Positions 1 through 64,000 of a stretch of 64,000 bases of DNA are shown here, one piece after another; the first letter of the stretch is position 1, and each line of letters starts with the position of its first letter. The position numbers and the translations under genes are program-made. The notes under the pieces are model-generated. The model saw nothing but the letters and a program-made list of their open reading frames with translations, was not told the DNA's origin and did not search any database. Location: contig KB906767.1 in assembly GCA_000381625.1 (NCBI GenBank), forward strand, positions 438,729 through 502,728, read 5' to 3'. The stretch is from Bryobacterales bacterium KBS 96. GTDB lineage: Bacteria > Acidobacteriota > Terriglobia > Bryobacterales > Bryobacteraceae.

Positions 1-190
1 AAATTGTTTTTGTCTGGCTCATAGAAATCGCTGCTCTTTCGAGAATTCCAAGACCGATGGCGGTTGCGGCGTACACCTGTGTGTGGTAAGGCCAGGCATG
101 CCTCGCTCGACTGCTTCAGCCTCGCAATTGGCCCGCGCCGATGCATGAGTTTTCAGTAACCACTGGCAATGCGTATACGCCTAACTTCAC

Positions 191-204
191 TAGTACGTTA
201 GTAC
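191..204. promoter_or_regulatory. Direct repeat TAGTAC-GT-TAGTAC upstream of the first gene
   Basis: Two TAGTAC hexamers (191-196 and 199-204) lie 12 bases before the GTG start at 216. TAGTA is the half-site used by BlaI/MecI-type repressors, and such a regulator is encoded at 31574-31948, but here the half-sites are in direct rather than inverted orientation. A regulatory role is only a guess. The remaining bases from 1 to 190 show no gene I can support. Confidence 0.2.
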
Positions 205-215
205 ACTGAAGGCAA

Positions 216-521
216 GTGCACGACCGCATCTCCGCGAATCGACGGCTCCGACGGTTCCTAACAGCGTATGTGTGTCTTTTCTTTACGCTATTCGTTGTGC
301 TGGTTGGGCCGCTCCATACGCATCACAGTTCGTCGAATTCCGATACGGCGTGCTTGCTGTGCCACGCGGCAGACCGCGCCATAGTTGTTCCGGTGACCGC
401 GGAGACTGGCAAACCGCTCAACAATCCACCCGTCATCTTCCTCGCGCCGCGCCAGCATGCAGTGGCGATGGCGGGCAATGTCATTCGAAAAACTCCCCGA
501 GCGCCTCCGGCATTTGCTTGA
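216..521 (+). CDS. Small membrane-anchored or exported His/Cys-rich protein
   Basis: A 101-residue protein with a basic N-terminus (residues 1-13) followed by one hydrophobic segment (about 15-32), then a His/Ser-rich stretch HTHHSS and the motif CLLCH near residues 46-50. This looks like an anchored or secreted small protein with a possible metal- or heme-binding CxxCH. I do not recognise the family with certainty; small DUF2946-like proteins next to TonB-dependent receptors are a plausible comparison. It starts with GTG at 216 and lies about 100 bases before the receptor gene on the same strand, so they may be co-transcribed. A long open frame on the opposite strand overlaps it but lacks protein-like features. 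Confidence 0.55.
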   Translation: MHDRISANRRLRRFLTAYVCLFFTLFVVLVGPLHTHHSSSNSDTACLLCHAADRAIVVPVTAETGKPLNNPPVIFLAPRQHAVAMAGNVIRKTPRAPPAFA

Positions 522-625
522 TCCGCTTGTGTCTGGGGACGATTGCCTGAACGAGTGATTGGCATTTCTTCTCGTAATTCACACCAAACGTCCCCTTCGA
601 TAAACCGAACGAGGAGTTGATGTTG

Positions 626-3217
626 ATGAAAGCTTTTGCAGCATGCGCCACGCTGTTGGTTGGTCTGATCTGTTGTCCTTCCACGCTCCGGAGCGCGGAA
701 GGACCGAATGGCCAGGCCATGGGAACAGCGGGCGTTATAGACGGGACCGTGCTCGATCCATCGGGCGCGAGCGTTGCCGGCGCCCAGGTAGTCCTGAAGA
801 ATCCGATTACCAGCTACCAGCAAGAAACGACAACCGATGCGAACGGCGTATTCCATTTCGTGAATATTCCACCGCATCAGTATCAGCTTCAGATCACCGC
901 GCAGAATTTTCAGGCTTTTGCAACAAAGGTTTCCATCCACGGCGCCGTGCCGGTGAAAGTGCAAGTGCGATTGGACCTCGCGAGTTCCAGCCAGGAAGTT
1001 ACGGTGGAGGCGTCGGGCGCCGACCTGCTCGAAACGGTGCCGACTCAACATACGGATGCGGATCAGAACCTGATCCAAAAGCTGCCGCTCACATCCGCCT
1101 CGCAAGGGTTAAGTGATGCGATCACGCTGACGACGCCAGGCGTTGTCGCCGATTCGAACGGCTCATTTCACCCGCTCGGCGATCACGCGCAAACAAGTTA
1201 CGTTATCGATGGTATGCCCATCAACGACCAGCAGAGCAAATCGTTTTCAACTCAACTCCCGGCGAATGCGTTTCAATCCTTGGAACTGGTTACGGGCGCG
1301 CCAAGCGCCGAATACGGCGATAAGACCAGCTTGGTTGTGAATGCCGTGACCCGAAGCGGATTGGGGCATAAGCCCACCGGAAGTCTGGACACCTACTATG
1401 GCTCTTTCGGCACATATGGGGAAGAAGCGACATTTGGCTTCGGCTCCGCGAAATTCGGCAATTTCGTGGTTGCAAACTCCAGTCGCACGGCGCGGTTCCT
1501 CGATACGCCCGAGTTCACGCCGTTTCACGACAAAGGAACCAATGCGACGATCTTCGATCGCATCGACTATCAGCCTACCGGGCGCGACTCTACGCACCTG
1601 GATATCTTCGGCGCTCGAAACTGGTTTCAGATTCCGAACACTTACGATCAATTGAACCAGGATCAACGGCAGCGCGCGACCACTTTCAGCGTGGCTCCGG
1701 GTTATCAGCACACCTTCAGTACTTCCAGCTTGCTTACGATCAATCCATTCTTTCGCCAGGATCGGATCGACTACTGGCCGAGTCGCGACGAGTTCGACGA
1801 CACGCCCGCGACCGTGGGCCAGAACCGGCATCTCACCAATTTCGGCGTCAGCGCAAGCCTTGCCTGGGTGAGGGGCATCCATAACGTTAAACTCGGAACC
1901 CAGATCACGCAAACGCAGCTCAAGGAAAACTTCAACTTTGGGCTGACCGATCCGTTGTTCAACGCTGTCTGCGTCGACGTTCAGGGAAATCCGCTGGCCC
2001 TCCCCAGCGTGACTAATCCGGCTTCATGCGACGGCCTCGGCTATATGGCGAACCCGAACCTTTCGCCGGGACTGATCCCATACGACCTCACGCGAGGCGG
2101 CAGCCCGTTCCTGTTTCATGGCAACGCCAACATTAACCAGCAGGCCGTCTACGCGCAAGACCAGATCACGTGGCGCAATTGGACTTTCAATCTCGGTTTG
2201 CGGTTCGACAACTACGACGGCATTTCGACGGACAACCTGCTGCAGCCGCGAGCGGCGGTTTCGTACCTGATCAAGCCCACCAACACGGTGCTGAAAGCGT
2301 CATACACCAGGAGCATGGAGACGCCGTACAACGAAAACCTTGTGCTGTCGAGTTCCACGGGGGCCGGCGGCCTTGCCGGGGATGTCCTCGGCGGAAGCAG
2401 CGAGGCGCTGCGGCCTGGGCATCGCAATGAATATAACACCGGGTTGCAGCAGGCGCTTGGGCACTACCTGCAAATTGACGGCAGCTACTTCTGGAAATTT
2501 ACGAAAAACGCCTACGATTTCGATACGCTGTTCAATACTCCTATCACGTTTCCGATTTCATGGCGTCAATCGAAGATCGATGGCGTTTCGCTCCGGCTAT
2601 CGACACCCAACCTGCATGGCTTCCAGGCCTACACGACACTTGGACACACACGAGCTCGTTTTTTCGGACCGGAGACCGGCGGCCTTGTCTTCAATTCCGC
2701 TGTGAGCGCCGGAGTCTTTCGCATCGATCACGATCAGGCTCTTCAGCAGACCACGGACTTCCGTTATCAATATAAGAAGGACGGCCCCTGGATCGCTTTC
2801 ACCTGGCGCTTCGATAGTGGCGAGGTCGCCGGCGCCGTCGCCACACTCGACGATGTTCTTGCCCTGACGCCAGCCCAGCAGTCGACCATCGGGTTTTACT
2901 GCGGGGCGGACCAGGCCACTGTCTACCACGGAATCAGCTCGTGCGGATCGAATTACGGCGCTACTCGCGTCCGGATTCCGGAGCCCGGCACGTACAACGA
3001 GGATCATAATCCGCCGCGCATCGCCCCGCGCAATCTGTTCGATGTCGGAGTCGGGACGGATAACCTCTTCCATTACGAGCGATTCAAGACCACGTTGAAA
3101 CTTCAAGCGGTGAACATCACCAATGAAGCTGCGCTATACAACTTCCTGTCGACATTCAGCGGCACTCACTGGGTTTCGCCGCGCACGTTTCAGTTGACGA
3201 TGGGTTTCGCCTTCTGA
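626..3217 (+). CDS. TonB-dependent receptor with N-terminal carboxypeptidase-regulatory-like domain
   Basis: An outer-membrane TonB-dependent receptor of the acidobacterial type. A signal peptide (residues 1 to about 24) is followed by a carboxypeptidase-regulatory-like beta-sandwich (about 35-115, GTVLDPSGASVAGAQV), a plug domain (about 130-245, including YVIDGMPIND and the EYGD region) and a long beta-barrel ending in an aromatic-rich strand with terminal Phe, the usual BAM signal. About 860 residues is somewhat short for this group, which often exceeds 1000. The ATG at 626 is preferred because GAGGAG at 611-616 sits at normal distance; TTG 617 and ATG 620 are too close to it. The substrate is unknown; the small CxxCH protein upstream might hint at a metal or heme ligand. 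Confidence 0.92.
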   Translation: MKAFAACATLLVGLICCPSTLRSAEGPNGQAMGTAGVIDGTVLDPSGASVAGAQVVLKNPITSYQQETTTDANGVFHFVNIPPHQYQLQITAQNFQAFATKVSIHGAVPVKVQVRLDLASSSQEVTVEASGADLLETVPTQHTDADQNLIQKLPLTSASQGLSDAITLTTPGVVADSNGSFHPLGDHAQTSYVIDGMPINDQQSKSFSTQLPANAFQSLELVTGAPSAEYGDKTSLVVNAVTRSGLGHKPTGSLDTYYGSFGTYGEEATFGFGSAKFGNFVVANSSRTARFLDTPEFTPFHDKGTNATIFDRIDYQPTGRDSTHLDIFGARNWFQIPNTYDQLNQDQRQRATTFSVAPGYQHTFSTSSLLTINPFFRQDRIDYWPSRDEFDDTPATVGQNRHLTNFGVSASLAWVRGIHNVKLGTQITQTQLKENFNFGLTDPLFNAVCVDVQGNPLALPSVTNPASCDGLGYMANPNLSPGLIPYDLTRGGSPFLFHGNANINQQAVYAQDQITWRNWTFNLGLRFDNYDGISTDNLLQPRAAVSYLIKPTNTVLKASYTRSMETPYNENLVLSSSTGAGGLAGDVLGGSSEALRPGHRNEYNTGLQQALGHYLQIDGSYFWKFTKNAYDFDTLFNTPITFPISWRQSKIDGVSLRLSTPNLHGFQAYTTLGHTRARFFGPETGGLVFNSAVSAGVFRIDHDQALQQTTDFRYQYKKDGPWIAFTWRFDSGEVAGAVATLDDVLALTPAQQSTIGFYCGADQATVYHGISSCGSNYGATRVRIPEPGTYNEDHNPPRIAPRNLFDVGVGTDNLFHYERFKTTLKLQAVNITNEAALYNFLSTFSGTHWVSPRTFQLTMGFAF

Positions 3218-3276
3218 TTTCCGCGTCTGAACCCCGACCTCACGGAGTGTCCATGGCCCTACGGGCCACCAAAGTT

Positions 3277-3433
3277 GATGAAAACGCCTTTTGACCCGCG
3301 CACTCGTGCGGCGGCTCCGTTTCCGGGTAACCTCGATACGGAGCCGCCTTGCGTTAGCAAGCGGGTTTTCCGGAGGCCGTGTAATCCCGGTCATCTGCAC
3401 CGAACCGCGACTGTCAAGGATCGGACGTTTTTA
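3277..3433 (+). repeat. Dispersed palindromic intergenic repeat, copy 1
   Basis: Closely matches 45839-46000 over its whole length, with only scattered differences. It contains an 11-bp perfect inverted repeat (GGCGGCTCCGT at 3310-3320 with ACGGAGCCGCC at 3338-3348), then GCAAGCGGGTTTTCC, then GAACCGCGACTGTC. A third copy lies reversed at 32974-33036, and shorter pieces of the GAACCGCGACCG part are at 10917-10942 and 57076-57097. No protein is encoded. It fills most of the 290-base gap between the receptor and the PHP hydrolase gene and could act as a transcript-end hairpin or be a non-autonomous mobile element. Confidence 0.75.
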
Positions 3434-3507
3434 CCGGCGTCTTCAATGGGCTGGCCCAGCGCTAGCTCCGGCGCCAAACCTTCACTTGTGATTCAATAGA
3501 TTCGCTT

Positions 3508-5790
3508 GTGGCGATAAAATCCTTCTTACTTCCGCTAGCGCTAGCCGCATTCGCCTTGCCACCTCTCTGGGCGCAGGCGCCCCATGTACATCCTGCTGAC
3601 GCTCTCCCGCCTGTTCCTCTTCAGCCGCTCGCGCAACAGGTGAGAAGGCTTGAGGATGCGCTCAGCTTTCTCGGCCAGCCGCTACCTGCTAGAACTCGCG
3701 CAGCTATTAATAGCGCAATCGCGGCTCCGGATGAATTGGCGGCAGTGACTCAAATCGAAACAGCGCTTGAACCGTTTGTGCTGGCAGTGGTCAATATTAA
3801 TGGTGAGAGCCGCGTCAAGGTGGAGCGTGGCCCCGCGCAACCAGCGCTGGTTCAGAGCGGCTCACGCTTTTTTCTGGTCAAGATAATCAACCAGGGAAAC
3901 GTGACCTCCGCACTGAATGTCGCCAGCCCCAATAGCGGCCGGGTTTTTGTTCCGTCGAAGAACGATCCTTCGCCCAAAATGGTTCTCACCAAGGCGGATG
4001 TGCGCGATCGCTGGGCGGATATTTCGATTTACAACAAGCCTCCGATGGAGACGCGACTCTCTGGGTTGGCCGTGGAGTATCAGATTCTCGAAATTTACAG
4101 CCGCGATGCGGGCCAACGCTCAGCGGACATCAGCTTCAACGTAGGGCAGGGCACCCAGGATATCGGCTTCCGGAACGACATGCTTGTTCTGTTTCATGCC
4201 GATGCCGCGCGGCAAATCAAGCTTCACGTGCTGGACGAGAATGGTAAGCCAAGCATCGCGTCCCTCACCATCCGGGATCGATGGAACCGACTCTATCCCA
4301 ATCCGTCGAAGCGTCTTGCTCCGGATTTCTTTTTCCAGCCGCAGATCTATCGCGCCGATGGCGAATCTATTGAGTTGCCGCCTGGCTATTACACGGTTGT
4401 CGCCACCGGCGGTCCTGAGTACAACCAACATACGAAAGAGTTTTCGGTCGACGCAAAAGGGCCGGACGATCTGAGTTTCAAACTGGATCGCTGGATCGAT
4501 CCGTCAAAATTCGGCTGGTATTCGGGCGATCATCATGTTCACGCAGCCGGTTGCTCACATTACCAGAACCCGGCGGAAGGCGTGCTGCCGAAAGACATGA
4601 TGCGCCAAATCTCCGGTGAAAAGCTGAACGTGGGAGCCGTGCTGACATGGGGGCCTGATTACTACTATCAGAAGCAGTTCTTTTCAGGCCACGACGACCC
4701 TCTCTCGCTCCCCAACGAGAGGATGCACTACGATCTCGAAGTCTCGGGTTTTCCGTCGAGCCATGCCGGACACTTGGTCTTGCTGGGGCTGAAGGACCAG
4801 GATTATCCCCATACGCGGAAAATTGAAGACTGGCCGACGTGGGATCTTCCGATTCTGAAATGGGCGAAGCAGCAAGGGGCCGTCGTTGGATTTGCCCACT
4901 CGGGTTGGGGATTACAGGTCTCCGACCGTGCGCTGCCGAGTTTCGAAATGCCGGGATTCGATGGCATCGGCGCGAACGAATATATCGTCGATGTCACGGA
5001 ACCGGACGCGGTTGACTTTATCTCCGCCGGCGATACGCCGTTCGTCTGGGAACTCAGCATCTGGTATCACACGCTCAACGTGGGATTCCGCACCCGCATT
5101 GCCGGCGAGACCGATTTCCCGTGTATTACCGACGACCGCGTTGGCAGAGGACGTAGCTACGTCAAAGTCGACGGACCGCTTACGTATGCATCGTGGCTTA
5201 GCGGGTTGAAAGCCGGCCGCAGCTACGTTTCGGACGGACGCGCGCATCTGATGGACTTCACGGTGAACGGCGTTGAAATAGGCACGCACGGAAGCGAGGC
5301 GCCGCTATCTTCGCCTGGCGTCGCGCATGCCACGGTCCGTGTCGCGGCGCTGCTCGATTCCACCCCGCATCCGGAAATCCAAAGTTTGCCTTATGATAAA
5401 GAACCTTATTGGACAATCGAGCGCGCGCGTATAGGCGACTCTCGCGAAGTGCCGGTTGAATTTATTGTGAATGGCGCTGTCGCCGCACGAAAGCAGGTGA
5501 TTGCCGATGGCGCAGTCCACGATGTCTCATTCGATGTGCCGATTTCGCGAAGCAGTTGGGTCGCTGTCCGAATCCTGCCTGCCGCGCATACCAATCCGAT
5601 TTTTGTCACAGTGGCAGGCGAGCCCATCCGCGCATCCCGTGCCAGCGCGGAATGGTGCCGGAATGCGGTCCACCAATGCTGGACGCAGAAGTCACCGCGA
5701 ATCGCAGTCGACCAGCTCGGCGCGGCACGTACTGCCTACGATCGCGCCGAGGAAGTTTACAAAAAATTGGAAGCTGAATGCAGCCGGTAG
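3508..5790 (+). CDS. Secreted CehA/McbA-family PHP-domain metallohydrolase
   Basis: A 760-residue protein with a clear signal peptide (residues 1 to about 22, cleaved near LWAQA). The first 320 residues are beta-rich and unassigned. A PHP-type metallohydrolase domain begins at about residue 330 with HHVH at 342-345 (FGWYSGDHHVHAAG), continues with further His/Asp positions (HSGWG, GETDFP) and ends near residue 600. This arrangement is that of CehA/McbA-like metal-dependent hydrolases. The substrate is unknown; family members act on carbamate and phosphoester bonds. Start is GTG 3508; no better upstream start precedes the signal sequence. The dispersed repeat lies just upstream, and the next gene converges within 2 bases. 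Confidence 0.85.
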   Translation: MAIKSFLLPLALAAFALPPLWAQAPHVHPADALPPVPLQPLAQQVRRLEDALSFLGQPLPARTRAAINSAIAAPDELAAVTQIETALEPFVLAVVNINGESRVKVERGPAQPALVQSGSRFFLVKIINQGNVTSALNVASPNSGRVFVPSKNDPSPKMVLTKADVRDRWADISIYNKPPMETRLSGLAVEYQILEIYSRDAGQRSADISFNVGQGTQDIGFRNDMLVLFHADAARQIKLHVLDENGKPSIASLTIRDRWNRLYPNPSKRLAPDFFFQPQIYRADGESIELPPGYYTVVATGGPEYNQHTKEFSVDAKGPDDLSFKLDRWIDPSKFGWYSGDHHVHAAGCSHYQNPAEGVLPKDMMRQISGEKLNVGAVLTWGPDYYYQKQFFSGHDDPLSLPNERMHYDLEVSGFPSSHAGHLVLLGLKDQDYPHTRKIEDWPTWDLPILKWAKQQGAVVGFAHSGWGLQVSDRALPSFEMPGFDGIGANEYIVDVTEPDAVDFISAGDTPFVWELSIWYHTLNVGFRTRIAGETDFPCITDDRVGRGRSYVKVDGPLTYASWLSGLKAGRSYVSDGRAHLMDFTVNGVEIGTHGSEAPLSSPGVAHATVRVAALLDSTPHPEIQSLPYDKEPYWTIERARIGDSREVPVEFIVNGAVAARKQVIADGAVHDVSFDVPISRSSWVAVRILPAAHTNPIFVTVAGEPIRASRASAEWCRNAVHQCWTQKSPRIAVDQLGAARTAYDRAEEVYKKLEAECSR

Positions 5791-5791
5791 T

Positions 5792-6541
5792 TTAGCGTGA
5801 GTCTCCGCGTATTTTGGTGAGAAGCCGCAGCATTTCAAGGTACAGCCACACTAGCGTTACGAGCAGTCCAAAGGCTCCGTACCACTCCATGTATTTGGGA
5901 GCGCCGCGCCGCGCGCCTTCCTCGATCATGTTGAAGTCGAGGATCAGATTCAGCGCCGCAACGGTGACCACAACCAAGCTGAACAAAATGCCGATTGGGC
6001 CGCTGCCATAAATGAGCGGAACGTTAACGTGGAAGAAACCCAGAACCATAGTGACTAGATAGACAACCATGATCCCGCCGGTTGCCGCCACAATGCCGAT
6101 CATGAACTTCTGCGTTGGCCGGATGAGGCCCGAGCGGTACGCCAGAAGCATACAGATGCATGTGCCGAACGTGAGGCCCACGGCTTCAATGCTGATACCG
6201 GGGAAACGGACCTCGAGCACCGACGAGACAGCGCCAAGAAACAAACCCTCCAATACTGCATATATCGGCGCGGTCATCGGCGACCAGCTTTTCTTGAAGA
6301 TAGTGACGAGCGCGACGATGAAGCCGCCAATTGCTCCAATGGTCACGTATGGACCGACCGTGCTCGGGTCGCGCGTGGTCAAAAACTGATTCCATACCCA
6401 GGCTGCCGACGCCATCGTTAAGAGCAGAAGGATGCCGGTGCGGTTGATGGTACCTGCAATCGTCATCGGGCTGCCGATGTCGCGGTACGCAAGCGTACGT
6501 GGATAGGCATTCGGTCCGAAGGCAGGATTTGATGTCTTCAT
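5792..6541 (-). CDS. Bax inhibitor-1 / YccA family membrane protein
   Basis: Integral membrane protein of about 249 residues with seven hydrophobic segments and the typical BI-1 C-terminus (LNLILDFNMIEEGARRGAPKYMEWYGAFGLLVTLVWLYLEMLRLL), shown here only as a family signature with its acidic ILDF and W/LYLE positions. Bacterial relatives are putative ion-leak channels or modulators of membrane proteases. ATG 6541 (MKTSNPAFG) is chosen because the longer frame upstream encodes a non-homologous basic stretch and overlaps the divergent kinase gene; AAGGT precedes this ATG. It ends 2 bases from the convergent PHP hydrolase stop. Confidence 0.88.
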   Translation of the reverse strand: MKTSNPAFGPNAYPRTLAYRDIGSPMTIAGTINRTGILLLLTMASAAWVWNQFLTTRDPSTVGPYVTIGAIGGFIVALVTIFKKSWSPMTAPIYAVLEGLFLGAVSSVLEVRFPGISIEAVGLTFGTCICMLLAYRSGLIRPTQKFMIGIVAATGGIMVVYLVTMVLGFFHVNVPLIYGSGPIGILFSLVVVTVAALNLILDFNMIEEGARRGAPKYMEWYGAFGLLVTLVWLYLEMLRLLTKIRGDSR

Positions 6542-6678
6542 ACCTTCATGATACTGAGAAATACTCGGAATCCATACAGGTCTCGTTTTGGCGTGAGATG
6601 ATGCGGGTCTGGACAGGCGCAGCCAGCGGTTGAAACCAAGCCAGCCGGCGGCCCTTGTCCTTTTCCCGAGAGCCACTT

Positions 6679-8379
6679 ATGAAGAAATTCATCAATGAAC
6701 CCGCGTGGGTTGTCCCGGAAATGATTGAAGGACTCGTCGGAATGCATGCCGGGTGGACGCAGCTTCAAGGCCAAAATGTGGTTCTGCGGACAGATTTTGC
6801 AGCCGTTTGTGAACGGCAAGTGGCGATCATTTCAGGGGGAGGCAGCGGCCACGAACCGGCGCATATCGGGTTCGTCGGAGACGGCATGTTGAGCGCGGCG
6901 GTGGCCGGTGAAGTATTCACTTCGCCTAGCGCCGATTCAGTACTGGCTGCAATCAAAGCCGTGGCTGGCCGGCCCGGCGTGCTGCTAATTGTAAAGAACT
7001 ATACAGGGGACCGGCTGAATTTTGGGATGGCGGCCGAAATGGCTCGCACCGAAGGCATTCAGGTCGCGACCGCCTACGTTGCGGACGACGTAGCGCTGGC
7101 GCAAGCACAGGATCGCGTGGGAAGGCGCGGCATCGCCGGAACCGTACTGGTTCACAAGATTGCGGGAGCTGCGGCCGCGGAAGGCAGAAGCTTGCCGGAA
7201 GTGGCCGCCATTGCCCAGTCTGCCGCGGATGCGATCTCTACGATGGGAGTTTCGCTTTCCGCTGGCATCGTGCCTGCGATTGGCAAGCCTAGTTTCACGC
7301 TTGGTGAAAACGAAATCGAACTGGGCCTGGGCATTCATGGGGAGCCCGGATTCCGCCGGATGCAACTGGCCTCGGCCGACGAGTTGGTGGATCGGCTTCT
7401 GGAGCCGGTTTTGGCTAGTCAGCATTTTGCGCCGGGCGATCGCGTAGCGTTGCTGATCAATAATCTGGGCGCAACGACCACAATGGAACTTGCGATTGTC
7501 GCGAGGCGTGCGCTCGCGGCGTTGCGAGAACGGGAATTAGTAATCGAACGAGTCTATTCGGGTACTTTCGTTTCGTCGCTGGATGCCGCCGGCGTTTCGA
7601 TATCGCTTTTGAAGGTAGATGATTCCCGCCTTCGCTGGCTGGATGCGCCGACTTCGGCTCCTGGCTGGCCCAATGCAGCGGCTGAGGCGCCGCAGTCAAT
7701 CGAACGTCCTGTTGCTGTTCGAAAGACGCCAGTACGCGAGATTCCGGTCCGAACGGAAGCGGGGCAGCGAATGACAATTGTCATTGAAGCAGCCTGTAAT
7801 GCTTTGATCGAAGCGGAAGCCCGATTGACCGAACTGGATCGTGCTGTCGGAGACGGCGACATGGGAATCACGTTATCTCGTGGGGCGAAGGCGGTGCTTC
7901 AGAACATAAGCACGCGCCCGATTAACAATGAGTCGGAGATATTACAAGAGATCGCCATGACGCTGCAGCAGTCGATGGGCGGCTCATCGGGGCCGCTGTA
8001 TGGCGTTTTTTTTCTGAGAGCTGCAAATTCGCTCCGCGGCAACTCCACCGTCGACGCAATGGACTGGGCGCGGGCAGCGATGGAAGCATGCGAAGCCATT
8101 AGTGAGATGGGCGGCGCCAGTGTGGGCGATAGAACCATGCTGGATGCGCTCATTCCATTTGCGGAGACCTTCCGTTCGGGTCTTCTCGCTGGCCTGAATG
8201 CCTCGGAAGCTTTGACGTCCGCTGTGGACGCCGCAGAAACCGGCGCCAAAGCGACGGCAAGCATGTTTCCGAAACGAGGCCGATCAAGCTATCTGGGCGA
8301 CCGCGCATTGGGGCATCCGGACCCCGGCGCGGTAGCTGCAGCGGTATGGCTGCGCGCCGTCTTTACCGCAATCGGATGA
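6679..8379 (+). CDS. ATP-dependent dihydroxyacetone kinase, DhaK-DhaL fusion
   Basis: Phosphorylates dihydroxyacetone (or glyceraldehyde) with ATP in the cytoplasm. The DhaK domain (about 1-330) has the substrate-loop motif GGGSGHEPAH and GLGIHGEPG, whose His220 is the residue expected to bind substrate covalently as a hemiaminal. The DhaL nucleotide domain (about 365-567) has GDGDMG at 391-396, whose Asp residues hold the Mg-ATP. The fusion of both domains marks it as the ATP-using form rather than the PTS-coupled split form. ATG 6679 (MKKFINEP) fits the family N-terminus. It is divergent from the BI-1 gene with about 137 bases between starts. Confidence 0.92.
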   Translation: MKKFINEPAWVVPEMIEGLVGMHAGWTQLQGQNVVLRTDFAAVCERQVAIISGGGSGHEPAHIGFVGDGMLSAAVAGEVFTSPSADSVLAAIKAVAGRPGVLLIVKNYTGDRLNFGMAAEMARTEGIQVATAYVADDVALAQAQDRVGRRGIAGTVLVHKIAGAAAAEGRSLPEVAAIAQSAADAISTMGVSLSAGIVPAIGKPSFTLGENEIELGLGIHGEPGFRRMQLASADELVDRLLEPVLASQHFAPGDRVALLINNLGATTTMELAIVARRALAALRERELVIERVYSGTFVSSLDAAGVSISLLKVDDSRLRWLDAPTSAPGWPNAAAEAPQSIERPVAVRKTPVREIPVRTEAGQRMTIVIEAACNALIEAEARLTELDRAVGDGDMGITLSRGAKAVLQNISTRPINNESEILQEIAMTLQQSMGGSSGPLYGVFFLRAANSLRGNSTVDAMDWARAAMEACEAISEMGGASVGDRTMLDALIPFAETFRSGLLAGLNASEALTSAVDAAETGAKATASMFPKRGRSSYLGDRALGHPDPGAVAAAVWLRAVFTAIG

Positions 8380-8474
8380 GCGATTACATACCCCAAGAGC
8401 GATGAAAAACCTTGAATCCGGCCCGGAAGCGTAGGCGATCATCACCTAAGCAATCGTCATCGAACGTAGGCATG

Positions 8475-10706
8475 TCAGGCTGCTGGCGCTCCAGCGGACA
8501 ACATTTGTCCATTCTGATAATGCCGGGTTTGGCTGTTCCATCCGATATCCAGCGAAACCTTGGCCGCGCCACCCGAAACGGCGGCCATTACGGCCAGACC
8601 CCACCCTCCGGCGAATGCCGAACGCGTGTTGCGCGCGACAGCGCCGAGCACGTGAGCCAAAGCCTCGCGCCTCTTCATAAACTCGGGATCGGTTGTCGGG
8701 TCCACGGCTGTAGAGTGCTCTACGGCCACGAGCATATCGCTCAGCTTGGGTGCGACCTCAAGCATTGCATCGGCCCACCACCGTATATCGATCCAATCGG
8801 CGGCAATCACTGCGAGTTCGTTGACATTGAGATGGTTGATTTCTGGAATTTGTCTGAATGATGCGGAGTTACCAATCTCGTCCATGGCATTCCACACCGG
8901 ATTGCTGGAGAGCGCCAATAGGCGGGACGTGCTCCCAGGATCGCTTGGCTCAATCAGCGCGGCCATTGCTTTTCGTCCAATACTTTCCAGCGCGGAGCGC
9001 GTGTACGGCGTCCGATTCGCCGGGTCTGCAAAAAACAAATGCATTGCCCCGGCGGTGTCGTAGTCTGCCATAGCGCCGACGCTTACGTGTCCGAAGTTCG
9101 ACGTAGAGACAAGAATGCCATCCCAACTGCCCGGCTGAACGATGCCGAGCGCCGCCCCGAGCAGGAGTTCATCTCGCATCTGACGCCCATTCAGTTGGCG
9201 GGCGTACCGGAAATATGCCTGTGACACGGAAATGTTAGCATTCAGCTTTCCGCCGTTTGGTCCGCCTGCGCCCGCGGCGTACGTCACCGTACTCAGAAAT
9301 TCGCGTGAGAGGGCCGCTCGCAGTTTATCCCTATCGGCCACATCCGGCTTGGACGCTACTTCAATCTCGCTGGCTTTGACCCGATCGACTATGACGATCT
9401 GGCCGTCGTCATCGTGAAGGATTTTGCACGAGTTCACGTAATCGATTAGAGATTTCGCATTGTAGACCCCGAGAAGATCGATGTTGATGGAGTGCTGGAA
9501 ATCGTGCGTCTCTCGAAATACGTTCCGGAGAGCCCGGGCGTTTGGGAGCGAATCGATCTGCGTCCAATTTCCTTTGAGCGCGGAACCGAGTGCAGCGTCC
9601 GTTTTCGCTTGGTCGCCAGACCCGAGGTCAACTAAATACACGACGCTTGCTTCGTCGGTAGTGGCGGCTGAACAAGCCACGTTCATCGCAATCGAAAGAC
9701 TGCGGTCGATGCTGCCGTTCAAAACGCCCCGCAGCGCGTCCGCTCTGTCGCCAACAATACCCGCTTGCTCCGGGCGAACTCCCGGCAAGGCTGTTTTGAA
9801 AAACGCCGAAATCAGATCTGTATAGTTGGCTCCCGCGTTCGATTGCGTCCCCGCCGGGCGGCTAAGATCTGCTTCCACTCCGACGCCAGCGGTAAACGTA
9901 GCGGTGAGAGTAGAACCTTTCTTCTTATAAATGCCAAGTTGTAATTCAGTCGCGCTGATTTTATGGCTGCGCACAACGAATTCACCGGAGAGTGCGATTC
10001 CCCCGGTAATAGTCAGATTGGCGCCCGGATTTACGTCAATTTTGTAATTGAACGGCAGGTCGGATGAAGCGAGCGCATGGACATTCGCGGGCAGGGAATA
10101 GGAGCCGCTGAATGTAATGCTCCCGCTCAGTTCGGTGACGTTTACTGTACGCGGCAACTGGCGGCGGAAATCGTCGACGCCGAAATTCGCCGAAAATCCG
10201 TTCAGTAATCCTGTCAGGGCACTCTTAAAGCTGGGAAATCCGGCGCTGGTGCTCTTGAACAGAATATAGGTGGTGAGGCCTAATTTGCTCGATGCAGCAA
10301 TGCCGGCGCCAAAGCCGTTGACCGTGGCGCCGAGTTGCCCGCTGAGGAAGGCGTCCAACTCGAATCCCATCCAGCACTCGTCGGCGGCGAGCGGAATGGC
10401 CGGCACAAAGTCGTTCGGGCCGAAAAGCGTTTGGTCCGAAGGCAGAACAATCGAGAGCGCGCCATTCACTCCGGCCGTAATCGCCAGGTCAACGCCGCTC
10501 GCAATCGACAGCGCGGGCGAATTGAACTTGGCGCTCAGGGCCGCGCCTCTGAAGGCGATTTGGTTGATTGGTTGCTCAGGATGGGCTAGCAACGAAACTG
10601 TCGGGGCAAGAAGCTGCATCAACTTCGATTGCCCAAGAAGCGAATTGTCGCGAAGTTCGACATCCGCGCTTAGGCCCGCTTTATCGGTAATGGTGATATT
10701 GGTCAT
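8475..10706 (-). CDS. Unrecognised 743-residue protein
   Basis: A clear single gene: ATG 10706 is preceded by GGAGG at good spacing, and the composition is protein-like over the full length. I do not recognise the family. No signal peptide or membrane span is visible. Residues 1-290 look beta-rich, with repeated strands such as LSGSITFSGSY and LTITGGIALSGEF; residues 330-520 look more alpha/beta, with one likely domain around DDDGQIVIVDRVKASEIEV; the C-terminal 200 residues are helical and Trp-rich (WIDIRWWADAMLEV). It lies alone between the DHA kinase and the M16 peptidases, with about 339 bases upstream. No catalytic motif could be named. Confidence 0.8.
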   Translation of the reverse strand: MTNITITDKAGLSADVELRDNSLLGQSKLMQLLAPTVSLLAHPEQPINQIAFRGAALSAKFNSPALSIASGVDLAITAGVNGALSIVLPSDQTLFGPNDFVPAIPLAADECWMGFELDAFLSGQLGATVNGFGAGIAASSKLGLTTYILFKSTSAGFPSFKSALTGLLNGFSANFGVDDFRRQLPRTVNVTELSGSITFSGSYSLPANVHALASSDLPFNYKIDVNPGANLTITGGIALSGEFVVRSHKISATELQLGIYKKKGSTLTATFTAGVGVEADLSRPAGTQSNAGANYTDLISAFFKTALPGVRPEQAGIVGDRADALRGVLNGSIDRSLSIAMNVACSAATTDEASVVYLVDLGSGDQAKTDAALGSALKGNWTQIDSLPNARALRNVFRETHDFQHSINIDLLGVYNAKSLIDYVNSCKILHDDDGQIVIVDRVKASEIEVASKPDVADRDKLRAALSREFLSTVTYAAGAGGPNGGKLNANISVSQAYFRYARQLNGRQMRDELLLGAALGIVQPGSWDGILVSTSNFGHVSVGAMADYDTAGAMHLFFADPANRTPYTRSALESIGRKAMAALIEPSDPGSTSRLLALSSNPVWNAMDEIGNSASFRQIPEINHLNVNELAVIAADWIDIRWWADAMLEVAPKLSDMLVAVEHSTAVDPTTDPEFMKRREALAHVLGAVARNTRSAFAGGWGLAVMAAVSGGAAKVSLDIGWNSQTRHYQNGQMLSAGAPAA

Positions 10707-11045
10707 GCGCGCGAAAGCCTCCGATCAGTCAGTAGTAACAGCTTTGGGGCATGCTCACAAGGATTATTTTGCCGAGGAACGGAGCGGCCTTTGATGATAC
10801 AACCGCCAAGCAGCAGGCTCAAAATTGCTCACAAGCGAACCCATCGCGGTTCATCTTGGGTCCTTACGCTTCCTGCTCAGCTTTGGCGGCTGCTATTACC
10901 TTTTTTTAGGAGCACAGAACCGCGACCGTAAGGAAGCGTACGTCTTTAGCCGAGCGGTAGTCGAACACTGACAGACCCGGTCAGCATCCGCGCGCGAACG
11001 ACCAAATCGGCCGCCGCAGCTACATCCGGTGGCGGCGAAGGGGCG
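10707..11045. other. Intergenic region with a fragment of the dispersed repeat
   Basis: No gene is supported here. It carries the promoter and Shine-Dalgarno of the 743-residue gene at its left edge and a piece of the dispersed repeat (GAACCGCGACCGTAAGGAAGCG at 10917-10938, shown only in its first 20 bases elsewhere). TACGCTTCC near 10865 is the exact reverse complement of GGAAGCGTA near 10932, giving a possible long-loop hairpin beyond the M16 gene start region. Confidence 0.45.
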
Positions 11046-12437
11046 CTAGATGCCGCCAAATCCCGGGGCGCTGATGTCAATTTCTTTTATTTCCGGCGCA
11101 AATTTAGCTACTTGCGCTCGAATTTTTTTCGCATCCCCGATGAAGATGAACGTCAGGCCGCTCGTTTCGAAGTACTTTCGTGCGACGGTATTCGCTTCCG
11201 CGATGCTGACGGCGTCCATTCGTTGGAATAACGTGTTCACCTCGTCCGGGCCGAAGCCCAACATTTCCAGCCGGAGTAGCAATTTCGCTAGTTGGTCTGG
11301 AGTTTCCAGCATCTCGCGCGGGGTGACGCCCTGCTCGTATGCTTTCGCGGAGGCGAGTTGATCGGCTTTGAGGCCGTGCTCGTTCAGGTCCTTCAACACT
11401 TGAAGCGACAGCGCGACAGCTTCGCCCGTCGAATCGGTCTTCGTGAATGTCGAGATCGAATTCATGCCTTGCAAGCGATCTTCATCGATAATGTTGCGCG
11501 CTCCGTAGGTCAGGCCGGATTTCACGCGCAATTCTTCATTCAGCATCGACGTGAAGCGGCCGCCAAATAGCGTGTTCACCAGGGAAACCGCCACACGATC
11601 CGAGCTCTTTGCGTCGATGCCGGGTTGCGCAATAAAAAAATAGGTTTGCGTCGCCGCCGGCTTGTCTACCAGCAGAAGGCGCGCCCTGGGCGTGCGTGAT
11701 AGCCGAATCGGCTCCGTCCATTGGTAAGGTTCGCCGGCGGGAGCGGAATCGAAAGCTCTCTCTACTTCCGCTCTCGCGTTCTGCGCATCGATATCGCCAA
11801 CGACTGCGATCGCGAGATTGCGTCCTGAATACATCCGCTTATGGTAGTTTGCAATGCTGTCCCGGTTCATGTGTGCAATGGAGATCTCGCTCATCACGCG
11901 CCCATAGGGATGGCTTTCGCCGAAGAAAAAAGCGTGCGCATAAGGCTCAATCGCCTCGGCTGGATCGTCCTTTGTCGCTTTGGCCTTATCGCTCTGTTGC
12001 GCAAGCAGCTTCTTCACTTCCGATTCGGGAAATGTTGCATGTAAAACGGCGTCCGCAATCAGCGCCAGCCCCGCGCCGAAATCCTTCGATAGAAATTCCG
12101 ATTGCAGCAGGGTCGATTGCGCGTCGGCGCGGATGCGATACGTTCCTCCAAGCGCGTCGAGATCCTTCGAAAATTCGTCGCTGTCGCGGCTTGTCGTGCC
12201 CTTCCGGAGCAGTTCACCCGTTACTTCGGCGAGCCCAGGTTGATCTGCCGGATCCGATTCAACTCCGCCTTTCACGGCGATATCGATTTCAACCAGCGGG
12301 ATTCCCTTGCGTTGCATCACTTCCAGCGTTAACCCGTTGGGCAGGACCTGACGCGAAAAGGGCGGCAATCGTAGTTCCGCCGCGGCAAGCGGGATCGCGA
12401 CCGCAATAGCGAGCAGCGCCGGCAGAACGCCTTTCAT
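11046..12437 (-). CDS. M16 family peptidase-like protein, non-catalytic partner
   Basis: A 463-residue exported protein with a signal peptide (1 to about 20, ending PLAAA) and the two-domain M16 fold. The zinc motif is absent: where HxxEH is expected the sequence reads QPGLAEVTGEL. The C-terminal half retains the R/Y patch typical of the substrate-binding subunit (ELRVKSGLTYGARN). Pairs of one active and one inactive M16 protein form heterodimers in many bacteria and mitochondria, so this is probably the inactive partner of the protein encoded directly upstream, whose stop overlaps this start by 4 bases. Confidence 0.9.
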   Translation of the reverse strand: MKGVLPALLAIAVAIPLAAAELRLPPFSRQVLPNGLTLEVMQRKGIPLVEIDIAVKGGVESDPADQPGLAEVTGELLRKGTTSRDSDEFSKDLDALGGTYRIRADAQSTLLQSEFLSKDFGAGLALIADAVLHATFPESEVKKLLAQQSDKAKATKDDPAEAIEPYAHAFFFGESHPYGRVMSEISIAHMNRDSIANYHKRMYSGRNLAIAVVGDIDAQNARAEVERAFDSAPAGEPYQWTEPIRLSRTPRARLLLVDKPAATQTYFFIAQPGIDAKSSDRVAVSLVNTLFGGRFTSMLNEELRVKSGLTYGARNIIDEDRLQGMNSISTFTKTDSTGEAVALSLQVLKDLNEHGLKADQLASAKAYEQGVTPREMLETPDQLAKLLLRLEMLGFGPDEVNTLFQRMDAVSIAEANTVARKYFETSGLTFIFIGDAKKIRAQVAKFAPEIKEIDISAPGFGGI

Positions 12438-13759
12438 TTCCGGGCCTCTTCGGTCCGCTTCGATTGCGGAATCAGAATGCCGACCGTGCGATTCTCCGGA
12501 GTAAGTATCTGCCGCGCAACCCGCTGGATATCCGCAGCCGTCACCTTCTCAACTTCGGCCGGTTCCTCATAGAGTTTCTTGTAATCGCCGTAGAAAATCT
12601 CGTATGTTCCGAGCATATTCGCGCGTCCTGCATTGCTCTTTAACTCGCGGTAATGCGCGGCAAGCCACTGGTTCTTTGCTTTACGCAGTTCGGTTTCCGG
12701 AACCGGCGATGCCTTGATTTTTTCCAGTTCACTTACAACCAGAGTCCGCACGTGGTCTACAGCGACGCCTGCCCGAGGCTCAATCACGATGCTCAGAAGA
12801 AAGGGGTCGAGAGAAGGTTCGTCGAAAACCTGCGCATTCAGCGCCGCTTGTTCGTGATTGACCAGCCGCGAATATAGCCGTGAACTCTCGCCGGTAGCAA
12901 GAATCGTCTCAAGCACTTCGATTGCCGGATATTCCGGGCTCTTCGTCGGCGGCATGTGAAACGCCAGCATCAGAAGAGGCAGTTCGGCTTCTTTCCGAAT
13001 GCGAACGACCCGTTCGCCTTCCTGTTTGGGCTCGACCGTGCGCGGCTCTCCGAAAGTGGCGTGCGATGGAATTGCTTCGAAGTACTGTTTCGCCAATTGA
13101 AAGACACGATCTGTGCGGACGTCGCCGGTGACGACCATAATGCAATTGTTCGGAGCGTATCCCTGTTTGTAGTACGTCTCCAGGTCCTGCATCGTCCACG
13201 CTTCAATGTCGGAAGCCCAGCCGACTACCGGCCAGTGGTACGGATGGGCGATAATCGCGGCGGCCTCTACCTCTTCCGAAAGAGCTCCGAGATTGTCGTT
13301 GTCGACCCGCAAGCGCCGCTCGGAATAGACTACCCCACGTTCGGATTCGACGATCTTTGGCTGAAAAACCAGATGCGCCATGCGATCGGATTCCATGCGC
13401 ATCATTAAATCGAGAGTGTCCGGTGGAAACCAGTCTGTGTAGACGGTCACGTCTTTGGTTGTATACGCATTGTTGTTGCCGCCATGCACTTCCATCTGAC
13501 GGTCGAATTCGCCCGGCCCGAAATGTTGCGAGCCGTTGAACATCATGTGTTCGAAGAAATGCGAGATGCCCGTGATGCCCGGCCGTTCATCGCGCGAACC
13601 CACGCGATAGAAGAAATACAGAGCGACTGCCGGAACCGTGTGATCCTCCTGCACGAGGATCTTCATTCCGTTTTTGAGCGTGGATGTCTGAACGCTATCG
13701 CCTATCCGCGCAAGCGAAATGCCCGGCCACAACAAGGCAAGGAGCAATGCCAGCCGCAT
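12434..13759 (-). CDS. M16 family zinc metallopeptidase, catalytic partner
   Basis: Exported peptidase of 441 residues with a short signal peptide (1 to about 17). The inverted zinc motif HFFEH is at residues 67-71, and Glu147 in VVYSERR is the likely third zinc ligand, at the usual spacing. The C-terminal domain is complete. It probably degrades peptides in the periplasm together with the HxxEH-less protein encoded next; the ATGA overlap at 12434-12437 implies translational coupling. A hairpin (13827-13844) separates it from the STAS gene upstream. Confidence 0.93.
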   Translation of the reverse strand: MRLALLLALLWPGISLARIGDSVQTSTLKNGMKILVQEDHTVPAVALYFFYRVGSRDERPGITGISHFFEHMMFNGSQHFGPGEFDRQMEVHGGNNNAYTTKDVTVYTDWFPPDTLDLMMRMESDRMAHLVFQPKIVESERGVVYSERRLRVDNDNLGALSEEVEAAAIIAHPYHWPVVGWASDIEAWTMQDLETYYKQGYAPNNCIMVVTGDVRTDRVFQLAKQYFEAIPSHATFGEPRTVEPKQEGERVVRIRKEAELPLLMLAFHMPPTKSPEYPAIEVLETILATGESSRLYSRLVNHEQAALNAQVFDEPSLDPFLLSIVIEPRAGVAVDHVRTLVVSELEKIKASPVPETELRKAKNQWLAAHYRELKSNAGRANMLGTYEIFYGDYKKLYEEPAEVEKVTAADIQRVARQILTPENRTVGILIPQSKRTEEARK

Positions 13760-13826
13760 GAACGGTAGGGTAACAAAGCGCTAATAGCGGCTCGGGATTG
13801 AATCACTCTGTGCCTGGCGCAGAATT

Positions 13827-13844
13827 CTCCCGCGATTGCGGGAG
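13827..13844 (-). terminator. Hairpin downstream of the STAS gene
   Basis: CTCCCGC, a 4-base loop and GCGGGAG form a perfect 7-bp stem 18 bases beyond the stop of the STAS gene at 13862. Only a weak T-run follows on the minus strand, so termination strength is uncertain. Confidence 0.45.
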
Positions 13845-13861
13845 GGAGGATTCGGGCACAC

Positions 13862-14221
13862 TTAGGCCGAGGCTGCTTTGTCGAAACTGGCGATGGCCTG
13901 CTGCTCGTTGTCAAACGACTCGAAGATCGTGTGGAGTTTGGTGACTTGCAGCAAATCGTTCAATTTCTTTTGCAGGTGCAGCAGCTTTACGGAGCCGCCC
14001 TGGTTTTTCGCCGTCGTGTACACGCCGACCAGTTCGCCAAGGCCCGCGCTGTCCACGTACCCAACGCCTGCCATGTTAAGAACGATGCTTTTGTTCCCCT
14101 GTGCCAGCAGGCTTCTTAGGGTGTCGCGCAATATCCCCGTACTCTCGCCGAGAGTGATCCTGCCATCGAGATCCACGACAGCTACGTCGCCGACATGCCT
14201 GACTTTTGCGGTAAATGCCAT
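13862..14221 (-). CDS. STAS-domain anti-sigma factor antagonist
   Basis: A 119-residue single STAS domain of the SpoIIAA/RsbV type. The conserved phosphorylation site is Ser58 in YVDSAGLGELV. Family members bind an anti-sigma or switch kinase when unphosphorylated. ATG 14221 (MAFTAKV) is chosen over the upstream TTG because it matches the usual domain start and has AAGGA about 11 bases before it. No partner kinase or phosphatase is adjacent, but a sigma-factor gene starts divergently about 190 bases away, which may or may not be linked. Confidence 0.9.
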   Translation of the reverse strand: MAFTAKVRHVGDVAVVDLDGRITLGESTGILRDTLRSLLAQGNKSIVLNMAGVGYVDSAGLGELVGVYTTAKNQGGSVKLLHLQKKLNDLLQVTKLHTIFESFDNEQQAIASFDKAASA

Positions 14222-14412
14222 AACGTCAAAGGTCCTTGCACTCAAGTGTACCTGAGCACCATGGCTGAATATCCATTTGACTTCGCGCGATAGTACTGGG
14301 CATCTGTTTCGAAGTGTGAATTGGATTGCCTAGAAACTTGTGCGCTCTCATTTGGCCCCTTCTGAGGGTCGAATTCGCTTATTTCAGTGAAAGCCATTTC
14401 GGGTACAAAATC

Positions 14413-15093
14413 ATGCTTGGAGCCTTCCCTTCGTGTATTTCCCCCTCGTTCATCAAAATTGATCCTCAAAATCTACAGGCTCTGGTGCGGCGTTGCACGA
14501 GAGACTGCGATCCGGCGGCCTGGACCGAATTCGTGCGCCGCGTCGACCCGCTGATACGCTCTGTCGTGCTACGCCTCTGCCGCCGGCTGAATTTGACTGG
14601 CCGGGAGCAGGCCGACGATCTGATCCAGGAGACATACGTCCGGCTGTGCGCGGAAGACTACCGCATTTTGCGCGAATTCGAATGGAACGAAATAGACGGT
14701 TTTTATGCGTACGTCAAGATCGTCACCGCTAACGTGGTCCGTGATGCCGCAAAGGCTAGCTTCGCGGCCAAAAGGGGATGCCGGATAACAGATCCATTGA
14801 AGATCTATTCCATCCCCGCTCTACAGGATCGTCCGGACGAACTGGAACGGGACATTCTCCTGAGCCAGATTTTTGCGGCAGCACGGCGGGTTTCGAAGGG
14901 ACCCGCGCAACAGCGCGATCTGTTGGTGTTCTGGCTATATTACGGCCTTGGCTTCAAAGGAATCGAAATCGCTCGTATCCCCGATATCGGCCTTACGCAA
15001 AAAGGAATCGAGAGCTTATTGCTTCGGCTCGTGCGGGCGGTTCGCGCTCAACTGCGAGCGGAAGTGGGAAGGTTTTCAGGCTCCATTCAATGA
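14413..15093 (+). CDS. Sigma-70 family (ECF-like) RNA polymerase sigma factor
   Basis: About 226 residues. The region-2 part has ADDLIQETYVRL, and the C-terminal part has a region-4-like helix-turn-helix (GLGFKGIEIARIPDIGLTQKGIESLL, cited as motif). This GLTxKGIES variant recalls a class common in Acidobacteria. The start is uncertain: ATG 14413 (MLGAFPS) gives a sensible length, while an upstream TTG would add 29 residues with no domain. The 3' end overlaps the 3' end of the convergent dehydrogenase gene by 18 bases. An anti-sigma factor gene is not visible nearby. Confidence 0.82.
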   Translation: MLGAFPSCISPSFIKIDPQNLQALVRRCTRDCDPAAWTEFVRRVDPLIRSVVLRLCRRLNLTGREQADDLIQETYVRLCAEDYRILREFEWNEIDGFYAYVKIVTANVVRDAAKASFAAKRGCRITDPLKIYSIPALQDRPDELERDILLSQIFAAARRVSKGPAQQRDLLVFWLYYGLGFKGIEIARIPDIGLTQKGIESLLLRLVRAVRAQLRAEVGRFSGSIQ

Positions 15094-16185
15094 GATGACA
15101 TTCTTGATGCCGCCGTGGCTCGAAAGCGGCTGTTGGTATTCCTCGATCGTGTACCGGCGCGTAATCAGCTTGGCGACCGTGCCGGGGAATTTGGCGCGAA
15201 ATTTCCCCAGATCGGCGATCGCATTTTGAAAGTGCGTGGAGCTGGCGTTTACAGTGCCGAAAATAAGCTGATTCTTCAGAACCATATCGCGCATGATCGT
15301 GGCCGTATCCACCGGAATCGGATTCTTGCGTCCTGGTACGCCGGTAAACACGAAAATGGCGTTTCGGCCAAGCTCACGGATAACGGAAAAGGCGAGATCC
15401 GCGGCCCCCATCGCTTCATAGACAACGTCGATCTGCGCGCCGCAAGCCGCGGGTAAATCGTTTGGCTTCACGACGTCCGTCGACAAAAACGTCGCGCCAA
15501 TAGCCTGCACCAGAGGAGGTTTTTCGGTTTCCGAGCCGCGCGAGTAAACGAAGGTCCGGAAGCCTTCGATGACCAGTTTCATGGCGCCTAGGAGTCCGAC
15601 CGGACCGGCCCCAAGCACCAGCGCCGTGTGGCAGGTCTGCCTGCCTCCCGTCTCATCCGGGCAGGTCCACGGCATGCGCACTTGAATTGTTTCGATTTCC
15701 TCGTACGCCTTTTCGGCAATGGTCAGGGGCTCGGTTAAAACGCCAACATCGCGCAGTTCGGCCGGAACCATGTTGACGTAGCCCGCCTGCTCGACCACAT
15801 ATTCCGTCATGTAGCCGTGATGCCGCACAATGCCGCGCTCGCTGTAATTGCCCGTATAACAGAAATCCTGCCGCCCCACGGCGCACGCTGGGCACATCTC
15901 AGCGCAGGGCCGCCGTACGGTGAGTACGGCCAGATCTCCCGGCTTCACATTCGTCACTTGCTTTCCGGTTGCAACTACTTCGCCCAGCGACTCATGGCCG
16001 ATCACGAGATAGCGCGAGCCTGCCGGTGGAGTGCCGTAATCGAACGAGACTATCTCGCGATCGGTCCCGCAGACTCCCACATCGAGCATGCGGATCTTGA
16101 CCTGATCCTTTTCTGTGATCTCCGGCTCCTCGTGCTGAACCAGCGCAACTTTCTTGTCGTCTGGGAAAACCGCGACGGCTTTCAT
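15076..16185 (-). CDS. Zinc-dependent MDR alcohol dehydrogenase, glucose 1-dehydrogenase-like
   Basis: A 369-residue medium-chain dehydrogenase. The catalytic zinc site is seen in VGVCGTDREIV and the GHES region, structural-zinc cysteines in CPACAVGRQDFC, and the Rossmann motif in VLGAGPVGLLGAMK. The order GTDREI and VLTVRRPC resembles the archaeal-type glucose 1-dehydrogenase group (NAD(P)-dependent oxidation of glucose or other sugars), but substrate cannot be settled from sequence alone. ATG 16185 gives a standard N-terminus. The 3' end runs 18 bases into the convergent sigma-factor gene. Confidence 0.88.
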   Translation of the reverse strand: MKAVAVFPDDKKVALVQHEEPEITEKDQVKIRMLDVGVCGTDREIVSFDYGTPPAGSRYLVIGHESLGEVVATGKQVTNVKPGDLAVLTVRRPCAEMCPACAVGRQDFCYTGNYSERGIVRHHGYMTEYVVEQAGYVNMVPAELRDVGVLTEPLTIAEKAYEEIETIQVRMPWTCPDETGGRQTCHTALVLGAGPVGLLGAMKLVIEGFRTFVYSRGSETEKPPLVQAIGATFLSTDVVKPNDLPAACGAQIDVVYEAMGAADLAFSVIRELGRNAIFVFTGVPGRKNPIPVDTATIMRDMVLKNQLIFGTVNASSTHFQNAIADLGKFRAKFPGTVAKLITRRYTIEEYQQPLSSHGGIKNVISLNGA

Positions 16186-16391
16186 AACTCTGCTTACTGT
16201 ACTCCCGTGTATAGGAGCAAGGTGGAGAAAGAACGTTTCATCCGCCCGGAATCGAGCCGGTCGGAAGCAGGGTAGGGACGACGCACGCGTGGCCCGCGAA
16301 GGTTAAAAATCCTCGTCGAAAAACGTCGCCAAAATCTGAGCCGGGAAGCGTAAGCGACCGGTTGCGAATCACTCTTCCATATCCGCGCTCG

Positions 16392-17582
16392 CTACGCGCG
16401 CACGCCGTCAATGAATTTATGCAAACGATCAAGGCCGCGTTCCAATTCATGAATCGAAGTCGCGTACGAAATGCGAATGTGGTCTGACGTGCCGAATGCC
16501 TCGCCGGGCACCACCGCCACGTGTGAGTTGGAGAGAAGTTGCCCGGCAAAATCGAGCGAATTTTTCACCTTGCCGCTTTGATAGGCAACGCTGATATTTG
16601 GATAAGCGTAAAACGCGCCCTTCGGCGTCAGGATTGATACGCCTTCAATCTGGCGTAAGCGGTCGATGACGAAATCGCGGCGGCGGCGATATTCAGCAAG
16701 CATTGTTGGGATGGAGCTTTGCGGGCCTTTCATCGCTTCCACGGCGCCCTTTTGCGCAAAGGAAGTCGGATTCGACGTACTGTGGCTTTGTAGCTTCATC
16801 ATTGCCGTAATGATCGGCGCGGGGGCGAGCGCGAATCCAATGCGCCAGCCTGTCATTGCATAGGTCTTCGATAGTGACCCGGCGACAAGCACCGTTTCTT
16901 TCGCATTCGGGGCAGCCGCAATCGAAAAGGGGCTGCCGTCATAGAGAAAATGGCAGTAGCATTCATCCGTCAATAGATAAATGCCGCGTTTCGAAGTCAA
17001 CTCGAAGATCTTCAGGAATTCGCTCTCCGGGACCACGGCGCCACTCGGATTCGACGGTGAGTTGACGATCACCAGTTTGGTCTTCGCCGTCAGGTGTTTC
17101 TCAAGAAGAGCGGCCGTCACCTCGAAGCCCGACTTTTCGTCCGTATCGACGAATACCGAAATTCCGCCCGCGTAGTTGACAACGTCTTTGTAAGTCACCC
17201 AATAGGGAACTGGTATTACGACTTCATCGCCGGGGTTGATCAACGCCTCCATCAAATTGAAAATGGCGTGCTTGCCGCCTACGGTGACCAGGCACTCGGG
17301 AACGGAGTAATTCGTGCCGAAATCTGCCTTATGCCGCGCGCAAATGGCTTCGCGAAGCTCCTGCGTGCCCCCAGCGGGCGTGTATTTGGTGAAGTTCGCC
17401 GCCAGTGCGTCAATTGCGGCCTGTTTGATGTTCTGGGGAGTAGGGAAGTCGGGTTCACCCGCGCCGAAATCGACCACATCCACGCCCTCCCGGCGTAGGC
17501 GATCCGCATCGGCGGCCACCTTCATCGTCGATGAAACACTGATGGTTGAAATTCGTTCCGCAATTTCGAGTGTGGCTTGCAT
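16392..17582 (-). CDS. Class I PLP-dependent aminotransferase, aspartate aminotransferase-like
   Basis: A 396-residue fold-type I aminotransferase with a complete set of landmarks: the Asp binding the PLP nitrogen in LTDECYC (Asp206), the Schiff-base Lys239 in SLSKTYAMTGWRIGF, and the NSPSNPSG motif near 174-181. It matches the bacterial group I-beta aspartate aminotransferases that transfer an amino group from aspartate to 2-oxoglutarate; some members also act on prephenate. It follows coaD by 8 bases, so the two are probably transcribed together. Confidence 0.92.
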   Translation of the reverse strand: MQATLEIAERISTISVSSTMKVAADADRLRREGVDVVDFGAGEPDFPTPQNIKQAAIDALAANFTKYTPAGGTQELREAICARHKADFGTNYSVPECLVTVGGKHAIFNLMEALINPGDEVVIPVPYWVTYKDVVNYAGGISVFVDTDEKSGFEVTAALLEKHLTAKTKLVIVNSPSNPSGAVVPESEFLKIFELTSKRGIYLLTDECYCHFLYDGSPFSIAAAPNAKETVLVAGSLSKTYAMTGWRIGFALAPAPIITAMMKLQSHSTSNPTSFAQKGAVEAMKGPQSSIPTMLAEYRRRRDFVIDRLRQIEGVSILTPKGAFYAYPNISVAYQSGKVKNSLDFAGQLLSNSHVAVVPGEAFGTSDHIRISYATSIHELERGLDRLHKFIDGVRA

Positions 17583-17590
17583 GAAAACTG

Positions 17591-18118
17591 CTATCCTTCC
17601 TTTCTCAACTGTAACTTCTGACGTAGCCGCTCTTCCACCGTTTTCGGCACCAGGCCAGAGACATTGCCGTTGAGCGAGATCACTTCTTTGACCAGGCGCG
17701 AGCTAATAAAGGAGTTGTCCTCGCTTGCCATTAAAAAGATCGTTTCGGTTTCCGGCCGCAGCCGCCTGTTCATCAGAGCCATCTGCAACTCATGCTCATA
17801 GTCGGAAATAGCCCGGATCCCACGAAGGATTGCGTTTGCATGATGCCTGGCCGCATAATCGACGAGCAGGCCCTCAAACGAATCGATTTCCACATTGGAG
17901 AATCCGGCGGTCACCTCACGAAGCATTTCCGTACGCTCCTCCACTGTGAAAAGAGGATGCTTCGAGCGATTTTGCAAGATGGCGACAATCAGCCGATCCA
18001 CCAGCCTGGCGCCTCGATCGATCAAATCCAGATGCCCGTTCGTGATGGGATCGAATGAGCCCGGGTATATGGCGACTATCCGACCGGCCCGCGCCGTCTC
18101 GCTGTTCGACTGGGACAT
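17591..18118 (-). CDS. coaD: Phosphopantetheine adenylyltransferase
   Basis: Transfers AMP from ATP to 4'-phosphopantetheine, the penultimate step of coenzyme A synthesis. The 175-residue protein has the nucleotidyltransferase signature YPGSFDPITNGHLD (T/HxGH at 26-29), RGIRAISDYEHELQMALMN and the ISSRLVKE motif. The first 12 residues are a small non-conserved extension. Gene order coaD-aminotransferase with 8 bases between suggests an operon. Confidence 0.97.
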   Translation of the reverse strand: MSQSNSETARAGRIVAIYPGSFDPITNGHLDLIDRGARLVDRLIVAILQNRSKHPLFTVEERTEMLREVTAGFSNVEIDSFEGLLVDYAARHHANAILRGIRAISDYEHELQMALMNRRLRPETETIFLMASEDNSFISSRLVKEVISLNGNVSGLVPKTVEERLRQKLQLRKEG

Positions 18119-18196
18119 GTACTCTGGATACTTCAGTGTAGCGAAGCCGCTTCCGACGGCCTGTGAATCGGCTGCGCCTAGGAGTTCAGTCCACTA

Positions 18197-20825
18197 CTAC
18201 TCTTCGCGGAGCGCCGACGCCGGATCGACACGCAAAGCGCGGCGGACGGGAATGTAACAGGCAAGTAGAGCGGTGAGGACGATAAGGAGCGAAACCGCGA
18301 TGTAGGTTGCAGTATCGAGCGGCTGCACTTCAAACAGTAAGCTGGCGAGCAGGCGTGATAGCGCCGCTGCGCCCCCGAGTCCAATGAGGATGCCAAGCAG
18401 GATTGGGCGCATGCCTTGCCCGGCGATCAGGACGAATATTCTCTTGGGATTGGCGCCCAGAGCAATTCGGACGCCGATTTCGGCGGTTCGCCTCGCCACT
18501 GAATACGAGAGGACTCCGTAGATACCTGTCATCGCCAGAATCAGGGCGATTCCCGCGAAGGTCGCAAGCAGTATCGTATTCAATCGTTTTGTTCCAACCG
18601 AGGCATCGACGATATCTTGTAACGTTCGAACGTCGGACAACGGCAGAGAGGGATCGATCTCGGCGAGGCTGGATCGCAGTAACGGCACAAGGCTGGCCGG
18701 ACTTTCCGCTGCTCGCACGACGAACTGCGCCACGGGCCAGCCAGTTCCGTAGTAGGGGATGTACACGATAGAAGTCGGATCGGAATCGAGGCCATGATCG
18801 CGAATATTCCCGACAACCCCAATCACTTCGGCGACCTCGTTTCCTTGTCCCTTCCAGAGAATCGCCTTTCGCCCGATGGGATTCTGTCCGGGCCAGAAAA
18901 GTTCGGCCAGTTTCTGGCTGATGACGATTCGCCACGGAGCGCCCTTGTGCTCCCGCTCAGAGAAGGTCCTGCCTTGTAGAAGCGGGATGCCCATTGCGCG
19001 GAAATAATCGCTTGTGATGAAGCGCCAACTCGCCCAGGGCACATTGCCCGTTTGCTGGATCGGGACGGTCGGCGGCGACAATGCCCATTCCCGAGTCCCA
19101 GCCGAGAACGGGCCGGGAACTGGCGGCAGCCACGGCTTGTACACCCGGTAACGAACTCACGCGCGAGTTGTAGGCGCGCACAGTCTGATCAATGCGATTG
19201 CCGTCATACGACCCGGGCATGTTGACGGTTCCAATGATGCGGTGGCTGGTCTGAAATCCGCGATTGACATGCAGCAGCTTATCGAAGCTGCGAATCAGGA
19301 GTCCCGCGCCGATCAGAAGTATCAGCGAGAGCGCTACTTCCGAAGTAACCAGTGCGGATCGCAGGCGGTATTGCGACCGGTTTCCCGCCTGGCTGCGATC
19401 CCCTTCGCGTAGAGCGGCGGCGAGGTCGTGCCGGGGAGCTTGTAGAGCCGGAACCAACCCCGAACAAATCACAACGAGAAGGGTGATCACGAGCGTGAAG
19501 CCCAGCACCCATCCATTCAGCCCGATTTCGGAAATATGCGGGATTCCGTCGAGATTGGCCGCGCGAATCAGATCGAGACCTTGCCAGGCAAGCAGCAGCC
19601 CCAAGCCGGCGCCGAGGAATCCCACAACAAACGCCTCGCCGAGCACTAGCCTGATAATGCGGATGCGGCTGGCTCCGAGAGCGGAGCGAATCGTGATCTC
19701 GCGTAGTCGGGCCGTTGCCCGCGCCAACAGCAGGTTGGCCAAATTCACGCACGCGATTAGTAACAAAAATCCAACCGCGCCCAGCAGAACCCATAGAGCG
19801 GACCGAAGTTTGGCGTCGGCGCCCCAGGCGCTAGCAGGCTTGATCTTGATAGCCATTCCGGTGTCGTTCGCCGGATACAACTTCGCGAGCCGGCTGCATA
19901 CGGCTGCGAGATCCGACCTCGCCCCTTCGAGGGAGACTCCTTTCGCCAGCCGGGCGATCACCGAGAATTCAAAGCTTCCTCGACTGGCAGCGGGGCTGTA
20001 GACCAAAGGAATGAACGCATCGGCATCGTTGAGCCACGGCTCACCAGCCGGTAGGACGCCGGCGACCCGGTATGACTGGCCGTCGAATCGGAGCGTCTTG
20101 CCCAGAATGGAAGGTGAGGCGCCGAATTGCGTTATCCAAAAACGATGCCCCAGCAAGACGGCGTGGTTATCGCGGCCGGGTTGATCTTCATCCGTAAAAA
20201 AAACGCGCCCCAATAGCGGTTGTACGCCTAGAATGTGGAAGAATTGAGCGGAGACACGGCCTACCGTTAGATGCTGCGGATCTCCGGAGCCGGTCATATT
20301 CATATCCGCCAAGGTGAAGGCGCCGGCACCTTCGAATGCCTTGCTCATCGCGCGCACATCCCAGAAATTCGCTTCCGTGAACGACGCTTGCTGCCAGCCC
20401 TTTTGCGGGCGGGCTTCCCAAATCTGAACAAGCCGATCCGGCTCCCTAAACGGCAGTGGCTTGAGCAGGACCGAATAGAAGACGCTGAATACAAGCGTGG
20501 TGGCGCCAATACCCAGAGCGAGCATTAGCGTCGCCAGAATGGCGAAGCCCGGATTGTTTCTCAGCGTTCTGAGGGCCTGCCGCAAGTCCGCGGCGATGCC
20601 TTCTATCGCGTGGCCGCGTCGAATCTCCCGCACTTGTTCTTTCACTTGTTCGATTCCTTCCGCGTCCATCAGCGCCTGCCTGCGCGCCATTTTTGGACTC
20701 ATGCCCGTGGCCATCTTTTCGGCCGTGAGCATGTCGACATAAGTTCGAATCTCGTCGTCCAGCTCACGCTCAATCGTCTTCTTATGGAATAGATTTCGCC
20801 ACAACTTGGAAATGGACGCGAGCAT
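18197..20825 (-). pseudogene. ADOP-type MacB/FtsX permease broken by a frameshift
   Basis: Two frames together make one ordinary ADOP permease: 20825 down to about 19050 carries the N-terminal prefix domain (ERELDDEIRTYVDMLTAEK), the first FtsX block and the central periplasmic region; the remainder down to 18197 carries the second periplasmic part (SWRFITSDYFRAMGIPLLQGR) and the last FtsX block. The frames switch near 19045-19070, between DRPDPANGQ in the first and SWRFITSDYF in the second, and the shift equals one inserted base (or two lost). No long homopolymer is at the site. It may be a real inactivation or a sequencing error. It follows its PadR gene by 10 bases. Confidence 0.85.
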
Positions 20826-20835
20826 GGAAGCCTTC

Positions 20836-21168
20836 TTAGGTTGCCTTCAGCGCCGACGCAATGGCGAGAGAGATGCGTCCCCACTCCTGTTGTTCGGTTT
20901 CGAGTTGCCGCCGGCCCGCCTTCGTGAGCTGGTAAAACTTGGCGCGCCGATTATTTTCCGATTCGCCCCAGGAAGACGCAAGCCATCCGGCCTCCTCCAT
21001 CCGGTGCAGGGCAGGGAACAGTGACCCTGGTTTTACCTGAAACGTGCCGTTGGTGATCTGCTCGATGCGCCTTGAAATCCCCAGCCCATGCCGTTGTTCG
21101 GAAACGAGCGCTTTGAGGATCAGCAGATCCAACGTCCCCTGAAGTAAGTTGGCAGGTTGTGGTGACAT
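20836..21168 (-). CDS. PadR family transcriptional regulator
   Basis: A 110-residue winged-helix regulator: LLQGTLDLLILKAL at the start, the recognition region GSLFPALHRMEEAGWL and the C-terminal RRAKFYQLTKAGRRQLE are typical of short PadR proteins. It precedes the ADOP permease gene by 10 bases, an arrangement repeated at 38931-42046. A perfect 17-bp palindrome lies 8 bases before the start codon (21176-21192), most likely its own operator. Confidence 0.93.
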   Translation of the reverse strand: MSPQPANLLQGTLDLLILKALVSEQRHGLGISRRIEQITNGTFQVKPGSLFPALHRMEEAGWLASSWGESENNRRAKFYQLTKAGRRQLETEQQEWGRISLAIASALKAT

Positions 21169-21175
21169 AGACGAC

Positions 21176-21192
21176 GTATAGAGACTCTATAC
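21176..21192. promoter_or_regulatory. PadR operator candidate
   Basis: GTATAGAG-A-CTCTATAC is a perfect inverted repeat 8 bases upstream of the PadR start at 21168. Its core TAGAGACTCTA matches, with one change, TAGAAACTCTA upstream of the other PadR gene (38893-38903). Autoregulation is typical of PadR proteins; the assignment is inferred. Confidence 0.6.
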
Positions 21193-21323
21193 TAATACCG
21201 CAACTCCTATAGACTGTCAATAGGGAGTAGCCCGTAATATCGCTTAGGCAAAAATAAGTGGCCTTGGCGTTGCGCCTCCGTAGAGCTTGATAGATTGCAT
21301 TGTGGCGTTTTCGATTACAAACC

Positions 21324-23507
21324 ATGCAACCTACCCGGAGAGATTTCGTTGTTCAATCGGCCGCTATCGCTGCGTCGTTCACCCAAGAGGCGGAAAGCCA
21401 AAACAATGAGGGCGCGGAGGGCTGGTACGACCGCCCGATGCGCTGGGCGCAACTTGCGTTTGTGGAAGACGATCCCGGTCGCTACACTGCTTCGTTCTGG
21501 CTGGACTATTTCAAGCACATTCACGCCGATGCCGCCTGTTTAAGCGCCGGCGGGTGCGTGGCGTTTTATCCAACAAAGGTCCCTCTGCACTACCGAAGCA
21601 AGTTTCTCGGCAATTCCGATCCTTTCGGCGAAATGTTCAGCGGCTGCCGGAAGCTCGGCATGAACGTGATCGCCCGGACCGATCCTCATGCCGCCCACCA
21701 GGACGTCTACGATGCCCATCCCGATTGGATCGCCGTGGATGCCGAGGGAACTAAGCGACGCCACTGGGCCTCGCCTGGCTTGTGGGTCACCTGCGCGCTC
21801 GGCCCCTATAACTTCGAGTTCATGACGCAGGTGACGCGGGAGATTGTGACGCTCTACAAAGTGGATGGAATCTTCAGTAACCGGTGGTCGGGTTCGGGAA
21901 TGTGCTATTGCGAGCACTGCCATCAGAACTTCCGGAATTTTTCGGGACTCGATCTGCCGCGTTCCAACGACGCGCGTGACCCCGCGCGCCGGCAATATAT
22001 CGTCTGGCGGCAGAAACGACTCTTTGAACTGTGGCGGCTATGGGACGGGACGATCAAGGCAGCCAATCCAAACGCCAGTTTCATTGCGAACGCGGGAGGC
22101 GGCGCTCTCAGTTCTTTGGATATGAAGACGATCGGCGAACTGGCGCCCACACTTTTTGCCGATCGGCAGGCACGGCATGGACTAATGCCGCCATGGATGA
22201 ACGGAAAAAATGGGAAAGAATACCGCGCCACGCTAGGTAAGAAGGCGATCGCTGGCATCTTCAGCGTTGGATTAGAGGACGAGCACCGCTGGAAAGATTC
22301 CGTCCAGAATGGAGATGAAATCCGGCTCTGGGTGGCCGACGGCATTGCGCAAGGCTTACGCCCGTGGTTTACAAAGTTCAACGCGAAGCCAATTGACCGC
22401 CGGTGGCTGCCGGTCGTCGAAGAGATTTATAAATGGCATTACGCAAACGAACGCTATCTGAGAAATGAGAAACCGCTGGCGCGTGTCGCGCTGGTCTATT
22501 CACAGCAGACAGCGGAGTTTTACGGTGGCGAACAGGCTCGTGAAACAGTGGAAAATCATTCGCTCGGGTTTTACCAGGCCCTCATCGAAGCCAGGATTCC
22601 GTTTGAAATGGTGCATGATGGGCTGCTCGATGCCGAACACGTGAGCCAATATCGTACTCTGATCCTGCCCAACATTGCCGCTCTGTCCGACCGGCAATGT
22701 GAACAGATCCGCAGTTTCGCCAGCCACGGCGGGCGGGTGATTGCGACTTACGAAACTTCCCTCTACGACGAATGGGGTGTTCGCCGGCGCGATTTTGATC
22801 TTGCCTCGCTCTTTGGCGCCTCGTTCGACGGACGCATTCAAAACTCAATTCAAAACTCTTACCTCAACATTGAAAAGGACCCAAGAACTGGCCGGTTTCA
22901 TCCACTCGTACATGGATTGGAGAATGCTACTCGAATCATCAATGGCGTGAATCGGGTTTATGTTAAGCCGCAAGGGAATTCCTTGCCACCACCGCTAACG
23001 GTCGTTCCTTCCTACCCGGATCTTCCGATGGAAGAAGTCTATCCGCGAATCCCAAGGACAAATATTCCTGGCGTTTTCCTCCGCGAGGACACTGGCGGCC
23101 GCATTGCTTATTTTCCGTGGGACATAGACCGGACGTTTTGGGAGGTGCTGGACGTGGATCACGGCAAGCTGCTGAAGAATGCCGTCTTATGGGTATCTGA
23201 TGAAGAACCGCCGGTTACAGTCAGCGGCTCCGGCGTTATCGACGTATCTGTCTGGCGTCAGAAAGCCTCGATCACGGTACATCTGGTCAACCTGACCAAT
23301 CCGATGATGATGAAAGGACCGGTGCGGGAAATCATTCCACTGCCCGCTCAACGAGTGCGGCTAAAGATCCCTACAGGCGATCGTGTCGCCGGAGTTCGCT
23401 TTCTGGTGGGCACGGGCAAACCGCAGTATCGGATATCGCGCGACGTGATGGAGCTTCATGTACCGTCTGTTGGATTGCACGAAGTAATCGCCGTGGATCT
23501 GGCGTAG
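21324..23507 (+). CDS. Secreted glycoside-hydrolase-like protein with beta-galactosidase trimerisation-like domain
   Basis: About 727 residues. A twin-arginine-like signal (QPTRRDFVVQSAAIAASF) precedes a TIM-barrel domain resembling the hypothetical glycosyl hydrolase 6 group, with DGIFSNRWSGSGMCYCEHC near residue 175. A second Rossmann-like domain follows (about 385-500, VALVYSQQTAEFYGG to HGGRVIATYETSLYD), like the trimerisation domain of GH42 enzymes, and then a beta-sandwich. Catalytic residues cannot be named safely. ATG 21324 is chosen because the upstream ATG adds 8 residues ahead of the signal. It ends inside the region of the P-loop remnant on the other strand. Confidence 0.78.
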   Translation: MQPTRRDFVVQSAAIAASFTQEAESQNNEGAEGWYDRPMRWAQLAFVEDDPGRYTASFWLDYFKHIHADAACLSAGGCVAFYPTKVPLHYRSKFLGNSDPFGEMFSGCRKLGMNVIARTDPHAAHQDVYDAHPDWIAVDAEGTKRRHWASPGLWVTCALGPYNFEFMTQVTREIVTLYKVDGIFSNRWSGSGMCYCEHCHQNFRNFSGLDLPRSNDARDPARRQYIVWRQKRLFELWRLWDGTIKAANPNASFIANAGGGALSSLDMKTIGELAPTLFADRQARHGLMPPWMNGKNGKEYRATLGKKAIAGIFSVGLEDEHRWKDSVQNGDEIRLWVADGIAQGLRPWFTKFNAKPIDRRWLPVVEEIYKWHYANERYLRNEKPLARVALVYSQQTAEFYGGEQARETVENHSLGFYQALIEARIPFEMVHDGLLDAEHVSQYRTLILPNIAALSDRQCEQIRSFASHGGRVIATYETSLYDEWGVRRRDFDLASLFGASFDGRIQNSIQNSYLNIEKDPRTGRFHPLVHGLENATRIINGVNRVYVKPQGNSLPPPLTVVPSYPDLPMEEVYPRIPRTNIPGVFLREDTGGRIAYFPWDIDRTFWEVLDVDHGKLLKNAVLWVSDEEPPVTVSGSGVIDVSVWRQKASITVHLVNLTNPMMMKGPVREIIPLPAQRVRLKIPTGDRVAGVRFLVGTGKPQYRISRDVMELHVPSVGLHEVIAVDLA

Positions 23508-23685
23508 TCCGGCATCGCTTCAGCGCCGTCGTCAGCCGATCGGATACTTCTTCAAACCACTCGTTGACCATTCCGAGATCGCGCACGAAATGCACGACCG
23601 ACAGGGCCAACCGCTTCCCGAGGCGTCGTGCGAAGGTCGCTTTTCCGGCGCCAGCCGGGCCAATGACAATACGCCTCGTGCCCCG
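23371..23685 (-). pseudogene. Remnant of a P-loop ATPase/kinase
   Basis: The open frame encodes a recognisable Walker A segment, RRIVIGPAGAGKATFARRLG, followed by about 40 plausible residues (VHFVRDLGMVNEWFEEVSD). There is no start codon between the in-frame TAA at 23686-23688 and the Walker A motif, and the fragment soon runs into the 3' end of the hydrolase gene on the other strand. It resembles the beginning of small FlaR- or adenylate-kinase-like proteins. The best reading is a decayed piece of a once longer gene; the C-terminal part of the frame is probably not ancestral. Confidence 0.4.
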
Positions 23686-23699
23686 TTACCGCGGGCCCT

Positions 23700-24119
23700 T
23701 TATCGGAGCAGGGGATCGAATTCCCCCCGCGCGATGCGGCGCACAAAGTCGACGTCCCCGTCAAGAAAATCGATCTCCGGCAATGTTCTGAGATTCGCCC
23801 ATTGAATCTGCTCGAAGGCGTGGCTTGCAGGTTCGCCTGAAAATTCGGTGACGGCGTAAAACAGCAGCAGTACCGTCGTTCCTCCGGGATAGCTGTGCTG
23901 ATAGCGGGCAACCTCGTGTCCTACGGTTGCACTAATCGCAAGCTCTTCGTGCAACTCGCGCGCCAGCCCTTCCTGCGGCGTCTCGCCTGTCTCTACTTTG
24001 CCGCCGGGGAATTCCCACTTCAACGCGTGGCGGTCTCCCCGCCGGCGCTGGCCGATGAGGACTTCGCCATCGCGTACAATCAATGCGGCGGAGACGAGCA
24101 ATGGCCCGCGATAACGCAT
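23700..24119 (-). CDS. mutT: MutT-type Nudix hydrolase (8-oxo-dGTP diphosphatase-like)
   Basis: A 139-residue Nudix protein with an intact Nudix box (GGKVETGETPQEGLARELHEEL), whose RELHEEL Glu residues bind the metal. The short form with RGxLLIGQRRRG at the start is typical of MutT, which cleanses 8-oxo-dGTP from the nucleotide pool. It follows acnA by 43 bases on the same strand. Immediately downstream lies the P-loop remnant. Confidence 0.9.
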   Translation of the reverse strand: MRYRGPLLVSAALIVRDGEVLIGQRRRGDRHALKWEFPGGKVETGETPQEGLARELHEELAISATVGHEVARYQHSYPGGTTVLLLFYAVTEFSGEPASHAFEQIQWANLRTLPEIDFLDGDVDFVRRIARGEFDPLLR

Positions 24120-24162
24120 TTCCTAGACGATCCGTGTGTCCATTGAGCTATTCATCGACAGC

Positions 24163-26835
24163 TCAGGCCGATTGCCGGTTCGATGCCACGAGCTGCCGTA
24201 AGACGAACGGCAGAATGCCGCCGCTGCGGTAGTATTCGATCTCCTGTGGCGTATCCACGCGCACCTGCGCTTCGAAGGAAATCTCCGAAGCATCCGGGCG
24301 CACTGCCCGCACCTGCACGCGGCCGCCCGTTTGTACGGCATTAGGGACTCCGGTGAGGCTGTAGACTTCTTCGCCCGTCAGCCCCAATGTCTCCCGGCCC
24401 TCGCCGGCAAGAAACTGAAGAGGGAGCACGCCCATGCCGACCAGGTTCGAACGATGAATGCGCTCAAAGCTTTCAGCAATCACGGCCCGCACGCCGAGCA
24501 GCATAACGCCCTTTGCGGCCCAGTCACGCGAAGAACCGGAGCCGTACTCTTTACCCGCAATGATGGTCAGCGGCACACCCTCCGCCTTGTATTTCATGGC
24601 GGCATCGTAGATCGGCATCTTCTCGCCATCGGGGATATGACGCGTCCAACCGCCTTCGACACCCGGAACCATCAGATTCTTCAGCCGGATATTCGCGAGT
24701 GTCCCTCGCATCATCACTTCATGGTTACCGCGCCGCGAACCATAGCTGTTGAAATCCGGCTTATTCACGCCGTGTGAGATCAGGTATTTGCCCGCCGGAC
24801 TATCCGCGGGGATATCGCCGGCCGGCGAAATATGATCCGTTGTCACTGAATCGCCAAGTACGCACAGAGCACGCAATCCGCTCATGTCTTTCAACGAGGT
24901 CAGGGGATCCACCAGTTCCTCGAAATAGGGCGGATTTTTAATATACGTGGAATCGTCGCTCCACTCATAAATCTTGCCCTCGGGGATCCGAATCGAGTTC
25001 CATGAGGGCTCGCCCTGAAAGACTTCCGAATATTGTTTAGCGAAAAATTCCGTTCGGACGGATTTTTCAACGGCCTCTTGTATCTCTTCCGAGGTGGGCC
25101 AAATATCGCGCAGAAAAACCGGCTTGCCGTCCTTCCCGGTTCCGAGCGGCTCTGATACCAGATCAATATCAACTCGGCCCGCAAGCGCAAACGCAACTAC
25201 CAGCGGAGGAGATGCAAGGTAATTCGAGCGGACCAGCGGATTCACACGTCCTTCGAAGTTTCTGTTTCCGCTGAGGACCGCCGCCACGTTCAGCTTGCCG
25301 GCCGTGACCGCTTGGGCGACATTCTCCGGCAGCGGACCGCTGTTTCCAATGCAGGTGGTGCATCCGTATCCGACCAGATGAAACTTCAAACGCTCGAGGT
25401 AGGGCAGCAGGCCGGCGTCGCTCAGGTAATCGATGACGACCTTCGAGCCGGGCGCGAGCGAAGTCTTTACCCAAGGCTTGCTCTCCAGTCCTTTCTCGAC
25501 GGCCTTCTTCGCGAGGAGTCCGGCGGCGACCAGCACGGACGGATTGGATGTGTTCGTGCAACTTGTGATCGCCGCGATCACAACCGCGCCCTCGTGCAGT
25601 TTCTCCTTATGGCTGTTTACGGCAAGGTCGGCGGACTTCGGAGCGGCGCCGAGTGAGCCGAGAAAATTCTGCTTCATATTCGGCAGATCGATGCGGTCCT
25701 GCGGCCGTTTGGGCCCGGCGAGCGACGTGACGACGCGGGATAGATCCAGTTCCAGCGTGTCGCTGAAATCGGGCTCGGGAGTATCGGCCGCGTGAAAGAT
25801 CCCTTGCTCCTTGGCATACGCTTCCACCAGTGCAATTTGCTCCGGGCTGCGATTCGTTAGCCGCAAATAGTTGAGCGTGACCTGATCGATGGGAAAAAAG
25901 CCGATCGTCGCGCCATATTCCGGCGCCATATTGCCGATGGTGGCGCGATCGGCAAGCGAAAGCGCCGAAACCCCTGGGCCATAAAATTCAACGAATTTGC
26001 CGACGACGCCCCTCTTCCGAAGCATCTGGGTCACCACCAGGACAAGATCCGTTGCAGTTGTCCCTTCCGGCAACCGGCCGTGTAGCCGGAATCCAACCAC
26101 TTCCGGCAACAGCATGGAAACGGGCTGGCCGAGCATGCAGCCTTCGGCTTCAATGCCGCCCACGCCCCATCCGACGACGCCGAGGCCGTTGATCATGGTC
26201 GTGTGCGAGTCGGTGCCGACTAGCGTGTCCGGATAAGCTTCGCCGGTTTTTTCGTTTTTGAAAACAACACTGGCTAGGTATTCCAGGTTGACCTGATGCA
26301 CGATGCCGGTATCCGGCGGCACAACACGGAAATCCTGAAATGCGGACTGACCCCAGCGCAGGAATGCGTAGCGCTCCTGGTTGCGCTGGAATTCCATCAA
26401 CGCGTTGGCTTGGAAGGCGTTCGGGTTGCCGAAGTGGTCCACCTGCACGGAGTGATCGATCACAAGATCGGCGGGGATCAGCGGATTGGCAAGCGCGGGG
26501 TCCGCTCCCATCCCTTTCAGGGCATCGCGCATGGCGGCGAGGTCGACCACGCACGGCACTCCCGTAAAGTCCTGCAACAACACTCGTGCCGGACGGAATT
26601 GAATTTCCTGCGCCGTGCCCTTGTGCCATTTGGCGACATATTCGATATCGCTGCGCTTCACCGTCCGCTCGTCTTCGAAGCGAAGCAGGTTTTCGAGCAG
26701 CACTTTTATCGAAAACGGTATGCGGCTGAGCTTGCCCACGCCTGTTTTTTCCAAGCTATCGAGGCGATAAATCGTGTAATCGCGCTTGTTCACGCGCAGA
26801 GTGGACGCGGCTCCAAAACTGTTCTTACTCGGCAT
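24163..26835 (-). CDS. acnA: Aconitate hydratase A
   Basis: Catalyses citrate to isocitrate in the TCA cycle. About 890 residues, the usual AcnA length. The iron-sulfur cluster cysteines are seen in [13 protein letters not shown] and [13 protein letters not shown], and the C-terminal swivel domain has [19 protein letters not shown] 26835 (MPSKNSFG) fits the family start; the upstream frame would add 17 unrelated residues. Divergent from the methyltransferase gene with a 66-base intergenic region. acnA-mutT form a likely operon. Confidence 0.97.
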
Positions 26836-26901
26836 TGCTTTCAGTTTACGGCAGATGCTCTCCTGTAACTCCACGCGCAACGCCATCCGCTACAATTCGG
26901 C

Positions 26902-28374
26902 ATGCCTCGCCTCATCGCGCCCCATTCACTTCGCCGGATTGGCAAATTCTTCTCCGATTCCGGCTACACGCGTGAAGCTTTGCGCGACACATTGGAACTG
27001 ACCGAGCTTCCCTGGCGAAAACTCCGAAACTTGCATTTCCTTCTTCATAAAACGCGGGAAGACACCGTGCTCCATCAGTTGGCGAGGATCTTCTATCTCG
27101 GACAGCCCGCGGATGAAGCGCTGCTGCGGAAACGCATTCCCGACGCGATCTTCGGACTGATGCGAGATGCCGAAATGCTGGAAGTGGCGGGAGGCATCGC
27201 AAAGCCGGTCTGCATGATGGCGCCGCTCGAAAGTCTCGTGCTGGTTTCCGACCAGATCACGAATATGGAAGTTGAGCTGATGCCCGATCTGGTGCTGCTT
27301 CCGAACCCCACCACGTTGACGGTATCGCGCTTCATGATGCGAAAACCCGCCGCCAGTGCATTCGACCTGGGCACGGGTTGCGGCGCGCTGGCTCTGCTGC
27401 TGGCCGGATCGACCGGACATGTTCTCGGCACGGATATCAACGCACGGGCAATTGAGTTTGCGCGCTTCAACGCCGCTTTGAACGGGATTGAAAACGTCGA
27501 TTTTGAAGTGGGAGACGCCGTCGCGCCGGCCGAAGGCCGCCAATTCGATCTGATCGTCGCCAATCCGCCGTTCTTCGTGAGCGCGGATCGGCAATTCGTT
27601 TTCTGCGATAGCCCAATGGATCTCGATGGATTCTCGCGAATGCTGGCGCGGGAAACGCCGAAATATTTGAAAGAGGGCGGATTCTTTCAGATGATGTGCG
27701 AATGGGTCGAAGTCGAAGGCCAGCGCTGGCAGGATCGCCTCGATGAATGGTTCACCGCCAATGGGTGTGATGTCTTTATCATCAAGGGATTTGAGTTCAG
27801 CGCGGCAAAGTATGCTCATGAGCGGCTGTTCGAAGCCAATCCTCTTCACCCGGAGCGGGATCTCGCAATTTTCGAGCGCCGCCTGGCGTACTACCGCGAA
27901 CGAAAGGTTGAATCGGTGCATGGCGGGTTGATCGCGATGCGCCGCAAAGTGGGATCGAATTGGGTGAGGATCGAGGATATCCCTCATCCGCCGAAGGAGC
28001 CCTTCGGCGCCGACGTGAGGAGCCGCTTCGCGGGCCAGGATATGGCTGCGTGGGCCTCGGACGAACAATTGCTCGATTGGCGGCCTGCCTTAACGTCGCG
28101 AGTGCGCCTCCGGCAGGAGTTGTCAGCTCAAAATGGTCATTGGCAGCCAACTATGCAGCGTATCGATCTGGCGGACGGGCTGGCTTCTTCGCTGGTATTG
28201 GAGCCTCTGGTTGCGAGCGTTGTCTGCCGCCTGGATGGAAGCCGTTCCGTTCGTGAACACGCAGCCACTCTAGCAGCCGAAGCGGGAGCGGACGCCAATA
28301 TCGCGCAAGCGGAAGTGTTGCGCCTTGTCCGAAGGCTCGGAGCCGGGGGATTCCTGGAATTACCTGCCGCCTAA
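26902..28374 (+). CDS. PrmC/RsmC-like SAM-dependent methyltransferase with long flanking domains
   Basis: A 490-residue protein with a class I methyltransferase core at about 155-300: the SAM motif DLGTGCGALALLLAG, then ANPPFF, the N/D-PP-Y/F motif of enzymes that methylate amide or exocyclic nitrogens (PrmC, RsmC, RlmG). A helical N-terminal domain of about 110 residues recalls the substrate-recognition domain of PrmC. The last 130 residues hold a helical or winged segment (SVREHAATLAAEAGADANIAQAEVLRLVRRLGAGGFLEL), unusual for PrmC. The substrate is unknown. The 3' end overlaps the convergent hypothetical gene by 4 bases. Confidence 0.8.
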   Translation: MPRLIAPHSLRRIGKFFSDSGYTREALRDTLELTELPWRKLRNLHFLLHKTREDTVLHQLARIFYLGQPADEALLRKRIPDAIFGLMRDAEMLEVAGGIAKPVCMMAPLESLVLVSDQITNMEVELMPDLVLLPNPTTLTVSRFMMRKPAASAFDLGTGCGALALLLAGSTGHVLGTDINARAIEFARFNAALNGIENVDFEVGDAVAPAEGRQFDLIVANPPFFVSADRQFVFCDSPMDLDGFSRMLARETPKYLKEGGFFQMMCEWVEVEGQRWQDRLDEWFTANGCDVFIIKGFEFSAAKYAHERLFEANPLHPERDLAIFERRLAYYRERKVESVHGGLIAMRRKVGSNWVRIEDIPHPPKEPFGADVRSRFAGQDMAAWASDEQLLDWRPALTSRVRLRQELSAQNGHWQPTMQRIDLADGLASSLVLEPLVASVVCRLDGSRSVREHAATLAAEAGADANIAQAEVLRLVRRLGAGGFLELPAA

Positions 28375-29003
28375 TGGATGTCCACCGACATGTTCACGAC
28401 CTCGAATGCAAAACGTTCGGGAGGCAACGAAGAAACCGGCGCCGGTGTCATGCTGGACCAGGTCTGGTATGCGGTCGATGCCACTGAATTGTTTAGATAA
28501 AACAGAAACTGATCGGAGCAGCAGCGTATAGGAGGCATCTGCCGAAAAGCCAGGCGCAGCCCTACGGCTTTTTCGAGGTCCACGCCGTCGGTTGGAACCG
28601 ATTTGTCCTCCAGAAGTGTAACGAAGCTGCATCGTCCTGCATGCGGCCAGAGGTCATTTCGCAGCAGGGTGCGTAAATCCTGCCGCGAGCCGAACGTAAT
28701 TTCGCACTGCCGGATCCATTCGAGAACCGAGTCTCCCCATTTCCAATGAGTGAGAATGCCCAGATACTGGTCGACCAGATTCAAGGCCAAATCCAGCTTT
28801 CGACGTTCGATCTCCTCGGCCGCCCCCGTGGCCTCCTCCGGTATCGCAGCGAGCATATCTTCCTGGCAGATGATCTCGTTTGCGATCTCCATCATCTTGT
28901 CGAGTCGCGTCACGTTCGGGACGCCGTGTACCAGTAGAGGCGGTAACTCGTGCATCTTGCCGCCCGGTAACTCTACGAATTTACGGTCGCCGATGATGTC
29001 CAT
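28371..29003 (-). CDS. Hypothetical 210-residue protein
   Basis: Not recognised. The protein has no signal peptide or membrane span. It contains several charged helices (TGAAEEIERRKLDLALNLVDQ) and an aromatic-rich middle with scattered Cys and Trp residues. ATG 29003 has AAGGT just upstream. It converges with the methyltransferase gene, overlapping by 4 bases. Its composition is like its neighbours, so it is probably a real gene. Confidence 0.6.
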   Translation of the reverse strand: MDIIGDRKFVELPGGKMHELPPLLVHGVPNVTRLDKMMEIANEIICQEDMLAAIPEEATGAAEEIERRKLDLALNLVDQYLGILTHWKWGDSVLEWIRQCEITFGSRQDLRTLLRNDLWPHAGRCSFVTLLEDKSVPTDGVDLEKAVGLRLAFRQMPPIRCCSDQFLFYLNNSVASTAYQTWSSMTPAPVSSLPPERFAFEVVNMSVDIH

Positions 29004-29278
29004 ATACCTTCCCTGTGCCTTCTTATCGACCGCTTCTTCCGGCTATTCCTGCGGGACTGCGTAACCCGGAAGACAACTGTTATCAAATGTGACGGTCGAA
29101 CCCGTATATAAGTTCCGAAGCACGACTCGTGCCAAAGCCAGTCACGGCAAAATTCGAAGATCTACCAGTTCAGTAAGTCATTTGGCAGCAATGACTGGCG
29201 AGCGCCAATACTCGCCTGTCGTAACGGTCCGCTCGCCGGCGCCGGTTAGACTTGCCGTGAAATGAAGGCATCGACACA

Positions 29279-30277
29279 ATGGCGAACGACCTAACCGGCA
29301 CACGGCCCATTCGCGTCTTGTCTATCGACGGCGGAGGAATAAGGGGCATCATTCCGGCGCGGATATTGGATGAACTCGAACAACGGACAGGAACACCGGT
29401 ATCGGCTCTCTTCGACCTAATGGCCGGTACATCCACTGGCGGAATTCTGGTGCTCGGCCTGACGAAACCGGCGAAGGGAACGAATCTTCCGGCACACAGC
29501 GCGGCCCAGATGATGGAATTCTACTCGGAACTCGGGCCCGCTATCTTCTCGAAGCCCCTGGGCTACCGGCTGGCAAGCGTGAATGGTCTCCTTCGCTCCC
29601 GCTATCCAGAGTGTACAGTCGAGAAAGTTTTAACGGATTTCTTTGGCGATGCGCGGCTAAAAGATGCGACAACGCCGGTCTTTATCCCAAGTTATGAGCT
29701 TGAACGCCATACCCCGTTCTTCTTCAGAAGCACGATGGCGAAAAAGCAGCCCGATTATGATTTCCCCATGCACGTTGTGGCCCGGTCGACTTCCGCGGCG
29801 CCCACGTATTTTCCTCCGGAGAGAGTTCCGATTGCCGGAACCAGCGATTACCATGCCCTGATCGATGGCGGCGTGTTCGCAAACAATCCGGCGGCTTGTG
29901 CCTACGTGGAGGCGCGCGTCAACTATTCCGAAGCTGCCGACATTACGCTGGTATCGCTAGGTACGGGGAAAAGCAATCCTCCGGTGAGTTTGGCGAAAGT
30001 GGAGGACTGGGGTGTCGCGCAGTGGGCGCGACCCATTCTGGATACTGTGCTCGACGGCGTGAGCAGCACCGTCGAATACCAGTTGCGGAGCCTGTTGCCC
30101 CCGCGTCCGGATGGGACCGATCGCTATTTTCGGCTGCAAACGACGCTCAGCGAGCAGAATTCATCTCTCGATAACGCTGCACGCGAGAATCTGAAGGAAT
30201 TGCGGTTGCAAGCCGAACGGCTGCTGGAAGAGCGCTCCCGCGAGATCGATCGCATTTGCGAAGCGCTCTTCCCTTGA
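29279..30277 (+). CDS. Patatin-like phospholipase
   Basis: A 332-residue patatin with all landmarks: oxyanion-hole GGGIRG (18-23), nucleophile Ser52 in GTSTGG, and Asp196 of the catalytic dyad in DGGVFANNP. It would hydrolyse acyl esters of phospholipids. It has no signal peptide. Patatins of this length serve both in housekeeping lipid turnover and as effectors of CBASS-type defence (CapV), but no cyclase, ubiquitin-like or sensor gene is next to it, so defence is not supported. The upstream 275 bases show no gene. Confidence 0.9.
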   Translation: MANDLTGTRPIRVLSIDGGGIRGIIPARILDELEQRTGTPVSALFDLMAGTSTGGILVLGLTKPAKGTNLPAHSAAQMMEFYSELGPAIFSKPLGYRLASVNGLLRSRYPECTVEKVLTDFFGDARLKDATTPVFIPSYELERHTPFFFRSTMAKKQPDYDFPMHVVARSTSAAPTYFPPERVPIAGTSDYHALIDGGVFANNPAACAYVEARVNYSEAADITLVSLGTGKSNPPVSLAKVEDWGVAQWARPILDTVLDGVSSTVEYQLRSLLPPRPDGTDRYFRLQTTLSEQNSSLDNAARENLKELRLQAERLLEERSREIDRICEALFP

Positions 30278-30293
30278 GGCATACCGCTGCGAT

Positions 30294-31577
30294 TTACTTC
30301 GTCAACGTGTAATTCACCAATACATCTGACTCGACTGCGACCGGCTCGCCATTCAGTAGTGTCGGCTTGTATTCCCACTGCTTCACGGCATCTACGGCAG
30401 ACTGCACCAGAAGCGCGGGGCCGCTCACGAGACGGGTTGATTCCACTCGTCCTTCTTTACTAATGATCACGTCGAGTATCACTTTGCCCTGCACATGCTT
30501 CTTCTTCGCTTCAACCGGATACTTCGGCATCACCTTTTTAATGAGATTCTCCTCTTGCTTTGCGCCACCCACGCGAATCGTTTTCGAGGAATCTTGCTTT
30601 GTCGTGCTGGAAGGTGGCGGAGCCTTGGTTGTCGCGGCGCTATCGGACGGAATCGGAGCGGCCTCCGCCTGCAGCGGCATGAGCCTAGCGCCCGTCCAGA
30701 CTGCAAGCGCCGTGAGCATCACCAGTCCGGCGGCGGTCGTAATCAGCCGTTTCCGCGATTCAGCGCCGTCTCGCGTCAATAAATGAATTCGTGAGCGCAA
30801 GAAGCGCTTGCGTAGAAACGCCGGGCTCAACATCCAATCCATTCCTACCTGGGCCGACGCGACAGCCAGCAATGCTTCAAGATACGGTTCACGCGCGCCG
30901 AGCAGGCAGACAGCCTCCCGATCGACAACCTGTTCCCGCGCCAACTGGATCTGGTCGGCCAGCCACCAGATTGCCGGGTGGAACCAGAACACGGAACGGA
31001 CAATCTGCTCCGCAAGCACAAACAGCCAGTCCCCTCGTCGGATGTGGATGAGCTCGTGACAGACGATCGCCTCATTTCCGGCGAAGCGCTCCGGCAGGAG
31101 CACCACCGGTTTCATCCAGCCGTATGTCGCGGGCCCCGAAACATCCGAAACGGCCAGATAGTCCGCGCGAACTCCGAGACGCCCGGCCAAGGCGTCGTAA
31201 ACGCCGTGTACTCGCCGACCCGATAATCGGCGGCTCCGCAGGCGAATTAACCCAATCGTCACCAGGCCCAGGCGCACTATTACTCCGGCGCAGAGAACCA
31301 CCATCAGCCAGAAGCCCCAATCGAAGCTGCTGTGCTGTATTGCGGAACTGGTGCTGACGGCGGTTGCGCTCAGCGTCCACGCGGACACGCTTCCCTGTTC
31401 CGTCGCCACAAAAGGCTCGAACCAGGGCAACAATAAACAAGTGGCCAGGACGCCTTGCAGAAGCCCCAAACGGTAGCGTGGATCGCGCAGCTTCAGCAAC
31501 TTCAATGTCACGCCGGCCACCGCAACGATCGCCAGCACCTGGCAGGCGTATGCGATGCAGTTGATAAGAACGTTCAT
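30294..31577 (-). CDS. M56 (BlaR1-like) membrane metallopeptidase fused to a TonB C-terminal domain
   Basis: A 427-residue inner-membrane protein. Three or four hydrophobic segments surround an M56 zinc peptidase domain with HELIH at 174-178. After another membrane segment (about 285-300) a Pro/Ser-rich linker leads to a TonB-type C-terminal domain (about 345-427, PKYPVEAKKKHVQGKVILDV and YKPTLLNGEPV). BlaR1 proteins cleave the BlaI repressor on sensing a signal; here the sensor is replaced by a TonB C-terminal domain. It overlaps the BlaI-type gene by 4 bases (ATGA), so the two are co-transcribed. Confidence 0.92.
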   Translation of the reverse strand: MNVLINCIAYACQVLAIVAVAGVTLKLLKLRDPRYRLGLLQGVLATCLLLPWFEPFVATEQGSVSAWTLSATAVSTSSAIQHSSFDWGFWLMVVLCAGVIVRLGLVTIGLIRLRSRRLSGRRVHGVYDALAGRLGVRADYLAVSDVSGPATYGWMKPVVLLPERFAGNEAIVCHELIHIRRGDWLFVLAEQIVRSVFWFHPAIWWLADQIQLAREQVVDREAVCLLGAREPYLEALLAVASAQVGMDWMLSPAFLRKRFLRSRIHLLTRDGAESRKRLITTAAGLVMLTALAVWTGARLMPLQAEAAPIPSDSAATTKAPPPSSTTKQDSSKTIRVGGAKQEENLIKKVMPKYPVEAKKKHVQGKVILDVIISKEGRVESTRLVSGPALLVQSAVDAVKQWEYKPTLLNGEPVAVESDVLVNYTLTK

Positions 31578-31948
31578 GCTTTCCTCCTGATTAATCGCTT
31601 CATTTCGTCGAGGTCTTTCTCGGTCAGCTTCTCGTCCTCGACCAGATGGAGAAGCAGCGGCTCGGCTGAGCCGTTAAACACACGGTCCACGAATTCACGC
31701 ACCATGCCGCGCGTCACCTGCGCGCGCGGCTTCGTCGATTCGTAAAGATAGGCGCGGTCTACCTGTTTTCGCTTCAGATGGCCCTTTTGCTCGAGAATAT
31801 TCATCATCGTCATCACGGAGGTGTAGGCTACGCGGCGGCGCTCCAGCAACGTTTCGTAAACATCCCGCACGGTTGCGCTGCCGCGATCCCAGACGATCTT
31901 CATGATTTCGAGCTCCTGTTCGGTTAAGGTCTTGCTTCGGGGTCGCAT
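31574..31948 (-). CDS. BlaI/MecI/CopY family transcriptional repressor
   Basis: A 124-residue winged-helix repressor (LTEQELEIMKIVWDRGSATVRDVYETL, motif only) with the C-terminal dimerisation helices. In characterised pairs it is inactivated by proteolysis through the M56 partner, which is encoded next with a 4-base overlap. The start codon lies inside a perfect TACTAA-TTAT-TTAGTA palindrome, which implies strong autoregulation. Confidence 0.94.
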   Translation of the reverse strand: MRPRSKTLTEQELEIMKIVWDRGSATVRDVYETLLERRRVAYTSVMTMMNILEQKGHLKRKQVDRAYLYESTKPRAQVTRGMVREFVDRVFNGSAEPLLLHLVEDEKLTEKDLDEMKRLIRRKA

Positions 31949-31963
31949 ACTAATTATTTAGTA
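31948..31963. promoter_or_regulatory. BlaI operator
   Basis: TACTAA-TTAT-TTAGTA is a perfect inverted repeat that overlaps the first base of the BlaI-type start codon. It fits the TACTA/TAGTA half-sites known for BlaI/MecI repressors. Binding would block both transcription and initiation of this pair. Confidence 0.65.
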
Positions 31964-32091
31964 CGATTTGATTCGCGAGTCAATAGGGAATTTTTTCAGG
32001 CTCGACTTTATGTCCCGCCTCCCTGTGACATGATGGTTTTCGTTTGTCCGGAATCTTCGCCATTCCGGCAAAGCCGGTCCACTCAGCTTGA

Positions 32092-32892
32092 ATGAAGAAG
32101 AAAGCTTCGCCCACCTACTTTGTGCCCGCGCTGGAGAAAGGGCTCGACATTCTGGAAGCTCTTGCCGTCGCGCCCGTGCCTCAGTCGCTCGCCGACCTCG
32201 CGCGCGGCTTGAACCGGACATCCAGCGAGTTGTTTCGCATGATCGATTCGCTTGAGAAGCGGTCCTATATTGCCCGCGATCCCATTTCCGGCGGTTATCA
32301 TCTGACGCTGAGGCTCTATGAGTTGGCGCACACGCATTCACCCGTGGACCAGTTGCTGCGGGCGTCGGCGATTCCCATGCGAGAGCTTTCGGATTCACTT
32401 CACGAATCGTGCCACTTATGCGTGTTGAACGGCCTTCAGTTAACCGTTGTCGCGCAGGCGGAAAGCCCCGATCCCGTAAGGCTCTCAATCGAAGTAGGCT
32501 ATCGGGCGCAGCCGCTCAACACGACCTCTGGCCGGCTGCTGATTGCGTTTTTGGAGCCGGAGGAACAGCAGCGCTTCCTTGCCGCCGATGCCGTTTATTC
32601 GAAGATGACCGCTGTGGAGCGTGACACGCTGCGCGCAGAACTGGCGAAGATCCATAAAGCCGGCTTTCATCTTGCCGAAAGCCGCCGGCGCACGGGCGTT
32701 GACGTCTCCTGCGTGGTTGGAAATCCCGAGATCGGCGTTCTGGCCGTTTTGGGCGTGCCAATTCTTGCCGGCGGAGCGAATGAAGGCAAGGAACGAAAGC
32801 TTGTGCCTGCTATACGGAAGCACGCGGCCGACATCACGGCGGCGCTGGGTTTATTGCGGGGGCGGCAGGCCGCCAACCGGAACGGCAACTAA
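32092..32892 (+). CDS. IclR family transcriptional regulator
   Basis: A 266-residue IclR protein: N-terminal winged helix (ALEKGLDILEALAVAPVPQSLADLARGL) followed by the GAF-like effector domain with the typical RLLIAF and GVDVSCVVGNPEIGVLAVLGVPI stretches. It probably controls carbon-source genes that are not adjacent. The gene begins 118 bases from the BlaI operator, divergently, and converges on the LacI gene through a region occupied by the dispersed repeat. Confidence 0.92.
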   Translation: MKKKASPTYFVPALEKGLDILEALAVAPVPQSLADLARGLNRTSSELFRMIDSLEKRSYIARDPISGGYHLTLRLYELAHTHSPVDQLLRASAIPMRELSDSLHESCHLCVLNGLQLTVVAQAESPDPVRLSIEVGYRAQPLNTTSGRLLIAFLEPEEQQRFLAADAVYSKMTAVERDTLRAELAKIHKAGFHLAESRRRTGVDVSCVVGNPEIGVLAVLGVPILAGGANEGKERKLVPAIRKHAADITAALGLLRGRQAANRNGN

Positions 32893-32928
32893 CCTGGCTT
32901 GCGGTGAAGCATTCGCTCCGTGTGAAGG

Positions 32929-33045
32929 CAGCTTAGAACAGAGCCGCCGCACAAATGCGCGGATTGCGCGAGCCTCCAAACCCGCTTGCTGGCGCAAGGC
33001 GGCTCTGAGCCAGAGCTAACTCGAAACGGAGCCGCCGCGCGCGCT
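32929..33045 (-). repeat. Dispersed palindromic repeat, copy 3, extending into lacI-type gene
   Basis: Read on the minus strand, 33036-32974 matches copies 1 and 2 (GGCGGCTCCGT, then GAGCCGCC, then CTTGCGCCAGCAAGCGGGTTT with few differences). GGCGGCTC at 32998-33005 pairs with GAGCCGCC at 33029-33036. A second, partial block (GTGCGGCGGCTCTGTT on the minus strand) lies at about 32934-32952. The element supplies the last nine codons and the stop of the LacI gene. Confidence 0.65.
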
Positions 33046-34068
33046 ATTGCCGTTAGAATTCTTCTGGCTGGACGCTCGAACGATCAATTTGGGTTCAAGC
33101 AGAACATTCCTGGGCCGCTCGTCGCCCTTCTTCTCTATCAATGCGAGAGCCAATTTCGCGGCGTTGTCGCCAATTAATTCGCTCTGCTGGTCGATGGATG
33201 TCAGCGAAACGCGCAGGAAATCGGCATAACGAACGTTACCGCAGCCAACAACGGCGACGTCTTCCGGGATATGCAGGCCGGCGCCGAGAATCGCGCGCAT
33301 GGCGCCCATAGCGGTTGAATCGTTCTGGCAGAATACGCCGTCCGGACGCGGAGTGAGTTGCAGTAACTTTTTCATCTCCTCGTAGCCGCTTTCTTCGCTC
33401 TGTTCGTCACCGAGTTGCCGGGCAACCACATAATCCTGGCGCAGCGCGATGCCACGGCGAATCAAAGTGCTGCGATAGCCTTCCATGCGGCCCACTGCGG
33501 TGCTTACTTCCGCGCTGCCAATGTGCGCAATCTGGCGGCACCCCATGTCGAGCAGGTGTTCGGTCGCAATGGTCCCGATTGCCTCGTCGTCCACGCCGAC
33601 GAAATTGGCGCGCAGGCCGGCGAACTTCCGGTCAATCAGAATGTAGGGAGTCTTTTGCTCTTCGATGCGGCGGAACGTCTCCACCGTCCACTGCGCCGAG
33701 GCCACAAACAATGCATCTACCCGGCGCGCCAGCAACTGATCGATCTCCTGCCGCTCCAGTTCGGGATCTTCGTCCGACGACGAGATCACCAGGCTGTAGC
33801 CTTTTGCGCGAAGTCCCTTCGAAATGCCACGGGCGACCTCCGCAAAAAACGGATGCATGAGATCGGGCACCACCAGGCCCATCAGGTACGTCCTCCCGGT
33901 CACCAGAGCGCGAGCCGCCAGATTAGGCCGGTAGTTGACTTCTTTCATCCGCTTCAACACGCGCTCACGTGTTTCCGGGCTGATATCGGGGTGTTCCCGC
34001 AATACTTTCGACACGGTGACGACGGAAATCCCCAGGTCCCGTGCGATGTCCTTCATCCGTACCGGCAT
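33016..34068 (-). CDS. LacI family transcriptional regulator
   Basis: A 350-residue regulator. The N-terminal HTH (MKDIARDLGISVVTVSKVLREHPDIS, motif) and hinge helix (RPNLAARALVTGR) precede a periplasmic-binding-protein-like effector domain with LMGLVVPDLMHPFF. The final residues SARGGSVSS are unlike the family and are encoded by the dispersed repeat, so the original C-terminus may have been replaced. ATG 34068 and ATG 34056 are both possible starts. An inverted pair of 13-bp sites lies upstream. No sugar operon is next to it. Confidence 0.92.
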   Translation of the reverse strand: MPVRMKDIARDLGISVVTVSKVLREHPDISPETRERVLKRMKEVNYRPNLAARALVTGRTYLMGLVVPDLMHPFFAEVARGISKGLRAKGYSLVISSSDEDPELERQEIDQLLARRVDALFVASAQWTVETFRRIEEQKTPYILIDRKFAGLRANFVGVDDEAIGTIATEHLLDMGCRQIAHIGSAEVSTAVGRMEGYRSTLIRRGIALRQDYVVARQLGDEQSEESGYEEMKKLLQLTPRPDGVFCQNDSTAMGAMRAILGAGLHIPEDVAVVGCGNVRYADFLRVSLTSIDQQSELIGDNAAKLALALIEKKGDERPRNVLLEPKLIVRASSQKNSNGNSARGGSVSS

Positions 34069-34087
34069 ATCGGGATTATGCCATAAA

Positions 34088-34205
34088 CGATAACTTCAAC
34101 TGTTGGCGGCAAATTTCGCAGGGAAAAGCTCAATTCACCAATAAACAACGGACTTGTAGCGCTCGCGGCACTCTCGCGGGTCGCTCGGGGTTGTTGAAGT
34201 TATCG
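34088..34205. promoter_or_regulatory. Pair of inverted 13-bp sites between the LacI and EF-G genes
   Basis: CGATAACTTCAAC at 34088-34100 and its exact reverse complement at 34193-34205 flank the 92-base centre of a 287-base divergent intergenic region. The left site is 19 bases from the LacI start codon. They could be LacI-type operators for autoregulation, possibly by looping; this is inferred from position and exact identity. Confidence 0.4.
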
Positions 34206-34355
34206 ATTTAGGCGCTTAGTTGCCTTTTTTAGAAACCGAAAAGTCCCTTTGTGGGTCCTGTTTTCCGAGGTCGGATTTCCGGTTTCGGCCTTATTTCAAC
34301 TGTGATACATTTCCGGTCACGACCGGCCTGAAACCGCCGGCCGGGAGGCTGCTCT

Positions 34356-36449
34356 ATGAAAGTCTACGAGAGTTCCGATATTCGGAACCTGGCTCTAGTC
34401 GGGCACGGGCATGCGGGGAAGACGTCGCTTGCCTGTGCCCTTTTCTTTACCGCGGGAGCGACGGAACGTCTGACAACGCCCGATGAGGGCAATGCGGTTA
34501 CGGATTTCGATGAAGAAGAGATCCACCGCAAGATAAGCATTTCCTCCTCGCTCGCCGCCGTCGCCTGGCAGAAAAGCAAGATGAACGTGATTGACACGCC
34601 GGGCTACAACATTTTCTTAAACGAAACCGAATCCTCCATGATCGCGGCGGACTCGGCTGTCGTGCTGCTCGACGGAGTGGCCGGCGTCGAAGTCTCCACT
34701 GAAAAGGTGTGGGCGTTCGCTGAAAACTTTCGAATGCCTTGCGTTTTCTTCGTCAACAAGCTCGATCGCGACCGGTCCGATTTCGAGCGCGCGGTCGGGA
34801 GCGTACACGATGCTTTCGGACGATCGGCCATTCCGGTTCAACTGCCGATCGGCTCGGAGAAGAACTTCAACGGTGTAATCGACCTGATCCGCATGAAGGC
34901 CTACTGCTACTCAGCCGGAGGCAATGGAAAAGGAAAAGAGTCGGACATCCCGCCGCCTTACCAGGAAGCCGCGACCGCCGCGCACGAAGCGCTGGTCGAA
35001 ATGGTTGCGGAGGGCAAAGACGATCTGATGGAAGAGTTTTTCGAGACGGGAACGCTGCCCGTGGAACACATCGTGAGCGGATTGCGCGAGGAGATGCGCG
35101 AGCGCCGGCTGTTCCCCATTCTTTGCGGATCGGCCGCGCAAAACATCGGGACCGACCTGCTGCTGGATTTTATATCCGAGATTCTCCCTTCACCACTTGA
35201 AGGAACGAAGCTTACGGCGGCGGAAGGCGACCGGCAGATCGAGCGCGGGGTAACGCCCGGCGAAGCGACCTCGGTGTTCGTATTCAAAACGCTGGCGGAT
35301 CCATTCGCCGGCCGGTTGACGTACTTCAAAGTGATGTCCGGGACTCTCCGGAACGATGCGAGCATCGCGAACATGCGAACGAATCAGCAGGAGCGGTTCG
35401 GGCACATTTCGACCCCATTCGGTAAGCAAATGCAGGCGATCCAGGAACTTGCGGCGGGCGATATCGGAGTCGTCGCGAAATTAAAGGACACGCTCACCGG
35501 AGATACGCTCTGTGAGAAATCGAGTTGTGTGATTTTCAAAGGCGTGCAGTCGCCCGAGCCGTCCATCGCCTACGCGATTTCCGCCAAAACGCGCAACGAT
35601 GAAGATCGCCTGAGTGTGGCGCTTCACAAAATTCTGGAAGAAGATCTTTCGCTTCGGTTCTACCGCGACCCGCAGACGAAGGAGTTTCTGCTTGCGGGCA
35701 ACGGTCAGCAGCACGTAGAAATTGTGTGCAGCCGGCTGAAGGGCCGCTACAACGTGGACGTGGAACTGCATGCGCCAAAAATTCCGTATCGGGAAACGGT
35801 TCGCGGCGCGGCCCAGGTGCAGGGGCGTCATAAGAAGCAGACGGGCGGCCACGGGCAATTCGGCGATTGCTGGATTAAGCTGGAACCTCTTCCAAGGGGC
35901 GAGAAATTCGAATTCGTCAACGACATTTTCGGCGGCTCCATTCCGAGACAGTTCGTTCCCGCCGTGGAGAAGGGCATTGTGGAGGCCGCGGAGCAGGGTT
36001 TTGTCGCCGGATACCCGGTGGTGGATTTCAAGGTCACGCTCTACGACGGTTCCTATCACGATGTGGATTCTTCCGAAATGGCTTTCAAGCTAGCTGGCAG
36101 GAAGGCATTCCGCGCGGCCATGCAGCAGGCCAAACCCGCGATTCTCGAGCCGATCATGAGAGTGGAAGTGGAGACGCCCACGGATTTCGCGGGCGACCTG
36201 ATGAGCGATTTCAACGGACGGCGCGGCCGGATCTCCGGAATGGACATCAAGGGCAACACCCAATTGATCCGGGCGCAAGTGCCGATGTCGGAGATGCTGA
36301 GTTATCAAAACGATCTCATCTCGATGACGCAGGGCCGCGCGTCGTTCCACATGGAATTCGACCACTACGATTACGTGCCCACGCCGCAAGCGGATAAGAT
36401 CATCGCCGCCGCGAAATCGCAGATGACGCACGCGGAAGAAGAGGAGTAA
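34356..36449 (+). CDS. Elongation factor G-like GTPase (EF-G paralogue)
   Basis: A 697-residue translational GTPase with all EF-G domains. G1 is GHGHAGKTS (16-24) in place of the canonical AHIDAGKTT, G3 is DTPG, and G4 is NKLD. Domain IV (GGHGQFGDCWIKLEPL) and domain V are present. Divergence of G1 and the N-terminal start with YESSDIRNLALVGHG match the secondary EF-G-like group found beside canonical fusA in many bacteria. It probably works in ribosome recycling or stress rather than as the main translocase, but this is inferred. Genes for ribosomal proteins or EF-Tu are absent here. Confidence 0.9.
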   Translation: MKVYESSDIRNLALVGHGHAGKTSLACALFFTAGATERLTTPDEGNAVTDFDEEEIHRKISISSSLAAVAWQKSKMNVIDTPGYNIFLNETESSMIAADSAVVLLDGVAGVEVSTEKVWAFAENFRMPCVFFVNKLDRDRSDFERAVGSVHDAFGRSAIPVQLPIGSEKNFNGVIDLIRMKAYCYSAGGNGKGKESDIPPPYQEAATAAHEALVEMVAEGKDDLMEEFFETGTLPVEHIVSGLREEMRERRLFPILCGSAAQNIGTDLLLDFISEILPSPLEGTKLTAAEGDRQIERGVTPGEATSVFVFKTLADPFAGRLTYFKVMSGTLRNDASIANMRTNQQERFGHISTPFGKQMQAIQELAAGDIGVVAKLKDTLTGDTLCEKSSCVIFKGVQSPEPSIAYAISAKTRNDEDRLSVALHKILEEDLSLRFYRDPQTKEFLLAGNGQQHVEIVCSRLKGRYNVDVELHAPKIPYRETVRGAAQVQGRHKKQTGGHGQFGDCWIKLEPLPRGEKFEFVNDIFGGSIPRQFVPAVEKGIVEAAEQGFVAGYPVVDFKVTLYDGSYHDVDSSEMAFKLAGRKAFRAAMQQAKPAILEPIMRVEVETPTDFAGDLMSDFNGRRGRISGMDIKGNTQLIRAQVPMSEMLSYQNDLISMTQGRASFHMEFDHYDYVPTPQADKIIAAAKSQMTHAEEEE

Positions 36450-36474
36450 GGCTCACTTACTAACTCCGGTGTAG

Positions 36475-36494
36475 GGGCGCGGCATGCCGCGCCC
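36475..36494. terminator. Perfect GC-rich palindrome between convergent genes
   Basis: GGGCGCGGCA followed directly by its reverse complement TGCCGCGCCC, 26 bases after the EF-G stop and 8 bases before the end of the convergent oxidase gene. With no spacer and no T-run it is not a classic terminator, but as a bidirectional transcript-end hairpin it is well placed. It is preceded by GTAG, so it may belong to a second repeat family. Confidence 0.45.
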
Positions 36495-36501
36495 TCCGTT
36501 C

Positions 36502-36939
36502 TCAAAAATCGTACGCTAAGGCTTCTTTTGCGACTTCCTGGATGAACGGGGGATTTTGGTCGTAGTCGCTGTACCGAATCCAGTGCGGGTAAACGACGAA
36601 GTAGGCAATTCCCGGCAAGGTCGTATGCTCTCGGCACTCGGGCCACTGTGCAAAGTAAACGTCCTGAAACCGTTTAAGGGCGGCCCCGTGGGGTTCCTCG
36701 GCAATGCCCTCCAGTTGCAGTGTTTGCTCTCCCGACCAACCAATAACCAATGAGCACGCTGGCCTTTGAATGAGGTTTGGATATTTGCGAGAGCTTTTCA
36801 CTGTGTCGAAGATGACTTCCAAACGTGAGGTAGAGGCAATCCCGACAAGTGCCGACTGAGGAGCGCCATCGCTCGCGGTGCTCGACAGGACTCCATATCG
36901 CTGGCGGATCATGAAGTCATAGAGAGTTGCTCGATCCAC
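36502..36939 (-). CDS. Pyridoxamine 5'-phosphate oxidase family (flavin-split-barrel) protein
   Basis: About 145 residues with the split-barrel FMN-binding pattern (YGVLSSTASDGAPQSALVGIA, then SSRKYPNLIQRPACSLVIGW). Such proteins bind FMN, F420 or heme and include general stress proteins; the ligand is not clear here. GTG 36939 is chosen because GGGAGA lies 6 bases before it and the upstream 46 codons run into the HicA remnant on the other strand. Confidence 0.75.
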   Translation of the reverse strand: MDRATLYDFMIRQRYGVLSSTASDGAPQSALVGIASTSRLEVIFDTVKSSRKYPNLIQRPACSLVIGWSGEQTLQLEGIAEEPHGAALKRFQDVYFAQWPECREHTTLPGIAYFVVYPHWIRYSDYDQNPPFIQEVAKEALAYDF

Positions 36940-36969
36940 CTCTAGTCTCCCATCGTAACTGGTTATCCA

Positions 36970-37080
36970 CGATAGCGCGGTACGCGACCTGTGACGATTC
37001 CCGGATATCCAGGTGATGATGTGCCTAAAGGTACTCTGAAATCGATTATGAAAGCTGCGGGATTGGAGGACAAACAATGA
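36970..37080 (+). pseudogene. hicA toxin remnant
   Basis: The last 30 codons of a HicA-type mRNA interferase are clear: VTIPGYPGDDVPKGTLKSIM followed by KAAGLEDKQ and TGA. Upstream, the frame contains TAG at 36973-36975, and the conserved N-terminal half with the catalytic His (GSHHxxxH) is missing, its place taken by the start of the oxidase gene. The stop overlaps the hicB ATG as TGA in ATGA, the normal hicAB order and coupling. Confidence 0.75.
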
Positions 37081-37301
37081 GAGTCAAGTACGCCGTTGTG
37101 TTTGAGCAGGCTGAGAATAACTGAGCTGCGTACGTTCCTGATCTTCCGGGCTGCATAACTTCCGGCAAAACGCTTGAGCAAGCCGAAATCAACATTCGCG
37201 AGGCAATTGAGGGACATTTGCGAACTCTACGAGATTTTGGCGACCCCGTTCCGCAGCCCACCAGCGTGGCTAAGGAAGTTGAAATTTCACCGGCGGCTTA
37301 A
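37077..37301 (+). pseudogene. hicB antitoxin with internal stop
   Basis: Reads MRVKYAVVFEQAENN, then TGA at 37122-37124, then AAYVPDLPGCITSGKTLEQA and on to a normal end at TAA 37299. This is a full HicB partial-RNase-H-like antitoxin except for codon 16, where intact relatives commonly carry Trp (TGG), so a single base change explains the break. No later start would restore the first strand. Together with the truncated hicA it is a dead toxin-antitoxin module. Confidence 0.8.
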
Positions 37302-37337
37302 GATTCTCTTCCAAACTGTTGCTCTCCCCGCCGCGTT

Positions 37338-37686
37338 GTGGTTGACCGAGCTTTCAATGAAGGCGATATAGAGACCGTCTTAAATTTTTACGAAGACGTC
37401 GCGGTTGTTATAACAGGATTCGGAAAAATGGCCCGAGGAAAAGACGAATTGCGATCATTCTTTGAGCGGGTGTTCGCCTCTAAACTGTCCTCACGCCATA
37501 TCAAGACTTACGTATTGGAAGCCGATGGAATTGCCTTGTTTCTGTCCCGCTGTCGATTCCCGTTCGGACCGTGAGTCCCAGGCAAGACGCTTCGTCGCAA
37601 CCACGGTACTGCGCAAGCAGCCAAATGGAAAATGGAAAGCGCTGATCGACAATCCGTTCGGACCGCTTGTTCTTGGTCCCGAATAG
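37338..37686 (+). pseudogene. NTF2/SnoaL-like protein with frameshift
   Basis: Frame one (37338-37574) encodes VDRAFNEGDIETVLNFYEDVAVVI and MARGKDELRSFFERVF, the typical first half of a DUF4440/SnoaL-like cone. Frame two, shifted by one base and ending at 37686, encodes the second half (TTVLRKQPNGKWKALIDNPFGP). The switch lies at about 37550-37590. The first helix and start region also look shortened. It follows the hicB remnant by 36 bases, making a short decay island. Confidence 0.7.
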
Positions 37687-37941
37687 CCGCTGGTGCAATC
37701 CGCAGCGGCGACCGCAGGCAGCAGCGCGGCGACTCCCGCGAAGCGCGAATTTGGACTCCTAAAAGTGCTTGAAAGAGCCGGAGTGGCCAAATCAATCAAG
37801 CTACCGCACGTGCCTTCCCATCAATGTGCGAGCGGGAACTTACTTCTATATACGTCCTGGTAAAGTCGAAAAATAGAATCGAGCGAATTGGATTGTGTAC
37901 ACACCTTCCAAGCGTTCGCGGTCGGGAAAGCTTAATCGGCG

Positions 37942-38616
37942 ATGTGGAAGATTTTCGTAATTTTCGGTCTCCTGGCAGGCGGCTTGGCTCTTACTGCGCA
38001 GGATGCGACGCAGCCTGGCACAGTCGCTCCTTCCGTCCAGAGGCTTCCACCGGGAACTCCCACGAACCGTGCCGTTGTCCCGAAGCTCGATAGCAAAGGG
38101 AAAGCCATCTACTGGTGGCGTCACGGATTTGGGGTCGGAATCCTTGCGGCGGATGTGGTTGCCGCCGGCATCAATCAGGCCAACGGCACGCCGCCCGAAT
38201 GGCAGGGCGCCGCCGGTCTCGGCAAACGGTTAGGCGATACGGTTGGATCCTCGTCAATCGCGGCGGGCATCGGATTCGGATTGTCGACGGCTCTTCACAT
38301 GGATCCGCGCTATTACCGGTGCACGACTTGCGGCTTCTGGGGGCACATCGGGTCCGCGGCGAAACAGAGTTTTGTGTATCGCACCGACAGCGAGAAGCTT
38401 GCTCCGGCAATCCCCGAACTCGCGAGCATCTACGGCGCTGGAATGATCTCGATGTCCTGGTATCCGAGCCGGTACGAGCCTCTGAGCGACGGCGTCCGGC
38501 GTGCGAACTACGTGATGCTCTGGCGTTTCGGCTTCGACCTCGTGCGTGAATTCGCGCCTCAGAAAGCGCGCAAGTTCTTCCGGTTGACGCCAAATGACGT
38601 TTACGACGATCAGTGA
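37942..38616 (+). CDS. Exported hypothetical protein
   Basis: A 224-residue protein with a signal peptide (1 to about 20, cleaved near LTAQD) and a Pro-rich linker to about residue 45. The mature part is Gly- and aromatic-rich (YWWRHGFGVGILAADVVAAGINQ and MDPRYYRCTTCGFWGHIG) and could be an outer-membrane or periplasmic domain. A similar layout occurs in uncharacterised acidobacterial proteins, as far as I recognise. One CTTCGFW motif holds the only cysteines. Function unknown. It stands alone upstream of the PadR gene. Confidence 0.7.
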   Translation: MWKIFVIFGLLAGGLALTAQDATQPGTVAPSVQRLPPGTPTNRAVVPKLDSKGKAIYWWRHGFGVGILAADVVAAGINQANGTPPEWQGAAGLGKRLGDTVGSSSIAAGIGFGLSTALHMDPRYYRCTTCGFWGHIGSAAKQSFVYRTDSEKLAPAIPELASIYGAGMISMSWYPSRYEPLSDGVRRANYVMLWRFGFDLVREFAPQKARKFFRLTPNDVYDDQ

Positions 38617-38930
38617 TCGGCTATGGCGCGCGTTCGGCATCCACAGGCCGTTTCCACCAATGGTGGCGGTAAGAATGCCATCCCGAAAAACATTGATGGG
38701 CGGACCACTCGACGATAACGCCGCTTGCCGAGGACTGCGCCAAGATTCGTAGATACTGCGCCGTTAGGGAGGAACCATTCCGGACATGAGAGAGTGCCGA
38801 GCCTCCGCGGCATTCTTGGGGTGAGAGCATAGTGCCCATCCGTGTTTCCAACTGGTTGGCCGCGGCTTAATTTCCAGAGTATTTATCAATAGTAGAAACT
38901 CTACACAAACCGTAGTAGAATACCTACACA
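38617..38930. other. Intergenic region before PadR gene
   Basis: I see no gene here that I can support. A minus-strand open frame (about 76 codons) lacks family features. The right end carries the PadR operator candidates. Confidence 0.4.
38892..38927. promoter_or_regulatory. PadR operator candidates (two half-palindromes)
   Basis: GTAGA-AAC-TCTAC (38892-38904) and GTAG-AATAC-CTAC (38915-38927) lie just before the PadR start at 38931. The first shares the core TAGA(A/G)ACTCTA with the operator of the other PadR gene at 21176-21192. Two sites fit cooperative binding and autoregulation. Confidence 0.55.
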
Positions 38931-39287
38931 ATGCGAAGCGAGCCGCCGTCCCATATTGAGCTGCTGCGAGGCACGCTCGATCTCCTTATCCTCCGCACGC
39001 TCCTCACCGGACCCACGCACGGCCACGCCATCGCGAAACACATTCAACGGACCTCGGAAGACCTCCTCCAAGTCGAGACCGGGTCTCTATATCCGGCGCT
39101 TCATCGGCTGGAGGCGAGAGGCTGGATCGCCGCCTTCTGGGAGCTGTCCATGAAGGGGAAACGGGCCAGAGTCTATCGCCTGACACGACAGGGGCGCAAA
39201 CAGCTTGCGGCCGAACAATCGAAGTGGGAGACGTTCTCCCGCGCTATGCGATTGATCGTGAATCCAGCCGGACAGGAGGGACAATGA
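38931..39287 (+). CDS. PadR family transcriptional regulator
   Basis: A 118-residue PadR protein (LLRGTLDLLILRTLL, GSLYPALHRLEARGWI, KRARVYRLTRQGRKQL). It is a paralogue of the regulator at 20836-21168. Its stop overlaps the start of the ADOP permease gene as ATGA, so it should be translated together with the transporter and repress its own promoter through the palindromes just upstream. Confidence 0.94.
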   Translation: MRSEPPSHIELLRGTLDLLILRTLLTGPTHGHAIAKHIQRTSEDLLQVETGSLYPALHRLEARGWIAAFWELSMKGKRARVYRLTRQGRKQLAAEQSKWETFSRAMRLIVNPAGQEGQ

Positions 39288-42046
39288 GCCCGTTCTTTCA
39301 AAAGCTGCGATCTTTGCTGCACCGCCGCCGGAAGGAAGAGGATTTTCGTGACGAACTTCAGTTTCATCTCGATGAGGAAGCGGAAGAGCGCCAGGCCGAG
39401 GGATTGCCCAGCGAAGAGGCGCGTTGCGCCGCCCGTCGCGACATTGGAAACATCACCCTCGTACAGGAGGAGGCTCGCGCCGCGTGGACTTGGACCTACA
39501 TGGAACAATTCGCGCAGGACTGCCGCTACGGTTTTCGCACCATCGCGGCGAACAAGACGTTCAGCCTGCTGGCGATTCTGTCTCTGGCGCTCGGCATCGG
39601 AGCCAACACGGCGATCTATAGCTTCATGGATTCGCTCCTCCTGCGCTCCCTGCCGGTCTCCGATCCCGAGTCGCTGGCCGTACTGAATTGGGGCGCCAAC
39701 CCCACCGGACGCGATTTCGTGATGCGTGGCATGAGCGGCAGCACCTGGCGTGATAGCAAATGGGCAGAGAGCGCCGGAATCTTTCCATTTCCCGCCTTCG
39801 AACTCATCCGGACCAACTCCGGCGCGGTTTTCTCGAGCGTGTTCGCTTACTATCCCACCCGCAAGGTCAACGTGATGGTGAAAGGCGAGGCCGAGCAAGC
39901 CAGTGGTGAGTTTGTCTCCGGGGATTATTTCCGCGGACTCGAGGTGCTGCCGGCTGCCGGACGCTTGATTATTCCGGACGACGATCGAGTTGGCGCACCG
40001 GCGGTCGTTGTCCTGAGTTTTGCATTCAGTCAAAGGCGCTTCGGCGATGCAGCGAGTGCGCCCGGCCAATCCATTCTGATTAATAACGTTCCGTTCACCG
40101 TTGCAGGAATCGCGCCGCCGGGATTTTTTGGCGTCGATCCCGCGGCGGCGCCCGATTTCTATGTTCCACTGCACACCAATCTCCTGTTTCCGCTAAGGGC
40201 AAGAGCGACCGATCCCCAGGTATATCTCGATCAAAATTACTATTGGCTCGAAATGATGGCCCGCCTTCGTCCGGGCGTAAGCCTGACGCAAGCGCAGGCG
40301 GTGCTGGGCCCGGTGTTTCACCGGTGGGTTGCGTCCACGGCAAATGATCGCGAGCGCGCGACGCTTCCCGAACTGCTGATCCGGGAGGGGGCGACGGGGC
40401 TTAATACGCTGCGGCGGCAGTATTCGAAACCCTTGTACGTGTTGTTAGCGATGGTGGGGCTGATCCTGGCGATTGCATGCGCCAACATCGCGAACCTCCT
40501 GCTGGCGAGAGCGACTGCGCGCAGACGCGAAATGGCGGTGCGGCTCAGCATGGGCGCGGGGCGATTCCGCGTGATCCGCCAACTCTTGACAGAGAGCGTA
40601 CTCCTGGCATCGATCGGCGGCGTCTTGGGAGTGGCATTCGCGATATGGGGAATTCGATTCCTTACGCTCCTGCTGGCGAACGGAAGAGAGGATTTCACGC
40701 TGCATCCGCATTTGAACTGGCACGTGCTGGGCGTGGCTGTGCTGCTATCGCTGCTGACAGGGCTGCTGTTCGGACTTGCTCCGGCGCTTCAGGCGACCCG
40801 CGTGGATGTGATGCCGGCGCTGAAAGAAACGCGAGCGGGACAGCCGGGTTCGCAGCATTCCTTCCGCCGCGCGAGCCTCAGCCAGGTGCTCGTGGCGACG
40901 CAGATCGGCATCTCCTTACTGATGCTCGTTGCGGCGGGACTGTTTGTGCGAACGTTGTCGAATCTGCAATCCATTCAGTTGGGATTCAGCCGTGAAAACG
41001 TACTGCTGTTCCGGATCAACGCGCGGCAGGCGGGACATCGGGATCCGGAGATCGTCACGTTCTACAGCGATTTGCAAACGCGGTTCAGCGCGATTCCGGG
41101 CATCCGCGGCGCAAGCGCCTCCCAATCGCCGCTGCTCGGGGAAGGCACGTGGTCGGGATGGGTCGTGCCGGTAGGCCAGCAACGAAAAGCGCCGACTCAT
41201 ATTTTGATGACCGCACCCGATTTCTTTAAGACGATGCAGATCCCAGTGGTGCTGGGACGCGCGTTCGACGATCGCGACCAGCCCGGCTCACGGGCGGTCG
41301 CCGTGGTGAGCGAAGCGTACGTTAAGAGAAATTTCCCCGATCGGAATCCGCTGGGCCAGCATATCGTCATTAGCCGCCGTCCGCCTTTGGAAGACCGGGA
41401 CGTCGAGATTGTCGGCGTTGCCAAGAACGTACGCTATGGCGCTCTAAAAGGCGAGTTTCGGGATATCGCATATCTCCCGTTCAACCAGGGCTCGTACTAT
41501 CCGGTCGAAGAGATGACGTTCGCCCTTCGCACCAGCGGCGACCCGCTTCGCTACATCAACGCGGTGCGCGCGATCGTGAGCCATGCCGACGCGCGCGTTC
41601 CGGTGACAGATGTCAAGACACAAGTGGCCCAGGTCGATCAGATGATGAATCAGGAGATCATCTTCGCCAGACTGTGCACTGCCTTCGCCATCCTGGCATT
41701 ACTTATCGCGTGTGTCGGGTTGTACGGCACAATGTCCTACACGGTCGCGCGGCGCACGAGTGAGATCGGCATCCGGATAGCGCTCGGAGCGCAGCGCGGC
41801 GCTGTCGTTTGGATGGTGCTGCGCCAAGCCTTTGTGCTGGCGGTAGTGGGGCTCGCGATCGGTATACCCACCGCGCTCGGCATATCGAGATTCGTAGAGT
41901 CTTTTCTTTTTGGTGTGAAACCGAATAGCACGGCTGCCTTGGTATTAGCAGTAGCCATTCTCCTGAGCGCGGTGCTTGTGGCTGGTTACATGCCTGCGAG
42001 AAAGGCTTCTCGAATCGATCCGATGATTGCCGTACGGCATGAGTGA
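39284..42046 (+). CDS. ADOP-type ABC permease (MacB/FtsX duplicated)
   Basis: A 920-residue inner-membrane protein: N-terminal prefix domain (about 1-90, KEEDFRDELQFHLDEEAEER), first membrane helix, a MacB-like periplasmic domain, three helices of the first FtsX block (NIANLLLARATARRREMAVRLSMGAG), a second periplasmic domain and the final FtsX block (VARRTSEIGIRIALGAQRG). No ATPase domain or gene is present nearby, as is usual for these duplicated orphan permeases. The start ATG 39284 overlaps the PadR stop; the longer frame upstream is not used. Substrate unknown. Confidence 0.93.
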   Translation: MSPFFQKLRSLLHRRRKEEDFRDELQFHLDEEAEERQAEGLPSEEARCAARRDIGNITLVQEEARAAWTWTYMEQFAQDCRYGFRTIAANKTFSLLAILSLALGIGANTAIYSFMDSLLLRSLPVSDPESLAVLNWGANPTGRDFVMRGMSGSTWRDSKWAESAGIFPFPAFELIRTNSGAVFSSVFAYYPTRKVNVMVKGEAEQASGEFVSGDYFRGLEVLPAAGRLIIPDDDRVGAPAVVVLSFAFSQRRFGDAASAPGQSILINNVPFTVAGIAPPGFFGVDPAAAPDFYVPLHTNLLFPLRARATDPQVYLDQNYYWLEMMARLRPGVSLTQAQAVLGPVFHRWVASTANDRERATLPELLIREGATGLNTLRRQYSKPLYVLLAMVGLILAIACANIANLLLARATARRREMAVRLSMGAGRFRVIRQLLTESVLLASIGGVLGVAFAIWGIRFLTLLLANGREDFTLHPHLNWHVLGVAVLLSLLTGLLFGLAPALQATRVDVMPALKETRAGQPGSQHSFRRASLSQVLVATQIGISLLMLVAAGLFVRTLSNLQSIQLGFSRENVLLFRINARQAGHRDPEIVTFYSDLQTRFSAIPGIRGASASQSPLLGEGTWSGWVVPVGQQRKAPTHILMTAPDFFKTMQIPVVLGRAFDDRDQPGSRAVAVVSEAYVKRNFPDRNPLGQHIVISRRPPLEDRDVEIVGVAKNVRYGALKGEFRDIAYLPFNQGSYYPVEEMTFALRTSGDPLRYINAVRAIVSHADARVPVTDVKTQVAQVDQMMNQEIIFARLCTAFAILALLIACVGLYGTMSYTVARRTSEIGIRIALGAQRGAVVWMVLRQAFVLAVVGLAIGIPTALGISRFVESFLFGVKPNSTAALVLAVAILLSAVLVAGYMPARKASRIDPMIAVRHE

Positions 42047-42181
42047 GTTGCATCGTCTCCAGGTTCGTTTTAGCTGACGTGGTGTGAAGTAGCCCCTCCC
42101 TTGTCGCGCAGTGTTTACCGAACTTGTCCGCGCGTGGTTGTCGGGTTTGGAAAAACCGTTACCGCATCCCGCCAGGTCCCC

Positions 42182-44608
42182 TCACTCCTCATGTAGCGTT
42201 TGCGCTGGATCCAGCCTCACGATCCGCAGCGACGGCAGCAAAGTGGCTGCGGCCGCTACCGCTAGCAGCAGGACGGCAACTCCCGCGAATGTGAGCGCGT
42301 CCATCGTGCTGACGCCCCACACCAGCCTTTGGAGAAGGCGTCCCGCAAACAAGGCAAGCACCGCCCCCATGGCGACGCCGAACACGGCGAGGCGGATGCC
42401 CGAGCCGATAATGGCGACGAGCACCTGCCGCAAGGTCGCGCCTAGCGCCATGCGAATTCCAATCTCCCTGGTTCGTTCGGCCACCGAATGCGCCATTAGC
42501 CCGTAAACGCCGAGCGCCGCGAGTAGGAGCGCCAGGCCAGCGAATACGGAGAAGAGCACCGCGCGATATCGCTCTCCGGTGAGGGCCGTCGATTTGAGAT
42601 CGATCATGCTGTGGAAGGACGCGAACGGCAGTTGTGGATCAATTGTCTGAACCGCGTTCTGCATCTTTCCGGCAACGCTCGCGGCGCCGGCATGCGTTCG
42701 CACAATCCAATTCGGGGAAAACCACGTGTGTACTAGCTGGAGGAAAGCGTCCGTTGTCTGCGCGGCGGGAATGTAAACCGTCGGCGTCGCGGCGAGGGGG
42801 CCGAAACCGCCAAGATTACTCGATTGTTCTATATTACCGACCACGCCCACGATATCGGTGGTGCCATCCAGTTTCAAATGGCTGCCCAGGGCCTCTTGTT
42901 GCTTCAGATAGCGGTTCACGAACGCCTGGTTCACAATGGCGACATGCTGAGACGTCGCGCCATCGAGATCCGAAAAGCGGCGTCCGGCGAGAAGCTGCAT
43001 TCGCAGCGTCTCGAAATATCCCGGCGTGACGTAGACCATGTCGGTCCCATTACTCATGCCTTTATTCGGTCCGTCAAGAATCTCAAATCCATCGTTTAGC
43101 GGTGTCTGGTACGGCAGAGACAGTCCAACTGCTGCCGATTCAACGCCGGGCAATGCGCGGATGCGCTCCAGGCTCTGATCGAACAGCTTGTTTACCGCCG
43201 CGCTTGTGGCATAGCGGGCGTCCTGTAGCGAGAGCTGAGCCGTGAACACGTTGCGCCCGTCAAAGCCCGGATTAAGCCCGCTCAAATAGGCCAGCGTTCG
43301 GATCATCAGTCCCGCTCCGATCAGTAAAACGAACCCAAGCGCGATCTCCGCGATCACGAGCGCCGCACGCGACCTGCGCCGCTTACCGCCGGACGCGCCG
43401 CGCCCGCCATCGACGAGTACGGAGCGGATGTCGAGGCGGCTCGTTTCAAGCGCCGGAAGCAACCCGAACAACAGGCTGGTGACGATGGCGATGACCAGAG
43501 TCGCGCCTAGCACCCGGGCATCCAGAGTAACGGGACGCCACAAATGGAAACCGCCGGCGCCGAGGAGTTGGAGCCCGTATATTCCAAAGCTGCCGAGCCA
43601 TGCGCCAAGCGCGCCGCCTGCGAGCGCGAGCAACACGCTTTCGAAGAGAAGTTGACGGATAATCGCCGCGCGGCTCGCGCCGAGAGCCATCCGCGTCGCA
43701 ATTTCGCGAGACCGGTGAGCGGCGCGCGCCAGCAGCAGGCCCGCGATGTTCACGCATCCGATCAGCAAAACGGCGAGCACCGCAATCCAGGCCGGCAGCA
43801 GCGAGTTGCGAACGTTATCCGTCAAGCCGCGCTGTAACGACGCCAGACGAAAATCCACGGATATCTCCTTGGGGATGTGGAGCGACGGTAGCGCTTCGCG
43901 AGCCACCAGTTGCAATTGGGAACTGCCCTGAGCCCATGTAATTCCCGGCTTCAGGCGGGCGATGATGGCATAGTTTGTCCCGCTGCCTTCGCCTGTTGTC
44001 GAAGGGCGCAGCGGCGTCCAGAGGTCGGCCGGCGCCAGCATCGGAAATTCGCGCGGCATCACGCCGACGATGGTGAACGGTTCTCCGCGAAGTGTCACGG
44101 CTTTGCCGATTACCGATGGATTGCCGTGAAAGATCCGGCGCCACAAACCGTAGCTGAGCACCGTAACCGGAGGGCCGCCCGAGGTATCTTCGACACTCGT
44201 AAAGCTTCGGCCCAACTGGGGAGCAATGCCAAGCACCTTAAAGTAATCCGCTGACACACGGCTTTGCTGAACATATTGGACTTGCCCGCCGGCCGCGAGA
44301 TTTACGCCGGATTCGCCTCCGATTGCAGCCGAATCGAGGTCGGTCGCGCGGTTGTGGACCGCCTGCCAAAGTGTTCCGTTGGCGCCGAATTGCGTGCCTT
44401 CCCCGCGCGGGCTGCGAATGTGCGTTCCAACCATCGCGAGGCTGTCCGGTTGAGGGTAGGGAAGCGGCCGGACGAGCACGGCATCGACCACGCTATAGAT
44501 CGCCGTGTTTGCCCCGATGCAGAGCGCCAGCGTTACCACCACCGTTAACGTAACGCCGGGATTCTTACGCAACTGGCGTACGGAATAGGCAAGTTCGTTC
44601 CAGAGCAT
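42182..44608 (-). CDS. ADOP-type ABC permease without the prefix domain
   Basis: About 808 residues with the same duplicated FtsX/MacB layout as 39284-42046 (NIAGLLLARAAHRSREIATRMALGAS and VAERTREIGIRMALGATLRQ), but beginning directly with the first membrane helix region (LWNELAYSVRQLRKNPGVT). No PadR gene precedes it. ATG 44608 is chosen as the family start; the upstream frame adds 15 residues with no match. It converges with the other permease gene, leaving 135 bases between. Confidence 0.92.
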   Translation of the reverse strand: MLWNELAYSVRQLRKNPGVTLTVVVTLALCIGANTAIYSVVDAVLVRPLPYPQPDSLAMVGTHIRSPRGEGTQFGANGTLWQAVHNRATDLDSAAIGGESGVNLAAGGQVQYVQQSRVSADYFKVLGIAPQLGRSFTSVEDTSGGPPVTVLSYGLWRRIFHGNPSVIGKAVTLRGEPFTIVGVMPREFPMLAPADLWTPLRPSTTGEGSGTNYAIIARLKPGITWAQGSSQLQLVAREALPSLHIPKEISVDFRLASLQRGLTDNVRNSLLPAWIAVLAVLLIGCVNIAGLLLARAAHRSREIATRMALGASRAAIIRQLLFESVLLALAGGALGAWLGSFGIYGLQLLGAGGFHLWRPVTLDARVLGATLVIAIVTSLLFGLLPALETSRLDIRSVLVDGGRGASGGKRRRSRAALVIAEIALGFVLLIGAGLMIRTLAYLSGLNPGFDGRNVFTAQLSLQDARYATSAAVNKLFDQSLERIRALPGVESAAVGLSLPYQTPLNDGFEILDGPNKGMSNGTDMVYVTPGYFETLRMQLLAGRRFSDLDGATSQHVAIVNQAFVNRYLKQQEALGSHLKLDGTTDIVGVVGNIEQSSNLGGFGPLAATPTVYIPAAQTTDAFLQLVHTWFSPNWIVRTHAGAASVAGKMQNAVQTIDPQLPFASFHSMIDLKSTALTGERYRAVLFSVFAGLALLLAALGVYGLMAHSVAERTREIGIRMALGATLRQVLVAIIGSGIRLAVFGVAMGAVLALFAGRLLQRLVWGVSTMDALTFAGVAVLLLAVAAAATLLPSLRIVRLDPAQTLHEE

Positions 44609-44698
44609 GATGACTATAGACACAGTTGTCGCACCAAAGTTCAGGGAAAACAAGGCATTTCCCGTCGGCGCGGAACGCTATTCTGAAACTGTTCGCAA

Positions 44699-45736
44699 AT
44701 GGAGTTTCGCCGTATCTTAGTGCGTGCTACCAACTGGGTTGGAGACGCAGTCATGTCCCTGCCCGCGCTGCACGCGCTTCGGGCGGCATACCCGCGCGCG
44801 CACATCGCTATTCTCGCGCGGCCGTGGGTGGCGGGTCTCTACGGACGTGAGCCATTTTGCGATGAAATTATTCCCTACGAAGCCGGAAAGGGGTGGAGGG
44901 AACTGGGGACGAAGGCTGTAATTGCTGTCTCGCTGCGCGACCGGCAGTTCGACTGCGCGGTCCTGCTGCAGAATGCCTTTGAAGCTGCGGCGCTGGCGTG
45001 GATGGCGCGCATTCCGGTGCGTATCGGCTACGATCGCGATGCGCGCGGGCGGCTGCTGACAAACCCTGTTCCCGTGCCGAAACCCGGCGAAATACCGGTG
45101 CATCAACGGTTTTACTACCTGGAGCTATTAAAACGCGGCGGCTTGATCCCGGCCTATTCTCTCGAATCCGAAATCCGGTTGACGGGTGGCGGGTCCGCGG
45201 CCCAGAATGGACGAGCGCTGCTATCGGGCGCCGGATTGAGCCCACCGTTCCTCGGCGTCAGCCCAGGGGCTGCCTTCGGAGGCGCGAAGCGCTGGCTTCC
45301 GGAGCGTTTCGCGGACAGCGCCGTGAAACTGGCGCGCCAGCGTGGCTCTTCCGTCGTAATTTTCGGATCGAAAGAAGAAGCGGTAATCGGAGAGCAGGTT
45401 GCCCGCGAAATCGAGCAGGCGGGCGTGGCCGTTCATAACCTGGCTGGGAAGACTTCGTTACGGGAATTCATCGACATGGCAGCCGCTTGCGAGCTGTTTC
45501 TCACAAACGATTCGGGCAGCATGCACATCGCATCCGCGCTTGGTATCCCGACCGTCGTCATATTCGGCCCGACGGACGAAACCGCGACAGGCCCTGCCGG
45601 GCGCAGAAACGCGGTTCTTCGCGAGCCGGTGGAGTGCTCGCCCTGCCATCGCCGCGAGTGCCCCATCGATCACCGCTGCATGACGCGCGTCACTGCGGAT
45701 CGCGCCGTGGAGGCTGGGCTGGAGTTGCTGAAATAG
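44699..45736 (+). CDS. waaF: ADP-heptose:LPS heptosyltransferase II
   Basis: Adds the second heptose to the lipopolysaccharide inner core. The 345-residue GT9 protein begins ILVRATNWVGDAVMSLPAL, a waaF hallmark, and has the acceptor and ADP-heptose sites SPGAAFGGAKRWLPERFA and NDSGSMHIASALGIPTVVIFGPTD. The C-terminal CxxCHRRECPIDHRCM cluster is common in the family. It is the first gene of a possible core-oligosaccharide cluster, although a 465-base gap with the dispersed repeat follows. Confidence 0.94.
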   Translation: MEFRRILVRATNWVGDAVMSLPALHALRAAYPRAHIAILARPWVAGLYGREPFCDEIIPYEAGKGWRELGTKAVIAVSLRDRQFDCAVLLQNAFEAAALAWMARIPVRIGYDRDARGRLLTNPVPVPKPGEIPVHQRFYYLELLKRGGLIPAYSLESEIRLTGGGSAAQNGRALLSGAGLSPPFLGVSPGAAFGGAKRWLPERFADSAVKLARQRGSSVVIFGSKEEAVIGEQVAREIEQAGVAVHNLAGKTSLREFIDMAAACELFLTNDSGSMHIASALGIPTVVIFGPTDETATGPAGRRNAVLREPVECSPCHRRECPIDHRCMTRVTADRAVEAGLELLK

Positions 45737-46201
45737 ACCAATGCGTGAGAACGTGCTTTCGAATGCCGGTTACCTTTTGTGGACACTTCGACCGGCAATA
45801 ATGAGGAAGTCCCCATGGTCCTGTGGCTCACAGAATCGGATGAAGACGCCTTTCGACCCGCGCACCCACGTGCGGCGGCTCTGTTTCCGGGTAACCTCGA
45901 TTCGGAGCCGCCTTGCGTCAGCAAGCGGGTTTTCCGGTGGCCGTGTAACGCCCGGTTACCTGCACCGAACCGCGACCGTCAGGGAGCGGATGTCTTCAAC
46001 GGAGCGGACGTTTAACCGAGTACTCCGTGGCGCAGGCTCTCAGCCTTGCAGCGTCGAGACTCATCTCGACGAAGTCACCCCTAAGAGGCCGGGCGCCGAG
46101 TCCCCGCACAGCAGACACGAGTGTCCGCGCCAGCGGCTTATCGATCAAAGATTGCTCCCATCAACGAGCCCCTGGAAACCTGAGATGTCTCGAGAGATTT
46201 A
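45737..46201. other. Gap filled by repeat sequence
   Basis: No gene is supported. The left half contains copy 2 of the dispersed repeat. To the right, phrases such as CGTCGAGACTCATCTCGACG (46049-46068) form further short hairpins, suggesting more than one repeat unit. The gap splits the heptosyltransferase genes. Confidence 0.5.
45839..46000 (+). repeat. Dispersed palindromic intergenic repeat, copy 2
   Basis: Collinear with copy 1 (3277-3433): GATGAAGACGCCTTTCGACC, then GGCGGCTCTGTTTCCGGGTA, the partner arm CGGAGCCGCC, GCAAGCGGGTTTTCC and GAACCGCGACCGTCAGGGAG. Differences from copy 1 are scattered substitutions, as expected for an old dispersed family. Confidence 0.75.
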
Positions 46202-46597
46202 GTGGATACAAGAGAAAAGATTCGTAGTTTAGAGAATTTACGCGAAACGTTGTCGCGCGACGCCTGGACCGTGATTGCCGGTTTTTTCGACCCGTTGACG
46301 GCGGAGGCTGCCGAACGAGTCGCCGGTCTGGCGGCGGCCGGACGCAAATTGTTGGTCGTGATCCGGCCGCGCGATAACGAGTTGCTCAGTATGGAAGCGC
46401 GGGCCATCCTGATGGCGGCATTGCGATGCGTCGATGCCGTGTACATCGAGACATCACCGGAATGGCGCGACGTGGTGCGGCGGAATCCTTCGGCCAGAAT
46501 CGATGAGGATAGCGCCGCCGATCTGCGGCGCAGCCAGGAATTGGAGCGGCTGGTGTTGGAGCGGCAGGCCGCTGCCGTGGGACCGCAAGCCGGATGA
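46202..46597 (+). CDS. HldE/RfaE-type nucleotidyltransferase-like protein lacking the HxGH motif
   Basis: A 131-residue protein. Residues about 22-80 (AGFFDPLTAEAAERVAGLAA, then LLVVIRPR, then EARAILMAALRCVDAVYIE) follow the Rossmann-like nucleotidyltransferase domain of ADP-heptose synthase, but the catalytic HxGH is replaced by TAEA-like residues. It therefore probably cannot transfer a nucleotide. It sits directly before a heptosyltransferase gene with an ATGA overlap, which suggests a regulatory or scaffold role in core-heptose synthesis. GTG 46202 is the start used. Confidence 0.65.
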   Translation: MDTREKIRSLENLRETLSRDAWTVIAGFFDPLTAEAAERVAGLAAAGRKLLVVIRPRDNELLSMEARAILMAALRCVDAVYIETSPEWRDVVRRNPSARIDEDSAADLRRSQELERLVLERQAAAVGPQAG

Positions 46598-47565
46598 AAA
46601 CGCAGCGGCCAGCTATTCTCATCATCCGCCTCAGCGCGATGGGCGACATCTTGTCCACGTTGCCCGCCGCTTCTAGTCTGCGAAAGAGTTGTCCGGAGCA
46701 TCGCATCGTATGGACGATATCGCCCAAGTGGCTCCCGCTCATCGAGGGCAATCCCGATATCGACGAGATTGTTCCGTTTCATCGGAATGGACTTCCCAAT
46801 CTGCTGGCGTCGCTAGGCAAATTGCATGCAATCAGACCGGAGATCGCGATTGATTTCCAGACGCTCATCTATACGGCAGCAATTGGCCGTCTTGCCCGGC
46901 CGCGCCGATTTTATGGGTGGGATGCTGGTTATTCGCGCGAATTCCTGGCAGGCTATTTTTACTCCCATCGCATTCGTTACCGGTCGGAACATGTTGTCGA
47001 TCAAAATCTGGAATTGGCCGCCGCGGCCGGAGCGGCTGAACTCGTCCGCGAATTTCGCATCCCCGCCGGCTCGCCGGAAGGTGCGCTGCCCGCGGGTCCA
47101 TTTGTGCTCGCAAATCCCTTTGCCGGCTGGGCGGCGAAAGAATGGCCGCTTGCCAATTACCCGCTGCTGGCCGAAGCCTTGAAGCCGGAAGGCCTGGCGC
47201 TGGCGTTGAATGTGCCGCCGCAGCGCCGGCAGGAAGTGAACGAACTCGCTGGCGTACACATTCACGTTTCCTCGCTGCCCGGCCTGATCGACGCCACCCG
47301 CAGAGCTGCCGCGGTTCTCGGGCTCGACAGTGGCCCGCTTCATTTGGCGGCGGCTCTTCGCAAGCCTGGCGTCGCGCTTTACGGCCCGACGGACCCGGCG
47401 CGCAACGGACCTTATGGCGGAACTGTCCGCGTGATTCGGGGTGCGGCGGCGCGCACATCACATAAACGGCGTAAGCAAATCGATCCCAGCATGAAGACGA
47501 TTACGGTGGATCAGGTCCATGACGCGCTCCGGGTCGTGCTGAACACGGCGGGTTCGCACGCATGA
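46594..47565 (+). CDS. GT9 heptosyltransferase (heptosyltransferase I-like)
   Basis: A 323-residue GT9 glycosyltransferase with the start ILIIRLSAMGDILSTLPA and the donor-site region VLGLDSGPLHLAAALRKPGVALYGPTDP, as in waaC-type heptosyltransferases that add the first heptose to Kdo. The overlaps at both ends (46594-46597 and 47562-47565) make it the middle gene of a tight three-gene unit. It is clearly different from waaF upstream, so both core heptose transfers may be encoded here. Confidence 0.9.
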   Translation: MKTQRPAILIIRLSAMGDILSTLPAASSLRKSCPEHRIVWTISPKWLPLIEGNPDIDEIVPFHRNGLPNLLASLGKLHAIRPEIAIDFQTLIYTAAIGRLARPRRFYGWDAGYSREFLAGYFYSHRIRYRSEHVVDQNLELAAAAGAAELVREFRIPAGSPEGALPAGPFVLANPFAGWAAKEWPLANYPLLAEALKPEGLALALNVPPQRRQEVNELAGVHIHVSSLPGLIDATRRAAAVLGLDSGPLHLAAALRKPGVALYGPTDPARNGPYGGTVRVIRGAAARTSHKRRKQIDPSMKTITVDQVHDALRVVLNTAGSHA

Positions 47566-48128
47566 ATCGGGTCAGGTACTGGTTTCCCAAACCATACGCG
47601 GACCGGGTGGCCAGACTGCGCGTGCCGTTCGGCTTCCTGCTGCTGGTGACCTTTGCGTGGCTCTCGCGTCCGACCCCGGAATCGATGGCCATCGGACTCC
47701 CTATCGGCGTGGTTGGATTGCTCATCCGTGGCTGGGCCGCCGGGCATCTCGCCAAAAACGAGCGGTTAGCCGTCAGCGGACCATACGCCCACATTCGCAA
47801 TCCTCTCTATGCGGGGACGTTGATCGTGGCGGCCGGCATCGTCATCGCGTGCCGGGACTGGCCCCTGGCCGTCATCTTTGCCGCTGTATTTCTGCTTGTC
47901 TATCTGCCGGTGATTGAATTGGAAGAGCAGCACCTGAGAAAGCTGTTTCCGGAATACGCCGCTTACGCCGACTGTGTCTACCGGTTGCTGCCCCTACGGA
48001 GTTGGCGCGGCGGCACTGCCCATTTTCGCTGGCGGCTCTATCGGAAAAATGAGGAGTACAAAGCATTAGCCGGCTTCCTGCTGGCCGTGGGCTGGCTCAT
48101 CGTGAAATGGAGACTTTGGCGGGTCTGA
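47562..48128 (+). CDS. Isoprenylcysteine carboxyl methyltransferase-like membrane protein
   Basis: A 188-residue integral membrane protein with four or five hydrophobic segments. The SAM-binding signature typical of ICMT/PEMT-type enzymes is seen in GPYAHIRNPLYAG and the E-E pair in VIELEEQHLRKLFPEYAAYADCVYR. The substrate of bacterial members is mostly unknown. Linkage by ATGA overlap to the GT9 gene suggests modification of the lipid A-core or another envelope lipid. Confidence 0.85.
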   Translation: MNRVRYWFPKPYADRVARLRVPFGFLLLVTFAWLSRPTPESMAIGLPIGVVGLLIRGWAAGHLAKNERLAVSGPYAHIRNPLYAGTLIVAAGIVIACRDWPLAVIFAAVFLLVYLPVIELEEQHLRKLFPEYAAYADCVYRLLPLRSWRGGTAHFRWRLYRKNEEYKALAGFLLAVGWLIVKWRLWRV

Positions 48129-48178
48129 TGCCGGCGGCAGGCGTCCCCGATTGAGTGCTCCTAAAATCTTAGGCATAT

Positions 48179-48916
48179 ATGGCGGCTACCAAGCCGGGCC
48201 ACAGGGGCTCGCTTTTCGAAGCAGATCACCGTTACAAATATCTGGATCCGCTGGTGACCGTATTTGTCGTGGTGCTTCTTATTTCCAACATCGTTGGACA
48301 AAAGATTTCGGCATTCGGCCCGCTGCGCGTCAGCGGGGCGCAATTGCTCTTTCCTATCACTTACATCTTCGGTGATATTTTCACGGAAGTGTACGGATAT
48401 GCGGCATCTCGCAAAGCGATTTGGATCGGGTTCTTCGCGTCGCTGCTGCTCTCTGTCATGAGCATCATCTGCGTGAAGCTGCCGGCCGCGCCAGAGTGGC
48501 CCAATCAGCAGGCGTTCGCCACGGTTTTCTACACTGTTCCCAGGCTGGTGGCCGCGAGTCTTCTGGCTTACTGGTGCGGTGAATTTGCGAACTCCTATAC
48601 GCTGGCCAAGTTGAAGCTTGTCACCAAGGGCAAGCACCTATGGACGCGAACCATCGGTTCGACGATAGTGGGCCAGGCGATCGATTCCACTGTAGTCATG
48701 TTCGTCGCATTCTATGGGATGGTTCCGGTGAATACGATTCTGCGCCTGATTATTTCCGGATATCTCGCCAAAGTGCTTTATGAAACGGTGATGACGCCCG
48801 CGACGTATGCGGCCGTCAATTTTCTGAAACGCAAGGAGCAAGTGGACTACTTCGACTCCGATACGGATTTCAACCCCTTCGCGAGCGCGGCCGTCGAATC
48901 CAAGCAGCAAGCCTAA
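48179..48916 (+). CDS. Queuosine precursor transporter family (YhhQ/VUT) protein
   Basis: A 245-residue protein with six predicted membrane segments, including VTVFVVVLLISNIVGQKISAF, FPITYIFGDIFTEVYGYAASR and the late GSTIVGQAIDSTVVMFVAFYG; these are strong family motifs. It imports preQ0/preQ1 or queuine. Fifty bases follow the ICMT gene; no preQ1 riboswitch-like structure is visible in them. Confidence 0.9.
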   Translation: MAATKPGHRGSLFEADHRYKYLDPLVTVFVVVLLISNIVGQKISAFGPLRVSGAQLLFPITYIFGDIFTEVYGYAASRKAIWIGFFASLLLSVMSIICVKLPAAPEWPNQQAFATVFYTVPRLVAASLLAYWCGEFANSYTLAKLKLVTKGKHLWTRTIGSTIVGQAIDSTVVMFVAFYGMVPVNTILRLIISGYLAKVLYETVMTPATYAAVNFLKRKEQVDYFDSDTDFNPFASAAVESKQQA

Positions 48917-48991
48917 ATCCATGGATGATAATTAGAAAGCGCGGAAACCGGTCCGTTTGATCTCCGCAGCGGCCGCTTACGGCTATGAAAC

Positions 48992-49927
48992 CTATCTCAG
49001 TTTCGCCGGCCGGCCGCCCGACTGCACACTCCGCTGGGCTGCATCCATGAACTCGAACATTTCGAGCGTCACGTCATTGGGAACCGGCGGCCGGCCTGTC
49101 TGGAAGAACTGGACGATTCGCTCGACCAGCAATTTGTAACTGAATTCTGCCTTTGGGGGGCTCTGGAGTATCCGCTTTTCCCGGAAAACCACCGCTCCAT
49201 AGCCGCTATAGGGTCGGATGGCGCGCACCGTTCCGATGCGGCCGTTCTTCCATCGTCCGACGATCACATCGGCATCCGGCGTCGACGTCCGGGTTACCTC
49301 GGTGCAGCCCGGCCCCATCAAGGTGTACAGGATTTCGATGGGGTGAATGGCGTACCAGGAAAGATCGAGTTTCTGATGTGTTTCCTGAGGACCCGGCCCC
49401 CACGCCATCACGCCGAGATTTCCGGGACTACGCAGATCTTGGACCCAATCGGCGTAGCGGAGGCTGGAGGAGCTGAACCAGGCGACGCCGTTCTGTTTCG
49501 CCAATTTCGCAATTTCCTGGGCGCCGGCGAGCGAATCGGACAGCGGTTTATCGATAAATACCGGCTTATGAGCCGCGAAAACCTGGCGCGCCTGCTCCAG
49601 GTGGACACGGCCATCGAGGCTCTCGATCAGAATGGCGTCTACGTTCTTACACAGCGTGGCGATATCCCGGTAAAAGGTCACGTGCCATTGATCTCGCAGC
49701 TCCGCGGCGATTTTATCGCGGCGCGACGCGCTTTCCTTTATGTCGGGGCTGCCGCCCTCCCAGGCCGCGATCACTCGCGCGCCCGCCACGTGGTCTTTGG
49801 CGTTCGGATCGTTGAGTATCCGGGTAAACTCCTGGGCATGTGACGTATCGGTGCCCACAATGCCGACACGGAGATCCGCGCCGCAAGCAGCGGTCGCAAG
49901 GAGGAAGAGGAAGGTGAACAAGCGCAT
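48992..49927 (-). CDS. Exported Gfo/Idh/MocA-like oxidoreductase
   Basis: A 311-residue protein with a signal peptide (MRLFTFLFLLATAACGA) followed by the NAD-binding Rossmann region LRVGIVGTDTSHAQEF and the family hallmark FIDKPLSDS (an EKP variant). The C-terminal domain holds the usual WYAIHPIEILY His. Most relatives are cytoplasmic; secreted ones are frequent in Acidobacteria and Planctomycetes and oxidise or rearrange sugars. The cysteine at 15 is not in a standard lipobox. Confidence 0.88.
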   Translation of the reverse strand: MRLFTFLFLLATAACGADLRVGIVGTDTSHAQEFTRILNDPNAKDHVAGARVIAAWEGGSPDIKESASRRDKIAAELRDQWHVTFYRDIATLCKNVDAILIESLDGRVHLEQARQVFAAHKPVFIDKPLSDSLAGAQEIAKLAKQNGVAWFSSSSLRYADWVQDLRSPGNLGVMAWGPGPQETHQKLDLSWYAIHPIEILYTLMGPGCTEVTRTSTPDADVIVGRWKNGRIGTVRAIRPYSGYGAVVFREKRILQSPPKAEFSYKLLVERIVQFFQTGRPPVPNDVTLEMFEFMDAAQRSVQSGGRPAKLR

Positions 49928-50016
49928 CTCCGGACAAGCGTATAACAGTGGAGAAATTACTGACGATTTTCAGAACGCGCCGCACGTCGATATAATTCAG
50001 AAAGGCAAAACCTTCC

Positions 50017-51108
50017 ATGCAGTCTCAGAAGCTGGCGGCCTTCGCGGCCTTTTTGTGCGCGAGCGTATTGTTTGCGCAAACACCTGACACTCCGAAGCCC
50101 GCGGCTCCGAAAGCGGCGGGCGGCGCCTCCACGGCTGCGAAACCGGCGCCCGACAAACCGGATGCCGATAAGCACGCAGCTCCTCCCATTCGCGTTCAGG
50201 TCAATGAAGTGATTGTGCCCGTGACCGTCACCGATGCCCAGGGGCGGTTCGTCTCCGATCTCAGCCAAAAGGACTTTCAGGTTTTCGAGGACAACAAGGC
50301 GCAACAGATCCAGTTTTTCAGCCGTGAGCGGAACCAGCCGGTGGTCATCGGCTTCCTCGTCGACCTCAGCAGCTCGAGCCGGGTCCATTGGAAGAATTAT
50401 CAGGATGCGGCCATCGAACTGGTGCAAACGCTGCTGGTGGACGACAAGAAGTTCTCCGGCTATCTCATTTCCTACGGGCAGGACGCCGAATTGCAAGTGA
50501 ACACGACCAGCGATCCGGCGCCAATTGTCGAAAAGCTCCGGAAACTGAAGCCCGGCGGCGGCGCGGCCCTGTTCGATGCAATCTATATGTCATGCACGAA
50601 CCGGAAGCTGGTGCAGGGCGAGCCGATTCAACCGCGGCGCGTCATCGTCATCATCGGCGACGGTCACGACGACGCGAGCAAACGGTCGTTAGCGCAGATT
50701 CTCGAACTGGCGCAGAAGAACCTCGTGACCATCTATTGCATCAGCACTTCGGCTTTCGGCTTCGCCAATCCTTACGATTCCACTCTCGTAAAGCTCGCCG
50801 AAGAAACCGGCGGCCGCGTTCTCTATCCCCTCGAGAACGTGTATAAAGACACTTCAGGCTATCTGTCGCAGCCCTCCGACGACGGGAATTATGCGTTGAA
50901 GGTGGGGCTCGGGGAGTATGCGTCGACGGTGGCCCGCGGGATGTATCACGCAGTTTCCGATATTGCCGGCGAAATCACCACGCAGTACATCATTCGTTAC
51001 GTGCCGAATGATGAATCGGACAAGAGCTACCGGAACGTCAAGGTGACGGTCGACCTCGGCAACGTAAAAGTGCGCGCGAGAAAAGGCTATTACGCGTCCG
51101 GTCAGTAG
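50017..51108 (+). CDS. Secreted VWFA-related domain protein
   Basis: A 363-residue protein: signal peptide (1 to about 20), a Pro/Ala/Lys-rich linker to about residue 58, a beta-strand domain (VNEVIVPVTVTDAQGRFVSDL and the DFQVFEDNKAQ motif) and a von Willebrand A domain from about 109 with the MIDAS start DLSSSSR. This is the VWFA-related group expanded in Acidobacteria; the function is unknown, probably protein binding at the cell surface. It starts 89 bases from the divergent oxidoreductase gene and is followed 10 bases later by the S24 peptidase gene. Confidence 0.9.
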   Translation: MQSQKLAAFAAFLCASVLFAQTPDTPKPAAPKAAGGASTAAKPAPDKPDADKHAAPPIRVQVNEVIVPVTVTDAQGRFVSDLSQKDFQVFEDNKAQQIQFFSRERNQPVVIGFLVDLSSSSRVHWKNYQDAAIELVQTLLVDDKKFSGYLISYGQDAELQVNTTSDPAPIVEKLRKLKPGGGAALFDAIYMSCTNRKLVQGEPIQPRRVIVIIGDGHDDASKRSLAQILELAQKNLVTIYCISTSAFGFANPYDSTLVKLAEETGGRVLYPLENVYKDTSGYLSQPSDDGNYALKVGLGEYASTVARGMYHAVSDIAGEITTQYIIRYVPNDESDKSYRNVKVTVDLGNVKVRARKGYYASGQ

Positions 51109-51118
51109 CCGATACGGA

Positions 51119-51970
51119 ATGGATATGGCCGGCTTGCGCAAGTTTCCCCCGATGGCTAGCGCCAGCCGCATCCTCGATATCGCGGATTACGCCGGCCGGC
51201 GCGGAGAGTACGCGCTACTTTGGGTGGCGCTGCCCGGCCAGCCTGAGGAATCGGCGGGGGTTTTGCTCCTCGATCCGCAAAACAACAAGTTGTATGTCAA
51301 ACTCCGCCGGGATTGGGGACAATTTGCCGCGGATGAGGACGAGGAGGTGCTCAGCAGGCTCGAATCCGACCTGCAAGGCAAGGCAGTCGAAATGGGCGGA
51401 AAAAAGGCTCTGGACGATTTGGAACAGGCTGTCTCTTTTACGCTGCGCCTGGCTGGCCGCGAAACTGTGATGGTCCGCGATTTTCCGTCCAGCCTGAACC
51501 AGTTGTATCGCCAGCATATTCACGCGCGTGTGCTGCCTTTTGAAACGCACCTGCCCGTCTACGCGCTGGAAGTCGCGGCCGGCCCATTTTTGAGCAATCC
51601 GGCCGAAATTGCTGCCGAAGACTGGATTGAGGCGCCCGAGGAACTGAAACTCGGGCCGGATATGTTCGTCGGACGGATCAACGGCCATTCGATGGAGCCG
51701 AAGATTCCCGACGGGAGCTGGTGTGTCTTCCGCCGCGGCGTGACCGGGAGCCGGCGAGGCCGGCTGGTCCTGGTGAGGAACTCCGAACTGGCGGATGAAA
51801 ATCGCTATACCGTCAAGCGGTATTCGAGCGACAAAATCATCACCCAAGACGGATTCCAGCACACGCGTATTCGCCTCCAAAGCCTGAATCCGGAGTATCC
51901 ATCGTGGGATCTCGATCCCGACGAGGACAAATATCAAATCGTCGCCGAGTTCGTGGCGGTATTGCCGTAG
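51119..51970 (+). CDS. S24/LexA-like self-cleaving peptidase with unfamiliar N-terminus
   Basis: A 283-residue protein. The C-terminal part (about 145-283) is an S24 peptidase domain: an Ala-Gly cleavage site in ALEVAAGPF (154-155), nucleophile Ser191 in GHSMEPKIPDGSW and general base Lys233 in YTVKRY. The first 140 residues have no visible helix-turn-helix and resemble nothing I can name; the order is short helix, five or six strands and an acidic stretch (AADEDEEVLSRLESD). It may be a DNA-damage-type switch with a non-DNA-binding sensor. It likely shares a transcript with the VWA gene. Confidence 0.82.
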   Translation: MDMAGLRKFPPMASASRILDIADYAGRRGEYALLWVALPGQPEESAGVLLLDPQNNKLYVKLRRDWGQFAADEDEEVLSRLESDLQGKAVEMGGKKALDDLEQAVSFTLRLAGRETVMVRDFPSSLNQLYRQHIHARVLPFETHLPVYALEVAAGPFLSNPAEIAAEDWIEAPEELKLGPDMFVGRINGHSMEPKIPDGSWCVFRRGVTGSRRGRLVLVRNSELADENRYTVKRYSSDKIITQDGFQHTRIRLQSLNPEYPSWDLDPDEDKYQIVAEFVAVLP

Positions 51971-52207
51971 AATTCCCCTCACCTGTGGGCTGGCAGCCTT
52001 ACCCAAGGTCATTTACTTGGGGGCAAATATCGTTTCGGGAAATGCTGGACTTTCGACCTGGAGGTTTTGGCGCGCGATTTCATCGTGCTGGCGGGCAGTT
52101 CCACTGTCCGCCGGACCGCGGGCTGAAGCCCACGGCGGCAAGCTGAAGCTCGCGCCACGATACGCTAGACTGAACCCCATAGCACCCCTGCGTTTCGGAG
52201 AACAAAC

Positions 52208-54664
52208 GTGCCTGACTCTTCCGATCAAGAGCCGCAAACCGGCGGCGAACACTCTGGATTGCCGGTTCCGGGCGCCGGATCGACCGTCACGCGTGCATCA
52301 GATTCCAGCGGGGTCCGCGATGTAATAGGCCCCTATCAGCTACTCCAGTTGATCGGAGAGGGTGGCATGGGTGAGGTTTGGCTCGCCGAACAGAAGGCTC
52401 CTGTCGGGCGGCGCGTTGCCTTGAAGCTGATTAAGCCCGGCATGGACAGCCGCGAGGTCGTCGCACGCTTTGAATCGGAGCGGCAGGCTCTTGCCGTGAT
52501 GGACCATCCGGCCATCGCGAAAGTGTTCGATGCCGGCACTACACCCAAGGGCAGGCCGTACTTCGTTATGGAGTATGTCGCCGGCATTCCCGTCACCGCA
52601 TACTGCGACAAGCACAAGCTCGCTATGCGCGATCGTCTGCAGCTTTTCATACAGGTTTGCGAGGGCGTACAGCACGCCCACCAGAAGGCCATCATTCATC
52701 GGGATCTGAAGCCGTCGAATATTCTCGTTACCGAAGTGGATGGGAAACCGGCCCCCAAGATTATCGATTTCGGCGTGGCGAAAGCCATTTCGCAACGGCT
52801 CACGGCGGAAACGATTTTCACTCAAGCCGGCGCCGTTATCGGCACGCCCGAGTACATGAGCCCTGAACAGGCGGACCTCGCGACGGATGACATCGACACC
52901 CGCAGCGATGTGTATTCGCTGGGCGTGATTCTGTACGAGTTGCTGGTTGGGGCCCTTCCTCTGGATTTGAAGGAACTCCGCAAGCTAGCTTTCCATGAAT
53001 TACTGCGCAGGCTGCGCGAAGACGATGTGCCGCGTCCCAGTACGAAACTGCGGACGCTTGGCGAGCGATCTGGAGTGGCGGCTCAAAACCGCCGGACCGA
53101 GCCCGGCACGTTGACGCGCCAACTACGAGGCGATCTCGACGCGATTACGTTAAAGGCGCTCGAAAAGAACCGGTCCCGCCGCTACGGTTCGCCTTCCGAT
53201 TTCGCCACCGATATCAAACGCTACCTCAGCAACGAGCTCGTCATCGCAACGCCGCCGTCGATTGCCTACCGGACGCAAAAGTTTGTTCGGCGCCACCGGG
53301 TCGGAGTGGCGGCGACGGCGACCGTCGCCTCGTTACTAATTGTTTTGGCCGTGTCGATGACAATCCAGCGGATCGGTATCGCGCATGAGCGCGATCGCGC
53401 CAATCGCGAGGCGGCGACGGCAAAGAGCATCTCGGATTTTCTCATCGGGCTGTTTCAGATTTCAGATCCGGATGAAGCGCGCGGCAACCAGGTGACGGCG
53501 CGGGAGATTCTGGACAAGGGCGCCCGGGAAATTCAGACCGGCTTGTCCGGGCAGCCGGATGTGCAGGCGCGGATGATGGCGACCATCGCGAATGTCTACG
53601 ACGGCTTGGGTCTATATCGCCCCGCAACAAAGCTCTTCAAGCAGGCGCTCGATCTCCGCCGGCGCGTTTTGGGCCCGGGGCATCGCGACACGCTCGTCAC
53701 CCAGCGGATGCTCGCTCGTGTCGAACAGCGCGAAGGACACTACGCAGACGCGGAACGGCTGTTTGCCGCTACGCTGGCAGTGCAGAAGCGCGTTCTTGGC
53801 AGCGAAAACTCGGATACGCTCGACACCGCCAGCGCGCTCGGAGGCCTCTACTTTCAACAGGGCCGGTATGCCGACTCAGAGAAGACCTTATCCGCGATCC
53901 TGCCGGTGAGCCGCCGCACCCGCGGGCCGGACGATCCCGCGACATTGACCGTCGTACACAATCTTGCCCTGGCTTACGACGGCCTGCGCCAATACTCGCG
54001 CGAAGAAGAGTTATGGCGGGAACTCGCCGCCGCGCGCCGCCGCGTGCTCGGTCCCGATCATCCGAGCACACTTGCTTCGTTGCAAAATCTGGCTTATGTG
54101 AATTACCGGCAAGGAAAGCTCGCACAGGCGGAGAAACTGCAGCGGGAAGTGCTCGAGACAGCACGGCGCGTTCAGGGGCCAACCCATCCGGATGTGTTGC
54201 TGATGATGGGCAATCTGGCCAATACGCTCGAAAACGAAGGTCATTTAGTCGAGGCCGAAAAGCTGCATCGCGCCGTCCTGGAACAGCGGTTGCATGTGCT
54301 CGGGCCGGACAATCCCGACACGCTCTTTGGCATGAATAATCTGGCGGATGTATTAACGGCACAGGCGAAATACGTCGAAGCTGAGAGGTTATACCGGCAG
54401 GCGCTTGACGGCGAGCGCCGCGTCCTTGGTGAAAATCATCCCGAGGTCAGCGCCGTTTCCTACAACTTGAGCAGGCTGGAGGCATTGCGGGGGAATCGCG
54501 CCAAGGCTTTCGGATACTTGCGGCAGGCGCTTGATCAAGGATATTCGACGCCCGAGGAATTGACGGGAGACGATGCTTGGAAGCCGCTTCGCGCAGACCC
54601 GGAATACGAGGCGCTGCTCGCGCAGGTTCGCCAGCGGGCCGGCGGCATCGGGAAGGCGAAATAG
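52208..54664 (+). CDS. Serine/threonine protein kinase with C-terminal TPR repeats
   Basis: An 818-residue membrane kinase. The kinase domain (about 42-330) has the Gly-rich loop IGEGGMGEVW, Lys73, catalytic HRDLKPSN (164-171) and DFG (187-189) and the activation segment GTPEYMSPEQAD. One membrane span at about 365-387 (VGVAATATVASLLIVLAVSM) is followed by tetratricopeptide repeats to the end, of the kind with ERRVLGPDHPSTL. GTG 52208 is the start; the 237 bases before it hold no gene, only repeat-like phrases. Confidence 0.94.
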   Translation: MPDSSDQEPQTGGEHSGLPVPGAGSTVTRASDSSGVRDVIGPYQLLQLIGEGGMGEVWLAEQKAPVGRRVALKLIKPGMDSREVVARFESERQALAVMDHPAIAKVFDAGTTPKGRPYFVMEYVAGIPVTAYCDKHKLAMRDRLQLFIQVCEGVQHAHQKAIIHRDLKPSNILVTEVDGKPAPKIIDFGVAKAISQRLTAETIFTQAGAVIGTPEYMSPEQADLATDDIDTRSDVYSLGVILYELLVGALPLDLKELRKLAFHELLRRLREDDVPRPSTKLRTLGERSGVAAQNRRTEPGTLTRQLRGDLDAITLKALEKNRSRRYGSPSDFATDIKRYLSNELVIATPPSIAYRTQKFVRRHRVGVAATATVASLLIVLAVSMTIQRIGIAHERDRANREAATAKSISDFLIGLFQISDPDEARGNQVTAREILDKGAREIQTGLSGQPDVQARMMATIANVYDGLGLYRPATKLFKQALDLRRRVLGPGHRDTLVTQRMLARVEQREGHYADAERLFAATLAVQKRVLGSENSDTLDTASALGGLYFQQGRYADSEKTLSAILPVSRRTRGPDDPATLTVVHNLALAYDGLRQYSREEELWRELAAARRRVLGPDHPSTLASLQNLAYVNYRQGKLAQAEKLQREVLETARRVQGPTHPDVLLMMGNLANTLENEGHLVEAEKLHRAVLEQRLHVLGPDNPDTLFGMNNLADVLTAQAKYVEAERLYRQALDGERRVLGENHPEVSAVSYNLSRLEALRGNRAKAFGYLRQALDQGYSTPEELTGDDAWKPLRADPEYEALLAQVRQRAGGIGKAK

Positions 54665-54938
54665 AGCAGGCCGCTGGCGCGCTGTTTGGATTTCACAACT
54701 GCTCCGCTCCGGCTCGCTTCCGCTCGCCACCGCTACGACCCAGAACAAAACACTCCCGAATTGCTTCGGAGCTAATTTACAGAATGAAGTTTACACGAAC
54801 AAGAGAAGCTTGCGAGGGGAGCCATAGCAAACAGACCAGCTTCTATCCCACTCGCACGGATTCATCTCGTCAATTCATCCGTCTGCCCACGCGAAAGTAT
54901 AGGAAGCCTTACGTGTTACGCTGAGGCTGATTCTTTCT

Positions 54939-56606
54939 ATGGCTGAACGTAAGCTCCAGGTGATCCCTCTCGGAGGGCTTGGCGAGTTCGGGATGAACTC
55001 AATGGCTCTCCAGTATGGAGACGACATCATTGTCATTGACGCGGGCATGATGTTCCCTGATGCGGAATTGCTGGGCGTCGATATCGTCACTCCCGATTTT
55101 TCCTTCCTTGAGAAGAATGCGGAAAAGGTTCGCGGCCTTGTTCTGACGCATGGACATGAAGACCACATCGGCGGAGTTCCGTTTTTACTGGGAACGCTGA
55201 ACATTCCGGTGTACGGCACCGAGTTCACGCTGGCGTTGGTGGAAAGGCGGCTCGAAGAACACGAGTTGCTGGATACGGCAAAACTAAATATCGTCAAAGC
55301 GGGCCAGCGCATCACCCTGGGCCCGTTTGAGATCGAATTCATTCACGTCACCCATTCCATTGTCGCGGCCGTGGCGCTCGCCATCACGACGCCGCTGGGC
55401 GTCATTATCCATACCGGCGATTTCAAAGTGGATCCGACGCCGACCGATAACGAACTGTTCGATTTGCATACGCTGGCCGAGTACGGAAAACGCGGCGTCC
55501 TGCTGCTGATGTCCGATTCGACGAACGTGGACCGTCCCGGCTATACCGAAAGCGAGCGCGCCGTCAGGCCGCGGCTTGAGGAATTGTTTGTCCGGTCGGA
55601 ACGCCGTCTCATCGTTTCGTGTTTCAGTTCGTCCATCCACCGGCTGCAGCAAATCCTCGAAATCGCCGCGGAATACGGGCGCAAAGTCGCCTTTCTCGGG
55701 CGCAGCATGCTGAACGTTACCGAGATTGCCCACACGCTCGGCTTGTTGACCGTCCCGGATTCCATTCTGCTCCGGCCCCAGGACATTATGCAGATGCCGC
55801 CGGACAAGGTCGCCATCGTGGTGTCCGGCACACAGGGCGAGCCCATGTCCGCGCTGTCGCGAGTGGCGGTGGATAATCACCGGCATCTATCGTTGCAGCC
55901 CGGCGACACGGTCGCATTGAGCGCGCGCATTATTCCGGGGAATGAAAAAGCCATTTACCGGATGATGAACCACATTGCGCGCCGGGGAGCCGATCTGGTC
56001 TATGGCTCGATGAATCCGCCGATTCACGTCTCCGGTCATGCCAGCCAGGAAGAACTGAGGCTGGTGTTGAACCTGGTTCAACCGAAATATTTCCTTCCGA
56101 TTCATGGTGAATACCGACAACTCTCGCGCCACGCGAAACTAGCGTCTCATCTGCGTTTCGCGGGCCTAAAGGATGCGTTCGTGCTTGAGACCGGCCAGAC
56201 CCTCGAAATCGACCAGGCCGGCGCCCGCCTGGGAGAGCGGATCACGGTCGGCCGCGTGTGTATCGATTCGGGATCGCTCGACGACGTGGTGGAAGACATG
56301 ACCATTCGGGACCGCCGCCATCTGGCAGAAGATGGTTTCGTATTGCCCATCATTGCCATCGACAAACATACCGGCAGAAGCGAGGGGCTTCCGGAAATCG
56401 TCAGCCGCGGCTTTATCGGGTCCGAGGGCGCCGAGATCCTGCAAGAAGCGCGTTCGGTCGTGGCGCGAACGCTAGAAACCTCTACGTCCGAGGAATTGGG
56501 CGATTGGGGGGTAATGCAGGAAAAGATACGGGCCGAGCTGAAGCGCTATCTGACCAAGCAGACCCAGCGCCGCCCGCTCATCATGCCGGTGATTCTGGAG
56601 TTGTAA
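54939..56606 (+). CDS. rnj: Ribonuclease J
   Basis: Metallo-beta-lactamase-fold ribonuclease of 555 residues with 5'-exonuclease and endonuclease activity in mRNA decay. The metal site HGHEDH is at 71-76, further ligands are in HTGDFK, and the beta-CASP and C-terminal dimerisation domains are complete (SGHASQEEL, YFLPIHGEYRQL). The 274 bases upstream contain no gene. Confidence 0.95.
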   Translation: MAERKLQVIPLGGLGEFGMNSMALQYGDDIIVIDAGMMFPDAELLGVDIVTPDFSFLEKNAEKVRGLVLTHGHEDHIGGVPFLLGTLNIPVYGTEFTLALVERRLEEHELLDTAKLNIVKAGQRITLGPFEIEFIHVTHSIVAAVALAITTPLGVIIHTGDFKVDPTPTDNELFDLHTLAEYGKRGVLLLMSDSTNVDRPGYTESERAVRPRLEELFVRSERRLIVSCFSSSIHRLQQILEIAAEYGRKVAFLGRSMLNVTEIAHTLGLLTVPDSILLRPQDIMQMPPDKVAIVVSGTQGEPMSALSRVAVDNHRHLSLQPGDTVALSARIIPGNEKAIYRMMNHIARRGADLVYGSMNPPIHVSGHASQEELRLVLNLVQPKYFLPIHGEYRQLSRHAKLASHLRFAGLKDAFVLETGQTLEIDQAGARLGERITVGRVCIDSGSLDDVVEDMTIRDRRHLAEDGFVLPIIAIDKHTGRSEGLPEIVSRGFIGSEGAEILQEARSVVARTLETSTSEELGDWGVMQEKIRAELKRYLTKQTQRRPLIMPVILEL

Positions 56607-56709
56607 ATTTTTATACCCGTCCGGACATTTCACCCCAGGCTGTTACGGGACTTGACCATCCGGCATACAATGTAATTCGTAGTTATCTGTTGGGAGACAG
56701 AAACCAAAT

Positions 56710-57030
56710 ATGAAGAAGCTATTTATTTCGACGATGATGCTGGCCTCGTTTTGTGCGGCCACCGCCATGGCAGAGGATATGACCGGGTTTATCAGCGAAG
56801 CTGGTTGCGGGGCAAAGCATACTGGAGCCGACGCGAAGGCTGATGCTGCTTGTGTGCGGACCTGCATCAAAAAGGGATCCGCGCCGGTTTTCGTCAGTGA
56901 TGGCAAGGTTTATAAGTTCGATGAGGCTTCGCTTGCGAAAGCCAAGAAATTGGCGGGCGACAAGGTTCAGGTGAGTGGCACGATCAACGGCGACACCGTT
57001 TCCGCGACATCGATCAAGAAGGCCAGCTAG
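56710..57030 (+). CDS. Small secreted protein
   Basis: A 106-residue protein with a strong signal peptide (1-21, MAMAED). The mature part has paired cysteines (GCGAKHTGADAKADAACVRTCIKKGSAP, a motif region) and ends in beta-rich KVQVSGTINGDTVSATSI, the pattern of a small secreted OB-like domain frequent in Acidobacteria. Function unknown. GGGAGA precedes the ATG. Confidence 0.75.
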   Translation: MKKLFISTMMLASFCAATAMAEDMTGFISEAGCGAKHTGADAKADAACVRTCIKKGSAPVFVSDGKVYKFDEASLAKAKKLAGDKVQVSGTINGDTVSATSIKKAS

Positions 57031-57064
57031 ATTTTAATCGTTTTATCGAGTATTCCGCTCGGTT

Positions 57065-57118
57065 GAAGACGTCCACTCCCTGACGGCCGCGGTTCCGTGC
57101 AGGTACGCGGACGTCTTC
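57065..57118. terminator. Long inverted repeat between convergent genes, related to the dispersed repeat
   Basis: GAAGACGTCC (57065-57074) and GGACGTCTTC (57109-57118) form a perfect 10-bp stem with a 34-base loop. The loop, read on the minus strand, contains GGAACCGCGGCCGTCAGGGAG (57097-57077 region), the same phrase as in the dispersed repeat copies. It lies between two convergent genes, so it may end both transcripts. Confidence 0.5.
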
Positions 57119-57138
57119 GCCCTATTCTGCGGCCAGCC

Positions 57139-57807
57139 CTAGTGCTCGAACTCCAGGTCCAGCCGGCCGGCCTGCCCGCGATAGAGCACCGCCAGATTCT
57201 TCAACTTGTGCTTCCCATCAAGCGGGAAGTAAAGATAACCCGATACCTCTTTGGTCGTCAGCTTGTCCGGCAATTGTTTGGCTTTCAGCGCTTTCAGCAG
57301 AGCCGGGTCACCCGAGCTTTTATTGTCGGCTTTGGACGACAACGTTCCTGGCCCCCGTCCTCCTCCGCCGACTCCGACCATACCGCCGGGAAGCGTTACG
57401 CTGCCCAACGGAATGCCGTACCGCTCCGCCTTGGTTCCTCCACCCGCGCCCGCCGTTGGCGAAACCACCAGCGCGCCGCGCCCGGCGAGTTGCGCTGGCT
57501 CGAACGGCTGTGATCGCTGCCCATCGTCGTGGCTCAAAAGGTAGAAGTCGTCGGGGCTGACGCGCAGGTCCTTATCGGTTTTGGGCAACACATGGACTTC
57601 CACAAGGACAACGCCAGTCCCCGGATCGACGCCAATTTTTTGAGCGACTTCGGGTTCGGCGAGCGTAATCGTTGCGCTGATTTCTACGTCGTCGTTGGAG
57701 GAAGAGGTCGTGGGCGAGACGACGTGATGGCTCGCCAATACAGCGGCCGGCACACACGCCACGCCCGCGACGAGCAATCGATGGAATAGCCGGGACCGGG
57801 CCTGCAT
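57139..57807 (-). CDS. Hypothetical exported protein
   Basis: A 222-residue protein with a signal peptide (1 to about 25, ending AAVLAS). A beta-rich domain (about 40-105, VEISATITLAEPEVAQKIGVD and the DFYLLSHDDGQR segment) is followed by a Gly-rich low-complexity stretch (GVGGGGRGPG) and a C-terminal beta-hairpin (GYLYFPLDGKHKLKNLAVLYR). The family is not recognised. It converges with the small secreted protein gene. Confidence 0.65.
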   Translation of the reverse strand: MQARSRLFHRLLVAGVACVPAAVLASHHVVSPTTSSSNDDVEISATITLAEPEVAQKIGVDPGTGVVLVEVHVLPKTDKDLRVSPDDFYLLSHDDGQRSQPFEPAQLAGRGALVVSPTAGAGGGTKAERYGIPLGSVTLPGGMVGVGGGGRGPGTLSSKADNKSSGDPALLKALKAKQLPDKLTTKEVSGYLYFPLDGKHKLKNLAVLYRGQAGRLDLEFEH

Positions 57808-57904
57808 ACCTTTATTGTGGACGAATTCAGCGGTTCCGCCGTTTCTATTTTCAATCCCCCCCTGATCTATCGGCTTTAGTATAATTGGAAACGGAGGAAT
57901 ATAG

Positions 57905-58777
57905 ATGGCAGCAGCCTACGCCCATCCTGAGGTTCTGGTGTCCACCGACTGGGTGGAACAACATAAAAACGACAAGAATGTTCGCATCGTCGAAGTTGAC
58001 GTTGACACCGATGCGTACAAACAGGGGCATATCCCCGGCGCGTTGGCGTGGGACTGGAGAGCACAATTGTGCGATACAGTCCGGCGCGACATCGTCGGGT
58101 GGGAGCAACTCGAAAACCTACTCACCACGTCCGGCATTTCGCCGGATACCACCATCATTATCTACGGCGATAACAATAATTGGTTCGCCGCCTGGGCGTT
58201 CTGGCAATTGAAAATTTACGGCCACAAAGATGTCCGTTTACTGAACGGCGGCCGCAAGAAGTGGATTGCCGAAGGACGCGAATTGACGCAGGACGTGCCT
58301 TCCTACGCCAAGACCACATATCCGAAGCCCGCTTCGCTCGACCTGTCCCTTCGTGCGTATCTCCCCAAGGTGCAGGAAGCTTCCTCGAAGGGAAGCGCGC
58401 AGCTAGTGGATGTACGCGGCCCGCAGGAATTCACGGGCGAGATTCTCGCGCCTCCGGGATTGCCGGAAACTTGCCAGCGCGGCGGCCATATTCCCGGAGC
58501 GCGAAATGTTCCGTGGGGCAAAGCCTGCAACGAAGACGGCACGTTCAAGAGTCCGGACGAGTTGAAGAGCGTCTATGCAGCCGAAGGAATCGACGGCTCC
58601 AAGCAGATCATCGCGTATTGCCGTATCGGCGAGCGTTCCAGCCATACCTGGTTTGCTCTGAAATATCTGCTGGGCTACGACAACACCATCAACTACGATG
58701 GCTCATGGACTGAATGGGGCAACCTCGTCGGCGTGCCCGTGGAAAAGGGGCAGGCAGCGAGCGCTTCCGCCAAATAA
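57905..58777 (+). CDS. Thiosulfate sulfurtransferase (tandem rhodanese)
   Basis: A 290-residue protein with two rhodanese domains. The N-terminal one lacks a catalytic Cys; the C-terminal one has the active-site loop YCRIGERSSHTWF, the CRxGxR pattern of thiosulfate sulfurtransferases rather than the CGSGVTA of mercaptopyruvate enzymes. The enzyme moves sulfane sulfur from thiosulfate to cyanide or another acceptor. GGAGG precedes the start. A small hypothetical gene follows 33 bases later. Confidence 0.93.
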   Translation: MAAAYAHPEVLVSTDWVEQHKNDKNVRIVEVDVDTDAYKQGHIPGALAWDWRAQLCDTVRRDIVGWEQLENLLTTSGISPDTTIIIYGDNNNWFAAWAFWQLKIYGHKDVRLLNGGRKKWIAEGRELTQDVPSYAKTTYPKPASLDLSLRAYLPKVQEASSKGSAQLVDVRGPQEFTGEILAPPGLPETCQRGGHIPGARNVPWGKACNEDGTFKSPDELKSVYAAEGIDGSKQIIAYCRIGERSSHTWFALKYLLGYDNTINYDGSWTEWGNLVGVPVEKGQAASASAK

Positions 58778-58810
58778 GAAGCCGGCGAGTATCGGGAGAT
58801 CGAAATCAGT

Positions 58811-59032
58811 ATGAAGGCAGAGAACTATCAGGAAAAGACCATAGAGTTGTCCGGTTGGCCCGTGCGCATCACGAGCTACAAGCTCGGAGACGAGTATGTG
58901 TGCGAAGCGGACAACGTGTCGCCCGGAGCGCGTCTTGCGCGCTTTACGTCGGCCACGGCCGAAGAAGCCGAAAAGAACGCATTAAGCAAGGCCGGCCACA
59001 TGCTGGCGAAAACAAAGCGCCACGAAGTCTGA
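58811..59032 (+). CDS. Small hypothetical protein downstream of the rhodanese
   Basis: 73 residues, acidic-basic mixed (ETIELSGWPVRITSYKLGDEY and ATAEEAEKNALSKAGHMLAK) with a beta-beta-alpha flavour. It has no recognised family. A Shine-Dalgarno-like GGGAGA lies about 12 bases upstream, and a terminator hairpin follows its stop. It is probably co-transcribed with the sulfurtransferase. Confidence 0.6.
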   Translation: MKAENYQEKTIELSGWPVRITSYKLGDEYVCEADNVSPGARLARFTSATAEEAEKNALSKAGHMLAKTKRHEV

Positions 59033-59046
59033 CTCTATTTAACTCC

Positions 59047-59070
59047 TTGGGGCGGCCCGGTCCGCCCCAA
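59047..59070. terminator. Hairpin terminator between convergent genes
   Basis: TTGGGGCGG, six bases, CCGCCCCAA: a perfect 9-bp stem 15 bases after the small hypothetical gene, with the convergent selA end 35 bases further. It ends the rhodanese transcript, with a short A/T-rich tail (ATTCTT). Confidence 0.6.
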
Positions 59071-59104
59071 ATTCTTCAACCAACATTTCAGTTCGCCTAA
59101 GTTG

Positions 59105-60442
59105 CTATGCCAGCGCCGCCGCTTGCACTGCGGCAACCAGATCGTCTTCCTGGCGCGGAGCCACAGTGCGCAGGTCCATCAGCATCCGGTTGCGCTCGAT
59201 CCGCGCAATCACCGGGACCGGAGCATGCCGTAAGCGGTATTCAAACGCGCATACTCCGTCGATTTCGAGAGCGATCAGCCATGTCGGAAGAATCTGCTCC
59301 GGCGTCGATCCTCCGCCGATGGCCGATTCGCCCTGAATGACACTTACGTTCAATGGGCGGAGGCGGGACGCAAGGCGTTCCGCGCGCAACCGGATGGCCT
59401 CGGGGGGCTGCGAAATCATGCGCAGAGTGGGAATCGCGTCAAACTCACCGGCGATCAGGCGTTGAAAGGTGATCGAGATCGCTTCGATCGCCAGCTTGTC
59501 GCAACGAAATGCGCGGTATAGCGGATTCCGCCGTATGCGCTGCACCAGCTCGGGCTTGCCTGCGATAATTCCGCACTGCGGACCACCCAGAAGTTTGTCG
59601 CAACTGAACGACGCCAAATCGACTCCCGCGTGAAAGCTGTGGCTGACCAGCGGTTCCTCGATTCCACGGCTGCGCAGATCCACCAAACAGCCGCTGCCGA
59701 GGTCTTCGTAAACCGGCAGACCCGTCTCGCGTCCCAGCGCCGTGAGTTCTTGCAATTCCGGACGCGCCGTGAAGCCGCTGATCCGGAAATTCGATCGATG
59801 AACGCGCAGGATGAGGCGCGTGCGTTCGGTGATCGCATTTCGATAATCTTCTATTTTCGTGCGGTTCGTCGTGCCGATTTCGCGCAGAATCGCTCCCGAC
59901 CGGGCCATGATCTCGGGAATTCGGAAGCCGTCGCCGATTTCAATCAGTTCGCCGCGTGAAACGACGACTTCGTAGCCGGCCGCTAGCTCGTTCAACGTTA
60001 GATATACGGCGGCTGCATTGTTATTGACGAGGATCGCGGGGCGCCCGAGCAACCGTTCCAGCAGCGGCGCCGTGTGCATATCGCGTTTGCCGCGGCGGCC
60101 TGCGCTCAGATCGTATTCGAGATTGGAATAGCCGCCGATCGGTCTGAAATCGTCGAGCGGCGCGCGTCCGAGGTTGGTATGCAGGACGACGCCGGTGGCG
60201 TTGATGATCTCGCGAAGAGAGGGGGCAAGCAGCTTGTGCAGCCGCCGCTCCACGATAGCCCAAATTTGCGTGGCGTCGTACGGAACATTGTCCCTCAAGG
60301 CGCGGCGGCGTTCTTCCAGCACCGCCCTGGTCTCCGAAACGATCAGCGTACGCGGCAAGTGGTCCAGATGGCAGAGCTGGTGAAGGACTTCGTCGACCGA
60401 TGGCAGCGCTCGACGCTGTTCATTAGATAACTCCAGGCTCAC
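59105..60442 (-). CDS. selA: L-seryl-tRNA(Sec) selenium transferase
   Basis: A PLP enzyme that converts seryl-tRNA(Sec) to selenocysteinyl-tRNA(Sec) with selenophosphate. The 445 residues include an N-terminal domain (ALPSVDEVLHQ), the PLP site NATGVVLHTNLGRAPL, NNAAAVYLTLNELA and the Schiff-base segment SFSCDKLLGGPQCG. GTG 60442 with GGAAGA upstream is the start. No selB, selD, tRNA-Sec or evident selenoprotein gene is adjacent, so the rest of the system must lie elsewhere. Confidence 0.95.
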   Translation of the reverse strand: MSLELSNEQRRALPSVDEVLHQLCHLDHLPRTLIVSETRAVLEERRRALRDNVPYDATQIWAIVERRLHKLLAPSLREIINATGVVLHTNLGRAPLDDFRPIGGYSNLEYDLSAGRRGKRDMHTAPLLERLLGRPAILVNNNAAAVYLTLNELAAGYEVVVSRGELIEIGDGFRIPEIMARSGAILREIGTTNRTKIEDYRNAITERTRLILRVHRSNFRISGFTARPELQELTALGRETGLPVYEDLGSGCLVDLRSRGIEEPLVSHSFHAGVDLASFSCDKLLGGPQCGIIAGKPELVQRIRRNPLYRAFRCDKLAIEAISITFQRLIAGEFDAIPTLRMISQPPEAIRLRAERLASRLRPLNVSVIQGESAIGGGSTPEQILPTWLIALEIDGVCAFEYRLRHAPVPVIARIERNRMLMDLRTVAPRQEDDLVAAVQAAALA

Positions 60443-60513
60443 TCTTCCACGTTACTGCTTTCCTGGTAAAGTTTCCTGCCTTCCACTCCAGCGGCGGCCA
60501 ATCGAGCGCCATT

Positions 60514-61449
60514 TCACCCCTCTGGAACACCGGCTTTGTGAAATACGGCGAGCGATGTCTTGAGCCCGAGCCGCGCGCCGTCTTCCGGTTTCATCTTGTC
60601 CAAACCGCGGCCAAAGACTTCGACGCTTAGCCCGTCCGTGTAGCCGATTTTTTGGAGCGCCTGCAAAAAGCCCACTAAATTGATGATGCCTTCACCGGGC
60701 ATTAGCCGTTGATTGTCGCGAATCTGCTCGGGCGGAAGATCCGGGGCGTCGTCGAAATGCACGTCGACAATGCGCTCCCGCCCGGCGTTGACAATGTCCT
60801 GAACGGTCGCCCCGGCATGATGCCAGTGCCACGCGTCGAGCGTTATCCCAATGTTAGGACCACATTCCTTTGCAAATTCCAGCATTTCGTTCATGCGCCA
60901 GATGAATTCGTGCGGAAACATCTTGCGCAACTGCAGCGGGCCGAGAAACTCGAGTCCCAGGCGGACATTCGATTTCGCAAGAATACGGCCGCATTCGGTA
61001 AAGCGCTGCTTGTAAATTCGCCGCAATTCGTCCTTTGGCGTTTCGCTCGAAGGCATGATGTACGTCATCATGCGCGGGCAATCGATGGCGGCGGCGAACG
61101 GCGCGGCCGCCTCGAGCTTGGGAAGAGAAGCTTTGAACGCGGCGTCGTCTTTCCGGAACTCGACCGGAGCATTGATGATCGACGGCCGCACATTCAGGCC
61201 GCGAAGTAGTTTATTCGTGGCGTCCGCGCCCGCTTTCATGGCCGGATCGAGCATCACGTCAACTCCGGGGAATCCCACCTTTGCGGCCAGTTCGGCGAAC
61301 TGCGGCCAGGGAACCCGATTCGCCACCAACGTGCTGTTCAAAGACAGATACATGTGGTGGCTCGATGCTGCACCGAATGCTTTCGCGAATGCGGGAGTTG
61401 CGGCGAAAAGCTGAAGCGCCTGCCGCCTGCTTATTGGTAACGGATTCAT
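60514..61449 (-). CDS. Exported TIM-barrel sugar isomerase/epimerase-like protein
   Basis: A 311-residue protein with a twin-arginine-like signal (LPISRRQALQLFAATPAFA) and a xylose-isomerase-like/AP-endonuclease-2 TIM barrel. Metal-binding residues appear in LGLEFLGP (Glu), TLDAWHWHHAG (Asp, His), VHFDDAP (His) and LSVEVFGRG (Glu). The substrate is unknown; secreted members are frequent in Acidobacteria. It is 8 bases downstream of the esterase gene and shares its transcript. Confidence 0.88.
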   Translation of the reverse strand: MNPLPISRRQALQLFAATPAFAKAFGAASSHHMYLSLNSTLVANRVPWPQFAELAAKVGFPGVDVMLDPAMKAGADATNKLLRGLNVRPSIINAPVEFRKDDAAFKASLPKLEAAAPFAAAIDCPRMMTYIMPSSETPKDELRRIYKQRFTECGRILAKSNVRLGLEFLGPLQLRKMFPHEFIWRMNEMLEFAKECGPNIGITLDAWHWHHAGATVQDIVNAGRERIVDVHFDDAPDLPPEQIRDNQRLMPGEGIINLVGFLQALQKIGYTDGLSVEVFGRGLDKMKPEDGARLGLKTSLAVFHKAGVPEG

Positions 61450-61457
61450 GATTTCCT

Positions 61458-62366
61458 CTAGTCAGCCTGCAACATGCCCAGGGATCGCATCCATTGTTCA
61501 GCCAGGCGCGGCCACCCGGTCACCGGTTTATCGGTCTTGCGAAGGCCATACCCGTGGCCGCCAGTGCTGTATAGATGCATCTCGGCCGGTACTTTCGCGT
61601 TCTTCAGGGCCAGGTAGTAGTACAGGCTGTTTTCAACATGAACGGGATCGTCTTCGGTCTGCACCAGGAACGTTGGCGGCGTGTTCGCGGTGACATGAAG
61701 CTCCGGCGCCAGCCTATATTCGCCCTCGCCGTTCTTAACAGCCAAGTAAGCGGGATAAATCAAGATCGCAAAATCGGGCCGGCAGCTTTCCCGATCGGCC
61801 TTGTCGATCGGTTCGTAGGTGCGCTTATCGAAGCTGTTGCTTATTTCGGCGCCCAGGTTGCCACCCGCCGAGAACCCCAGAACGCCAATCTTTTGGGGAT
61901 CGATGCGCCATTCTTTCGCATGCTCGCGCACAATGCCCATTGCACGCTGCGCATCCTGTAGAGGCCCGGCATAAGGAGGCTGCCCTTTCACTTCAGGCAC
62001 GCGGTACTTCAACAAAATCCCGGTGATCCCGATAGAATTCAGCCACTGGCACACTTCCGTTCCTTCCAGATCCATCGCCAGGATCCGATATCCGCCGCCG
62101 GGGAAAACAACTACCGCGGCGCCGGTGTTATTGTCTTTCGGCTGGTAAAGCGTAATGGTCGGGTCACCAACATTTCCCAGCCGGATCACGGGTCGGCCGG
62201 CAATCAGACCATCCTTGGATGTGGTGGTGTCCTTCTCAGCGCCTGTGGTGTTCTTGGGGCCCGGAGCGCCGTTTGGCCAGATCGGAATCGCCTTATTGGC
62301 CGCCGGGAGAGGAACCGACGCGATAACGGCGCTGAATAGAAAAAGCGGAAGGATGTTTGTTCGCAT
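61458..62366 (-). CDS. Secreted alpha/beta hydrolase (acetyl-xylan-esterase-like)
   Basis: A 302-residue protein with a signal peptide (1 to about 23). The fold starts at VVFPGGGYRILAMDLEG, with nucleophile Ser166 in GFSAGGNLGA, the acidic residue in QTEDDPVHVENS and His in STGGHGYGL. The layout matches BD-FAE/esterase-lipase members acting on acetylated or feruloylated xylan, though the substrate is inferred. First gene of the pair with the TIM-barrel protein. Confidence 0.88.
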   Translation of the reverse strand: MRTNILPLFLFSAVIASVPLPAANKAIPIWPNGAPGPKNTTGAEKDTTTSKDGLIAGRPVIRLGNVGDPTITLYQPKDNNTGAAVVVFPGGGYRILAMDLEGTEVCQWLNSIGITGILLKYRVPEVKGQPPYAGPLQDAQRAMGIVREHAKEWRIDPQKIGVLGFSAGGNLGAEISNSFDKRTYEPIDKADRESCRPDFAILIYPAYLAVKNGEGEYRLAPELHVTANTPPTFLVQTEDDPVHVENSLYYYLALKNAKVPAEMHLYSTGGHGYGLRKTDKPVTGWPRLAEQWMRSLGMLQAD

Positions 62367-62440
62367 GACGGAAGCGTTTGCTCTGCAATTAAATCACGAC
62401 AGCGCGAAAGCTCCGCGTTCGCCGCGGCGACTGGCTGTCT

Positions 62441-64000
62441 TCATTGCTCCGCTCGGATTACCCGGAACCAGCGGTGATCGTAGCCTTTCAAATTCAACTG
62501 CAGGGTCTTGCCTTTCAGTGGAATATCTTTCTCACTCCGCAGCAGATCCATCAGGCGCTCGGCCTTGCAGCCGCTCAAATCGATCTTCAGCCGGCAACTC
62601 TTATCGGAGAGATTGTGAATTGCGAGCACCGTTCCCGTTGCCCACTCGACGGAGTGGGCAAAAACCGAAGGATTATTTGTCTCCATCGATTTCCACGAAC
62701 CGCGGCCGAATTCCGGGCACTCTTTGCGCATACGAATGCAGCGCTCGATGAAGTTCAGCAGCGAATGAGAATCGCACCGCTGTGCGGCTACGTTGACGCG
62801 CTCGTATCCGAACTGCCCGCCGGAAATCACCGGGCGAAAGAGTTTGTTTGGACGGGCGTTGGAAAACCCGGCATTCGCGCCAGCGGACCATTGCATCGGC
62901 GTCCGAATGCTGTTGCGTTCCTTCAGCGATAGATCCTCGCCCATTCCAATTTCGTCGCCATACCGGATGACCGGCGTGCCCGGCAGCGACAGCAGTAAAC
63001 TGTAGGCCATTGTCAAACGCTGCAAATCGCCATTGAACATCGACGCAAGCCGGCGCCGTAGACCGCGCCCATAAAGCTGCATGTTCCGCTGCGGCCCGAA
63101 CTCATGAAACACTTCCTCGCGCTGCGCATCGCTGAGCCGCCCAAGATCGAGTTCATCATGGTTCCTCAAAAAGTTCGCCCACTGGCAATTCTCCGGAATC
63201 GGAGGCGGCTTCAGCATGCCCTCTAGCAGCGGCGCGGCTTCTTTACGGGCCAGCGCGAGAAACAGATACTGATTCAACATGAAATTGAACAGCATGTGTA
63301 TTTTGTCGCCATCGCCGAAATAGTCCTCAATCGTATCCATCGTGACGTTTGCCTCGGCAAGCAGAATTGCGTCCCCGGTGCGCCACGAAAGGAATTCGCG
63401 AAACTCGCGAAGATACTGATACTGTTCCTGCGATTGCGGCGTGTCCGCGCCTTTCATCTCGATGAGGAACGGCGCGGCATCCACCCGGAAACCCGATACG
63501 CCGAGTTGCAGCCAAAGGCCGATAATCCGGCAGATCTCCTCGCGGACCGTTGGATTCGAGATGTTCAAATCCGGTTGAAAGTGATAGAAGCGGTGAAAAT
63601 AGTATTGCCCTGCTGTCCGATCGAAGCTCCACGTGCTTTTCTGGATTCCGGGAAACACCGTGCCCTGATCCGCATTCTTGGGCTTGTGTTTCTCCCAAAC
63701 ATAAAAATCCCGATAGTAGGACTTTGCATCGCTCCGGGCGCTCTGAAACCAGGGATGTTGATTCGATGTGTGATTCACCACCAAGTCGATCATCACGCGC
63801 AATCCATGGGAATGCGCCTGATTGATGAAGGTCACAAAATCGCCTAGCGTGCCGAGGCGCGAGTCCACGCCGAAGTAATCCGTAACATCGTAGCCATTAT
63901 CGAGAAACGGCGTCGGATGGAAGGGAAGCAGCCAGATCGTGGTAAATCCGAGGCCGGCGATATAAGGAAGCTGATCGGTCAGCCCGCGAAAGTCGCCGAT
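62441..64000 (-). CDS. GH13 maltosyl/trehalose synthase-like enzyme, partial at window edge
   Basis: At least 519 residues, with the N-terminal part beyond base 64000; the frame is open to the edge. The GH13 regions are present: VDLVVNHTS-like VMIDLVVNHTS, nucleophile Asp in SGFRVDAAPF, acid Glu in ILLAEANV and the stabilising Asp in FLRNHDELDL. The segment FPGIQKSTWSFDRTAGQYYFHRFYHFQPDLN (motif) is typical of trehalose synthase, which interconverts maltose and trehalose. A C-terminal beta domain closes the protein (LKGYDHRWFRV). Confidence 0.9.
   Translation of the reverse strand: MGDFRGLTDQLPYIAGLGFTTIWLLPFHPTPFLDNGYDVTDYFGVDSRLGTLGDFVTFINQAHSHGLRVMIDLVVNHTSNQHPWFQSARSDAKSYYRDFYVWEKHKPKNADQGTVFPGIQKSTWSFDRTAGQYYFHRFYHFQPDLNISNPTVREEICRIIGLWLQLGVSGFRVDAAPFLIEMKGADTPQSQEQYQYLREFREFLSWRTGDAILLAEANVTMDTIEDYFGDGDKIHMLFNFMLNQYLFLALARKEAAPLLEGMLKPPPIPENCQWANFLRNHDELDLGRLSDAQREEVFHEFGPQRNMQLYGRGLRRRLASMFNGDLQRLTMAYSLLLSLPGTPVIRYGDEIGMGEDLSLKERNSIRTPMQWSAGANAGFSNARPNKLFRPVISGGQFGYERVNVAAQRCDSHSLLNFIERCIRMRKECPEFGRGSWKSMETNNPSVFAHSVEWATGTVLAIHNLSDKSCRLKIDLSGCKAERLMDLLRSEKDIPLKGKTLQLNLKGYDHRWFRVIRAEQ

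Follow-up and report, generated by a model that had tools for sequence, protein, structure and literature searches.

Gene organisation at the locus

The window analysed here, a 64,000-nucleotide stretch of the 6.69 Mb genome of Bryobacterales bacterium KBS 96, carries on its forward strand a cluster made up of a WaaF-like GT9 gene, a short gene referred to here as X, a WaaC-like GT9 gene and a gene for a PEMT/ICMT-like methyltransferase (Table 1). The WaaF-like protein shares 85% identity with its counterpart in a relative of the same genus. For the second GT9 the top NCBIfam model is heptosyltransferase I (heptsyl_trn_I, E 6.8e-35), matched at 120.8 bits and under its cut-off of 185.3, and the methyltransferase has a weak similarity to LmtA (40.6 bits against a cut-off of 325).

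Table 1. Position of the genes and the spacer of the cluster within the window
Feature	Position	Strand	Remarks
WaaF-like heptosyltransferase II (GT9), at the start of the cluster	44699..45736	+	TIGR02195, 226.5 bits, exceeding the cut-off of 134.6
Spacer between WaaF and X	45737..46201	.	465 bp; 19 bp in the same-genus relative L145
X, RfaE2/HldC-derived pseudoenzyme	46202..46597	+	131 aa, GTG start; T-A-E-A at the HxGH position
WaaC-like heptosyltransferase (GT9)	46594..47565	+	PF01075, E 1.3e-28
PEMT/ICMT-like methyltransferase	47562..48128	+	PF04191, E 7e-10

Translation of X confirmed the reading frame originally described, which holds GFFDPLTAE, LLVVIRP and ILMAALRCVDAVYIE and has no HxGH; its GTG start is supported by the proteins of relatives, since these open with the same MDTRxKI. 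The two gene overlaps that had been reported were also present, the stop codon of X (TGA, 46595-46597) being overlapped by the ATG of the GT9 at 46594 and the stop codon of the GT9 (47563-47565) by the ATG of the methyltransferase gene at 47562, each in the form ATGA. Within the spacer upstream of X, bases 69-268 or thereabouts are part of a genome-wide interspersed repeat of about 200 bp. At least 64 matches to this repeat, itself included, are listed in the genome (40 of 267 candidates were scored), and three of the listed matches lie in tandem with a spacing of 177 bp.

Relationship of X to RfaE2

Searched alone, the X of the window had no match at E<=1 in Pfam or NCBIfam, and its link to RfaE2 is made through the members and the profile of its family. 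At E<=0.01, TIGR02199 (rfaE_dom_II) was matched by 27 of 35 members (best 7.8e-11) and PF01467 by 14 of the 35; the curated TIGR02199 cut-off of 181.5 bits was not reached, X places in the genome search scoring about 41 bits at most. The top PDB sequence for the family profile was HldC (5x9q, 4.3e-12). HldC was likewise the best Foldseek match (5xf2, E 7.1e-5) of the AlphaFold model of X (pLDDT 86.9), with a VIA-align Z of 13.7 and an rmsd of 1.8 over 99 residues. X is thus predicted to have the nucleotidyltransferase fold, and the HldE-C/HldC-like origin first proposed for it is upheld by both the profile matches and the modelled structure. Across the phylum the X profile matched 267 of 297 genomes, and the best 17 loci other than X were all RfaE2-like. 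We conclude that X descends from RfaE2/HldC, the heptose-1-phosphate adenylyltransferase. It shares with the C-terminal domain of RfaE2/HldC/HldE (TIGR02199) the fold, the sequence profile, the N-terminal helix, the RAExxxALxxVDxV block and a location in a heptose operon, but differs from it in a shorter C-terminal part and in the absence of HxGH, NGxFD, KGx[DE][WY] and the ST motif. One HldC, BpHldC, is treated in PMC7993394.

In other families of the Acidobacteriota the slot before GT9-ICMT is occupied by an intact RfaE2 with HVGH and KGTDYT (for example L102/L127, L110/L133 and L134-L137), that is, by a protein in the same position as X but with its catalytic motifs kept. A tree was built of 35 X, 20 of these intact slot RfaE2s (type S), 29 RfaE2s of type A (with KG.DW or similar) and two intermediates. 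The 35-row alignment of X omits L056, an off-target second match of G034, and L048, which is cut by a contig end, and L080, another HxGH protein that is not RfaE2-like, was removed ahead of the tree. X formed one side of a single branch with a support of 100/100 and a stem of 1.2 changes per column. The S profile outscored the A profile for 34 of the 35 X, the exception being that of G015, by margins that are small and often of a few bits (15.2 against 10.3 bits for the window X), and the tree joins X, on its long stem, beside the S row L102, without nesting it in S. It is most likely, as far as these comparisons go, that X is the successor of an RfaE2 that once stood in the same operon slot; because the tree gives no nesting in S, the view that X is the heir of the slot's own RfaE2 leans mainly on gene order. 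Two intermediates in family f31 (L103:1351-1893 and L116:1453-1854) are RfaE2s in this slot that retain HVGH and have lost the KGTDY block, and apparently represent a separate half-way decay.

Loss of catalytic motifs and retained constraint

Neither HxGH, NGxFD, KGx[DE][WY], the C-terminal ST motif nor N.D.S was found in any of 89 distinct X sequences; one X (L218) carries TxGH. HxGH and the KG block served to select the intact controls (the 20 of type S and 29 of type A), which therefore carry these motifs by construction; NGxFD, which was not used in the selection, occurs in all 49. The original prediction that X is a dead enzyme was therefore right to judge from its motifs, all of the catalytic ones being gone. 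The positions of the former HxGH are variable among the 89 X, the last of them being H in 61.

The D-[TS]-R-x-K-I motif and an R/A/V core are nearly invariant in the family (D2 in 88 of the 89 sequences, R4 and K6 in 89, I7 in 88, R67 in 88, A72 in 87 and V80 in 88), and in the VDxV region V77 is found in 74/89, D78 in 59/89 and V80 as above. Point estimates of dN/dS were between 0.13 and 0.47, below 1 in all seven close pairs of X (some of which share sequences), with an interval reaching 1.5 in the pair L035/L039. For the window pair the value was 0.30 (0.16-0.51) against 0.10-0.11 in three neighbour genes, a difference that is due in part to the lower dS of X (0.39 against 0.80-0.83 for the neighbours). 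Taken together, the dN/dS values and the invariant residues indicate selection on the X protein, which on this sequence evidence is under purifying selection, looser than that on the enzymes.

Distribution of X and its neighbours in the Bryobacterales

Of the 41 genomes of the order searched with a single sequence, 36 had X, and the family profile A1 added G026 and G031; X was not found in G027 or, by the single-sequence search only, in G010 and G021. Around X in its own family, 18 of 22 loci have the order WaaF-X-GT9-ICMT, and of the remaining ones L034 and L048 are cut at contig ends and L029 and L054 are without WaaF. The first 12 loci of family f3 all have X-GT9, with neither WaaF nor ICMT in the stretch, and L303 of the same family has WaaF-X-GT9. 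The GT9 was within 24 bp of X in all 33 relatives measured, and overlapped it in 22 by the start that the script chose.

Starting from WaaF, 80 named loci were found. An X reading frame ends within 1.5 kb past WaaF in 63 of them, in no case with HxGH, and is followed by GT9 in 59, by the contig end in two and by no GT9 under the script's rule in two; X, again without HxGH, lies farther downstream in four more (L171, L179, L193 and L215). The other 13 comprise four with WaaF-GT9-ICMT and no X (L147, L164, L181 and L182), one cut at a contig end (L202) and eight with WaaF alone. X was found elsewhere in seven of the eight genomes with WaaF alone, adjoining GT9-ICMT in six of them (G340 having two copies), and was not found in G347. 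In G346 the GT9 also lies downstream of X, but at a distance of about 1.9 kb. In G348 X stands after WaaF, the GT9 is about 0.5 Mb away, and X and a stand-alone RfaE2 are both present.

The survey of related genomes that had been suggested thus finds X kept mostly beside the GT9 heptosyltransferase across the whole order. It had also been proposed that homologues elsewhere with an intact HxGH could mark X as a random broken copy. Intact RfaE2s do stand in the same slot in other families, but within the order the dead form makes up a single conserved clade, and because this clade (100/100) spans the whole order a random broken copy is ruled out. A fusion of X to GT9 was considered as proof of contact and rejected: long frames, such as that of 468 aa in G374, merely extend upstream, and no fusion was present in the nine X-bearing regions of 10 fetched.

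Two further features of these clusters were observed. In L170, L177 and L184 WaaF is directly followed by a conserved reading frame of about 150 aa, which precedes X and, in the two of these loci that were scanned, matched no significant Pfam family. An RfaE2-like reading frame with HxGH is found on the opposite strand near the WaaF-X cluster in L148, L152, L170, L177, L201, L203, L204, L211 and L218. By titles and abstract openings, no paper on the X family was found among the matches listed in a limited literature collection.

Co-occurrence of X with stand-alone RfaE2

The genome studied here also contains an intact stand-alone RfaE2 of type A, with all motifs, at C1:1573289-1573702. In 76 genomes such enzymes are separated by profile A3, with 241-269 bits against 165 or less for other matches, and X was scored as matches of profile A1 that do not coincide with an RfaE2 match, many of these, including the weak ones of genus g199, being read as sequence. 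Both proteins were present in 63 of the 76 genomes and neither in nine, with X alone in two (G375 and G025, both drafts) and RfaE2 alone in two (G386, where a contig edge cuts the GT9 and X cannot be judged, and G027, which is 64% complete); Fisher's test, with kinship ignored, gave 2e-8. Of the nine genomes with neither, six belong to genus g200 and have other RfaE2s (HAGH, HNGH or HVGH, with KGx[DE]Y), in two the RfaE2 forms a fusion with a HAD-IIIA/GmhB-like phosphatase, and in the ninth, G359 (74% complete), no RfaE2 was found. A GT9 ortholog is retained at 48-53% identity in all eight of these genomes that have another RfaE2, the ones covered by the GT9 search.

Thirty further genomes gave 21 with both, two with X only (G015 and G341), none with RfaE2 only and seven with neither. 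Two of the thirty repeat other genomes, G339 sharing its match coordinates with G355 and G342 being apparently the same as G018, and among the seven with neither the match of G347 is cut by masked bases and the result for G010 and G021 rests on a weaker X search. G010 and G021 have no X, no RfaE2 match and only distant GT9s; their joint absence would fit any heptose-linked role, and so was counted against a specific partnership with RfaE2.

On a GT9 tree of 57 rows the loss of X amounts to three changes and that of type A RfaE2 to four, all three losses of X coinciding with a loss of type A and the fourth type A loss being that of G015. With only three independent co-losses a sign test is unable to reach 0.05. 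In the three lineages concerned the GT9 is kept, and another RfaE2 is there or none was found. G015 (99% complete) runs against the coupling, retaining X with only an RfaE2-GmhB fusion found, and so do the drafts G341, G375 and G025, which have X without a stand-alone RfaE2. In the sequences surveyed, the phyletic coupling of X is nevertheless closer to the active stand-alone RfaE2 than to the GT9.

RfaE2s fused to a HAD-IIIA/GmhB-like domain were seen at L232, L233, L234, L256, L257, L260 and L263 (five of these loci were scanned), and most genomes with such a fusion are without X, G005 and G015 having both. The HldE kinase was matched strongly (361 bits) in the genome studied here, at C1:4841061-4841996, and only more weakly in most relatives. 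In 41 genomes TIGR02198 exceeded 330 bits in six and had a best match of 99-161 bits in 29 others, and six had no match at E<=1e-20; as a check, this profile was not discriminating.

Possible role of X

Our preferred reading, held tentatively and at slightly less than even odds, is that X is a non-catalytic partner of the stand-alone RfaE2 of the order, usually translated beside WaaC. RfaE2 is preferred to the GT9 as the partner because the losses of X track changes of RfaE2 while the GT9 stays. X may bind and modulate the active RfaE2, acting as a subunit that regulates, stabilises or tethers it, and would do so through the fold and the dimer-interface region that it has kept. Co-translation with WaaC would place the complex where ADP-heptose is consumed. 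In favour of this reading, the two genes are found within 4 kb of each other in eight of 63 genomes; against it, the usual gene neighbour of X is the GT9 and not RfaE2.

X would then join the active RfaE2 as a dead subunit in the manner of a prozyme. The AdoMetDC prozyme has another fold than X and belongs to another pathway. It can serve as a works-like model only, a dead paralog in trypanosomes for which activation of its partner is reported (PMC5201418), whereas for X it is inferred. Like a prozyme, X coexists with an intact homologue, both in its own genome and in 63 of 76 genomes. For the mode of binding, the related cytidylyltransferases GCT and CCT, of the same superfamily as X, are described in PMC4470507 and PMC8262930 as dimerising through an RYVD motif, which in the Plasmodium CCT contacts the N-terminal region of the partner; theirs are active homodimers. 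X retains the VDxV part of the RYVD equivalent and varies least at its N-terminus. What speaks against the dimer reading is that the VD aspartate is found in only 59/89 X. In a bolder and rather doubtful version, the active ADP-heptose synthase would need X as a subunit, and X would tie synthesis to the heptosyltransferase through co-production with WaaC, so that ADP-heptose would be handed over and not released, a prozyme-like channelling specific to the order.

Alternatively, X could serve only the WaaC-like GT9, as its partner or chaperone, whatever RfaE2 the cell has. The close spacing in all 33 relatives would fit this, as would the six of seven genomes with WaaF elsewhere in which X stays with GT9-ICMT, but the three lineages that keep the GT9 without X, where the loss coincides with a change of RfaE2, and G348, where X follows WaaF with the GT9 far off, make it unlikely. 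It is also quite unlikely that X is a decaying relic, kept mostly for the coupling of its upstream reading frame to the GT9 and with a functionless product. Its long branches, its clean loss in three lineages, the higher dN/dS of the window pair (in part an effect of lower dS) and the wide interval of L035/L039 are what a relic would give; the near-invariant residues over 89 divergent sequences, point estimates below 1 in all seven pairs and the confidently predicted fold are not.

The original prediction saw X as a possible sensor or scaffold. That X binds heptose phosphate or ADP-heptose and senses the supply is suggested by its kinship with RfaE2, by R67, which is common to RfaE2 and X and is retained, and by the frequent H at the last former HxGH position, but the nucleotide- and phosphate-binding motifs of the superfamily are gone and the rest of the former HxGH is highly variable, so that we regard it as improbable; a scaffold or partner for heptose supply, put in these wider terms, is plausible on the sequence comparisons. 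Phosphopantetheine adenylyltransferase tolerates TxGH, and the first HxGH position of X is T in 28/89 (with TxGH in one), but that X has remained a nucleotidyltransferase whose active site is rewritten is scarcely credible when this position can also be L, V, R, I, Q, W or G, the third is glycine in only 9/89 and KGx[DE][WY] and the ST motif are absent throughout.

X constitutes a conserved family of the LPS-core cluster in an order of the Acidobacteriota, one left without a name of its own by the Pfam and NCBIfam scans, and the path from an active enzyme to a pseudoenzyme can be traced within one operon slot. If X, as the preferred partner of the active RfaE2, does control that enzyme, a dead paralog would regulate the supply of ADP-heptose, and lineages with a swapped RfaE2 and no X would provide a natural experiment.
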